Shown here: positions 1-43,156 of the stretch, piece by piece
How positions within the stretch are numbered: the first letter of the stretch is position 1
Layout of the letters: each line of letters begins with the position of its first letter
Source of the DNA: Melioribacteraceae bacterium
Lineage (GTDB): Bacteria; Bacteroidota; Ignavibacteria; Ignavibacteriales; Melioribacteraceae
Reading direction: 5' to 3'
NCBI GenBank assembly: GCA_021740785.1
Contig: JAIOZI010000047.1
Span: forward strand, 1 to 43,156
Length of the DNA stretch: 43,156 nucleotides
Notes under the pieces: generated by a model
Told to the model about the DNA's origin: nothing
The model's input: the letters and a program-made list of their open reading frames with translations, nothing else
The model's database searches: none
Program-made: the position numbers and the translations under genes

Positions 1-104
1 GGATGACCCCTGCTGAGTTTGAAAAAGAAATTGAAATAATGGACGCGAAATATAGACCGATATTAAATATTTATAATTACAATTCACTAAATTATAGAAC
101 ATAA
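1..104 (+). CDS. C-terminal end of a truncated gene, unknown product
   Basis: An open frame entering from the left edge (first complete codon at position 3) reads 33 residues, beginning MTPAEFEKEIEI and ending SLNYRT, and stops with TAA at 102-104. It could be a gene tail or a short ORF starting at the ATG at 3. The acidic helix-like stretch is too short to assign a family. Upstream sequence is needed to identify it. Confidence 0.45.
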   Translation, partial: MTPAEFEKEIEIMDAKYRPILNIYNYNSLNYRT

Positions 105-134
105 AAAACGGTCAACTATTTTAGGGAATGACAC

Positions 135-315
135 AAAAAGCAAAAAACAAGAAACAAAAAGCAAAAAACAAGAAACAAAAAGCAAAAAACAAGAAACAAA
201 AAGCAAAAAACAAGAAACAAAAAGCATAAAACCAGTAACCAGAAACCAGTAACCAGAAACCAGTAACCAGAAACCAGTAACCAGTAACCAGAAACAAGAA
301 ACAAGAAACAAAAAG
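135..315. repeat. Low-complexity tandem arrays (21-bp and 14-bp units)
   Basis: About four copies of a 21-bp A-rich unit (AAAAAGCAAAAAACAAGAAAC) occupy 135-218. From about 231 a second array follows, built from CCAGTAACCAGAAA-type 14-bp units, and then short CAAGAAA repeats to about 315. The 21-bp period is a multiple of three, so long spurious ORFs rich in L, V, F, S and W appear on the minus strand. The complementary CTGGTT/CTGGTTACTGG style of array recurs near 42510-42587. Confidence 0.9.
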
Positions 316-345
316 TCCACCTTTGGCGAGATCTCGCTTTGCGGA
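316..345 (-). repeat. Left copy of a 30-bp repeat shared with 42482-42511 (inverted)
   Basis: The 30 bp next to the tandem array are, on the minus strand, TCCGCAAAGCGAGATCT followed by a variable part containing CAAAGG. The plus strand at 42482-42511 has the same sequence with about four mismatches. The left copy contains a perfect 12-bp palindrome, GCGAGATCTCGC. In both places the 30-mer sits immediately before a CTGGTT/TTTCTTG array with the same polarity, so the two form one dispersed repeat unit in opposite orientations. Confidence 0.8.
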
Positions 346-455
346 TATATCTCAAATAAATATCAAACAACAATTGTCATTTTTATTCGTCTCAGCTTTA
401 GGGTAGGTGATAGTAAATTCTCAATTTCACTAACTTACAAACTTTGGATGATCAG

Positions 456-1178
456 CTAATCCGGTACGTGTACAAGGAAATACTCACCCGCAGTTTCGCC
501 AATTTCGATCGCCTGATCAAATGTCATATGAAGATCAGCATCATCCTCGGAAGTTGCACCGGCTTCGATTATTGCTAAATCAGAACCTTCTGCCATTTGA
601 ACCAATGAATCACAGTATGCCGTATCACCGCCATAACATATTGTTTTGCCGTCATATTCAAATTTGAATCCAATCGATGGAATTAGTACGGAAGAATTGT
701 TATCCGGAGCAGGTTCCCTGTGATTTACGAAGAACGGCTTAATCTTTACACCTTTGCGCTGGAAAGTTTTTGCTTTATCAATTCTAATTAAGTTGATTTT
801 ATATGATAACTCTTTCCCGTATACATTATTGAATGCCTTGTGTAAGCTTTCAATCTCAACTCCACCTTTTGGATAATATATATTCAAAGGTTTTGTGCGG
901 CGCATTACATTTTGATAGGTGAGAAACGACCACAAACCACCTACATGGTCATGATGACCATGACTGATAAACAAATCGGAAACCTGTAAAAGTTTGTCCG
1001 TCCCGATCTCTTTATTTAAGTCGCGGAGTATTCCGTCACCCGGATCTATTATGAAATATGACTTATCGGTTTTAAGTAAAATTCCGACAGCAATATTTGG
1101 TATTGAGCAGAAAATTTTGATATAGAAATCATCTTTCTGCCAAACAAACGGATATTTAGATTTTGGTACTTTTCTCAT
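456..1178 (-). CDS. Metallo-beta-lactamase-fold hydrolase (RNase Z-like)
   Basis: This is a 240-residue MBL-fold protein. The zinc motif is HGHHDHVGG (HxHxDH), followed by a downstream metal His in FVNHREPAPD, an Asp in YGGDTAYC and a final His in FLVHVPD. The order resembles RNase Z/AtsA-like phosphodiesterases, but no substrate can be named. A longer frame runs to 1274, but it would overlap feoB and lacks a fold signature there. The ATG at 1176-1178 lies 8 nt after the feoB stop and gives a normal start (MRKVPKSKYPF). The tight spacing makes it the last gene of the Fur-feoA-feoB run. A role in iron metabolism is inferred only from that position. Confidence 0.85.
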   Translation of the reverse strand: MRKVPKSKYPFVWQKDDFYIKIFCSIPNIAVGILLKTDKSYFIIDPGDGILRDLNKEIGTDKLLQVSDLFISHGHHDHVGGLWSFLTYQNVMRRTKPLNIYYPKGGVEIESLHKAFNNVYGKELSYKINLIRIDKAKTFQRKGVKIKPFFVNHREPAPDNNSSVLIPSIGFKFEYDGKTICYGGDTAYCDSLVQMAEGSDLAIIEAGATSEDDADLHMTFDQAIEIGETAGEYFLVHVPD

Positions 1179-1186
1179 AATTCTTA

Positions 1187-3226
1187 CTATATTATTATTA
1201 GTTGTGCAACTAAACCACCGATTGTAAATGCAACAATCCAGGTCCCGAACCAAATACTCAAACCTTCTTTCCATCCTCTTTCTTTCAACATCACAACAAA
1301 GGAAGCGATACAGGGTACGAATAATGTAATCGTGATTATTGCAACAGTTATCTGCATCGTAGTCAAGCTCAATTCAAATAAACCTGCCGCACCGAAATCG
1401 CGGCGAACCATTCCCATCACAAAAGCATTTGCGGCTTCTTTAGGAAGCATAAGCCAGTCTGTAGTTAACGGAGCTAATAAATCCTGCCAAACAACAAGCA
1501 AACCGGTTATTTGTAAAATTCCTATTCCCAAAGCTCCAACAAAAAACCAAACTCCTGCTTCTTTCATAAATCCGATAGAGCGGAAATAAGTTTTCTTAAG
1601 AACGTTTGAGATATTGGGAATCTTCATCGAAGGAAGATCTATCAGCAGCGGGGAACTTTCACCCGGAAGCATTCTATTCAGAATAGTAGAGAGCGCAATA
1701 AGTACACTGAAAATTACCACTGCAAAAATTAATAATGGTTTAATGCCGGCGCCGCTCAATAAAACTGCAATTACCGCTAACTGAGCCGAACATGGAATTA
1801 CAAATTGAAGTATTGCAGTTACAATTGATTTTTCTCTGTTAGAACCTAATATTCTGGTCGTGACATTTGCCATTGTAACACAGCCGAATCCAAGCATTAT
1901 CGGTATAACGGCTTTACCGTTGAGTCCGACTTTGTTGAACGCTCTGTCGAGCATAGTTGCAAGTCTGGGTAAATAACCGCTGTCTTCAAGAAAAGCCATC
2001 ACGAGATAAAATCCGATTACCAGGGGCAATAAAAGAAATATGAGGTAAGTGACAGTCATAGTTATAACACCGAACTCGCCAAATAACAACTGCGCGATCG
2101 GATTGTGAAAAGTAAAATCAATGGCGGTGCCCGGCTGAGTTGAGAATTCTTCAAATTGAGTTTTCAACTGGGGAAGTTCATTCATTCCATCGGGAAAGAT
2201 AAATGTTTCCGAATCGATCACGTTATCATTATTATCTATCACTTCAACAACTATATCCGTTGCAGTGTAATCAGCCATCAATGATTTAACATTATACTCG
2301 AAAATTTCCACGCCGATTTTATTCTCGGTAAAATCAACAACCTGCTGCGATACGAATTCACCGATAAAGAAATAGACGAGGACAAGAACAAAGCCGAGAA
2401 TTGGTATCCCTGTAAGAGGATTAAGAGAGTATTTCCCGAGCAAATTAAAAAATTCACCTTTCCTGGAATCTTCATGTTCTATTTCATCAACAATTTCATT
2501 TACTTTATTTCTTCTATTGATGTAAATTTTTTCGCGCTCATCGGGAGTTCCGCACGGCAGTTCATTTAATTCCGCAATTTCATTATCGCCTTCTAAAATT
2601 AGTAGGGAAGCGGCTTGCGAAGCACCTTTCTCCATAACCTGTTGAAGCAGAAAATGAAGCTCGAGTTCCTGCGTGCCTTTCCGGGCATTTTCAATAGCAT
2701 AATCTAATTTATCAAATCCGTCTTTCTTCACTGCGCTTGTTTCAATTACATCAACGCCAAGCAATTCGGATAGCCGTTCAACATCAATCTTGATTTTTCG
2801 TTTTTTTACTTCGTCGCTGAAATTGAGAAGGACTGTAACCGGTTTACCCATTTCAATTAATTGAAGAGTGAGGAATAAATCCCTTTCAAGATGAAGCGCA
2901 TTTACAACATTTAGAATTCGATCGGCAGAAAGAATTATATCGCGGGCGACTCTCTCTTCATCATTAAAAGAAGAAACTCCGTAAACGCCCGGTGTATCAT
3001 ATATTGTGTTCCCTTTATAACTTGCTTTCGAAATAGATATTGTTGTTCCCGGAAAATTGGAAACATCAACATACATACCGCTCAAATGATTAAAGAAAAG
3101 TGATTTACCAACATTAGGATTTCCTGCCAAAACCACTTTTTTATCGGTAACTAATTTTTGCGTTTCGGAAAATTCTAATTTCTTTAGCTGCTTGTCGTTT
3201 AAGTTGAGTATACTGTCAGATTTCAT
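1187..3226 (-). CDS. feoB: Ferrous iron transporter FeoB
   Basis: This is the inner-membrane Fe(II) permease with a cytosolic GTPase domain, 679 residues. The G1 motif GNPNVGKS is at 35-42, G3 DTPG at 77-80, and a probable G4 NFSD follows in LLNFSDEVKK. Multiple membrane segments begin near residue 273. The two gate regions read GFGCVTMANVTTRIL and VIPCSAQLAVI, each with the expected Cys. These match the Geobacter/Chlorobi-type FeoB subgroup rather than the E. coli type. The loop after the first membrane helix is somewhat long (about 293-365) and acidic. It starts 6 nt after feoA, so feoA and feoB are surely cotranscribed. Confidence 0.96.
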   Translation of the reverse strand: MKSDSILNLNDKQLKKLEFSETQKLVTDKKVVLAGNPNVGKSLFFNHLSGMYVDVSNFPGTTISISKASYKGNTIYDTPGVYGVSSFNDEERVARDIILSADRILNVVNALHLERDLFLTLQLIEMGKPVTVLLNFSDEVKKRKIKIDVERLSELLGVDVIETSAVKKDGFDKLDYAIENARKGTQELELHFLLQQVMEKGASQAASLLILEGDNEIAELNELPCGTPDEREKIYINRRNKVNEIVDEIEHEDSRKGEFFNLLGKYSLNPLTGIPILGFVLVLVYFFIGEFVSQQVVDFTENKIGVEIFEYNVKSLMADYTATDIVVEVIDNNDNVIDSETFIFPDGMNELPQLKTQFEEFSTQPGTAIDFTFHNPIAQLLFGEFGVITMTVTYLIFLLLPLVIGFYLVMAFLEDSGYLPRLATMLDRAFNKVGLNGKAVIPIMLGFGCVTMANVTTRILGSNREKSIVTAILQFVIPCSAQLAVIAVLLSGAGIKPLLIFAVVIFSVLIALSTILNRMLPGESSPLLIDLPSMKIPNISNVLKKTYFRSIGFMKEAGVWFFVGALGIGILQITGLLVVWQDLLAPLTTDWLMLPKEAANAFVMGMVRRDFGAAGLFELSLTTMQITVAIITITLFVPCIASFVVMLKERGWKEGLSIWFGTWIVAFTIGGLVAQLIII

Positions 3227-3232
3227 AAAAAC

Positions 3233-3457
3233 CTATTGTAGAATAACCTTAATATTTTTTGCAAGATCATAACCAACTGCAATTTCCTGTCGGTTTTTTT
3301 GTAAAATTATCGTTCCGCCGGGAAGTCTTTCAAGACATTTAACTGTTTCACCTTCTGTAATTCCGAGACGAATTAATTGCACTTTCAATTCACCTTTGGG
3401 AAGAGAAAGAATTGTTACCGGCTTACCTTTTTTTGCTTTATCTAATGTACTATCCAT
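3233..3457 (-). CDS. feoA: FeoA, SH3-like ferrous iron transport protein
   Basis: This is a 74-residue cytosolic FeoA (MDSTLDKAKKGKPVTIL at the N terminus), the usual size for this family of small SH3-like FeoB partners. Typical features are the LPKGELKVQLIRLGI segment, with GITEGE after it, and the C-terminal region with the IAVGYDLAKNI motif. A longer frame extends to 3559 but runs through the Fur gene. The ATG at 3455-3457 overlaps the end of the Fur-family gene by 8 nt, suggesting translational coupling. feoB follows after 6 nt. Confidence 0.93.
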   Translation of the reverse strand: MDSTLDKAKKGKPVTILSLPKGELKVQLIRLGITEGETVKCLERLPGGTIILQKNRQEIAVGYDLAKNIKVILQ

Positions 3458-3971
3458 TATCATCAAAATGACTGCAATGATTTTTATCTTTGCAGAAACC
3501 AAATATGTTGAAAGAATAACCCGAAGGTGTAAAACCAAGTTCAGTTGAAATTTCATCAACGATCTTTTGAATTTTTTCCGATCTGAATTCAGTAATATGT
3601 CCGCATGTAGTACATATTAGATGATCGTGATTTTTCCTGTTGAAACTTGCTTCGTAATGTGTTTTATTATCACCGAAGTGACGCTTGGCTAAAATTTCAC
3701 ATTGTGTAAGTAATTCAAGCGTATTATAAACTGTTGCTCTTGAGACATTCGATTTATTCATTTTCATTTTGATGTATAATTCATCAGCGCCGAAATGATC
3801 ATCGTAATCGAGTGCAAAATCCAAAACCTCAAAACGTTCCGGTGTGATTCTGTGCTTTTGCTGTCTCAGAAAACCTGTAAATTCTTCTTTAGCTTTTGGA
3901 TGTTTTTCCAACTTTCTTCGAATCTTATATTTATTTAGATTTAGTCTATATAAAAATAGAATTTTCCGCAC
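3450..3971 (-). CDS. Fur-family metal-dependent transcriptional regulator
   Basis: The N-terminal winged helix (RITPERFEVLDFAL, then SRATVYNTLELL) is followed by the Fur dimerisation/metal domain with HDHLICTTCGHI. A second cysteine pair is in the tail, CKDKNHC. The product is 173 residues from a GTG start at 3971. However, the first 20 codons overlap a good -35/-10 pair (3945-3973), and an in-frame TTG at 3911 would give a more typical length of 153 residues, so the real start may be 3911. Because it is the first gene of an iron-uptake operon it is probably iron-responsive and autoregulating. Fur, PerR and Zur cannot be separated from sequence alone. Confidence 0.9.
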   Translation of the reverse strand: MRKILFLYRLNLNKYKIRRKLEKHPKAKEEFTGFLRQQKHRITPERFEVLDFALDYDDHFGADELYIKMKMNKSNVSRATVYNTLELLTQCEILAKRHFGDNKTHYEASFNRKNHDHLICTTCGHITEFRSEKIQKIVDEISTELGFTPSGYSFNIFGFCKDKNHCSHFDDNG

Positions 3972-3973
3972 AA
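3936..3973 (-). promoter_or_regulatory. Possible promoter with inverted-repeat operator for the Fur-feoAB operon
   Basis: On the minus strand, TTGTGC (3968-3973) is separated by exactly 17 nt from TATAGA (3945-3950). A small inverted repeat TAGA-N5-TCTA (3936-3948) covers the -10 box and the likely start site, as a Fur-type repressor site would. This is visible sequence plus inference. It favours the TTG at 3911 as the true regulator start. Confidence 0.35.
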
Positions 3974-4098
3974 ATACACAAATAAAATCTTGGTATCCGA
4001 TTATATTTTTTACAAGAAAAATAACCTAATTGATTATTTGGAATTTGGTTCGAAAAGGCTATTTTAACGCCACAAATACGATTTAGTAATTATTGATC

Positions 4099-4124
4099 TA
4101 ATAAATAAAATAGGTGTTACAATG
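4099..4124 (+). repeat. 26-bp direct repeat, left copy
   Basis: The 26 bases TAATAAATAAAATAGG plus TGTTACAATG are repeated exactly at 4473-4498. The right copy contains the AGGTG ribosome-binding site and ATG of the dodecin gene. The left copy has lost any coding sequence after its ATG. The two copies bracket a 348-bp repeat-rich insert, as a long target-site duplication would. Confidence 0.85.
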
Positions 4125-4177
4125 CAATGATGTCAACTTAGTGAAATTAGTCGTTAATATATGAATCTATCGTTTAG

Positions 4178-4323
4178 CGCAAAGGACACAGGGTAAAGGG
4201 TGAAAGGTAAAAGGTAAAAGGCAAAGGGCATAGAGCATAGCGCAGAGAGCAAATGCAAAGGCATAGAAGAGCAAAGGGAAAAAGGTAAAGGGTGTAGGGT
4301 AAAAGGCAGAGGGCAAAGAGAGG
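4178..4323. repeat. Polypurine low-complexity tract
   Basis: About 145 bp are almost pure purine on the plus strand, made of degenerate 6-8-bp words such as GGTAAAAG, GCAAAGGG and GCATAGAG. There is no exact period and no ORF. It lies inside the insertion between the boundary motif and the hairpin block. Confidence 0.75.
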
Positions 4324-4324
4324 C

Positions 4325-4453
4325 TGGGTTAAAATGTTTTTGAACCCCGATAGGGGTTCAATGTGATTAGCCTAAATTGAGAAAGGAAACACAACCACGG
4401 AGTGGTTGAATATGAAAGAACATATTCAACCCCGCTGGGGTTGTTTTAATCAA
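4325..4453 (+). repeat. Multi-hairpin dispersed repeat, left copy
   Basis: This 129-bp block matches 42899-43028 on the opposite strand with about five differences. It holds three short perfect hairpins: TTGAACCCC/GGGGTTCAA (4340-4361, loop GATA), CAACCAC/GTGGTTG (4392-4408, loop GGA) and CAACCCC/GGGGTTG (4427-4443, loop GCT). A competing 10-bp stem, GTTGAATATG/CATATTCAAC (4405-4430), would exclude the last two. It is non-coding, although spurious peptide frames run through it. Confidence 0.88.
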
Positions 4454-4472
4454 TTTATATACATCCTTTATT

Positions 4473-4498
4473 TAATAAATAAAATAGGTGTTACAATG
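4473..4498 (+). repeat. 26-bp direct repeat, right copy (contains dodecin RBS and ATG)
   Basis: An exact second copy of 4099-4124. Its last three bases are the dodecin start codon and its AGGTG is the ribosome-binding site. Confidence 0.85.
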
Positions 4499-4693
4499 TC
4501 ATATTCATTCGAAGTTGTAGAATTGGTTGGTATTTCATACGAAAGTTCATCTGATGCAATAAAATCAGTTGTTCTTCAAGCTAATGAAGATAAAAAAGTT
4601 GCTTGGTTCGAAGTAATTGAAGAACGTGGGAGAGTAACTGATGACGGGAAGGTTGAATTTCAGGTAAAAGTTAAAGTAGGAAGAAAACTTTAA
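4496..4693 (+). CDS. Dodecin family flavin-binding protein
   Basis: This 65-residue protein has the dodecin pattern: VVELVGISYESS near the N terminus, then AWFEVIEERGRV and the terminal VKVKVGRKL. Trp37 is the residue expected to stack on flavin. Dodecins assemble as hollow dodecamers that store or buffer riboflavin, FMN or FAD in the cytosol. The frame is open further upstream to 4406, but that part lies in the repeat, so the ATG at 4496 with AGGTG 5 nt before it is chosen. The upstream region was altered by the repeat insertion, so the original promoter may have been displaced. Confidence 0.9.
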   Translation: MSYSFEVVELVGISYESSSDAIKSVVLQANEDKKVAWFEVIEERGRVTDDGKVEFQVKVKVGRKL

Positions 4694-4702
4694 GGAGAAT
4701 CG

Positions 4703-4943
4703 ACGTTAGTAAATTTCGGCGATCCGGTACCGGGTTTCAAACTCAATAGCCAAAATCTTAAAGCTGTTTTGTTGAGTGATTTTAGAAGAAGGAAAATTGT
4801 TGTGCTTTATTTTTCACTTTTGTAAATACATCAACTTGTGAAAAGAACTTTGTTCAACTTGCGATGGCCCCTAACGATACGAATCATTGGATGCACAGAT
4901 ATTGGCAATTAGCGTTGATAATCTCATTGCACAAAAACTCTAG
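4703..4943 (+). pseudogene. Decayed peroxiredoxin (Tpx/AhpC-like) remnant
   Basis: An AAGGAG site (4692-4697) precedes ACG at 4703, where an ATG would be expected. The frame then reads VNFGDPVPGFKLNSQ and IVVLYFS, a classic peroxiredoxin N-terminal strand region, before a premature stop at about 4826. A second frame continues with FVNTSTCEKNFVQLA, which contains the peroxidatic-Cys region (TSTCEKN). A third frame ends with ILAISVDNLIAQKL and TAG. Start-codon loss plus at least two frameshifts indicate a dead copy. It sits just upstream of the intact bcp gene, whose start context (GGAGAATTTAATGTTAG) resembles this one. Confidence 0.75.
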
Positions 4944-5039
4944 GCAGAAAAACACGATTAATTAATATTCAGGAATTAATTACATTTGTGGAACTAATAT
5001 TTCACCGGGAAATGTTTTTACATCTAAAAGGAGAATTTA

Positions 5040-5501
5040 ATGTTAGCCGAAGGTAAAAAAGCGCCTGTCTTTACATTACCGAACGATGAAGGCAAAAAAA
5101 TTTCGTTAAAAGATTTTCTAGGTAAGAAAGTTGTATTGTATTTCTATCCCAAAGACAACACATCCGGCTGTACGCAGGAAGCGTGTGATTTTCGTGATGC
5201 ATTGCCTGGTTTCGGAAAAATTAAAGCAGTAGTACTGGGTGTTAGTCCGGATTCTGTTGAATCACATAAAAAGTTTAAAGAGAAATATGAACTGCCGTTT
5301 CAGCTTTTATCGGATACCAAAAAAGTTGTACTTGAAAAATATGGTGTATGGAAAGAGAAGAGTATGTATGGTAGAAAATATATGGGTGTAGAACGCACGA
5401 CAGTCGTAATTGATGAAAATGGAAAAATTGCTAAGATATTTCGTAAGGTAAAAGTTAAAGGTCATGTTGAGCAAGTATTAGAAACACTTAAGGGAATCTA
5501 A
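5040..5501 (+). CDS. bcp: Peroxiredoxin, BCP family (thiol peroxidase)
   Basis: This 153-residue thioredoxin-fold peroxidase reduces H2O2 and organic peroxides with thioredoxin. The peroxidatic Cys44 lies in NTSGCTQEACDF and the probable resolving Cys49 is five residues on, as in atypical 2-Cys BCP/PrxQ enzymes. Preceding strands (VVLYFYPKD) and the later FQLLSDTKK and VERTTVVIDENGK segments are typical. AAAGGAG lies just before the ATG. The PTP synthase gene begins 2 nt after the stop, so bcp is the head gene of the pterin operon, or is cotranscribed with it. Confidence 0.95.
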   Translation: MLAEGKKAPVFTLPNDEGKKISLKDFLGKKVVLYFYPKDNTSGCTQEACDFRDALPGFGKIKAVVLGVSPDSVESHKKFKEKYELPFQLLSDTKKVVLEKYGVWKEKSMYGRKYMGVERTTVVIDENGKIAKIFRKVKVKGHVEQVLETLKGI

Positions 5502-5503
5502 TT

Positions 5504-5917
5504 ATGCCAAAGTTATTTGTAACACGCCGGGAAGTTTTCAGTGCATCGCACCGGTTGTACAATCCGGATCTTTCAGATGAAGAGAACGACCGAATTTACG
5601 ATAAATGCAATAACCCGCACGGTCATGGGCATAATTATACATTGGAAGTGACGGTCAGGGGAGATGTAAATGAACAGACAGGTTATGTAATCGACCTAAA
5701 GGAATTAAAAAGAATTATGAGAGAACATGTTATCAAAATGGTGGATCACAAGTATTTAAATTATGATGTTGATTTCATGAAGGGAATAATTCCAACAGCC
5801 GAAAACATTGCCGCTGCCATTTGGAATCAGCTTTATGATAAAATACCCGGCGGTGAACTTTACTCGGTTAAAATTTATGAGACAGAAAACAATTATGCAG
5901 AATTTAGAGGAGAATGA
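5504..5917 (+). CDS. 6-pyruvoyl-tetrahydropterin synthase (eukaryote-like)
   Basis: This converts 7,8-dihydroneopterin triphosphate to 6-pyruvoyl-tetrahydropterin; related QueD makes a carboxy-pterin instead. It has 137 residues. Zinc ligands are His16 (FSASHRL), His41 and His43 (HGHGHNY). The nucleophile is Cys35 (CNNPHGHG), and the Asp81-His82 pair is in VDHKYLN. Glu126 in YETENN should anchor the pterin. The spacing and wording (SDEEN, KCNNP, TAENIAAAIW, VKIYETENN) follow animal PTPS much more closely than short bacterial QueD. It is immediately followed by folE and two reductases, which supports biopterin synthesis over queuosine. QueD-like activity cannot be excluded. Confidence 0.88.
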   Translation: MPKLFVTRREVFSASHRLYNPDLSDEENDRIYDKCNNPHGHGHNYTLEVTVRGDVNEQTGYVIDLKELKRIMREHVIKMVDHKYLNYDVDFMKGIIPTAENIAAAIWNQLYDKIPGGELYSVKIYETENNYAEFRGE

Positions 5918-5920
5918 TTT

Positions 5921-6490
5921 TTGGATATAGAATCGGTTTCGAAAAATGTACATAACATACTCACTGAACTTGGTGAAGATCCGACACGGCATGGATTGGA
6001 GCAAACTCCCGAACGTGTAGCAAAAGCTTATCAATATTTGACCAGCGGTTACCGTCAAAACATTGACGAAGTTATAAACGGAGCTATATTCGAAGAAGAT
6101 TATGATGAAATGGTAATTGTAAAAGATATTGATTTTTACAGTATGTGCGAACATCATCTTCTGCCGTTCTTCGGAAGGGTTCAGGTAGCTTATATACCAA
6201 ATGGAAAGATTGTCGGATTGAGTAAAATACCAAGGATTGTTGATGTGTTTGCAAGAAGACTGCAAGTTCAGGAAAGAATGACTCAGCAAATTGCAAATAC
6301 GCTGATGGAATATTTGAATCCCCGCGGTGTAGCAGTTGTTGCAGAAGCATACCATATGTGTATGATGATGAGGGGTGTGCAGAAGCAGAATTCAGTTACT
6401 ACCACTTCATCAATGCTTGGAATTTTCAATGAAGATGCAAGAACCCGTTCGGAATTTTTAGAATTAGTATCACACGATAGATTAAAATGA
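5921..6490 (+). CDS. folE: GTP cyclohydrolase I
   Basis: This makes 7,8-dihydroneopterin triphosphate from GTP, the first step of folate and biopterin synthesis. It has 189 residues. The zinc site is Cys76 and His79 in MCEHHLLPF plus Cys147 in YHMCMMMRG. The [17 protein letters not shown] and [12 protein letters not shown] segments are type IA hallmarks. There is no ATG at the N terminus. Translation starts at TTG 5921, 3 nt after the PTPS stop and just downstream of GAGGAG. The stop overlaps the next gene by 4 nt (ATGA). Its direct product is the PTPS substrate. Confidence 0.95.
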
Positions 6491-7188
6491 GCGAGAAAAA
6501 TAACATAACATGGATAACCGGGGCTGCCTCCGGAATTGGAAAAGAATTAGCTCTCGCATTTACCCGCAATAATAAATTGATTGCTGCTTCTTCCAGAAGG
6601 TCGGAAGCTCTCGAACGATTGAAAAAAGAGTCCGATGGTATCATTCCTTTTCAAACAGACATTTGCTATAATGCACAAGTTGTAAAAACCGTGAATGATA
6701 TTTCAAAAAATTATGAAATCGATTGTTTAATAAACAATGCGGGCGTAACGTCATTCACTAATGCATCTGAAGATGAACCGGCAGATATTAAAAATATTAT
6801 TGATACAAATCTGCTGGGTGCTATTTATACTATTAAAGCAGTTCTGCCTCAAATGATGGAAAGAAAAAAAGGAATGATAATTAATATTCTATCAATCGCT
6901 GCCAAAAAGGTATTCACGAAAAGTTCTGCTTATGCTGCATCAAAAGCGGGGCTTCATGCTTATGCAAACGTATTGAGAGAAGAGATGCGTGAATACAATA
7001 TTAAAGTGGTTAACGTTTTGCCCGGACCTACGAAAACACCTATCTGGCCGAATGAAGCATTAGAAAAATATTCGGATCGAATGATGTCTCCAAGTGATGT
7101 TGCTAAATTGGTATATCATCTTTATTCACTGGATAAAAATATGGTGCCCGAAGAAATAACACTTCGCCCGATTAAAGGAGATCTATGA
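6487..7188 (+). CDS. Short-chain dehydrogenase/reductase (sepiapterin-reductase candidate 1)
   Basis: A 233-residue classical SDR with the Rossmann motif TGAASGIG at 11-18, CLINNAG in the middle, and catalytic Ser/Tyr/Lys in NILSIAAKK and YAASK. An Arg pair after strand 2 (SSRRSEAL) points to NADPH. FabG-like and sugar/alcohol reductases share this fold, so substrate is inferred from context: it lies between folE and another SDR in overlapping 4-nt steps. A two-carbonyl reduction of 6-pyruvoyl-tetrahydropterin would need such an enzyme. Confidence 0.85.
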
Positions 7189-7895
7189 GAACCGGAAGTG
7201 TAAGTGTAATTACGGGGGCATCAAGAGGAATCGGAAGAGCAATTGCAATCAATTTGGCAAAACAAAATCATAAACTGGCTTTATTCGGACGCGATAAAGA
7301 AGCTCTTGAAAAAACCGCTTCAGAATGTATAAATTACACAAATGATATCTTAATTTATTTTGGAGAAGTTTCGGATGTGAATTTCGTAAACAATTCAATT
7401 CAGGAAGTGATTGAGAAATTTTCATATATAGATAACTTAATCAATAATGCGGGAATTGCAATCTTCAAAAAGTTTACTGATTCAACTCTTGAAGATTTTA
7501 AAAGGCAGGTTGATGCAAATGTGTATGGAGTTTACAACTTTACAAGAGCCGCTGCTGATGTAATGATTTCACGCCGACAGGGAACTATCATAAATATTTC
7601 TTCTTTATCCGGTAAGAATGGATTTGATCTTGGTACAATGTATTCGGCAACAAAACATGCTGTCATGGGATTTACTAAATCATTGATGCTGGAACTGCGT
7701 GAATACAATATCCGTGTTGCTGCAGTCTGTCCCGGATCAGTAGCTACAGAAATGCTTTTAGATACTCCGCTGGAAAAGAGCAGTGATAAAATTTTAACAC
7801 CCGGTTCAGTTGCTGAAGTTGTTTCATCAATAATTAATTTGCCTCAAGGTGCAACTATCAGTGAAGTTGAAATTAGACCAACCAATCCAAAATAG
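7185..7895 (+). CDS. Short-chain dehydrogenase/reductase (sepiapterin-reductase candidate 2)
   Basis: A 236-residue classical SDR. The TGASRGIG motif lies at 10-17, an Arg in LFGRDKEAL suggests NADPH, NLINNAG follows, and the catalytic Ser and YxxxK are in ISSLSGKNG and MYSATK. It is clearly related to its upstream neighbour (matching NNAG, LREYNI and C-terminal EIRP/LRP regions), so the pair probably arose by duplication. It overlaps that gene by 4 nt and ends the operon. A biopterin role is inferred from neighbours; on sequence alone FabG-like reductase is the cautious name. Confidence 0.85.
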   Translation: MRTGSVSVITGASRGIGRAIAINLAKQNHKLALFGRDKEALEKTASECINYTNDILIYFGEVSDVNFVNNSIQEVIEKFSYIDNLINNAGIAIFKKFTDSTLEDFKRQVDANVYGVYNFTRAAADVMISRRQGTIINISSLSGKNGFDLGTMYSATKHAVMGFTKSLMLELREYNIRVAAVCPGSVATEMLLDTPLEKSSDKILTPGSVAEVVSSIINLPQGATISEVEIRPTNPK

Positions 7896-7967
7896 CCGGA
7901 CTATTGAACTTTTCACCCTCTTAAAGTAACAATCACAAAAAAAAAGCCTGTTTGACTGATATTGTTG

Positions 7968-7996
7968 TTGACAAAAAGCAAAATCAATGATAATTT
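7968..7996 (+). promoter_or_regulatory. Sigma-70-like promoter for the ferredoxin gene
   Basis: TTGACA (7968-7973) and TAATTT (7991-7996) are separated by exactly 17 nt. Transcription would begin near 8003, giving a leader of about 64 nt before the ferredoxin ATG at 8067. Confidence 0.6.
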
Positions 7997-8066
7997 TTGA
8001 ATAACATTTATAGATAATAATGTCTGTTTATAATCAACAATTGTTAATCAAAGTAAAGGATAAATC

Positions 8067-8366
8067 ATGGCAGTATTAATAACAGAAGAATGCATTGACT
8101 GTAATGCATGTGAAACTGAATGCCCGAACAATGCAATTTATGCACCAGGCGAACCTTGGAGCCTTAATGGTGAAGAAAATGAAGCGCTTTCGGATGAAAG
8201 AACTTATGTTGTTCCGGAAAAATGTACGGAATGCGTTGGTTTTTATGATGAGCCTCAGTGTATTCCTGCATGCCCAACAGAAGCTATTATTATGGATCCG
8301 GACAGGGTTGAAACTAAAGAAAATTTAATGGCTAGAAAAGAACATTTAGATGAAGTTGGAAGATAA
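8067..8366 (+). CDS. 2[4Fe-4S] ferredoxin, Allochromatium type
   Basis: This is a 99-residue electron carrier. The first cluster uses Cys9, Cys12, Cys15 and Cys19 (CIDCNACETECP). The second uses Cys53, Cys56, Cys65 and Cys69, with a CX2CX8CX3C spacing and the insert VGFYDEPQ. That long second spacing and the C-terminal helix (VETKENLMARKEHL) mark the low-potential Alvin/YfhL-type ferredoxins. It is monocistronic, with its own promoter at 7968 and a terminator at 8387, and an AAAGGA ribosome-binding site. Partner enzymes are not visible nearby. Confidence 0.95.
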   Translation: MAVLITEECIDCNACETECPNNAIYAPGEPWSLNGEENEALSDERTYVVPEKCTECVGFYDEPQCIPACPTEAIIMDPDRVETKENLMARKEHLDEVGR

Positions 8367-8386
8367 GTTTTAATTCTTCTTTTCAT

Positions 8387-8418
8387 AAAAAAAGCCGGTA
8401 TTAACGACCGGCTTTTTT
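8387..8418. terminator. Bidirectional intrinsic terminator
   Basis: A-run, GCCGGT stem (8394-8399), loop, ACCGGC stem (8407-8412), T-run. The A-run and T-run allow termination of the ferredoxin transcript on the plus strand and of the Spy-like gene coming from the minus strand. Confidence 0.9.
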
Positions 8419-8443
8419 ATTAGGGGGAGAGGCAATGCAAAAA

Positions 8444-8977
8444 CTAATTTCTATAGATGCAATTTCCGGGTCCGTATTCCATTCCTCTTCCGGCTCCGCG
8501 TCCTCTGAAACCATCACAAAAGTTGCCTTTCTGATTTCCAATTCTGCCAAATCTATGACCGTAACCAAATCCCATACCCCTGTTACCATCAAAATGATCT
8601 TTCCAAATTTCCTGTTGTTCTTCGTCAAGAATTCCTTTTACATTTACCCAAAAGTCAATTCTCGAATTTTGGATTGATGTATGCAGTTGACTGATCTCAT
8701 TATGAAATGATTTGATTTCATCAGCATCAATTTCGTCTTTGCTCATTAATTCCTTTATCAAGAGTTTTTTCTTTTGAATCTCGGCTTGAGCGTCAATGCG
8801 TAGCTGGTCGTGCTCTAATTTATATTGATTGAATTTTTCCAATTGATCGCCAGTCAATTTTAGAACATCTTTGACGAAATGATCATGTCTTGCCATTCTT
8901 CCGCCGGGTTGAGCCAGTAAATTTGCAGTTACCGAAAGCAGAACTGCAGCAGTTAATAATAAAAACATCTTTTTCAT
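8444..8977 (-). CDS. Periplasmic Spy/CpxP/ZraP-like protein
   Basis: A 177-residue exported protein: signal peptide MKKMFLLLTAAVLLSVTANLLAQ region, then a helical core with the LTGDQLEKFNQYK segment typical of the LTxxQ family, and a charged coiled-coil middle. The tail (about residues 135-177) is Gly/Arg-rich with scattered His and Cys, a possible metal-binding extension. The ATG at 8977 follows AAGGAG. The open frame to 9025 lacks a better start. Family members act as periplasmic chaperones or metal sensors. It is divergently oriented from the ECF sigma operon, so it may be a target of it. Confidence 0.8.
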   Translation of the reverse strand: MKKMFLLLTAAVLLSVTANLLAQPGGRMARHDHFVKDVLKLTGDQLEKFNQYKLEHDQLRIDAQAEIQKKKLLIKELMSKDEIDADEIKSFHNEISQLHTSIQNSRIDFWVNVKGILDEEQQEIWKDHFDGNRGMGFGYGHRFGRIGNQKGNFCDGFRGRGAGRGMEYGPGNCIYRN

Positions 8978-9030
8978 GATGAACTCCTTTTTATTTGTTA
9001 GTTGTTTGTAATTTCCGATTTTCATAAACT

Positions 9031-9060
9031 TTGACAGGCTAAAATGCGAATGGGTTTAAA
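9031..9060 (+). promoter_or_regulatory. Possible promoter of the ECF sigma operon
   Basis: TTGACA (9031-9036) is followed after 18 nt by TTTAAA (9055-9060), upstream of every candidate sigma start. The -10 box is poor, so this is tentative. An ECF-specific promoter could equally lie here. Confidence 0.35.
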
Positions 9061-9122
9061 ACAATTTTAATTAAACCTTTGTGATGCTGGTACTGTCCAA
9101 TTCTATGAATGATACAGGTCTT

Positions 9123-9674
9123 ATGGAAGAATTAGAAAATAAACTTATACATGATTTTTTGGCTGGTAATGAAACAGCATTCAATAAACTAATTGATAAG
9201 TACCAGCAGAAAATATATTGGCACGCAAGAAGAATGTTGAATGATCATTTTGATGCTGATGATGTGACACAAGAAGTAATATTGGTTATTTATAAGAAGC
9301 TGAAAACATTTGATTTCAGGTCTTCACTATATACTTGGATTTATAGAATTACGACGACAAGAAGTTTAAATTACATAAAGAAGAGAAAAGTAAGGGAGTT
9401 CTTTTCACTTGATGATGCTCCCGAAAAAGAACTTAAACAAAATGATGATATTGTAAGCAATATTGATAATAAAGAAAAATTGAACCGATTGGATAAAATG
9501 TTAAAGAAGCTGCCTGATAAACAGAGAGAAGTATTTGTATTAAGAAATTTTGAAGAATTCTCATACCAGGAAATTTCAGAAATTACCGGTAAAAGTGTCG
9601 GAGCTTTAAAAGCAAATTATTTTCATGCATTAAAAAAAGTAACGGAGTTGATGAAAGATGACGAACAAAGATAG
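9123..9674 (+). CDS. ECF-type RNA polymerase sigma factor
   Basis: A group 4 sigma factor of about 183 residues. Region 2 begins IHDFLAGNETAFNKLIDKY and includes DADDVTQEV; region 4 contains LPDKQREVFVLRNFEEFS and the helix-turn-helix YQEISEITGKSVGALK. The frame opens at GTG 9081/ATG 9084, with other ATGs at 9105 and 9123. Start 9123 is preferred because it gives the usual 7-9 residues before region 2 and has AGGT upstream, but this is not certain. Its 3' end overlaps the anti-sigma gene by 17 nt. Confidence 0.9.
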   Translation: MEELENKLIHDFLAGNETAFNKLIDKYQQKIYWHARRMLNDHFDADDVTQEVILVIYKKLKTFDFRSSLYTWIYRITTTRSLNYIKKRKVREFFSLDDAPEKELKQNDDIVSNIDNKEKLNRLDKMLKKLPDKQREVFVLRNFEEFSYQEISEITGKSVGALKANYFHALKKVTELMKDDEQR

Positions 9675-10269
9675 AATAATAAAATATCTCTCGGATTTAA
9701 TGGATGAGAATGAGCGCAAACAATTTTTAAATGATCTAAAAAGATCGGATGAATTAAAAAACGATTTAGACGAAATAAAAAATTCAATCTCATCATTAAA
9801 AATAGAAACGGAAAATATAGTTGATACAAACTATTTCAGTACGGTCATTCCACGAGCTAAATCCAAAATGGAAAGTAGAAGTAAATATACTTTAGTCCGA
9901 CAGATTTCTTATGCACTTTCACTCGCTGCATTATTTGCGGTTATGTTTTTAATTTATCAACCGGGTGAAAAAAATCAAGAATATACTTTTCTTTCACTAT
10001 CCGATTTTGAGGATTACATTTTTGAAGATACCGATTCCGCATCAATCGAGTATATGCTGAGTTATCTTGGTGATGATGAATTTGATGCTGCACAATACGG
10101 TTTTTCATTTGCTAATTCAGAATCATTAATGAATGAAGAAATTAAAGAAAATGAAATAGTAGATGAAATAGTTCCGGCTTCACTTTATACAGACGGCTAC
10201 ACTGCTGATTATACTGATGAGGACGTGAATTTTATATACGAAAATTTAATTGATAAAAAGATACTTTAG
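9658..10269 (+). CDS. Membrane anti-sigma factor (probable)
   Basis: A 203-residue single-pass protein: short acidic/helical cytosolic N-terminal domain (about 1-75), one membrane segment (YALSLAALFAVMFLIYQ, about 85-101) and an acidic periplasmic part rich in D/E/Y. There is no zinc-binding HxxxCxxC motif, so it is not a ZAS-type anti-sigma. Position directly after and overlapping an ECF sigma gene, plus topology, support the call. The N-terminal pattern (IKYLSDLMDENERKQF) resembles Bacteroidota anti-sigma helices. Confidence 0.75.
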   Translation: MTNKDRIIKYLSDLMDENERKQFLNDLKRSDELKNDLDEIKNSISSLKIETENIVDTNYFSTVIPRAKSKMESRSKYTLVRQISYALSLAALFAVMFLIYQPGEKNQEYTFLSLSDFEDYIFEDTDSASIEYMLSYLGDDEFDAAQYGFSFANSESLMNEEIKENEIVDEIVPASLYTDGYTADYTDEDVNFIYENLIDKKIL

Positions 10270-10280
10270 AGAGGTAATAA

Positions 10281-10751
10281 ATGAAACATATTCATATCAC
10301 TTTGATTATCCTGTTTTTCGCCGCTTCGCTATTTGCCCAAGGCAATAGGGGATGGCAGAAAGGTATGGGAAAGCATCACGAAAGATTAGAGCAGCTTGAA
10401 AAAATTAAAATTATTGAGGTGCTGAATCTTGATGAAAAAACAACCATGAAGTTTTTTGCGAGGAGAGATGCTCATCTTGATGAACAGAAAAAAGTATTGG
10501 ATAAAAGAATTGAAATTCTTGAAGAATTTGAGCAAATATTGATCGAAGATGAATTAAGCGCTGAAAAATATACCGAATTTAAAAATAAAATATTGGATAC
10601 CGAGCAGCAGCTCTTCAACGGAAGGAAAGATTTTTTAAACTCATTAGATGATTTGTTGAATAAAGAACAAATTGCAAAACTTATTCTCTTCGAATTCAAA
10701 TTTAAAAATGAAATTAGAGGATTAATGCAGAACAGAAGAGAAATGAGGTGA
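10281..10751 (+). CDS. Exported Spy/CpxP-like helical protein
   Basis: A 156-residue protein with a signal peptide (ITLIILFFAASLFAQ) and a mature part that is nearly all helix, rich in Lys and Glu, with a His/Gly/Met patch after cleavage (GNRGWQKGMGKHHE). The architecture and the IEVLNLDEKTTMKFF segment recall the CpxP/Spy/CnrX superfamily. It follows the anti-sigma by 11 nt behind GAGAGGT. By analogy with the CnrYXH system, it could be the periplasmic sensor that controls the anti-sigma. This is inference; the sequence is divergent. Confidence 0.7.
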   Translation: MKHIHITLIILFFAASLFAQGNRGWQKGMGKHHERLEQLEKIKIIEVLNLDEKTTMKFFARRDAHLDEQKKVLDKRIEILEEFEQILIEDELSAEKYTEFKNKILDTEQQLFNGRKDFLNSLDDLLNKEQIAKLILFEFKFKNEIRGLMQNRREMR

Positions 10752-10872
10752 TAGCGCAATTTTTCATCGTGGAACCTTTCAAGAAACTCAACAGTAAAAA
10801 GAATTAGTTTGTAAATCTACCCTCTCTGTGTTGCATTTTAGGTAATTGGAAACTATTTTTGTTTTTCAATTT

Positions 10873-10956
10873 GCGGAAGTGGTGAAATTGGTATACACGC
10901 TATCTTGAGGGGGTAGTGCTCGTCAGGGCGTACGGGTTCGAGTCCCGTCTTCCGCA
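10873..10956 (+). tRNA. tRNA-Leu (anticodon GAG)
   Basis: The acceptor stem GCGGAAG pairs with CTTCCGC. The anticodon stem CTATC/GGTAG encloses loop TTGAGGG with anticodon GAG. The long variable arm and the T arm (GGGTTCGAGTCCC) complete an 84-nt class II leucine tRNA. CCA is not encoded. Confidence 0.96.
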
Positions 10957-10990
10957 CAACAAGTCTGTAAAAAAAATCAAAAGGTTGGTT

Positions 10991-11761
10991 ATGAAAAAAA
11001 TGATGTATTTGGTCTCTGTCTTTTTGTTCGCTTTTTCGATAACAATAGCACAGGATGCAGAGATGCCCCCGGAAGCTGCTACGCTTTATAACGAAGGCAA
11101 TAAACTCTTGAAATCGGGTGATTACAATGGCGCAATATCAAAATTTGACGGCGCTATTGAATTAGCTCAAGATTATAGAATATATTATCAAAAAAGTATT
11201 GCACTTAAAAAACAAAGAAAATACCAAGAAGCTGAAGGCGCTTTACAGAAATGTATCGATGCCAATCCGAGTTTTGCTCATGCCTACAACGGAATGGGTA
11301 CAAATTATTATGCGCTAGGAGAGTATCAAAAAGCAATTGATAATTTTAAGAAATTTCAAGAAACGATTGGTGACGCAAAATTAGCTAAAAGAGCCGATCA
11401 ATATATTGGACTTTCTTATACAAAACTAGGTCAAAATGCCAAGTCAAACGGAAGTTATGATGATGCGATTGCACATCTGCAGGAAGCTGTAAAGCATTAT
11501 GATTATGATGCTGCTTATTTATTCTTAGCTGAAATTTTTGTTGATACCGGCAAATTTCCTCAAGCTTTAGAAGCTGCCGATAAAGCAATTAATAATAGAG
11601 CATCAAATTCGAAAATCAGTAAAGGTGCACCGTATTACTATAAGGGACTAGCTTTTAAGGGAATGAATGACACTGCAAAAGCTAAAGAGAATTTCGAAGT
11701 TGCAGTTAAAGATGCACAATACAAGGGCGTCGCGCAGCATGAACTTGATTTGATGAAATAA
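10991..11761 (+). CDS. Exported TPR-repeat protein
   Basis: A 256-residue protein with a signal peptide (MMYLVSVFLFAFSITIAQ) and about five TPR units, e.g. AATLYNEGNKLLKSGDYNGA, followed by AYNGMGTNYYALGEYQKA and YYYKGLAFKGMNDTAKA. It is probably periplasmic and acts as a protein-protein interaction scaffold; no partner is known. The open frame begins earlier inside the tRNA, but the ATG at 10991 starts the signal peptide. It ends just before a strong terminator. Confidence 0.85.
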   Translation: MKKMMYLVSVFLFAFSITIAQDAEMPPEAATLYNEGNKLLKSGDYNGAISKFDGAIELAQDYRIYYQKSIALKKQRKYQEAEGALQKCIDANPSFAHAYNGMGTNYYALGEYQKAIDNFKKFQETIGDAKLAKRADQYIGLSYTKLGQNAKSNGSYDDAIAHLQEAVKHYDYDAAYLFLAEIFVDTGKFPQALEAADKAINNRASNSKISKGAPYYYKGLAFKGMNDTAKAKENFEVAVKDAQYKGVAQHELDLMK

Positions 11762-11775
11762 GTATTTAAATAAAC

Positions 11776-11813
11776 CAAAAAAAAACCCTTGCAATTGCAA
11801 GGGTTTTTTTTTT
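11776..11813. terminator. Bidirectional intrinsic terminator
   Basis: The stem AACCCTTGC/GCAAGGGTT (11784-11804) closes on the loop AATT, or extends as AATT self-pairing. It is flanked by an A-run upstream and a T-run of ten downstream. It serves the TPR gene from the left and the barrel gene from the right. Confidence 0.92.
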
Positions 11814-11829
11814 GCTGTGATCATTTCAT

Positions 11830-12462
11830 TTAGAATAGCTTAAATAATAAACTCGCCTGTATTGCAATTGTATTTAATGATTCCTCGCCATCATCTTTAC
11901 CGGTTAGGTTGTTCAAATTATACTTTGCTGAAATATCGATATCAAATGTCGGTAGAAGTGTGAATTCAACACCGGCGCCGATTCCCATTCCCGTTCTGCT
12001 GAATGAATCTGTTACATTTTCATTCGAACCACCGGGATAGGTTTGTTTATAGGTTAGTTCACCAATAGATGTGTAAAAATAATCAAGCGCAAGATAAGGA
12101 GATAATGGACCGGGAATAATGCTGTACTCCGCACCGAATCCTACAGTTACCATTGTAAAATCTGCTTCATTATTAACTACAACTCCCGAAACAGTCATAT
12201 CACCGCTCGAACTGAACATATTATAAACGGCATGCCCGGTAATCTTAAGCGGTAAAACCGGTAAGCTGAATTTTCCTTTTAGTCCGACATTTAAACCGGA
12301 TCCAAAACCTAATCCACCTTCCGAAATATCTTTGGTTAACATTTCCGGTGCTGTTATTGATGATAACCCACCCGTTAAACCGAGTTTTAATCCTTGAGAG
12401 TAAAAACTCTGAGCCGAAAATAAAATTAATACAGCAACAAAAAGATTTAAGTGTTTTTTCAC
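11830..12462 (-). CDS. Outer-membrane beta-barrel protein, porin family
   Basis: A 210-residue protein with a signal peptide (LFVAVLILFSAQSFYSQ) and alternating amphipathic strands rich in Gly, Tyr, Phe and Thr, ending in the barrel C terminus IQASLLFKLF. Strands such as MVTVGFGAEYSII and GMGIGAGVEFTLL fit a small OmpX/OmpW-sized barrel. Its substrate is unknown. It is a single gene, convergent with the TPR gene across the shared terminator and divergent from the following operon. Confidence 0.8.
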   Translation of the reverse strand: MKKHLNLFVAVLILFSAQSFYSQGLKLGLTGGLSSITAPEMLTKDISEGGLGFGSGLNVGLKGKFSLPVLPLKITGHAVYNMFSSSGDMTVSGVVVNNEADFTMVTVGFGAEYSIIPGPLSPYLALDYFYTSIGELTYKQTYPGGSNENVTDSFSRTGMGIGAGVEFTLLPTFDIDISAKYNLNNLTGKDDGEESLNTIAIQASLLFKLF

Positions 12463-12638
12463 AATTCCTCCGTATAATAATTGAATAAGAAATTCTATTT
12501 CAAAAAATAATAATAATTTACCATCAAACGGGAAAATATTAACTGCCGTCTTTCGCCTATCATGAAAACGATTTTATAACTTTAATATAAAACCGGCTTT
12601 ACCTATATTTACTGTTTATATTAATTAAGAGGTTAAAG

Positions 12639-14135
12639 CTGAATTCTTCGGCACTATTGACATATTTTGCCCTTATAGCTTCAATCGCTCTCTTTACTTT
12701 CCTGATGGAATTCTTTGCTAGAAAGCAAATTATCAGAGCGGAATTATCGAGAAAAATATTACATCTTTTTGCGGTATCTATTGCTGCATTCAGTCCATTT
12801 TTAGTAAACAGCTCGGTTTTACTTATTTTAACGGCAGCAGCGGCAGTGCTAATAACATTTTATTTTGTAAAAAATGATATTTTGATATCGGTACATGAAG
12901 GTTACAGAAAAAGCTGGGGGATACTTTTTTTCCCTCTTGCATATTTTACGTTACTGATTCTTTGGTCGGGAACAGATAAATGGGTTATCACAGCTTCACT
13001 ACTCATAGCTGCATTTTCTGATTCATTCGCAGCGGTAATCGGTGGAATGATGAATTGGAGGGTGTACCGGCTGACTTCTGATAGAAAATCTTTCTCCGGC
13101 TCCATTACTTTTTTTATCACAACAATTGCAGTTATATTGCTATTGTTTCTTGAGCCATTCCGAATTATTAATTTGTTCGAAGTTAGTTTTTTGCTTAATT
13201 CCTATCTAATTGTTGCTGCACTTTCTATCGCAATGATTTTAACATTTTTTGAAGCAATTTCCTCTATGGGATTTGATAATTTTTCAGTACCGGTTGCAGC
13301 ATCACTGCTATTGTTTATTTTCTTTGATTCGCCAAACCCGGAACTATTGAACAATTTTATACTTGGAATATTTCTCTCAGGTATTGTCGCATACCTTTCA
13401 TTTAAGGTGGGATTTTTAACGGCAAACGGATCGGCTGCAACATTTTTGTTAGCCGGATTTATTTTCGGATTCGGCGGCTGGCAGTGGAGTATCCCGATTA
13501 TGGCTTTTTTTATTCTCTCAAGTATTTTATCCAAAGTAAGAAAAAAAGTAAACTCCGATGTTGAACAATTTTTCGAAAAGAGCGGTACAAGAGATTACCT
13601 TCAAGTTTTGGCTAACGGTGGGTTGGGAGGAATTCTTGTTATTATTAATCAAATTTATCCCGCTGAAATACTTTATTTCTTTTATTGTGCATCACTTGCT
13701 GCAGTCTGTGCCGATACATGGGCTACGGAAATCGGAACAATGAAAAAAGCAAAAACATATTTTATATTGAATTTTAAAGAAGCTCAGCAGGGGATTTCCG
13801 GCGGGGTTTCAATTCAGGGAACACTTGGCGCTCTATTAGGCGCACTTGTAATTGCGCTTTCAGGTATTGCATGGACGAGTATGAATCCGTGGATTTTTAT
13901 TTCCATAATTGCAACAGCAGGAGTATTAGGAAGTTTTTTCGATAGTGTTCTCGGCGCAACTATTCAAGCACAAAACCAATGTAATGTTTGCGATAAGATA
14001 ACAGAAAAATCAGATCACTGCGGTGAGAAAGCTCTGCATGTTAGAGGTTATTCTTGGATGAACAATGATGCAGTAAACTTTTTTTCCGGTTTAGTGGGTG
14101 GAATATTAATTTTAGTGGTTGGTACAATAATTTAA
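12639..14135 (+). CDS. Fused prenol/dolichol-kinase-like and DUF92/TMEM19 membrane protein
   Basis: A polytopic membrane protein of about 498 residues. The N-terminal half (to about 205) has CTP-dependent prenol kinase signatures: RAELSRKILHLFA, SDSFAAVIGG and RKSFSGSITFF, as in phytol kinase VTE5 and dolichol kinase. The C-terminal half (about 235 on) is a DUF92/TMEM19 domain with VGFLTANGSAA, CADTWATEIG, GGVSIQGTLGA and FDSVLGATIQAQ, the family of phytyl-phosphate kinase VTE6. Together they could phosphorylate a prenol twice. AAGAGG at 12627-12632 favours the CTG at 12639 as start; the TTG at 12657 is the alternative. It leads the seven-gene envelope operon. Confidence 0.8.
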   Translation: MNSSALLTYFALIASIALFTFLMEFFARKQIIRAELSRKILHLFAVSIAAFSPFLVNSSVLLILTAAAAVLITFYFVKNDILISVHEGYRKSWGILFFPLAYFTLLILWSGTDKWVITASLLIAAFSDSFAAVIGGMMNWRVYRLTSDRKSFSGSITFFITTIAVILLLFLEPFRIINLFEVSFLLNSYLIVAALSIAMILTFFEAISSMGFDNFSVPVAASLLLFIFFDSPNPELLNNFILGIFLSGIVAYLSFKVGFLTANGSAATFLLAGFIFGFGGWQWSIPIMAFFILSSILSKVRKKVNSDVEQFFEKSGTRDYLQVLANGGLGGILVIINQIYPAEILYFFYCASLAAVCADTWATEIGTMKKAKTYFILNFKEAQQGISGGVSIQGTLGALLGALVIALSGIAWTSMNPWIFISIIATAGVLGSFFDSVLGATIQAQNQCNVCDKITEKSDHCGEKALHVRGYSWMNNDAVNFFSGLVGGILILVVGTII

Positions 14136-14142
14136 TTGGCTT

Positions 14143-17109
14143 ATGAAAAAATACTTTATTTTAATTTGTTTTATCCCGGCAATTGCTTTTTCGCAATCAT
14201 TATCAATAACGTTTGATAAAGCAATGGAGGCTTTTAAGAGAGGTGAGTTTGCTCAATCACATGAATTATTCATGGAGATCACTTCGTCAAATGATGTTGA
14301 AGATAATTTGGTTGCAACGGCAAGATATTATTCCGCAGAATCTTTACTCGGCTTAAAAATGAAAGATGCTGCAATTAATGAACTTGAATATTTTGCAGAT
14401 AGTTATAGACTTTCAAATTTCCGTGATGAAGCGCTTTATAAACTCGGCACTATCTATTTCGATAAACGGCAGTATCAAAGATGTATTGAAAAACTTTTAA
14501 TACTTCTGCGTGAGTTTCCTGAAAGTGAATTTGTCGGTTCTGCATATTATTGGATAGGCGAAGCATACACAGCCGAAAATAAATTTCTTGAGGCAGAAGA
14601 ATTTCTTCAAGAAGCAATTTCAACCAGGGAAGAGAATAAATTTATTGATTACAGCATTTATTCTTTAGCAAATCTCTATGAAAAAATCGGCGATTTCACA
14701 AGCGCTGTTACTTATTATGATGAACTACTTGCCTACTATAAAGATAGTCAACTTGCCCCTTTTGCCCAGTTCAGAATCGGTGTTTCATATTTTAACTTAA
14801 AAGAGTACGATAGTGCAGTACTTGAGTTGAGCGACCCGATAATTAAAAGATTGCCGGAAGAATCCAGAACTGAGGCGGAATATGTTTTGGCTAATTCTTT
14901 TTTCCGCTTAAAAGATTATGAAAATGCTTCGGGTATGTACACGAAAATTTTGGATAAGTACCAAGATGAGGAGGATGCGAATAAAATTAAATTCGGTTTA
15001 GCCTGGGTAAACTTTCAAATGAAAAATTATGATGAAGCTTACCGTATGTTTAATGTGCTTGCTAGAACCGCGAAAGATTCTATTGCCGTTAATTCATTAT
15101 TCTGGAGCGCCGAGTGCAAGCGATATTCCGGGGGAGTTGATCTTGCTCTTAATGTATATCAGCGACTGTTAGATACATACCCTGATAATAAAATTGCTGC
15201 TATGGTAAATTTTAAAATCGGAATTATTTATTATAACAAAGGTGAAACTGCACAAGCCGAAAGATATCTTATAAGTTCGATTGTTTCCGAAGATGAGGAA
15301 GCAAAAGCAAAAGCATTTTCTATGCTGGGTGAAATGAGTTTAATTAATAAAGATTACCAAACAGCGAAAAATTACTTTTCGAGCGGAATAAAACTTAAAA
15401 AAATTGCCCGTGAAACTTATGACCGCCTGCTGTTGGGTTACGGAGTTTCCTCTTATTATATGAATGAATTTAATGATGCTATCGCAACATTCGAAGAACT
15501 GGATCAAGACTCTCCCCGGTTTGAGAAAGATAAGGTTAACTTTTATTTGGCGGAATCATACTTCGCGAAGGGTGATTTTTCAAGTGCCATGAGACACTTC
15601 AATATAGTTAATTTTGATAATGATGAAGTCGGTAGGCAGGCTCTCTACGGAAAAGCTTATTCACATTTTAATTTGAAAGACTATGCCGACGCAGCATATT
15701 ACTTTAATGAATATATAAAACGATATCCCGCTGATGTACATATCCTGGACTCAAAATTACGGTTGGCTGATAGTTATTACGGAACTAAAAATTTTGTTGA
15801 AGCCAGCAGATTATACCAGGAAGTATTCGAAAGGTATTCCGGTTTGCTGAACAGTGATTTTGCTTATTATCAGTTTGGACAGGCGTTGTTTAAATCAGAT
15901 AAACCTTATGAAGCTATCGAAAAATTTAAGATACTCATAGATAGATTCCCTCAATCAAAATATGCTGATGATTCAAGATATTTAATTGGTTGGATTAATT
16001 TTCAACAGGGTAATTTCAGAACTGCAATCAATAATTATGTCAGAATTCTTGATGAGTACACTTTCTCTGCAATAAAACCAATTGCCCTGTATTCAATCGG
16101 CGATGGTTATTTCAACTTAGCGGAATATGATTCTGCAGTTACGTTTTATTCTAAATTGATTGAAGAATATCCGCAAACCGACTACGTATTTGATGCAATA
16201 AACGGAATTCAGTATAGTTATGTTGCAAAAGACGAACCGCAAAAAGCCGTGAAATACATCGATCAATATATCGCAGCCTATCCAACTTCAAAACTAGGTG
16301 ATCAGATTTTATTCAAGAAAGGTGAAACTTATTATAGTATTGGTGAATATGATTACGCTAAAGTCGCTTACAAAGAATTTATCGCAACCTATCCAACAAG
16401 TCAGTTAGTTGCAGATGCATATTACTGGATAGGGAAGAGCGCTGAAAATTTGAACCAGACGGAAGATGCAATTTTTAATTACAAAAGAGTTGTAGATAAT
16501 TATGTGAACACGGAAGTCGGGATATCTTCTGTGATTGAGCTCGGTAAAATATATTCGGATCGTAAGCAATATCTTGAAGCAATTGAATTGTACAATAATT
16601 CAATTAATTTGGTCAGCGAATCAAACCGCGTTCCGGAATTAATGTATCTAAAAGGTTTAGCCCAGGTGCAAACCGGGAGTATTCCCGAAGCTTATAAGAC
16701 TTTTAATGAAGTAATCAGTTTTTACGATGGAAATATTTTTGCCGCAAAATCAAAAATTGAACTGGGTATTCTTGAACTGACGAGAGGCTCGTATGAAACA
16801 GCAGGACAGTTATTCAGCGAGCTCGGTGAAAACAGGATTGATGATATCGGCGCACAAGCTCAATATTTGTACGGCGTTAGTCTATTCGATCAAAATAAAA
16901 TTGAGCAGGCAATCGCAGCGTTTGTTCGTGTAAGGTCAGTCTTTTCAACATACGATGAATGGTATACAAAATCACTTTTGAAACTTGGTGATTGTTACGT
17001 GAAACTAAACGACAGAGGAAAAGCCAGAGATATGTACCGCGCAGTTTTAAAGAGGCATAATAATGATGAATACGGCAGAGAAGCAAACAGCAAGCTGAGG
17101 AAATTATGA
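14143..17109 (+). CDS. Giant exported TPR protein
   Basis: A 988-residue protein with a signal peptide (FILICFIPAIAFSQ) and TPR/Sel1-type units over nearly its whole length (more than twenty helical pairs), with repeated A-x-Y-W-I-G and F-x-x-A/G-x-Y-x-x-A patterns. Such solenoids resemble YbgF/CpoB and BamD-like periplasmic scaffolds. It starts 7 nt after the upstream gene and ends in ATGA shared with the barrel gene, so the two are translationally coupled. A role in organising the TonB/barrel apparatus is an inference from the operon. Confidence 0.88.
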   Translation: MKKYFILICFIPAIAFSQSLSITFDKAMEAFKRGEFAQSHELFMEITSSNDVEDNLVATARYYSAESLLGLKMKDAAINELEYFADSYRLSNFRDEALYKLGTIYFDKRQYQRCIEKLLILLREFPESEFVGSAYYWIGEAYTAENKFLEAEEFLQEAISTREENKFIDYSIYSLANLYEKIGDFTSAVTYYDELLAYYKDSQLAPFAQFRIGVSYFNLKEYDSAVLELSDPIIKRLPEESRTEAEYVLANSFFRLKDYENASGMYTKILDKYQDEEDANKIKFGLAWVNFQMKNYDEAYRMFNVLARTAKDSIAVNSLFWSAECKRYSGGVDLALNVYQRLLDTYPDNKIAAMVNFKIGIIYYNKGETAQAERYLISSIVSEDEEAKAKAFSMLGEMSLINKDYQTAKNYFSSGIKLKKIARETYDRLLLGYGVSSYYMNEFNDAIATFEELDQDSPRFEKDKVNFYLAESYFAKGDFSSAMRHFNIVNFDNDEVGRQALYGKAYSHFNLKDYADAAYYFNEYIKRYPADVHILDSKLRLADSYYGTKNFVEASRLYQEVFERYSGLLNSDFAYYQFGQALFKSDKPYEAIEKFKILIDRFPQSKYADDSRYLIGWINFQQGNFRTAINNYVRILDEYTFSAIKPIALYSIGDGYFNLAEYDSAVTFYSKLIEEYPQTDYVFDAINGIQYSYVAKDEPQKAVKYIDQYIAAYPTSKLGDQILFKKGETYYSIGEYDYAKVAYKEFIATYPTSQLVADAYYWIGKSAENLNQTEDAIFNYKRVVDNYVNTEVGISSVIELGKIYSDRKQYLEAIELYNNSINLVSESNRVPELMYLKGLAQVQTGSIPEAYKTFNEVISFYDGNIFAAKSKIELGILELTRGSYETAGQLFSELGENRIDDIGAQAQYLYGVSLFDQNKIEQAIAAFVRVRSVFSTYDEWYTKSLLKLGDCYVKLNDRGKARDMYRAVLKRHNNDEYGREANSKLRKL

Positions 17110-18704
17110 AAAAGATTGTATTAATTATTTTATTTCCTGTTTTACTATTTGCTCAAGAGCAGGGGATTGAACTACCAGATTTTGTAATTACCGGCGTTCA
17201 GAGTGTGAATATTCCGACACTAGCGAAAAGCAGACCTGAACTAGTATCAACATTATCTAAAGAATTTTTTAATCCGAATTATTCTCCGGAAGCATTTACA
17301 CTCGCTGAGTTTTCTAATCCATTGAAAAAGGAACTTGATCTTTACGATAAAATTCCGGCAATTGAAGGCAGACTAATTTTGGGAGCAGGTCTGCAGACTA
17401 GACCGACCGGTGAGTTTCATTACAATAAATCTTTCAGAGATGTTATAATTTATTCCAAAGTCTGGGGCACTAAAATAGAAGAATATAAAACGAATGCAGG
17501 CTATAATGTTTCAGGTGCAAAATTGAAATCCGATTTTTTCATCGGCAACAATTCAAAATTTTTACCCGGATTAAAGATAGGTGTTGACGGGCAGTATATT
17601 AGAAACTCGTATAAATTTTTCGGTTCTGTGCATCCCTCTTTTCAGCGCGACGGGCAAAATGGTGAGGTAAATTTATCTTTTCTTAATTACTTTGATAAAA
17701 ATATTAACTACGGATTGAACCTCAACGGAAATATGTTGATGCTTGCTGAAAAAGATTTTAGCGAACTTGTTTATTCAGCAGAAGGATTTTTTAATCTAAA
17801 GTTTCCTAAAATTGATTTCAATATTCAGGGTGAATTTATCCGCCAGACTTTAAAAAATCATCCATCGGCTGTGCTGCCCGACGAAAATTTTTATTCCGGT
17901 CAAACTTCCCTAAGAATGAAACCGTTCGGTTCGTTTCAGTTTAAGTTTGGTGTCAATTATCAAGCAAGCCGTGATTATAGCAAAATCAAACCGTTCTTCT
18001 CCGGATTTTTTAAAGTCGATAAATATGTTTCCTTGATCGCAACCTATAACCCGCACAGTGAATTTCACACTTTCAATGATTATCTGAATCGCAACAGATA
18101 TTTATCAAGCAATTTGTTTACTAGGAATATTGTTGAGTATAAATCCGATTTGATGATTGGTATTAAATATGAATATGAAAAATATTTTGAAATCAACGGC
18201 GGCGCCGGTTACTCGAAAATTAATAACTTCCCGTTTTTCTACGACAGATTTTCGCTAACCGGAAATCCACAGTTCGGTTATTTTGATGTTTATACAGCTA
18301 ATGATGTTGAACGCATTTATGCTTATCTAAATTTACTTTTTCATCTCGGTCCATACGGAACTCTTTATTCTGATTCCGAAGTTCAGTCGTTTAAAATTGC
18401 GAATGATCAAAAAATACCTTATGAACCAACACTATCAACAAATGTTACGTACAGTTACGATTTTAAATTTGGAGTAACAGCAGGAACTACTTTACATTAT
18501 CGATATAAAACTTATTATCAATTAGGAAGCAGGGAAACGCTGCCTGATTATATTAATTTATCATTCTTTACATCCTACGAACTTTTTAAGAATTTTCGTT
18601 TAACAGCTTCAGTTTCCAACGTGATGAATAGAGAGAATTTTTATTGGTTCAATTATCAAGAAAAACCATTTGATGTTATTGCTGGATTAGATTATGTATG
18701 GTGA
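17106..18704 (+). CDS. Outer-membrane beta-barrel protein, TonB-receptor-like
   Basis: A 532-residue protein with a signal peptide (VLIILFPVLLFAQ), then a short N-terminal segment GIELPDFVITGVQSV that resembles the VVTG plug/TonB-box region of TonB-dependent receptors. After that come about 450 residues of barrel-like strands ending in an aromatic Trp (IAGLDYVW). It is too short for a full plug plus 22-stranded receptor, so it may be a reduced TonB-energised barrel. It overlaps the TPR gene by 4 nt, and the ExbB/ExbD/TonB genes lie three to five genes later. Confidence 0.78.
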   Translation: MKKIVLIILFPVLLFAQEQGIELPDFVITGVQSVNIPTLAKSRPELVSTLSKEFFNPNYSPEAFTLAEFSNPLKKELDLYDKIPAIEGRLILGAGLQTRPTGEFHYNKSFRDVIIYSKVWGTKIEEYKTNAGYNVSGAKLKSDFFIGNNSKFLPGLKIGVDGQYIRNSYKFFGSVHPSFQRDGQNGEVNLSFLNYFDKNINYGLNLNGNMLMLAEKDFSELVYSAEGFFNLKFPKIDFNIQGEFIRQTLKNHPSAVLPDENFYSGQTSLRMKPFGSFQFKFGVNYQASRDYSKIKPFFSGFFKVDKYVSLIATYNPHSEFHTFNDYLNRNRYLSSNLFTRNIVEYKSDLMIGIKYEYEKYFEINGGAGYSKINNFPFFYDRFSLTGNPQFGYFDVYTANDVERIYAYLNLLFHLGPYGTLYSDSEVQSFKIANDQKIPYEPTLSTNVTYSYDFKFGVTAGTTLHYRYKTYYQLGSRETLPDYINLSFFTSYELFKNFRLTASVSNVMNRENFYWFNYQEKPFDVIAGLDYVW

Positions 18705-18728
18705 TATAAAACAAAACGGTTTACTAAA

Positions 18729-20699
18729 ATGACCATCGAAAAATTAATAGCGAAAATAGCCGAATTGCTTGTGGTTTCAAAAGCAGAGAGCCAGTTGGCA
18801 TATAATGTTTTTCTCGATAATCTAGTTGCGGCGCTTGAACCGGAACAAGCAATCAAAATTAAAAATCTCGGAATTTTTAAGTTAGTTACTGAAGGCGGTT
18901 CAGGTACAGGAAAGATTTTCATCAATTTTATTCCTGAATCTGATGAAGATGTTGACAGCCGTAAATCTCTTTACTTGACTATTGAAGTCAGCGGAAGGAA
19001 AAAATCCAAAGATCAATTTGATGAGTCGGTTTTTGATATCAGCGTTAACAAACCGATTATTCCTATTACAAAAGATGCTTCATCGGGTCTGGATACATCC
19101 TATTACTTATTGAAAAAATCTATAGCCGAACGGACTCTGGAAGTGATTTCAGATTCCGAAATTTTCGATCAATTTGATATTTGGAATGATTACCTGCTTA
19201 CACCGGTAAAGGATGCATCGGAAATTTCTGAACTTGAAAAGGAAGAATTATTAAAGCCGGATGGTGATACGCTTGAAGGGGAGCCGGGCTCTGAACAGGC
19301 TGAGAATATTGATGATTTTGAAGTGAAAGATGATTTGGACATTGAAGATATCGAAGACTTTGTTCCGGGAACCGTTATTGAAGAACAAGAACCGCTGAAT
19401 TCCGGAACTGAGCAAATCGACGATGAGTTTGAAGAAGAAATGATTGAAGATATTTCTGAACCTGAAGCCGATGATATTGAAAAACAATCCGATGATTTTG
19501 AAGAAGAGAATAATGAGACCGGGGAAATTGAAGACGTAGCAGAAACTAAAATTGCTGCGGACGAAAATTCATTCGAACAAACTTCAAATGAAGATAAGAT
19601 TGATCCCTCCCAGGAAGATCTTGAAGAAGAGACTGAAAAAGAGATCTTGGACGATGGAAGTATGGATGACGAAAATTTGGATGATGAAATTATAATTGAC
19701 GAAGAAATAGATGTCACGAATGAAAGTGAATTTGAGGATGAGGAACAGGAAGTAAAATTTGTTGATGAACATTTTGAGGAAGTTATTGAAGAAACGGAGC
19801 AAGATGTTGAAGATGAAATACAAAATCTCGATGATAATCAAAATGAAGCTATTGAGGATGATATTTTAGAGGAAGCTGAACCTGAATCGAAAATTAATTT
19901 ACCGGAAGAGGAAATTGAAATAGCGGAAGAAGAGGAGGAAGAGATTGAACAAATTGAAATCGCTGAGAATAGTGTTGAGAATGAACTTGAATTAACCGGT
20001 GATGTAATTGAAGACAAGCCTGATAAAGAAATTGACAAGGTAGAAATTTCCGAATCTAAAGAGCATACAAAAAGTTCTTCGGATTTTTCTGATTTGGATG
20101 AACTTGATAACATCTTTACCGAAAAAAAAGAAAATGAACCTGAAGAAGAAAAACCAAATAAAAAGAAAGGCGGTAAAGGCAAGTTAATCTTCTGGCTGTT
20201 GTTAATAATCATTTTGCTCGCCGGAGGGTATTACTATTTTTTTTTCTTGAAAAATAATTCAATTGAATCCGGCGCCCCGGTTCCCGAAGAGAGAATAGAA
20301 AATATTAATCGGGTGAATGCTGATCTTCCCGCTGAAATCGAAACTATTGAAGAAGAAAATTCAGAACCGGCAGAAGAGGAAAGAGATCCTATAATTGAAA
20401 AAGCTGAAGTTATTCCTGAAGCGGCTGAAGATAAACCGCTCTATATCAAAATAAAAAACGATACAATGTTCTCGCCTCAAATATATTCCAGCGACGGGAA
20501 ATACACTGTTCAGTTATCATCATGGAAGGATAAAACAAGAGCTGAAAATCAAGCCTTATCATTAAGGAACAAAGGACACGATGCATTTGTATTTGAGGCT
20601 TATGTGGAAAAATTTCAAAGCACATGGTACAGAGTTCGAGTCGGTTTTTTTAACTCGAAAAACGAAGCGGAACAATTTTTATCATCAAACGATTTATAG
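18729..20699 (+). CDS. HU-like DNA-binding, acidic linker, TM and SPOR fusion protein
   Basis: A 656-residue protein with four parts. The N-terminal region to about 130 is HU-like (EKLIAKIAELLVVSKAESQ, then IKIKNLGIFKLV). A long Glu/Asp-rich region follows to about 470, then a Lys-rich stretch (KPNKKKGGKGK). One membrane helix (LIFWLLLIIILLAGGYYYFFF) lies near 485-507. A C-terminal SPOR domain (about 592-650, YTVQLSSWKDKTRAENQA) should bind denuded peptidoglycan. The topology would put HU inside and SPOR in the periplasm. Other Bacteroidota have HU-CCDC81/SPOR proteins; DNA binding here is inferred. Confidence 0.85.
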   Translation: MTIEKLIAKIAELLVVSKAESQLAYNVFLDNLVAALEPEQAIKIKNLGIFKLVTEGGSGTGKIFINFIPESDEDVDSRKSLYLTIEVSGRKKSKDQFDESVFDISVNKPIIPITKDASSGLDTSYYLLKKSIAERTLEVISDSEIFDQFDIWNDYLLTPVKDASEISELEKEELLKPDGDTLEGEPGSEQAENIDDFEVKDDLDIEDIEDFVPGTVIEEQEPLNSGTEQIDDEFEEEMIEDISEPEADDIEKQSDDFEEENNETGEIEDVAETKIAADENSFEQTSNEDKIDPSQEDLEEETEKEILDDGSMDDENLDDEIIIDEEIDVTNESEFEDEEQEVKFVDEHFEEVIEETEQDVEDEIQNLDDNQNEAIEDDILEEAEPESKINLPEEEIEIAEEEEEEIEQIEIAENSVENELELTGDVIEDKPDKEIDKVEISESKEHTKSSSDFSDLDELDNIFTEKKENEPEEEKPNKKKGGKGKLIFWLLLIIILLAGGYYYFFFLKNNSIESGAPVPEERIENINRVNADLPAEIETIEEENSEPAEEERDPIIEKAEVIPEAAEDKPLYIKIKNDTMFSPQIYSSDGKYTVQLSSWKDKTRAENQALSLRNKGHDAFVFEAYVEKFQSTWYRVRVGFFNSKNEAEQFLSSNDL

Positions 20700-20718
20700 A
20701 AAAGGAAATTAAACAAGT

Positions 20719-21372
20719 ATGGATTTATTTACAATTTTATTGAAAGGCGGATGGGTATTACTGCCGATTTTAATAGCATCAATCGTGGCAGTTGCAATAA
20801 TTGTTGATCGTTACTTGGTGCTGCGTAAATCAAAAATGAATGTACCTGCGTTCTTAGTTAAAATAAGATCGATATTAAAAAAGAAAGATATAAATGCCGC
20901 AATGCAATTCTGCAGAGATGATAAATCTCCAACGGCAAATATTGTGCGGAAGGGATTAAAAAAATACCGGTTCGGACATGAACGGGTAAAAGAGGCAATC
21001 GAAAGTGCGGGCAGACAAGAGATTAGTAAACTCGAGAGGGGATTATCCGTATTGGCAACTATTTCAGGTGTTGCGCCGTTACTTGGTTTTCTCGGAACGG
21101 TAACCGGTATGATCTCGGCATTTATGAAAATTGAAGATCTGCAGGGCGCAGCAAATCCTTCGGATTTAGCTGGCGGTATTTGGGAAGCGTTGTTAACAAC
21201 TGCGTTCGGACTTGCAGTCGGTATTGTTGCATTTACATTTTATAATTATCTCGTTTCATCTATTAATAAACTTGTTCTCGACATGGAAGTAATTTCGAAC
21301 GATGTTGTTGATCAACTTGAAGAGATGCAGAAAAATTATCCTTCGGAAGAAGAGATTGAAACGGAATTATAG
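20719..21372 (+). CDS. MotA/TolQ/ExbB-family proton channel subunit
   Basis: A 217-residue inner-membrane protein with the usual three helices. The first is GGWVLLPILIASIVAVAII. The later pair includes the conserved TISGVAPLLGFLGTVTGMI and the helix around ALLTTAFGLAVGIVAFTFYNY. With ExbD it uses proton motive force to drive TonB or TolA across the periplasm. It starts 19 nt after the SPOR gene behind AAAGG and is followed by ExbD after 8 nt. ExbB and TolQ cannot be separated by sequence; the TonB downstream favours ExbB. Confidence 0.95.
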   Translation: MDLFTILLKGGWVLLPILIASIVAVAIIVDRYLVLRKSKMNVPAFLVKIRSILKKKDINAAMQFCRDDKSPTANIVRKGLKKYRFGHERVKEAIESAGRQEISKLERGLSVLATISGVAPLLGFLGTVTGMISAFMKIEDLQGAANPSDLAGGIWEALLTTAFGLAVGIVAFTFYNYLVSSINKLVLDMEVISNDVVDQLEEMQKNYPSEEEIETEL

Positions 21373-21380
21373 GTTATGAT

Positions 21381-21785
21381 ATGAAATTTAGTACGTCTAA
21401 TAAACCGCTGAATATTTTCAGTTATTCATCATTAACAGATATTGTAATGCTTCTTTTGATTTTCTTCCTTTTAACTTCCCAGTTTGTTATTCAAACGGGT
21501 GTTAAGGTTAAACTTCCCGGCTCACAAAATAATGAGCAGGTTGCTCCCTCGAATATTGTCGTATCAATTACAGCAGAAAGAAGAGTTTTCGTGGGTACTG
21601 AAGAAACTAGTCTTGATGCCCTAGCCGGCAAACTCAGCCTCACATTAAAAAATTCCGAATCGAATAATCTTGTGATAAGAGCCGATAAGGAAGTGAATAT
21701 TGATATGGTTATTAAAGTTATTGATGCAGCCAAAGGAATTGGAATTGACAAATTTACAATCGAAACTGAGAAGGAATCGTTTTGA
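21381..21785 (+). CDS. ExbD/TolR-family biopolymer transport protein
   Basis: A 134-residue single-pass protein with an N-terminal membrane helix carrying the conserved Asp (YSSLTDIVMLLLIFFLL), followed by a periplasmic domain that ends in the typical VIDAAKGIGIDKFTIETEKE. The Asp in the membrane helix is the protonatable residue of the family. It ends in TTGA, which overlaps the TTG start of TonB. Confidence 0.95.
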   Translation: MKFSTSNKPLNIFSYSSLTDIVMLLLIFFLLTSQFVIQTGVKVKLPGSQNNEQVAPSNIVVSITAERRVFVGTEETSLDALAGKLSLTLKNSESNNLVIRADKEVNIDMVIKVIDAAKGIGIDKFTIETEKESF

Positions 21786-22420
21786 TTAAAATTAAAAAAA
21801 CGACCAGATTTTCATATCTGTTATCATTCTTTTTCCATGTTGTTGTGATTTTACTGTTCACGGCAATTACATTTGATATTGATCATGAAGAAGAAGAGTT
21901 TGTAACGATTGGATTCGGAAGTTTCGGAAAAAGTCAAGCTCCCGGTTCTATTCAGCAGCGATCATTAAAAAGAGATAATGATAAAAACGTAGAAGTGCCG
22001 ACCGCAAAAAACACTGATGATGAGAATATTATAACCGAGTCAAAAAAAGATGAAAAAGACGAAAAGCGTGAACCTCTTATTAACCGGGAACGTAAGGAGA
22101 ACCAAAAAGATTTAATCGGTTTGGGCGACGGCAGTTTCGGTATTGAAATTGATTTCGGCGGGAAAGGAGTAAGAAAGGTTTACAGTTATTTATTACCGGC
22201 TTACCCGGAAGGAGTTTCCAAAGAAATTGATATTAAACTTAGGTTTACAATTATGCCTGACGGAAGCGTCGGAAGAATATTCCCGTTAATTAAAGCAGAT
22301 ACAAGATTGGAAGTAGCTGCAATAAATTCACTTCGTCAATGGAGATTCGAACCGTTGCCGTCGAATAAAAAACAATCTGAACAAACTGCAGTTATTGTTT
22401 TTCCTTACCGTTTGAGATAA
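21782..22420 (+). CDS. TonB-family energy transducer
   Basis: A 212-residue protein starting at TTG 21782, overlapping the ExbD stop by 4 nt. It has an N-terminal membrane helix (LSFFFHVVVILLFTAITF), an acidic/charged linker (40-120), and a TonB C-terminal domain with IKLRFTIMPDGSVG and INSLRQWRFEPLP. It differs from classical TonB in lacking a long proline-rich stretch. With ExbB/ExbD it completes a motor, and the nearby barrel is the likely target. It ends convergently, overlapping the next gene by 29 nt. Confidence 0.9.
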   Translation: MIKIKKTTRFSYLLSFFFHVVVILLFTAITFDIDHEEEEFVTIGFGSFGKSQAPGSIQQRSLKRDNDKNVEVPTAKNTDDENIITESKKDEKDEKREPLINRERKENQKDLIGLGDGSFGIEIDFGGKGVRKVYSYLLPAYPEGVSKEIDIKLRFTIMPDGSVGRIFPLIKADTRLEVAAINSLRQWRFEPLPSNKKQSEQTAVIVFPYRLR

Positions 22421-22688
22421 GGTCCGCAAAATACTTTCTATAAAACAGAAACTCACCGATTGTTAGAATCGTAAGGTCGATTGTACTGCGATCGAACCAC
22501 TCTGCAAATCCTTGGGGTTCGAAAATGTACTGTGAGAGAAATGAAATAATCGACCACCCGATTGAAAATATTATAATTATCAAAGCAAGATTATAAAACG
22601 CATCGGAGAGTGATTCGGTTCTTTTTACAGTGATGAAAATGTAAGCGGCAAAAAAGATATGAATGAAGAATATGAGTACGTTTACCAT
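22392..22688 (-). CDS. Small polytopic membrane protein, unknown function
   Basis: A 98-residue protein with three hydrophobic helices (FFIHIFFAAYIFITV, LALIIIIFSIGWSIISFL and a third near IDLTILTIGEFLFY). It is not recognised as a known family. It starts directly at the end of the following gene on the minus strand (22689), and its 3' end runs 29 nt into the TonB gene on the other strand. Confidence 0.6.
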   Translation of the reverse strand: MVNVLIFFIHIFFAAYIFITVKRTESLSDAFYNLALIIIIFSIGWSIISFLSQYIFEPQGFAEWFDRSTIDLTILTIGEFLFYRKYFADLISNGKEKQ

Positions 22689-23201
22689 TTATTCTTCGGA
22701 GATTCTTTTGTTTCTATTGTTTAAAATTTGCATCCCGATCAATCCTCCGATTATACCGAAAATTGTATCAATTATAAGATTGTTAATGAGAATTGATACC
22801 GTATAAAAAAATGAAAATCCGGTTGAAGTAATTTGATCTACTATTGCGCTTAATAAATTAATTACATCTTCTCTTAATTGTTCAGATAATGGAAATTCAG
22901 TAATCATCTTCTGCAATTCCGGGAACATAGCAACAATATCGTTTTGTTTTGTAACAAGTGTAACAATTGTGTCGAGGGCTGTTCCGAAAAGTGCTGCGTA
23001 AACTCCTGTGAGCAAACCGAATATTACAGCTTTGCCGCTGGGTATCGGATCATAATTACCTGTCGACTTTTGATCAAGAAATAATGCAAGATAAGCTGCA
23101 ACCGGAATGATTAAACAGCATGAAAAACTTTTTGCTACGGGAACGATTTGTAATACTCCCGCACCAAATCCACAAACAAAAGCCGAAATATATTTTTTCA
23201 A
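22689..23201 (-). CDS. DUF4199-like membrane protein
   Basis: A 170-residue protein with four predicted helices and a hydrophilic central loop. The start MKKYISAFVCGFGAGVLQIV, the TGVYAALFGTALDTIV segment and the C-terminal glycine-rich helix IDTIFGIIGGLIGM fit DUF4199-like proteins, but this is a weak match by eye. It overlaps the upstream DUF2085 gene by 4 nt, so the two are coupled. Confidence 0.7.
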   Translation of the reverse strand: MKKYISAFVCGFGAGVLQIVPVAKSFSCCLIIPVAAYLALFLDQKSTGNYDPIPSGKAVIFGLLTGVYAALFGTALDTIVTLVTKQNDIVAMFPELQKMITEFPLSEQLREDVINLLSAIVDQITSTGFSFFYTVSILINNLIIDTIFGIIGGLIGMQILNNRNKRISEE

Positions 23202-23671
23202 GTTAATCTATGATTTAGTGAAAAATTGTTGTCCGATAATAAACTTGTTAATCCTTTGTAAAAATAATAAAAACATATTGAACCCAAAAGAAGACCCGTA
23301 ACAAAAGCTGCTGTTTTATTATATGAGTAAAGTCCTGAACTATAAGCTGCAACATCAATTATCATTGGTGCGGCAAAGATAAAGAGTAACTTATTTGATT
23401 TTATTTCAATTCCTGACGTGATTAGAATTAATATAGATGATATAAGCGCGCCGGAATATATTCCTAAACACCGCGAACATACAAGTGTGCTGATGCCTGC
23501 AATTTCAATCACTTTCGCCGAATCCTGATGACATACATTCCCGTATATTGATTTCACAAACGGTAACAAAATCACAATTTCGTTTAACTGACTCATCCAA
23601 AATTCCGTAAAAATTCCTGCCATCCAGAAAAGAACAAAAACAAACAAGATGATGCGAAGTTTTAATTTCAT
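23198..23671 (-). CDS. DUF2085 membrane protein
   Basis: A 157-residue protein of four or so helices. The VCHQDSAK and CSRCLGIYSG motifs are the DUF2085 signature, with conserved His/Cys residues in VCHQ and CxxC that could bind a metal. The family's role is unknown. It lies in a minus-strand run (propeller, DUF2085, DUF4199-like, small protein) with 4-nt overlaps, so it is probably one transcript. Confidence 0.85.
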   Translation of the reverse strand: MKLKLRIILFVFVLFWMAGIFTEFWMSQLNEIVILLPFVKSIYGNVCHQDSAKVIEIAGISTLVCSRCLGIYSGALISSILILITSGIEIKSNKLLFIFAAPMIIDVAAYSSGLYSYNKTAAFVTGLLLGSICFYYFYKGLTSLLSDNNFSLNHRLT

Positions 23672-24513
23672 TTGGCAATTAATTTTTGGAAAATCAGAAT
23701 TGTTTTGTTAGTCAATACGTATAGTTTATTATTATGGAATAGAACTTCTTTTATTCTAAGTCCGGTTTCTAATTCCGGTTCAAAGATTTCAAACGATTGA
23801 GATTTTGTTGATATGTCTAAAAATAGAATCCTTCTTTCATCATTTATTGAAAGAACGTTGGAGTTGTAATGTATATTATCGGCATCAATATTTAGGTTCA
23901 CCTTCGATAAACCGGTGCCGAAAAGATCAAATATTATGAGTTGTTCTTTGTCGATAACAAAAATTTTACTCGATTTCACGATTGCAAATTTCTTAGGATC
24001 ATTTAATGCAAAAGAGCCGGCATCATAATTACCGATTTCGAGTAAAAAATCACCTGTCAAATTATATTTCAGAACTCTTTTATTCTCCGAATCTAAAATA
24101 AACAGATCACCTTGAGAAGATGTAGCACAACTGACCGGGTAAGCGAAGGCATAATCCCCATTTGAAATATTTTCAGAATCAAAGCTCGAAAGGAAGTTTA
24201 AATTTCTGTCGAAAATTTGAATGCGGTGATTGTTCTTATCGGTTATGTAAACATTTAAAGTCGTTGCGAAAACATCTGCGGGGAAGTCGAATGAATAATC
24301 ATCCCATCCAAATCCGCCGACAAATTCTTTAACATTACCGAGAGTATCTAATTTATAAACTTCATTTGTACCGGAATCGCTGACATAAATAAATCCCTGT
24401 CCGCTGATCGAAAACGATTCGGCATTGTCGAATTTTCCGAGATTCCCGTTCTCAATAAAGCTTTGCCCGGTCAATGTTGCTGCGATCAAAAATAATATCA
24501 ATGTTTTTATCAT
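23668..24513 (-). CDS. Exported NHL-like beta-propeller protein
   Basis: A 281-residue protein with a signal peptide (MIKTLILFLIAATLTGQ) and repeated blades of about 45 residues, with NHL-like pieces such as FIYVSDSGTNEVYKLD, VYITDKNNHRIQIFD and LFILDSENKRVLKYN. The ATG at 24513 is chosen because it starts the signal peptide; the open frame extends to 24582. It is coupled to the next gene by a 4-nt overlap. It is probably periplasmic or secreted, with ligand unknown. Confidence 0.82.
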   Translation of the reverse strand: MIKTLILFLIAATLTGQSFIENGNLGKFDNAESFSISGQGFIYVSDSGTNEVYKLDTLGNVKEFVGGFGWDDYSFDFPADVFATTLNVYITDKNNHRIQIFDRNLNFLSSFDSENISNGDYAFAYPVSCATSSQGDLFILDSENKRVLKYNLTGDFLLEIGNYDAGSFALNDPKKFAIVKSSKIFVIDKEQLIIFDLFGTGLSKVNLNIDADNIHYNSNVLSINDERRILFLDISTKSQSFEIFEPELETGLRIKEVLFHNNKLYVLTNKTILIFQKLIAK

Positions 24514-24654
24514 ATCCGAATAAAATAATTTTCTGAAATTTAACCAAACTATCGAGTAATAACCACACATAAAGGAAAACATAATTTGAATTATGATTTC
24601 TTTCCCGTAATTTGTAACAATACTTTGATATCTTTTAATAAATCCGGTTACAAA

Positions 24655-24771
24655 ATGAAATGGTTTATGAGGTTATTTGCTCTTTCGATCATATTATTAA
24701 TTTTACTTGGAATATTAATTCAAAAAGCGCCAGATGTGTTGGAAAAAATATTCAACATTGTTGGATATTGA
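24655..24771 (+). CDS. Possible small membrane protein
   Basis: A 38-residue frame, MKWFMRLFALSIILL followed by a hydrophobic helix and the tail LEKIFNIVGY. It resembles small single-pass peptides but has no clear ribosome-binding site and no recognised family. Keep as tentative. Confidence 0.3.
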   Translation: MKWFMRLFALSIILLILLGILIQKAPDVLEKIFNIVGY

Positions 24772-24833
24772 TTGTAATGTTCATGTTCTGATTGCATTTA
24801 GAAATTATCTTAAATATATTTGAGACTTGAAAT

Positions 24834-24906
24834 TGTCCCGTGGTGTAATTGGCAACACGTCTGACTCTGGATCAGAAGTCTCCAGGTTCGAGTCCTGGCG
24901 GGACAG
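24834..24906 (+). tRNA. tRNA-Gln (anticodon CTG)
   Basis: Acceptor stem TGTCCCG pairs with CGGGACA. The anticodon stem TCTGA/TCAGA encloses loop CTCTGGA with anticodon CTG, reading CAG codons. The T arm is CCAGGTTCGAGTCCTGG. The discriminator is G at 24906 and CCA is not encoded. Confidence 0.96.
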
Positions 24907-24914
24907 CTTTCCAG

Positions 24915-24946
24915 CCCCGGTTATTAGTCTTAATCGGGGTTTTTTA
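24915..24946 (+). terminator. Intrinsic terminator after tRNA-Gln
   Basis: CCCCGGTTA and TAATCGGGG form a stem with one G-T wobble and a six-base loop, followed by a T-run. Confidence 0.85.
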
Positions 24947-25026
24947 TTATCCTCCAGTCTGAAATTATAATCTCTCTGGTATAAATAATTACTGTAAAAT
25001 TCTAATTGCAACACGAAAATTGTTGG

Positions 25027-25692
25027 CTATTCAAGCTTGTTTAAAAGAACACCATTTTCGAAATATAGATGAATTCCCTCACTTGAGTAGATCCACTGTT
25101 CGTAAGTACCGAAAGCGTAGGTTGATTTATTGATTTTATCCGGTTCTCCTATACTTGCTTTGCACATTTCACTAGTCATTCCTATCCATGTCTCACCTCG
25201 TGTTATTCTCATACACTTTTCTTTTTCCCATCCGTAACGATTGAACAATAAATGCGCTCTTTTATTTTGATCATTCAAATATCCTTTGGCAATTTTAAGT
25301 AGGATATATTGCGATTCGTTTTCAAAATACTCTCTGATCGTAATGATTTTTTTAAAACTGCTGTCATTAATCAGTTCTCCGGTAAATTCATCATAGATAA
25401 TTTTTCCATAGTGCGTCTCGAATTTACAACTGACGAGATATTCTATAAGCCGTTTCGATTTCAGGGCATCATACTCAAATAGGGAACGGTTATTGTTGAA
25501 ATTCAATCGTGAAAGTATTAATTGGTCCTTGGTGTAAATTGAATCGTGAGAGAATTCTTTAATATAAGTTGAATCTATATTAAAGTGAGTAGATTTTTCA
25601 ATCTGTGAGTTGTTCTTTTTTTGCGAACATGAAACAAAAAGAATCAAACAAAAGAAAATCATGAATTGATTGAATAAAAAACCGGTTGACAT
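25027..25692 (-). CDS. Lipoprotein with SmpA/OmlA-like C-terminal motif
   Basis: A 221-residue protein with a lipobox (LILFVSC) at about residue 22. The C-terminal third reads IGMTSEMCKASIGEPDKIN, which resembles the BamE/SmpA-OmlA motif G-M-T-x-x-x-V-x-x-x-L-G-x-P. A Tyr/Trp-rich end (YEQWIYS) follows. The first ATG (25692) gives a longer leader; Met11 also fits the lipoprotein signal. Outside the SmpA-like piece it is not recognised. Single gene, followed (minus direction) by tRNA-Gln. Confidence 0.75.
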   Translation of the reverse strand: MSTGFLFNQFMIFFCLILFVSCSQKKNNSQIEKSTHFNIDSTYIKEFSHDSIYTKDQLILSRLNFNNNRSLFEYDALKSKRLIEYLVSCKFETHYGKIIYDEFTGELINDSSFKKIITIREYFENESQYILLKIAKGYLNDQNKRAHLLFNRYGWEKEKCMRITRGETWIGMTSEMCKASIGEPDKINKSTYAFGTYEQWIYSSEGIHLYFENGVLLNKLE

Positions 25693-25760
25693 AAATCACC
25701 CGGTCTTTAAACGATAACTGAATAAACAACCATAATGTAAGTCACGATTTATATAACTTT

Positions 25761-27239
25761 TTACTTCTGACATCCTTTGATGTACCCTAAAATTTCCTTC
25801 GCCATATCACCGGCAATCTGGAGTTTATCAAAATCGATTTTATAATTGTTAAGATACTGTAGAATCAACTGGTCGTTTCCTTCGGAGCCTGGAAGAATAC
25901 CTGCGAAGAAAAATCCTAGTTTTTCAAAATCGTTAACAAATTTTTGTGTGCCCGGTGAATGCAAATTGAGAAACAAATAGATTGTCTCCATTCGATCCAT
26001 ACATAAGTCTTTTAAAATTGATTCAACCTTATTAATAACATTTTTACCGTACTTTTGCACACGAATTTTGCCTACCTGGTTATGCGGTTCAGTGTTGATA
26101 ATGATTGTTGCTTCGAGAGGCAGTTCATTTTCAAAGTCACTTTTCTGAATGAAATTTACCTCTACGCCGAGGTGATTATAAATTTTCTCGATAATCGATT
26201 CATGCTGCGCCGGTGCAAACAGCTTTAACGATTCAGGCGGGTGCAGGTAGCGGAAAATTAATACTACACTTTCCCGCTGAGGTTTTCCAACTATTCCTTT
26301 GTATTCACGTTCCGGTCCGCTTGAAAGTAATATGCAGCAATCTTTCATCGAAAATTTGTGACAAGATTTTTGAGAGTATGGATGAGTTGTAATTCCCCGT
26401 GCATATACACCTGTAAGATTTCTTCTGAAGGCATCTTCCATAATTGCGGATGCAAGTTCGTTCAAACATCCTTGTCCCCGGAATTTAGGTTTAGTAAATG
26501 CAACGCCAAGCTGCGGCACCGACTTATCCGCCTCTTCCATTTCCAGCGCTGCATGTGCAATCACTTCATTACCGGCTACCGCAACGAATGAAATTAATTC
26601 ATCAGAGAGATTCATTTCACGCACTCTTTCGGGAAAATAAATATGCTCAAGTACGTATGAATAACCGTAAGAACTGTATGCGCCTTTCGAAACTTCAACA
26701 GCTTCTTCCGGCTTCATTCTGCGAATAGAATACTTTACTGATCCCTTTGGCAGAACTTCTTCTTTCTTTTCTTTCTCGGCTAATGCTCGTTCATCATTAT
26801 CCATCAACTGTTCTATATTGTGGTTATTGATATATTTAAATAGATGAGTTTCTTTACCTTCTTTACCGAGATTTAAAAATTTCACTTCATCAATTAAGTT
26901 TCTTACAAGATAAGTCCCCAATCCTTTTGCTTCATATTCATTTGAAACTGCTGATGCATTGAATTCGGGAATTAATGCGGGATCAAACGGAATGCCTTTC
27001 TCCTTGATGATTATGTTTAAACCGAGTGGTTTTTCATCATAGATAACTTGGAAATCTGCATCTTCATCTTCTTCAAATGCATGCTCAATTACATTTGTGA
27101 TAGATTCCTCTGTTGCTAGTTCAATCTGTGAAATATCGTGGGGATTATAATCCATTTTCTTCGCTATCTTTTTTGTACACTCTAAAACTATTGGAAGATA
27201 AGAAATGTTGTTCGGAACGGTGATTTTAAATTGCTTCAT
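25761..27239 (-). CDS. HATPase (RsbW-like) and GNAT acetyltransferase fusion
   Basis: A 492-residue cytosolic protein. Residues 1-140 are an RsbW/SpoIIAB-like GHKL ATPase: N-box ELATEESITNVIEHAF, then KEKGIPFDP and GLGTYLV. About residues 170-320 are a GNAT domain with the acetyl-CoA loop RGQGC and neighbours VGVAFTKPKF and YARGITTHPYSQ. The last part (about 430-492) again looks like the C-terminal half of a GNAT fold (FVNDFEKLGFFF). AAGGAG precedes the start. No partner sigma or anti-anti-sigma factor is adjacent. Function is unknown; a nucleotide-regulated acetyltransferase is a plausible inference. Confidence 0.82.
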   Translation of the reverse strand: MKQFKITVPNNISYLPIVLECTKKIAKKMDYNPHDISQIELATEESITNVIEHAFEEDEDADFQVIYDEKPLGLNIIIKEKGIPFDPALIPEFNASAVSNEYEAKGLGTYLVRNLIDEVKFLNLGKEGKETHLFKYINNHNIEQLMDNDERALAEKEKKEEVLPKGSVKYSIRRMKPEEAVEVSKGAYSSYGYSYVLEHIYFPERVREMNLSDELISFVAVAGNEVIAHAALEMEEADKSVPQLGVAFTKPKFRGQGCLNELASAIMEDAFRRNLTGVYARGITTHPYSQKSCHKFSMKDCCILLSSGPEREYKGIVGKPQRESVVLIFRYLHPPESLKLFAPAQHESIIEKIYNHLGVEVNFIQKSDFENELPLEATIIINTEPHNQVGKIRVQKYGKNVINKVESILKDLCMDRMETIYLFLNLHSPGTQKFVNDFEKLGFFFAGILPGSEGNDQLILQYLNNYKIDFDKLQIAGDMAKEILGYIKGCQK

Positions 27240-27410
27240 CTATGTTTCTCCTTAGCAAGGTTATCACTCTACTTTAGAAGAATTAGGAAGCGATTCGAGA
27301 ATGAATCCTGAATACGGAATTAAATTCTTCATCAACAAAACTGAGGAATAGCATTATCAATATCGTATAATCCTAACTATTTGTCTAGATCAATTTTAGT
27401 TTGCATGTTT

Positions 27411-28643
27411 TCAGGTGACCGGGGTATTTGTGTTACAGTTCATTTTATTGACGAAAAACAGTGAGGTCATCGATAAAAGGGATAACGATATAAAGACGAT
27501 AAAATAACCCGAGCTCTCCAATATCAATCCGAGCAGCAAGGGGAAGACTGCAGAGGTAATATTAAGTGAGCCGTATATGCCTGAATAGAGAGGACGATTT
27601 GATTCGTTTGATATCTCAATAATTATCCCATCTTGATAAATTTTCTTCGCACTGATCGCGGCGCCTGATAAAATAAACAATCCGTAGTACAAAAAATGCA
27701 TGTCGAATAATTGAAGAGATAATGCAATGAGCGGAAGCAACCCAAGCAGAATGATTGTTGTTTTCAACATTCCGATGAATGCATACTTTTGCACCAGTTT
27801 TTTCCAAAACAGATTTGAGAGGACCATCCCGATTATTTGGGCAAGGAGAAAATTTGCAATGTCTTCGGATGTTAGTGAATATTTGCTATTTATAAAACCA
27901 ACGTAGAAGGGAATCAAAACAAATGTAAAACCTTCCAAATTCGTAATGATCATATAATATTTTAGATTGAGATTCTTTTTTATCTCAGATGGAATATGCT
28001 TTATAACGGAAAATAAGTTTTTGAAATTATCTGATGTCTCGGATGCTTTCTCCCGCAGGAAACTAAATCCGATTGATGCAACAAACAGCATTGCACCGGC
28101 AGAAAAAAATGCCGCTTGATAGTTTTGCGGGTAACTCATTTTTTTGAGTATCAATGTAACAAGCAGAGCTGAAATTAAAATACCTACACTAGTTAGTACT
28201 TGACGAATTACAAAAAAGTATTTTCTTTCGGCTGAATGAAAACTCTTGCCGACAATATCGGTATATGAGATACCGGCAAAAGCACCGCTTAATGAAAATA
28301 AAATCATCCCGGTGAATACAATCATTATAAATGTCTGAGGAGCAAAACTGTTGAAATGAAAAATTGAAAATCCAATACCGGTAAATGCAAATACTCTTAG
28401 GTAGATTCCTAAAAGCAAGTATCTCTTTTTATGAGTTTTGTTGATCAAATATCCCGCGAAAAGAATTTGGGAAATCAGTGGTACACCGATCATTATTGAG
28501 GTGAGTATTCCGATATCAACCTGGGTGCCGCCTGCGATTAGTATTAAACCGGGAAGTATTGTATTCTTCTCTGCAAATGTTTCGGCAAGCGCCAGCCAGA
28601 AAGCATGCCAGATAAATCCTGAGAAATTGCGTTTTAGTTTCAC
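27411..28643 (-). CDS. MFS transporter
   Basis: A 410-residue protein with about twelve hydrophobic helices and the MFS-type loop between helices 2 and 3 (INKTHKKRYLLLG). A charged cytosolic stretch near the centre (LREKASETSDNFKNLF) divides the two halves. Substrate is unknown. It starts 8 nt after the NifX-like gene, so the two are probably cotranscribed. Confidence 0.82.
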   Translation of the reverse strand: MKLKRNFSGFIWHAFWLALAETFAEKNTILPGLILIAGGTQVDIGILTSIMIGVPLISQILFAGYLINKTHKKRYLLLGIYLRVFAFTGIGFSIFHFNSFAPQTFIMIVFTGMILFSLSGAFAGISYTDIVGKSFHSAERKYFFVIRQVLTSVGILISALLVTLILKKMSYPQNYQAAFFSAGAMLFVASIGFSFLREKASETSDNFKNLFSVIKHIPSEIKKNLNLKYYMIITNLEGFTFVLIPFYVGFINSKYSLTSEDIANFLLAQIIGMVLSNLFWKKLVQKYAFIGMLKTTIILLGLLPLIALSLQLFDMHFLYYGLFILSGAAISAKKIYQDGIIIEISNESNRPLYSGIYGSLNITSAVFPLLLGLILESSGYFIVFISLSLLSMTSLFFVNKMNCNTNTPVT

Positions 28644-28651
28644 CGGAAGTT

Positions 28652-29014
28652 TTATTTGTCCGAAATATGTCCGATACTCTTTTTCACAGTCGGTTCGGTT
28701 AATTGTTTTAGTGAGTTATTATTATATGATTCAATTGCATCGGCTGCCGTCATGCTTCGGGCTAAACAAATCTTAGTTTGCTTGGTATTTATGATTTCAA
28801 ATGCGTGCGGACCAATATTACCGGTAATGAATACGTCTGTTCCGTAATCTAACAATTCATATAAAATTTTATGTGTGTGATTGTCGTCATCATTCTTTCT
28901 GATTTCCAATTCATTGCAGACCGTATCATAGATTAGGTAGTAATTTGCATGTCCGAATCTTTTTGAAACTTTACTTTCCAATGTATTCCCATCTGAACCA
29001 ATAACTATTTTCAT
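28652..29014 (-). CDS. NifX/NifB-like FeMo-cofactor-binding fold protein
   Basis: A 120-residue protein with the NifX-family start MKIVIGSDGNTLESKVSKRFG, then YLIYDTVCNELEIRKN, YGTDVFITGNIGPHAFEII and the A-A-D-A-I-E end. These are hallmarks of the NifX/MTH1175-like fold, which binds metal-sulfur clusters. Many such proteins occur without nitrogenase. No nif genes are seen here. The ATG at 29014 is chosen over an upstream Met, matching family length. Confidence 0.88.
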   Translation of the reverse strand: MKIVIGSDGNTLESKVSKRFGHANYYLIYDTVCNELEIRKNDDDNHTHKILYELLDYGTDVFITGNIGPHAFEIINTKQTKICLARSMTAADAIESYNNNSLKQLTEPTVKKSIGHISDK

Positions 29015-29259
29015 TTCTCTTCTCCAATTTATCAATCAATTCTCTGTTAGGTCTCATTCCTGATGCAAAAACATAAACGTAAATATCTATTATTTGCAGT
29101 TACTCTTCCGCCGATCGTTTCCATAATTAGCTTCCGATTTTTATAATTAGATGCAGTTGTCATTTTAAAGATTCTTAGTTCTACAGTCCAAATATGTTTG
29201 AATTTTTCTAATTATATTTCTTCCGTTGTTTCACTTTCTTAATACGAAAAAGTAAATAT

Positions 29260-30681
29260 ATGATCGACCGAAGAACTTTCTTAAAATCTACATCAGTAAT
29301 TGCATCCGGATTATTTTTTAATATCAAAGGGAGCATGATTACCAAAATGATTGATTCAAATAAACGACCGCCTCTTAATAAAAGAAATTTTACCAGCGAA
29401 GCAATTGAAAAAGCTATCCTTGAAGTGAAGGAAAATGTAAAGAATGAAAAGCTTGCATCATTATTCGAAAACTGTTTTCCAAACACCCTGGATACGACTG
29501 TAAAGTTTAGTTACATTGATGGTAAGCCCGATACGTTTGTAATAACCGGCGATATTGAAGCGATGTGGCTGCGCGATTCTTCAGCACAGGTTTATCCGTA
29601 TTTACAGGTTTGCAGCAGCGATGATAAATTAAAAGAATTGATTGCCGGAGTTATTAATCGTCAAGTGAAATGTATATTGATTGATCCATACGCAAATGCT
29701 TTCAATTTTTCGAATGAAGGGAGCGGCTGGGAGAGTGATATCACAGGTATGAAGCCTGATCTTCATGAAAGGAAATGGGAGATTGATTCACTTTGTTATC
29801 CCATCAGACTTTCATACGGATTTTGGAAAGAGACCGGTGATATTTCCTATTTTGATTCTAATTGGATCAAAGCGATGAAGCTGGTCTTTCAAACATTCAA
29901 GGAGCAGCAGCGTAAAGAAAATAAAGGTCCTTATTCATTTTTAAGAAAGTCTACAGTTCCCTACGATACACAGGCACTGGGAGGTTTTGGAAATCCTATT
30001 AACCCGGTTGGTTTAATCTGTTCTGCATTTCGTCCCTCCGATGATTCAACAATCTACCCGTTTTTAATTCCTTCGAATCTGTTCGCTGTAAAATCGCTGA
30101 GAGATTTAGCCGAAATATTTACATCAGTTATTGATGATAAATTATTTGCCTCAGATTTAAAAGCATTAGCGGATGAAGTTGGAACAGCGGTTTATAAATA
30201 TGCAGTAGTTGAGCATTTGGATTTTGGAAAAGTATTTGCTTATGAAGTTGATGGATTCGGAAACCGGTTGTTTATGGATGATGCGAATGTGCCGAGTTTA
30301 TTGTCACTTCCTTATCTCGGAATTTTAGAAAGGGAGGATGATGTTTATAAGAACACCCGGAATTTTATACTGAGTAAAAACAACCCTTACTTTTTCAAAG
30401 GGAAATTTGCAGAAGGTATCGGAGGTCCGCATATCGGTCTAGATATGATCTGGCACATGTCAATCACGATGCGCACACTAACGAGTAGTAATGATGACGA
30501 AATAAAATATTGTATTGAATTGCTGAGTAATACAGATGCTGGAACAGGATTTATGCATGAATCATTTCATAAAGATGATCCTGCAAACTATACGCGCAGT
30601 TGGTTTGCATGGGCAAATACCCTTTTCGGTGAATTGATTTATAATATTTATAAATCCAAACCGGAATTGCTGAAAGGTTGA
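29260..30681 (+). CDS. Glycoside hydrolase family 125, probable exo-alpha-1,6-mannosidase
   Basis: A 473-residue protein. The N terminus DRRTFLKST is a twin-arginine signal, so it is Tat-exported and folded. The GH125 motif GDIEAMWLRDS at 97-107 carries the catalytic-region Asp residues. The AEGIGGPHIGLDMIWHMS segment and NYTRSWFAWANTLFGE at the end are also typical. The family removes non-reducing alpha-1,6-mannose (known from Bacteroides and Clostridium enzymes). It is a lone gene here with no neighbouring SusCD-type genes, so the substrate is inferred. Confidence 0.9.
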   Translation: MIDRRTFLKSTSVIASGLFFNIKGSMITKMIDSNKRPPLNKRNFTSEAIEKAILEVKENVKNEKLASLFENCFPNTLDTTVKFSYIDGKPDTFVITGDIEAMWLRDSSAQVYPYLQVCSSDDKLKELIAGVINRQVKCILIDPYANAFNFSNEGSGWESDITGMKPDLHERKWEIDSLCYPIRLSYGFWKETGDISYFDSNWIKAMKLVFQTFKEQQRKENKGPYSFLRKSTVPYDTQALGGFGNPINPVGLICSAFRPSDDSTIYPFLIPSNLFAVKSLRDLAEIFTSVIDDKLFASDLKALADEVGTAVYKYAVVEHLDFGKVFAYEVDGFGNRLFMDDANVPSLLSLPYLGILEREDDVYKNTRNFILSKNNPYFFKGKFAEGIGGPHIGLDMIWHMSITMRTLTSSNDDEIKYCIELLSNTDAGTGFMHESFHKDDPANYTRSWFAWANTLFGELIYNIYKSKPELLKG

Positions 30682-30699
30682 ACTACAAAATGATTTTTT

Positions 30700-30862
30700 A
30701 ATTCTAACAATTATTTAATTTGTTTTGTTATGGTTCGTTAATTAATTTCGGACGTTCGAAAATGGACCTTGTCTGATAAGATAGGCAAAGGTTAGGTAAA
30801 ACCCCAACCCATACTTACCGATGCAGCAAGTGTTTTCCTTTTCAGGTTAATCTTGAAATAAT
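30700..30862 (+). promoter_or_regulatory. Possible structured 5' leader (unidentified)
   Basis: The 160 bp before the next small gene contain TTTCG/CGAAA (loop GACGTT, about 30747-30762), a stem CCTT-GTCT/AGGC-A-AAGG, and GGTAA/TTACC. The end reads TTACCGATG, reminiscent of the c-di-GMP-I riboswitch end, but the order and core do not match. Treat as a region worth folding, not a call. Confidence 0.2.
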
Positions 30863-30875
30863 TATGGGAGCACTT

Positions 30876-31079
30876 ATGAAACTAACATATCAATATTCAA
30901 TAAGAGTAATCAATTCACTCTTATTTGTTTTATTAACATTTTTTATATTCGTAACGGATTACGATAAACAAACAGGGCATTGGTATTTACTGCTATTATT
31001 CCTTACATGTTCATGGATGTTCGATACTTTTTTAGCTGAGCGAATTAAGTCATCTAAATTAAAGAAAAAAATTAATTGA
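30876..31079 (+). CDS. Small two-helix membrane protein, unknown
   Basis: A 67-residue protein with two hydrophobic stretches (INSLLFVLLTFFIFV and WYLLLLFLTCSWMFDTF) and a Lys-rich C-terminus (KSSKLKKKIN). Start Met5 of the open frame is preferred because GGGAG lies 5 nt upstream. It is not recognised. The next two genes on this strand follow closely. Confidence 0.55.
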   Translation: MKLTYQYSIRVINSLLFVLLTFFIFVTDYDKQTGHWYLLLLFLTCSWMFDTFLAERIKSSKLKKKIN

Positions 31080-31097
31080 CTAATATTATGATGTTTT

Positions 31098-31676
31098 ATG
31101 CACAGTGAAATTGAAATCCCGTTCCGGTACAACGCAATAAAACATCATTTGATATATATTGTTGATGTAATAGCAACAGTTAGAAGGGGAGAAAAAGAAC
31201 TTGGCGATTTAAATTCCGAATTAATTCACACCGGTGATTCTGTACTCGATCTCTATGTTGGAAAACAACCGGTGAGCAAAATTATTAATCAAATTAAAAT
31301 CAGCATACCCTCATCCGTATTGAAGAACCGGGAAGAATTTATTTCATGGTTGAACTGCGGTAAAAAAGATTACAAAACAATTATTATTAACGATAATTCC
31401 TCTTGGATTTTGAGGCTTAGCGATGATCTTAACTACTTCATTCATCTTCATCCCGGAAGGTATTCGGTGAATACAATTCGAACAAAAAGTATAACTCTAA
31501 AAACTGCTGTTCTTTATTGCGCCACCGAAAAATTTTGTGATGCTAAAAAGACAAATATTGATCGTATCAATTATATTAGACAAACGTGCTTGAATGAATC
31601 ACCTATAAAGAAGGTTAATAGAAAAAACGGAATCGGTAAATTGATTTCAATCATTTGTGATGAAATTAAAGAATGA
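31098..31676 (+). CDS. Hypothetical protein, unknown family
   Basis: A 192-residue protein, predicted soluble with mixed helix and strand, no signal peptide and a few Cys. One could imagine a nucleotide/cofactor-handling protein, but no motif is recognised. Its 3' end overlaps the flavoprotein gene by 4 nt, so it is very likely cotranscribed and perhaps functionally linked to it. Confidence 0.75.
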   Translation: MHSEIEIPFRYNAIKHHLIYIVDVIATVRRGEKELGDLNSELIHTGDSVLDLYVGKQPVSKIINQIKISIPSSVLKNREEFISWLNCGKKDYKTIIINDNSSWILRLSDDLNYFIHLHPGRYSVNTIRTKSITLKTAVLYCATEKFCDAKKTNIDRINYIRQTCLNESPIKKVNRKNGIGKLISIICDEIKE

Positions 31677-32821
31677 AGAATGATTTTGAGGTAATCGTAA
31701 TTGGCAGTGGACCTTCAGGCTCGGTTGCGGCAATCTTACTGGCAAAAGCCGGAATTGATACTCTAATTATTGAGCGTGAGAAATTACCCAGACACAAAAC
31801 ATGCGGCGGCGGGCTCGTTAATAGGGCTAGAAACTATTTACCGGTGAACATACAAAAAGTTATTCACCGCGAATATTTTGAAGTATCGATTTTCGATCAT
31901 CAAAATAATTCCGAATTTATTGTCCGCGATTCTCTTCCGATAATTACAATGATTTTAAGAGAAGAATTTGATAATTATCTTGTGCGCTCTGCCGTAGAAA
32001 ATGGCGCCGGGATCTTTGATGATTGTAAAGTTTTAGATATTGAGGAAGAGGAGAAAAATGTAAGAGTAGAAACCGAACATGGAAATTACAATGCTGGCTT
32101 TGTGATAGGAGCCGACGGTGTTTATGGAATTTCCTCGAAAGTATTAGGCAACAGGCAAAATATAAAATGTCTGCCTGCAGTAGAAGCTGAAATTGAAACC
32201 GCGGATTCAAATTATAGAACTGAAATTGCACGATTTGATTTGGGGTTTTTCGATCATGGTTACGGTTGGACTTTCCCGAAACGAGATCACTTATCAGTGG
32301 GTGTAATAGCGTATAAATCCAACCAAGAAAATTTGAATAAACTTTTTGATGAATATGCTAAGAAACTTTCGTTGAATATTTTGAAAATTCATAAGCATGG
32401 TTTTGTAATTCCGTTTATTACAAAATACGGTAACATTTCAACAAAGAGAATATTATTAACGGGTGATGCTGCGGGATTTGTTGATCCGCTGACGGGTGAA
32501 GGAATCGGGAATGCAATTTTGAGCGGTAAATTTGCTGCACAAAGTATAATTGAAGGAGAATTAAATGTTGATTCTATCCAGTTAAGTTATCGCAATAAAA
32601 TAAAAGACGATATATTAATTGAATTAAAATACTCGGCATTCCTTGCTAAGCTTTTCTATAATCATCCTGCGGTTAGAAAATTCTTGCTGAAAAAATACGG
32701 GCAGCAATTTTCTGAAATAATGACAGATGTATTTGCAGGTAATAGAAAATATTCTACTTTACTGAAGAGCCCCTCTAATTATTTGAAACTTATCAAACCT
32801 TTAACCGGATTAACAGCTTAA
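31673..32821 (+). CDS. Geranylgeranyl reductase-family flavoprotein
   Basis: A 382-residue FAD-dependent protein. N-terminal Rossmann motif GSGPSGSVAAILLAKAG is followed by LPRHKTCGGGLVN, typical of the family. Later motifs are GYGWTFPKRDHLSVGV and GDAAGFVDPLTGEGIGNAI. Family members saturate prenyl chains of chlorophyll, archaeal lipids or menaquinone. The start overlaps the upstream unknown gene by 4 nt. In a non-phototroph the likely substrate is a quinone or lipid prenyl chain, but this is not shown here. Confidence 0.9.
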   Translation: MKNDFEVIVIGSGPSGSVAAILLAKAGIDTLIIEREKLPRHKTCGGGLVNRARNYLPVNIQKVIHREYFEVSIFDHQNNSEFIVRDSLPIITMILREEFDNYLVRSAVENGAGIFDDCKVLDIEEEEKNVRVETEHGNYNAGFVIGADGVYGISSKVLGNRQNIKCLPAVEAEIETADSNYRTEIARFDLGFFDHGYGWTFPKRDHLSVGVIAYKSNQENLNKLFDEYAKKLSLNILKIHKHGFVIPFITKYGNISTKRILLTGDAAGFVDPLTGEGIGNAILSGKFAAQSIIEGELNVDSIQLSYRNKIKDDILIELKYSAFLAKLFYNHPAVRKFLLKKYGQQFSEIMTDVFAGNRKYSTLLKSPSNYLKLIKPLTGLTA

Positions 32822-33417
32822 TTCGGATTTTTATCTAATGTAAATATTTTTAATGCCCGGTTTAAACCTCGAAGCATAATACTACCAATTTCAGAAATAT
32901 TAAATTCACGCGGGATATTTGTTAGGTTTATCAAATCTTCGGAGATTAAAATTTCCGTATTATATTTTTTACATTCGTTCAAGATACTTCTTGTATGTTT
33001 GAGAGCGTCACCACTAAATACGATTTCCTTTTTATCAAATCCGATTTTCCCGGCTATTACTTTTCCCATATGATAACCTGCCGTAAATTCCGGGTAAACG
33101 CCGAATTTTTCTTTATACCTTTCCAGCTTGTTATTAATGACATCTTTAATATCAAAGAAACAATTCAAGCAATCAATCGGGATACGATTTTCAGTAACTT
33201 TCCAAGAAACGATTAATTCTTCATTGGTAAATTTATAAACCCCGCCATTGCTATCGGAAATCGGTTTAGCAATGTCGGAGAAAAAATTATTAATAAATTC
33301 ATAGTATTTATCATATTGTAATTTTTCCGCAATTCCGGAAGTAGATTTAATTACAAGACACATGAAGCATCGTGTTTCCATTACAGGTTTATGATATTTC
33401 CCGGGTGGAAAATTCAT
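32818..33417 (-). CDS. Degenerate class III nucleotide cyclase-fold protein
   Basis: A 199-residue stand-alone domain alignable to the cyclase at 40245. Retained features are the AEKLQYDKYYEFINNFFSDI helix, the NGGVYKF segment, AGYHMGKVIAGKIG and SGDALK. Catalytic residues are lost: the first metal Asp aligns with Ile, the second with Glu in FTNEEL, the adenine-selecting Thr with Val, and the transition-state Asn/Arg with Lys/Ser. So it is likely a catalytically dead cyclase domain, perhaps regulatory or sequestering. GGAGGA lies upstream of the ATG. The end overlaps the flavoprotein stop by 4 nt, convergently. Confidence 0.78.
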   Translation of the reverse strand: MNFPPGKYHKPVMETRCFMCLVIKSTSGIAEKLQYDKYYEFINNFFSDIAKPISDSNGGVYKFTNEELIVSWKVTENRIPIDCLNCFFDIKDVINNKLERYKEKFGVYPEFTAGYHMGKVIAGKIGFDKKEIVFSGDALKHTRSILNECKKYNTEILISEDLINLTNIPREFNISEIGSIMLRGLNRALKIFTLDKNPN

Positions 33418-33567
33418 ATCATTCCTCCTCCAGATGTTAATAAAATACAGAACAATAATTACAAGGTTTACATTATCTATTCAGACAGCCCGTAAAAATA
33501 AATTCTTAAAATATCGTCAGATAAATTGAATACGACTTTCTCAAATAAATTTACTCAAAACTTGCCG

Positions 33568-34716
33568 TCACTTTTGAGAACTACTGTGATTTATTTTTAC
33601 GTTTATAACTGCCTCAGCGGCTTTCCCGGGAGACGTAATTAAATTTTCCACATAGTATTTTAATTCATAATCCTTTTGTCCAACAATTTCTTCATCCACA
33701 TTTTTTACATACAGTAATACTGTTCTATTTGCATAACATGTAAATTGCTCGGCTACTTCAAGATTATCCGGCTTTGAGATTAATTTCATTTTATAAGGAA
33801 TATCAGAATTATTTTTTATTTGAATATTTTTCCCGTCTTTACCTGAAATTTCAAAATCATCATTGAAAATTTCGATTGAGTTTGAAAAAATTTCAGTGAG
33901 GTATTCTTCATTGCCAATAAGCAAATCTTTTGTATAACATACAGTGCGGTGATTTATCAATGCATCTTTTATTGATTCATAAGAATTATCAGGTGCGAAG
34001 ACAAGAGTCATTGGACGGTGTTCGCCAGAAGTAACATCGTAAACTATATTAGTGGGATGGTGAACATCAGAATTAGAAAGCATTGTTAAATTTTTATCAA
34101 TGCACCACTGCAGTACTTCGGGATAAAATTCATCTTCATTCACTACCTCAATTCCAAAGGCAATTTCATTTTCAAATAAGTAAGTATGTTCATCGTACCA
34201 TCTTGCAATTCCGTCTTTTTGTTGTCCACGCCACCCGGGATGATTCCAAAATACAAAGGCGCCTTGATTCTTGGCTTCTAAAACTGCGTCCTTCCAATTT
34301 TCAGTATCGAGTTTACTCGCATCATTTATGAAGATTGCATTCATGTGTCCCGGCGGCATGCTGCGTGTAATTTCCGAACCTTTGATTATGGTTAAACCTA
34401 ATTCTTCAGCCTTGTTTTTTGCCAGTTCATAAGCGCGGTTATGATTAGTTGGAACATCGTTTTTATGCGGTTGGTATTCGATATGATCGGTTATTGCGAT
34501 TACATCCAAACCTTCGCGCCATGCTTCTTCGGGTCTAATTGTCGGCCAAACATTTCCATCTGAAAAAATTGTGTGCATGTGGAAATCGCATTTTAGCGTT
34601 TTCATTCCCAGTATGTCGGGTATTTTTACTTCTTTTCTTGATCCGAATTGCGCTTGCAAATTCAAACATAATATTAGATTAGCAACAAAGAAAATTTTCA
34701 AAATATTCGATTTCAT
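33568..34716 (-). CDS. Exported PHP-domain phosphoesterase-like protein
   Basis: A 382-residue protein with a signal peptide (FFVANLILCLNLQAQ). The PHP domain has FHMHTIFSDG, AITDHIEYQ, FWNHPGW and SNSDVHHP, which provide the His/Asp metal ligands. A beta-rich C-terminal region (about 265-382) follows. The ATG at 34716 behind GGAG is chosen; the open frame extends 12 codons further. It is likely periplasmic and hydrolyses an unknown phosphoester. It stands alone, divergent from the BRCT gene. Confidence 0.88.
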   Translation of the reverse strand: MKSNILKIFFVANLILCLNLQAQFGSRKEVKIPDILGMKTLKCDFHMHTIFSDGNVWPTIRPEEAWREGLDVIAITDHIEYQPHKNDVPTNHNRAYELAKNKAEELGLTIIKGSEITRSMPPGHMNAIFINDASKLDTENWKDAVLEAKNQGAFVFWNHPGWRGQQKDGIARWYDEHTYLFENEIAFGIEVVNEDEFYPEVLQWCIDKNLTMLSNSDVHHPTNIVYDVTSGEHRPMTLVFAPDNSYESIKDALINHRTVCYTKDLLIGNEEYLTEIFSNSIEIFNDDFEISGKDGKNIQIKNNSDIPYKMKLISKPDNLEVAEQFTCYANRTVLLYVKNVDEEIVGQKDYELKYYVENLITSPGKAAEAVINVKINHSSSQK

Positions 34717-35286
34717 AATTTCTCCGGATTTGATATAAGCAAAAATAAACAACAGTAATTGCTATAGTTATATATAATCAAATTACTCAGGTTGATTTGC
34801 AATTTCAAGAAAATTCACAGCGGCTCACATTTTATTATGATATGGGAGATTCAATTTCTGTATCATTAAAAAATTGATTCGTTTTCATTCTCCTTCTGTG
34901 TCCATAATTATTCACCAATGTAGCTAAATAACTAAATGAATATTTCATTTGTTCTAATCGAATCCGAATTTGAGTTCTCATGAATTGATTACTAATTTTA
35001 ATTCATTGTAATGGGATTGAGTAATCTTTGCAGCAATAAAATCTGCGGATGATATTAAATTCTCTCACTCTAAAAGAGGGATTTCAAATATCAATTTTAT
35101 TTATTATGTTACTGACGGATTAAGGTATTAAATTTACTCTAATTAATAATTCTTACAACAAATTAAGATATTCTATCTCTGATGTGATTTATTTCATATA
35201 ATTGCGTATTTTATTTCGTAAATTATTGATCGGAAAAGTGAATTGAAATACTTAACTTTTTCAGGGGCTTAGGGACAATATTTAGA
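34717..35286. other. 570-bp AT-rich divergent intergenic region
   Basis: No ORF, repeat or RNA gene is seen. It must contain the promoters for the PHP gene (minus) and BRCT gene (plus). The best plus-strand candidate is TTGATC (35226-35231), 17 nt, TACTTA (35249-35254), which is weak. Confidence 0.5.
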
Positions 35287-35910
35287 ATGTCAGAAACCAA
35301 CTCTTCAAATAACGCACAGCAAAGCTCAAAGATTTCTCCGCGTGTAAAGAAAGCTTTGGTGGATCTTCAGAAGATTGCCGCCGGAATAATTTATGACGGA
35401 CGTGTCGATGGTATGGAAATATTCCAACTAAAACGATGGCTTTCTTTGAATGATGACTTACTGGTGGGCTATCCTTTAAAAGATTTAAAAGATCTCTTTA
35501 ATGATATAATGGAAGATGGTGTTGTAACCAATGAAGAAAGACAACAGTTATTAAAATTTCTTAGAGTTATAAGTGCAAAGGATGAATCCCGTTCGGAGGT
35601 TGATGTTAAATTTACAGAGAAACCTTCAATTGATTTTAAAGGGAAGAATTTTGTGCTGCTCGGTAAAATGCGTTACACTACGAGAAGAAATGCAAGGAAT
35701 ACTATAAGGAAGAACGGTGGAAAAGTTATTAAAAATATTCGCATGGATACTGATTATTTAATTATCGGAGATATAATCAGCAGTATCCGGTTGAATGCTT
35801 ACCAAAGTAAAATTGATTACGCCAACAAAATTAACATTGAAGAGAACGGGAATATCCAAATTATAAAAGAGAGTGATTTTGTTAAATCTGTGATAGAATT
35901 CACAGAATAG
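35287..35910 (+). CDS. BRCT-domain protein
   Basis: A 207-residue cytosolic protein. The N-terminal part (about 20-100) is an acidic helical bundle (KALVDLQKIAAGIIYDGRVDG, then EDGVVTNEERQQLLKFL) reminiscent of TerB-like folds. The C-terminal part (about 115-200) is a BRCT domain: FKGKNFVLLGKM, then RKNGGKVIKNIRMDTDYLIIG and YANKINIEENGNIQII. BRCT domains bind DNA ends or phosphopeptides; bacterial stand-alone ones are found with NAD-dependent ligase relatives. Its job is unknown. It precedes an unrelated envelope cluster by about 95 nt. Confidence 0.82.
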   Translation: MSETNSSNNAQQSSKISPRVKKALVDLQKIAAGIIYDGRVDGMEIFQLKRWLSLNDDLLVGYPLKDLKDLFNDIMEDGVVTNEERQQLLKFLRVISAKDESRSEVDVKFTEKPSIDFKGKNFVLLGKMRYTTRRNARNTIRKNGGKVIKNIRMDTDYLIIGDIISSIRLNAYQSKIDYANKINIEENGNIQIIKESDFVKSVIEFTE

Positions 35911-36005
35911 GAATAACTTGACGGGGTGCAATATTTGATGTTTCAAATAAGTATATATTACTGCGGGGATCGAAAAATTTCAAAAAATTATATAAAGGAG
36001 AAGCT

Positions 36006-37052
36006 ATGAAAAGGCTTAAATTAATCGTATCAACATTGGTCGTAATTCTTTGTCTGCCGTTAATGATCAATGCACAAAACATAACAATGACAGTAATAGA
36101 ACCGCTCCCGGAAATACCTTTCGCAGCATTTGCAATGGCAAACAGCCTGGAAGGCGCCCCTAGGATGTTCTATGCTTCAATCACAGGGAACGGAGAATAC
36201 AAACTTAGGGGAAGCGCCGGTTGGTCTAGTGACGGAACAGGCTCTAATTATACTGATATATTTGTATTCACAACAGAGAATTTTACCGTTAACGGGTCAA
36301 GAACAGTCTATAATGATGATTTAGGTAGTAAAATTCCAATACTTGAAACCGATACTCCCGATGATGATGCCATCGAAGAAAACATAAGACGCGGTAAACC
36401 AACCGGTAGATATTTGCTTACAGTACAGCTCTTGGATGCAAGCGGAAATGTATTGGCAAGTGCTGACAAAGATTTAGTATTTACAAATCCGGCGCAAACC
36501 CTAATAATCAGATCGCCCGAGACTGCATCTTTTCAGGGTGTTGGGGCTGTAATTGCTGAATGGGATGAAGTGATTGGCGCGTCATCATATATTGTAAGAG
36601 CAAATGTCAGGAGCAATCCTTCGCAATCACTGGAAGAAGCTTTGGATTTCGGCAGCCCTATTATTGATAGTAGAGATGTTGGAAATACGACAACAGTTAA
36701 TCTTAGGACAATTCTCAGTCGTGAATGGGCGCCCGGACAGGAAATAGTTCTGCAGGTTAGCGCAGTTGTTCCGGGATTGAGCGGCACCGGAGACTCTGAA
36801 CTTAGTTCTGAAATAATTAATTTTTATTTATATGATCCTGCCAATCAATTTACAAATCAATTATCAAGCAATGTTCAAGCGCTTGTTGATGCATTAACGG
36901 ACTTGGATATTAATCTTCCAGAAAATCTCGGTAATATTGAAAGCATTATGATTGACGGCATGCCGGTTAATTTGGCGCAACTTGAACAGACAATGATTTA
37001 TCTTAAAACCAACCCGGATGCTGTAGTTAATATAAAATTTTCAAATGATTAA
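36006..37052 (+). CDS. Exported beta-sandwich protein of the FecR/barrel/cyclase cluster
   Basis: A 348-residue protein with a signal peptide (VVILCLPLMINAQ). A region at about 165-265 (SPETASFQGVGAVIAEWDEV, then ASSYIVRANVRSN) resembles a fibronectin-III-type domain. The last segment (about 290-348) is helical. It has no catalytic motif that can be recognised. AAAGGAG precedes the ATG. It is followed 27 nt later by the FecR gene and so is the first gene of the apparent operon. Confidence 0.78.
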   Translation: MKRLKLIVSTLVVILCLPLMINAQNITMTVIEPLPEIPFAAFAMANSLEGAPRMFYASITGNGEYKLRGSAGWSSDGTGSNYTDIFVFTTENFTVNGSRTVYNDDLGSKIPILETDTPDDDAIEENIRRGKPTGRYLLTVQLLDASGNVLASADKDLVFTNPAQTLIIRSPETASFQGVGAVIAEWDEVIGASSYIVRANVRSNPSQSLEEALDFGSPIIDSRDVGNTTTVNLRTILSREWAPGQEIVLQVSAVVPGLSGTGDSELSSEIINFYLYDPANQFTNQLSSNVQALVDALTDLDINLPENLGNIESIMIDGMPVNLAQLEQTMIYLKTNPDAVVNIKFSND

Positions 37053-37079
37053 GCAATTATAAATATTGAGGAAATAAAA

Positions 37080-37784
37080 ATGAGTAGTAAAAACAATTAT
37101 TTTTCGTTATTAAGTTTCATTGCTATCCTTCTTTCTTTTAGTTTTTTAGGTTTGCTCCTTAAACCGGCGGATACTCCAATAGGCGTTGTTAATAAGGTTG
37201 TAAAGGATGTCACTTTTAAATCCGGCGACTCAGATTGGGTTGAAGCAAAGAGCGGGCTCACGCTAAAAGATCAAGATGTGATAAGAACAGGCACGCGGTC
37301 ATTAGCTCTAATCACTTATTTAGACGGTTCAATTATACGCGTAAGAGAAAAATCTGAGATTACTATCTATGGTGATAAATCCGAGGACAAATTAGACAAA
37401 AATACATATGTTGATGAAGGCAAGGTGAGCTTCGATGTAAAAAAACAATCGGAAGATGAGGAGTTTAAGTTTACCACGCCAACGATGGTTGCCTCAATTC
37501 GCGGAACCAGCGGTTTGCTCGAAGTAATGTCAAATCTTTCTTCTTCGCTCTCTTGTGAGTCGGGTGCAATTGAAGTATTATCAAAACTCGGCACAAAGCA
37601 GTCAGGGTCTATAGGCGCCGGGGAAACAGCATTTGTTGATCCGAATGGAAATCTTAACATCACACAAACTGAAGAGAATAAGAAGAAACAAATGCAGCAA
37701 TTAAAAAATGTTGATACAAAAAAGATTAGAATAAAAACAGAAAACGGAACAATAGAGATTGAGTATATTCCTGAAGGTAAATAA
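37080..37784 (+). CDS. FecR-domain protein
   Basis: A 234-residue protein with an N-terminal membrane/signal segment (LLSFIAILLSFSFLGLLL) and a FecR domain: VVKDVTFKSGDSDWVEAKSG, RTGTRSLALITYLDGS, IRVREKSEI and TPTMVASIRGTSG. FecR domains are periplasmic and in TonB/sigma systems pass a signal from an outer-membrane receptor. Here no sigma factor is adjacent and the neighbours are a barrel protein and a CHASE2 cyclase. The C-terminal tail is Lys-rich. Confidence 0.9.
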   Translation: MSSKNNYFSLLSFIAILLSFSFLGLLLKPADTPIGVVNKVVKDVTFKSGDSDWVEAKSGLTLKDQDVIRTGTRSLALITYLDGSIIRVREKSEITIYGDKSEDKLDKNTYVDEGKVSFDVKKQSEDEEFKFTTPTMVASIRGTSGLLEVMSNLSSSLSCESGAIEVLSKLGTKQSGSIGAGETAFVDPNGNLNITQTEENKKKQMQQLKNVDTKKIRIKTENGTIEIEYIPEGK

Positions 37785-37841
37785 TATTTTTAAAGGGGAA
37801 AAAATTAGTTCCAGAATACTAATAAAACTAAGAGAGCGGAA

Positions 37842-40241
37842 ATGAATATTTTTAAAAGAAACTTATCAGTTGTTTTATTCATAAGTATTTTGATGCTCTT
37901 TGCATCAAGTTTGTTTGCGCAGGTCTCAGAGTATATCTCATCGGTTAAAACTGGTGATGCAAAGGATGGTCAGCCATTCTACATATCGGTTGAATTGGTT
38001 CAGTCCTCTAATATTGGCGAGATACTTGTAGTTTACAGACCTTATGGTCAGAGTGATTTCGAAAAAATTGAAATGGATTTGCTTGGTATGACTGCAACAG
38101 CAACCATTCCCGGAGATGATGTTATACTTCCGTATATAGAATTTTATATTCTTATTGAATTAGCAGACGGTTCGTTTTCAACACATCCACCGGGAGCGCC
38201 TGATACTGCTCCGCCGCTTCAAGCAAATGTTGTTACAATTTCACCCAAGGATGAAGAAGTTATTATAATGTCGCCGCTGCCTGATGAACCGGTAGGGCAG
38301 GATGAACTTTTCATATCACTTTCACTATTGAAAACTTCTGATTCCGTTGATAAGTCAAAGACTAAAATTTATTTGAATAATATTGATATAACATCGTCCG
38401 CATTATTTGCTGACGATTTAATTTTAGTCAGCGGTGAAAATCTTCCTTCTACTGTTGGTCTCGGTGCACAGAATCTAAAGATAGAGCTTTTTGATAAGGA
38501 TGGTAACCTCTACCATTCGGTTTCAAAAGGATTTACAGTTACCCCCGGGACCGGAAGTGATTTTTATGCGGCTAGATTCAATTACACCGGCAGCGTTAAG
38601 GGTGAATCCCGTAATGAAAGATACAATGATCAATCAACTTGGTATAATAATCTCCGGTTGAATTTCAACGGTGATTACTCCGATTGGAAATTTGATGCAG
38701 ATGTTTATGTCACATCCGAAGAAAAAGTTTATCTGCAACCGCAAAACAGATACACAGCAAAAATCAGAAGCAGTTGGATGAATTTGCAAATTGGGGATAA
38801 CTACCCAACATTCCCAAAATTGATTATGAACGGTAAACGAATCCGCGGTATTTCAGGCGCTGTAAATTTAGGCTTTTTTAATGTACAGGCAAGTTTTGGG
38901 CAAGTAAGAAGAGATGTTGAAGGAAACATTTTGGAATATTTTTCAAGAGCGACAGCTCCTCTTGGTTCTAACGTAATTGAGATCGATTCAGCTAAATACG
39001 GACAACCTTTTGCGAGAGCCAATCTTGGAACGTATAATAGAAATCTGTTTGCCCTTCGTCCTTCTTTCGGTTCCGGCGAAACATTTCAGATAGGTTTTTC
39101 ATATCTGCATTCCGGCGATGATTATCAGTCGATCGAATTTGGAGGTTCACCGCAGGAAAATGCTGTTGTCGGCACTGATCTCAAACTTAATCTAGACAAC
39201 AGGAGAATTCAAATAAGAGGTGAAGCAGCCGTTAGTATTTTTAACAGTGATATTTCAGAGGGAGAACTGTCGGATGCCGAAATTGATGCAGTATTCGGTA
39301 CAGACGGATTTTTTGATGTAAGCCCCGATGATGTCAGATCCCTGCGCGATGTTATCAGTCCGTTTATAACTGTCAACCAATACTTAAAGCCCCTCAATCC
39401 TCAGGAGTTATCAACACTTGCCAGTGAAGCTGAATTATCATTAAATTATTTTAACAATAGATTGAGTGCAAAATATCTCTACCGTGGAAATGATTATAAA
39501 TCATTCGGTCAGTCTTTTATAAGAACAGACGTTGCAGGTATTAATTTGCGGGATCGTTTAAGGCTTATTGACAACCAGGTCTTTGTATCACTCGGTTTTG
39601 AGAGCCTGAAGGACAATCTTCAAAACACAAAAATTGCAACAACTACTTCTCAAACTATCAATACCAGTGTTTCTTATTTCCCGAGAATCGATTTTCCAAA
39701 CTTAACGATCGGGTATACACGTTATCAGAACGATAATGGATTGAGTATGGCTGATACAAATAATGTGGATTTTATTGTCGATGATGCAACAAATCGATTC
39801 CTAACTCAAATATCTTATGATGTTATGCTTGGTGTAAAACATAATACTTCATTAAATTTTTCAACTTCCTCAAGAGATGATAATTCGATAAACAATGCAG
39901 ATAATAAAACAACTTCCGCTGCTTTGAATATTACCAGCCCCTGGAACAGGCAATTGACAAGCTACTTTACATTTTCATATTTCTCAAGTGAAATCTCAAC
40001 AATTCCTTATGATTATGTAATGCTGTCGCTGGGCGCTAAATATAAAATGCTGGAAGATAAATTAACCTTAACAGGAACTTACAGCCCGAGTTTCGGTGAT
40101 TTCGAAAGACAGGCAATCGACTTAATCGGTTCTTACGATGTTATGCAGAATTTAAGTCTCATTATGCAGGTGCGATTTTATAGTATCAGCGGAGCCGGTA
40201 GTAATTCAATTATTGGTTTAACGACACGATATAATATTTAA
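37842..40241 (+). CDS. Large outer-membrane beta-barrel protein
   Basis: A 799-residue protein with a signal peptide (VVLFISILMLFASSLFAQ). The N-terminal 200 or so residues look like periplasmic/extracellular beta-sandwich domains (DGQPFYISVELVQSS; KTKIYLNNIDITSSA). The rest alternates aromatic strands (LRLNFNGDYSDWKFDADVYV; GAVNLGFFNVQASFG) and ends MQVRFYSISGAGSNS...RYNI, like a barrel. No known transport family is recognised. It follows FecR after 57 nt and the cyclase begins 3 nt later. Confidence 0.82.
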   Translation: MNIFKRNLSVVLFISILMLFASSLFAQVSEYISSVKTGDAKDGQPFYISVELVQSSNIGEILVVYRPYGQSDFEKIEMDLLGMTATATIPGDDVILPYIEFYILIELADGSFSTHPPGAPDTAPPLQANVVTISPKDEEVIIMSPLPDEPVGQDELFISLSLLKTSDSVDKSKTKIYLNNIDITSSALFADDLILVSGENLPSTVGLGAQNLKIELFDKDGNLYHSVSKGFTVTPGTGSDFYAARFNYTGSVKGESRNERYNDQSTWYNNLRLNFNGDYSDWKFDADVYVTSEEKVYLQPQNRYTAKIRSSWMNLQIGDNYPTFPKLIMNGKRIRGISGAVNLGFFNVQASFGQVRRDVEGNILEYFSRATAPLGSNVIEIDSAKYGQPFARANLGTYNRNLFALRPSFGSGETFQIGFSYLHSGDDYQSIEFGGSPQENAVVGTDLKLNLDNRRIQIRGEAAVSIFNSDISEGELSDAEIDAVFGTDGFFDVSPDDVRSLRDVISPFITVNQYLKPLNPQELSTLASEAELSLNYFNNRLSAKYLYRGNDYKSFGQSFIRTDVAGINLRDRLRLIDNQVFVSLGFESLKDNLQNTKIATTTSQTINTSVSYFPRIDFPNLTIGYTRYQNDNGLSMADTNNVDFIVDDATNRFLTQISYDVMLGVKHNTSLNFSTSSRDDNSINNADNKTTSAALNITSPWNRQLTSYFTFSYFSSEISTIPYDYVMLSLGAKYKMLEDKLTLTGTYSPSFGDFERQAIDLIGSYDVMQNLSLIMQVRFYSISGAGSNSIIGLTTRYNI

Positions 40242-40244
40242 CAA

Positions 40245-42452
40245 ATGGCTCTTTCAAAAAGACCGAAGAGAGAAAGCCTAATAGAGAGCGGTATTGCTTT
40301 ACTAACTGCAGTAATTGTGTTGTTAATAACACAGGAAATATTTTTTACTCTTTCACCTCTTAAAGAACTCGAATTAAATTTACTCGACGACCGTTTTCTC
40401 GCAAGGGGAGAACGGCCGTTGGGAGATTCTTCCCACGTTGTAATAGTTGAAATAAATCAAGAATCATTCAATCAAATTCCTTCACCTTACAATAATTGGC
40501 CGTGGCCTAGATCAGTATTTGCAAAATTGGTTGAGAATCTTAACGAAGCGGGTGTAAGAGCTATCGGGATAGACGTTGTGATGTCTTACGAAGACCAATT
40601 TAGTCCTCTAAATGATTCTTTGTTTATGAATGCAATCCGCAAGTATGGAAATGTTGTGGTTGGCGGAACGATACGAAGAGAAAAAATTGAAGAATCCGGG
40701 AAGGGGAAGTATACAAATCCAAAGGAAAATTTTGGGAATTTATTTTTTGATGCGGATAGTTCGGTAGGACTAGTAAATACTTTCACTGATAATGACGGCG
40801 TTGTTCGCCGGTATTACCCTTTTGCATATTATGAAGTGACGGAAAAGAGAGTCCCCTCATTTGGTTTTGCGGTGTTGAACAAGTATTACGGTTTACCGAC
40901 CGATTATACTGTTGAGATAGAGGAAGAAAATTTTTTTCTTGGCAATATAAAAATTCCCAGGTATGATGCCCAAAACATGCTGGTTAATTTTTATGGAATC
41001 GATAAAGACAACACCTTTCCGAATTATAAATTCATAAATGTTATTGATGATAACGAGTTTAAAACTGTTGATGATATTGATTATGGAGTTGATTTAGATT
41101 CATGGGATGATCCGAATTATCAGAAAAATTTCAAAGATAAAATTGTACTTGTCGGTTCCACGTTACCGGAAGATCGTGATATTATTCCGGTTTCAATTTC
41201 ACGCGGACAGAGATCAGGCGATAACCTGATGTATGGCGTTTTTTATCATGCTAATGCAATTGAGAATGTTATACGTCAGGATTTTCTTAAAAAACAAACT
41301 GAAACATCAAAAATAATTGAAGTTATTTTTCTCACTCTTCTAATGTTTTTTATCTCTTCTATGATAAAGCGTCTCAAACTGAGAGGCTATCTTCTTGAGC
41401 TAATTAACATTATAATTGCAGCCGGATTGATCTACTTAATTTATGAATCATCATTTTACTTTTTTATATCAGACAGTTTTGTAATATCCATTGTTGCTCC
41501 GGCAATTGCTATTGTACTCGGATACTTCAGCAGTACTGCTTATCATTTTATTTCAGCCCGTCAGCAAAGTACAATGATTAAGGGAATGTTCAGTCAATAC
41601 GTCAGCGGCGAATTTGTAGATGAGTTAATCACAGATCCGGATAAGATGAGATTGGGTGGTGAGAACAAAGATTTATCTATCTTCTTTTCCGATATCGCGG
41701 GGTTTTCAAGTGTTTCGGAGAAGATGAGCGCTGAAGAACTTGTAAGAATTATGAATGAATATCTTGGTGAATTAACCGATATAATAATTCATCAAGGCGG
41801 CACACTTGATAAATATATCGGTGATGCAATAATGGCATTCTGGGGAGCTCCTATCTGTATTGAGGATCACGCATACAAAGCATGTTACTCGGCATTGTTA
41901 ACGCAGGAACGGTTAACCGAATTAAATGCCGAATGGGAGAAACAAGGTATCCCAAAATTATCTGCAAGAATTGGTATTAATTCGGGCGAGGTTGTTGTTG
42001 GTAATATCGGCAGCACAAAACGATTCAATTACACGGTGATGGGTGATAATGTAAATCTGGCATCAAGATTGGAAGGCGCTAATAAACAGTACGGTACTTT
42101 AATGATGATTAGTGATTCTACCTATTTTCAAGTTAATGATAAAATTTATTGCCGGGAACTGGATATTATTCGTGTAAAAGGGAGGACGACTCCAACCACA
42201 GTTTATGAATTGATTGGACTAATAACCGATCCGAAATCGGCTGAGTTTATTGGTGCCCTGGAATGTTACTTCAAAGGACTAGAACTTTATAAGAAGCGGA
42301 ATTTTAACGAAGCAACTTCATACTTTGAAAAATGTCATTCCAGTGAATTGAAAGATAGTCCGTCAAAAGTCTACGCGGATAGATGCAAGTTTTATGTAGA
42401 AAACCCACCGGGAGACGATTGGGATGGAGTTTTCACTATGGTAACTAAATAA
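40245..42452 (+). CDS. CHASE2-domain class III adenylate cyclase
   Basis: A 735-residue inner-membrane protein. After one N-terminal helix comes an extracytoplasmic CHASE2 domain (about 40-360; LLDDRFLARGERP, VVIVEINQESF, WPWPRSVFAKL, AIGIDVVMSYED). Three membrane helices follow (about 368-440), then the cyclase domain. Metal Asps are D483 (FFSDIAGFS) and D527 (YIGDAIMAFW). K523 and T597 select adenine, and N604 and R608 (GDNVNLASR) stabilise the transition state. All expected active-site residues are present, so it should make cAMP. It begins 3 nt after the barrel gene. Confidence 0.95.
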   Translation: MALSKRPKRESLIESGIALLTAVIVLLITQEIFFTLSPLKELELNLLDDRFLARGERPLGDSSHVVIVEINQESFNQIPSPYNNWPWPRSVFAKLVENLNEAGVRAIGIDVVMSYEDQFSPLNDSLFMNAIRKYGNVVVGGTIRREKIEESGKGKYTNPKENFGNLFFDADSSVGLVNTFTDNDGVVRRYYPFAYYEVTEKRVPSFGFAVLNKYYGLPTDYTVEIEEENFFLGNIKIPRYDAQNMLVNFYGIDKDNTFPNYKFINVIDDNEFKTVDDIDYGVDLDSWDDPNYQKNFKDKIVLVGSTLPEDRDIIPVSISRGQRSGDNLMYGVFYHANAIENVIRQDFLKKQTETSKIIEVIFLTLLMFFISSMIKRLKLRGYLLELINIIIAAGLIYLIYESSFYFFISDSFVISIVAPAIAIVLGYFSSTAYHFISARQQSTMIKGMFSQYVSGEFVDELITDPDKMRLGGENKDLSIFFSDIAGFSSVSEKMSAEELVRIMNEYLGELTDIIIHQGGTLDKYIGDAIMAFWGAPICIEDHAYKACYSALLTQERLTELNAEWEKQGIPKLSARIGINSGEVVVGNIGSTKRFNYTVMGDNVNLASRLEGANKQYGTLMMISDSTYFQVNDKIYCRELDIIRVKGRTTPTTVYELIGLITDPKSAEFIGALECYFKGLELYKKRNFNEATSYFEKCHSSELKDSPSKVYADRCKFYVENPPGDDWDGVFTMVTK

Positions 42453-42481
42453 ATTGTTGTTTGATATTTATTTGAAGTTTG

Positions 42482-42511
42482 TCCGCAAAGCGAGATCTAG
42501 TCAAAGGCGGA
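42482..42511 (+). repeat. Right copy of the 30-bp repeat (inverted relative to 316-345)
   Basis: TCCGCAAAGCGAGATCT plus 13 bp matches the reverse complement of 316-345 with about four mismatches. It is followed at once by a CTGGTT-type array, as on the left. Confidence 0.8.
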
Positions 42512-42587
42512 TTTCTGGTTTCTTGTTACTGGTTACTGGTTACTAGTTTCTTGTCACTGGCTTCTGGCTTCTGGCTTCTGGTTTCTG
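42512..42587. repeat. CTGGTT/CTGGCTT low-complexity array
   Basis: Short tandem words TTACTGG, TTTCTTG and CTGGCTT repeat for about 75 bp. It is the counterpart of the array at 231-315 but on the opposite strand. Confidence 0.85.
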
Positions 42588-42705
42588 CCTGCCACGGCGA
42601 AGTCGGTTTTTGACGAACCTGTCTACGGATAGGTAGAGACGGGCCTGCCACGGCGAAGTCGGTTTTTGACGAACCTGTCTACGGATAGGTAGAGACGGGC
42701 CTGCC
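42587..42705. repeat. Two tandem copies of a 56-bp unit plus a partial third
   Basis: The unit starts GCCTGCCACGGCGAAGTC and repeats exactly at 42587 and 42643, with a short third start at 42699. Each unit contains TCTAC/GTAGA separated by GGATAG, a small hairpin. G+C is much higher than the surroundings. Confidence 0.92.
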
Positions 42706-42726
42706 CACCGTAGCTGACTTATAGCG

Positions 42727-42742
42727 CAATGCTGTCAACTTA
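42727..42742 (+). repeat. 16-bp boundary motif shared with 4125-4140
   Basis: CAATGCTGTCAACTTA differs from the left copy by one base. On the left it abuts the 26-bp direct repeat, so it may mark one end of a mobile repeat. Confidence 0.6.
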
Positions 42743-42857
42743 AGAATTGAACTGAGCAACTCGACTATGGTCGAAGTCTACGACAATATCATACTAATAT
42801 AAATCTTATTCGATAATGAGACTTTTGGTTTTTAAACAATGCTTCTTCTCGACATAA

Positions 42858-42872
42858 AATCCCGGAGGGATT
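42858..42872. repeat. Short hairpin of the same design as the hairpin block
   Basis: AATCCC-GGA-GGGATT is a perfect 6-bp stem with a GGA loop, like CAACCAC-GGA-GTGGTTG in the adjacent block. Confidence 0.6.
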
Positions 42873-42898
42873 GAACGTGCACAGAGAATGTATGTAAT

Positions 42899-43028
42899 TT
42901 GATTAAAACAACCCCCAGCAGGGTTGAACATGTTCTTTCATATTCAACCACTCCGTGGTTGTGTTTTCTTTCTCAATTTAGGCTAATCACATTGAACCCC
43001 TATCGGGGTTCAAAAACATTTTAACCCA
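42899..43028 (-). repeat. Multi-hairpin dispersed repeat, right copy
   Basis: This 130-bp block is the reverse complement of 4325-4453 with about five differences. One difference turns an A-T pair of the 10-bp stem into a G-T wobble, keeping the structure; another adds one G in the last hairpin. Confidence 0.88.
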
Positions 43029-43078
43029 ACTTGGCAAATCGGGGGTATAAGTTGTGTAAAAACAACCACTTAAAGATT

Positions 43079-43156
43079 TCAGTGGTACACTACATATTTT
43101 TTGACTGCTTTTTGAGTCTCTTTACATAGAGCTGCATCATAAATTTGTTTGGCTTC
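43079..43156 (-). CDS. C-terminal end of a truncated gene, unknown product
   Basis: On the minus strand a frame open to the right edge reads EAKQIYDAALCKETQKAVKK and then YVVYH before TGA at 43079-43081. The 25 residues look like a normal helical protein end but are too few to identify. It lies about 50 bp from the end of the hairpin repeat. Confidence 0.5.
   Translation of the reverse strand, partial: EAKQIYDAALCKETQKAVKKYVVYH

Follow-up and report, generated by a model that had tools for sequence, protein, structure and literature searches.

A four-gene operon places a FecR-domain protein and a predicted outer-membrane barrel beside a CHASE2 adenylate cyclase in Ignavibacteria

Could a CHASE2 adenylate cyclase receive its signal from the outer surface of the cell? 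The question is raised by one end of the window (the whole stretch of DNA that was analysed, 43,156 nucleotides of a Melioribacteraceae bacterium), for which an original prediction had placed an exported protein, a FecR-domain protein, a large barrel and a CHASE2 cyclase on one strand and had proposed that an event at the outer surface is passed by barrel and FecR to the cyclase and becomes cAMP. ORF coordinates, Pfam matches, hydropathy and a model of the barrel agree on these four genes, which occupy positions 36006-42452 of the + strand with successive gaps of 27, 57 and 3 nt. The features to which we refer are as follows.

36006..37052, + strand: gene 1, exported protein, 348 aa (ORF list, hydropathy, predicted structure)
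37080..37784, + strand: gene 2, FecR-domain protein, 234 aa (ORF list, Pfam, hydropathy)
37842..40241, + strand: gene 3, predicted outer-membrane protein, 799 aa (ORF list, predicted structure)
38919..39026, + strand: predicted surface loop of gene 3 between strands 7 and 8, residues 360-395 (barrel model and conservation)
40245..42452, + strand: gene 4, CHASE2-domain adenylate cyclase, 735 aa, four predicted TM segments (ORF list, Pfam, hydropathy)
40326..41342, + strand: CHASE2 domain of gene 4, predicted periplasmic (Pfam)
41667..42203, + strand: class III cyclase catalytic domain of gene 4 (Pfam, alignment)

Gene 4 matches CHASE2 (PF05226, E 1.5e-51) and Guanylate_cyc (PF00211, E 5e-25). 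Its hydrophobic stretches lie at about residues 11-29, 356-374, 381-399 and 407-425, and because the CHASE2 domain occupies the long loop between the first and the second of these, it should face the periplasm, as had been predicted. The 26 aligned cyclases share D483, K523, D527, N604 and R608 without exception and T597 almost without; given the roles of these residues in class III cyclases, the alignment indicates that the catalytic positions of gene 4 are intact. (Note that the PDB matches listed for the cyclase span its catalytic part, and none of them covers CHASE2.) Nine cNMP-binding domains in the same genome are potential readers of cAMP.

Gene 2 carries an N-terminal hydrophobic stretch, as judged by hydropathy, and a FecR domain (PF04773, E 3.3e-13) that is the only Pfam FecR match in its 4.85 Mb genome. 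No other Pfam domain, an anti-sigma N-terminal domain included, was found in it at E 0.1, and a PDB sequence search gave no match at E 1. The claim that FecR is accompanied by neither a sigma factor nor TonB held: no ECF sigma gene adjoins it, the sole Sigma70_r2 match on the contig (which was searched as a whole and ends 704 nt past gene 4) lying some 27 kb off at 9189-9389, and no plug, STN or other TonB-dependent receptor domain was found in gene 3 (Pfam, E 0.1) or in 26 members of the barrel family (E 0.01). Moreover, at 11 of 26 four-gene loci the C-terminus of the FecR protein is a copy of the first N-terminal domain of the barrel protein (E 1e-31 to 9e-28), and thus the two proteins are architecturally tied.

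Neither of the two remaining genes matches a Pfam family at E 0.1. The model of gene 3 shows an N-terminal hydrophobic stretch, two beta domains (about residues 30-236) and a 26-strand beta-barrel (residues 247-798). The best PDB match of this predicted barrel is MtrB (6r2q; Z 21.1 over 432 residues at 4.3 A), a likeness that, on the model, is a resemblance of fold only: no MtrB-type Pfam hit was found at E 0.01 in the 26 barrel members, and whereas MtrB and PioB have a multihaem cytochrome as partner, genes 1-4 hold no CXXCH haem motif. The loop between strands 7 and 8 is the least conserved of the eight loops of at least 9 residues (mean conservation 0.21 vs 0.48 over the whole barrel protein) and is a candidate ligand-contact loop. 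Gene 1 has a hydrophobic stretch at its N-terminus (hydropathy), followed in the predicted structure by two FnIII/Ig-like domains (about residues 23-277) and a helical C-terminal tail. In 26 relatives Pfam gave scattered hits, each in one member. The 50 PDB entries listed for the gene 1 model score Z 8.5-9.8 and include many FnIII/Ig chains; with no entry standing out, the modelled likeness, which says little about the tail (about residues 278-348), is that of a common fold only.

The four genes are not neighbours in this genome alone. In a sample of 296 genomes of the phylum, 74, its own included, had a strong barrel match (E up to 6e-50, a few of the matches being partial), and the count started from the barrel covered 74 loci from 73 other genomes, the window's own locus being excluded; five of the first 30 loci were swapped for longer stretches before counting. 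ORFs were called mechanically, and the neighbourhood tables lost FecR under a longer antisense ORF, so profile hits were counted. By these profiles, which had been widened on the loci themselves, FecR lies upstream of the barrel in 63 of the 74 loci (median gap 56 nt), the cyclase lies downstream in 63 (median gap 5 nt, largest 154 nt), and all four genes are present in 60. Doubtful among the members counted as present are the exported protein of L136 (2501 nt away) and FecR of L141 (a 568-aa ORF 1010 nt away). (Locus L090, on a short piece of 5.4 kb, is without gene 1.) With its own genome included, the complete operon is found in 61 of the 296 genomes, about a fifth. FecR and the cyclase are jointly present or jointly absent in 70 of the 74 loci; three of the four discordant loci are at contig ends (genome G172 supplies two of these three, as separate pieces), and the fourth, L163, has FecR and the barrel, with the CHASE2 genes of its genome on other contigs.

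A survey started from the cyclase gave 78 loci whose cyclase ORF exceeds 400 aa; 26 of them have the four-gene order, loci of Calditrichota, KSB1 and Marinimicrobia included, so that the order is kept across several phyla. Counting the window, 82 loci that differ in barrel sequence show this arrangement, which argues against chance. The distance matrices of the four proteins correlate with r 0.93-0.96 over 57 complete loci (the largest value in 500 shuffles was 0.22), an agreement that plain vertical inheritance produces equally. The association is not obligatory on either side. The cyclase stands alone in 42 of the 78 cyclase-started loci, some of them cut by contig ends; with many CHASE2 cyclases lacking a nearby FecR, CHASE2 therefore needs no FecR in general. 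Members of the barrel family have neither FecR nor cyclase beside them in 9 of the 74 loci; eight of these nine genomes carry CHASE2 genes elsewhere, and a FecR-profile neighbour was present at only 2 of 15 such CHASE2 loci examined, both weak.

The original prediction also held that the combination is not a textbook system, which was too strong, since FecR domains are already paired with CHASE2 receptors in NsrA-CyaK, a Campylobacterota cluster and BiofilmReg. In Sinorhizobium meliloti, where we took NsrA-CyaK with CyaD1/D2 and Clr for comparison, the available portions of two reports describe a response to an external protein that requires both NsrA, an outer-membrane receptor, and CyaK, a CHASE2 cyclase (PMC7529298, PMC13001267). 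Both systems set an outer-membrane barrel gene beside a CHASE2 adenylate cyclase gene, nsrA overlapping cyaK by one base and the predicted barrel gene here lying 3 nt from a cyclase gene whose catalytic positions appear intact. Both also have a FecR domain (PF04773; Pfam E 2.3e-15 in NsrA, which has TPRs in addition), and hhalign relates the two with a probability of 97.6% over 168 columns. NsrA combines FecR, TPRs and barrel in one protein of 1200 aa. Our operon encodes FecR and barrel separately, shows no counterpart of the TPR region that lies between them in NsrA (Pfam gave no TPR match for genes 1-4 at E 0.1), and adds an FnIII-like exported protein. At the sequence level the barrel has no relation to NsrA by HMMER or hhalign (probability 0.2%). 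We regard our operon as a split variant of the NsrA-CyaK principle.

The Campylobacterota cluster, as far as the excerpted account goes, brings together a CHASE2 adenylate cyclase and a FecR-domain outer-membrane protein and adds a TPR protein and a phosphodiesterase (PMC9239204); Pfam found neither a phosphodiesterase nor a TPR gene in the six ORFs upstream of our gene 1, and downstream the contig stops 704 nt after gene 4. In the Burkholderia BiofilmReg operon an exported FecR-domain protein is encoded next to a CHASE2 receptor (PMC5192318), with the output, in the excerpt available, being a histidine kinase and response regulator rather than a cyclase, and with FecR joined to LysM and no barrel described there. 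FecI/FecR/FecA shares with our operon a FecR domain predicted to be periplasmic and an outer-membrane barrel from which a signal could come, and differs in that here no adjacent sigma factor and no anti-sigma, plug or STN domain was found and the output is a cyclase. The literature searched, with most subscription journals outside it, gave no description of this operon in Ignavibacteria or Bacteroidota.

Surface-to-cAMP signalling through FecR, like that of NsrA-CyaK and split over more genes, is in our judgement the best explanation and a reasonably probable one, because of the four-gene order, the joint presence of FecR and cyclase, the distance matrices, the copy of the barrel domain in FecR proteins and the NsrA-CyaK precedent. 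The analysis establishes the gene order and its conservation, the domains, the intact catalytic positions and a predicted topology and barrel fold; beyond these, we infer the contacts, direction of control, signal and output of such a relay. The surface receptor would be the 26-strand barrel, probably joined by the exported FnIII-like protein, and the exported FecR-domain protein would sit in the periplasm between the N-terminal domains of the barrel and CHASE2. A change at the barrel would alter how FecR engages CHASE2 and thereby cAMP production, and at least one of the cNMP-binding proteins of the genome would read the cAMP. Thus the proposed route from the outer surface through FecR and CHASE2 to cAMP survives as the most likely reading on the NsrA-CyaK precedent; for this particular organism, signal transfer by barrel and FecR keeps the rank of a proposal. 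(SMc02177 is another FecR-domain protein, and we count it against the relay.)

Alternatively, barrel, FecR and exported protein may form a secretion, transport or adhesion complex, with the cyclase reporting its assembly or envelope stress rather than an external ligand. The barrel of MtrB, the best PDB match, encloses a periplasmic partner, and LptD likewise has a 26-strand barrel. A constant partner would also suit the fair conservation (0.37-0.68) of seven of the eight longer surface loops, and genes that by eye we take to be dxr and the site-2 protease gene rseP precede some of the loci. However, the dxr-rseP context is confined to some lineages and looks like inherited chromosomal context, and an external protein is what the nearest characterised system, NsrA-CyaK, reports. 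We regard such self-monitoring of the envelope as possible but unlikely.

FecR and CHASE2 could also form a sensor on their own for a periplasmic cue, the barrel and exported protein being a co-controlled nutrient porin or uptake system. At one locus, L186, FecR and cyclase are whole and only fragments of the barrel and exported protein remain, an observation that we count both for this reading and for the relay; note, however, that it comes from one genome and may reflect decay or misassembly. At L173 and L184 the cyclase follows a FecR-like protein and, in place of the barrel, a large NHL/TPR protein (L185 is more degenerate). Against a separate role for the barrel, its gene is spaced more tightly to the cyclase (median 5 nt) than to FecR (56 nt), and we consider this second alternative improbable. 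Co-transcription without shared mechanism, with the FecR protein a conventional anti-sigma or iron-signalling regulator, is suggested by the name of the domain and is very improbable, given an order kept across phyla and a gene 2 that has the FecR domain only; with no sigma neighbour, anti-sigma domain or TonB-dependent receptor domains found, we rejected the anti-sigma or iron reading of FecR itself.

The published work that we found on an outer-surface signal reaching a CHASE2 cyclase concerns one symbiont. The present operon marks the FecR domain, which it shares with NsrA, as the likely partner of CHASE2 and, being split, offers the proposed receptor, relay and enzyme as separate genes, so that each step can be removed alone. 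More speculatively, and we think this rather doubtful, FecR and CHASE2 may be a general, interchangeable periplasmic signalling core that bacteria join to FecR-TPR-barrel fusions, to a 26-strand barrel encoded separately with an FnIII-like protein, or to NHL/TPR giants on the outer side, and to a cyclase or a histidine kinase as output. In Bacteroidota the MtrB-sized barrel would then sheathe one of its partners, giving a single protein in contact with the outside as well as with the CHASE2 receptor, without TonB or a sigma factor.

As to the borders of the operon, a BRCT-domain ORF at 35287-35910 was rejected as a fifth member, since phmmer matched it to itself alone in the ORFs of 84 sequences. 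Promoter-like sites (31 vs 26.8 expected) and terminator-like sites (4 vs 5.3 expected) occurred at uninformative frequencies; one of the terminator-like sites, at 42945-42961, follows gene 4.

The four genes claimed in the original prediction are present on the forward strand, separated by gaps of 27, 57 and 3 nt:

36006-37052, +, gene 1, exported protein
37080-37784, +, gene 2, FecR-domain protein
37842-40241, +, gene 3, predicted barrel protein
40245-42452, +, gene 4, CHASE2 cyclase

Pfam identified gene 2 as encoding a FecR-domain protein (PF04773) and gene 4 a class III cyclase with a CHASE2 domain (PF05226, PF00211); genes 1 and 3 found no family match in Pfam or NCBIfam at E 0.1. By hydropathy, the products of genes 1-3 each contain one N-terminal hydrophobic stretch and that of gene 4 has a one-plus-three layout of transmembrane segments, so that the CHASE2 domain is predicted to face the periplasm, as had been supposed. 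(Note that just past the operon a 7-base-period array at window 42512-42587 adjoins a tandem repeat at 42587-42705 with a 56-base unit in 2.1 identical copies.)

The AlphaFold2 model of the gene 3 product (26 sequences; mean pLDDT 81.5, pTM 0.60) comprises N-terminal beta domains followed by 26 strands of at least 7 residues. Its turns alternate, those from even to odd strands having 1-7 residues and the loops from odd to even 2-57, an alternation typical of an outer-membrane barrel whose N-terminal domains lie on the periplasmic side. The top PDB match to this model was MtrB (Z 21.1, 432 residues, 4.3 A; next entry 17.5). Among the eight longer loops, that of residues 360-395 shows the lowest conservation (0.21 vs 0.48 overall) and is predicted from the model to lie at the cell surface. 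Gene 1, modeled as two FnIII/Ig-like domains with a helical C-terminal tail (mean pLDDT 82.2, pTM 0.54), encodes the least conserved of the four proteins (median identity 19%, 57 loci).

The published comparison is the NsrA-CyaK system of Sinorhizobium meliloti, whose nsrA and cyaK genes overlap by one base on pSymB. NsrA carries a FecR domain (66-160), TPRs up to residue 587 and, according to PMC7529298, a C-terminal barrel at residues 600-1200; that paper, echoed by PMC13001267, holds that both NsrA and CyaK are needed to respond to signal 1, whose candidate is a ribosomal uL2 protein. Our comparison of the FecR regions of NsrA and the operon gave a match over 168 columns (97.6% probability), whereas no sequence match was found between the two barrels; what the systems have in common is thus a CHASE2 cyclase, the presence of a barrel and a FecR domain. 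Because the FecR domain is shared and the barrels are unlike in sequence, we think that FecR would probably act as the periplasmic partner of CHASE2, with the barrel and the gene 1 product forming the surface part. Two other readings are less probable: that the operon serves envelope self-monitoring, which is unlikely, and that FecR-CHASE2 is a periplasmic sensor beside an unrelated porin, which is less likely still. A Burkholderia operon pairs a LysM-FecR protein with a CHASE2 histidine kinase, according to PMC5192318. The principle is already published and the operon is a variant form of it; the literature searched held no description of a split four-gene form, of its 26-strand barrel or of its spread.

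The gene order is not peculiar to this genome. A cyclase scan of genome contigs gave 111 confirmed stretches, 80 of which were kept, and 78 loci (the window and two paralogues from its genome included) had a cyclase ORF of >400 aa. All four genes were found at 26 of the 78, some at 10 and the cyclase alone at 42, part of the incomplete loci running out at contig edges. The record titles of many cyclase-only loci name Deltaproteobacteria, Bdellovibrionales, Calditrichota or cyanobacteria; those of the 25 four-gene relatives name Ignavibacteria, other Bacteroidetes, Chlorobiaceae, Calditrichota/Calditrichales, KSB1 and Marinimicrobia. Of 296 genomes of the phylum searched with the barrel alignment, 126 had a match of any strength, and in 74, the window's own included, the match was strong (E up to 6e-50); many of the weaker matches are 560-600 aa frames sharing part of the barrel. 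At the 74 loci in the 73 other strong-match genomes, the cyclase lies downstream at 63, FecR upstream at 63 and gene 1 upstream at 63, with all four genes at 60. FecR and cyclase are both present at 61, both absent at nine and discordant at four, three of these at contig ends; the fourth (L163) has FecR and barrel, and the CHASE2 genes of its genome are on other contigs. Pooling all searches, with duplicates removed and the window included, gave 82 four-gene loci with distinct barrels.

The nine barrels with neither FecR nor cyclase adjoining (L119, L120, L121, L130, L133, L136, L137, L146 and L160) belong to four families and cannot be counted as independent cases. Neighbors were examined by eye at three of them (L119, L130, L137), where a HIT-type gene and a small TPR gene precede the barrel; the barrel family thus also has another genomic setting. 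CHASE2 genes occur elsewhere in eight of these nine genomes, and among 15 such loci fetched only L173 (23 bits) and L184 (19 bits) have a neighbor weakly matched by our FecR profile. There, and at L185 in the same phylum, the CHASE2 cyclase follows a FecR-like protein and a protein of 1500-1600 aa (NHL/TPR by Pfam in L173 and L185, the two scanned; similar by eye in L184). The FecR-like protein of L185 did not match our profile, Pfam found no FecR in those of L173 or L185, and both of the latter contain TPRs. The NHL-repeat/TPR protein is possibly another outer module for a FecR-CHASE2 core.

The window's genome has two further CHASE2 genes. At L086 (1-12667, G000:C47) a CHASE2 cyclase sits within a run of exported proteins, among them a 970-aa TPR protein with a barrel-like end (by eye), a VWA/TPR/OmpA/SPOR protein and a DUF4384-like protein whose match is below the cut-off. 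At L087 (6495-8933, G000:C21) CHASE2 shares one protein with a sigma54-activator AAA+ domain, to judge from sequence a CHASE2 with transcriptional output; exported proteins lie downstream, one transglutaminase-like and one, ~4 kb away, weakly FecR-like (19.7 bits with our profile, nothing in Pfam). The only FecR that Pfam finds in the whole genome is gene 2. From these neighborhoods and that of the operon, the CHASE2 genes of this genome accompany envelope proteins, and a clear FecR adjoins only one of the three.

A copy of the barrel protein's first N-terminal domain is found at the C-terminus of the FecR protein at 11 of the 26 four-gene loci (E 1e-31 to 9e-28) and on two more FecR proteins at incomplete loci (L017, L018); the window's FecR protein is without it. 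Over all loci, the barrel profile matches 14 of 86 FecR proteins, two of the 14 being one duplicated locus. The distance matrices of the four proteins are correlated (r 0.93-0.96; maximum over 500 shuffles 0.22), a result that speaks only for the genes being inherited together. At L186 both FecR and the cyclase are complete, with 60% and 73% identity to their L161 counterparts, while no more of the barrel and gene 1 turned up than a 53-residue end and a 42-residue fragment; this is one genome, and possibly reflects decay or misassembly.

The cyclase had been described as intact, and D483, K523, D527, N604 and R608 are indeed invariant in 26 aligned cyclases, CyaK among them, with T597 almost invariant; because these catalytic positions are kept, the gene 4 enzyme should be active. 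We take its K/T pair to be a mark of ATP as substrate. Close to the C-terminus (window 42417-42434) is the motif DWDGVF, which is in the consensus of the 26 cyclases and served as search peptide in the cyclase search. A 199-aa ORF at window 32818-33417 (-), 2.6 kb upstream of the operon, is similar to class III cyclases over their C-terminal half; it was matched by our cyclase profile and by Pfam below the cut-off (E 0.05), metal-binding positions are absent by eye, and it is a possible stand-alone pseudo-cyclase.
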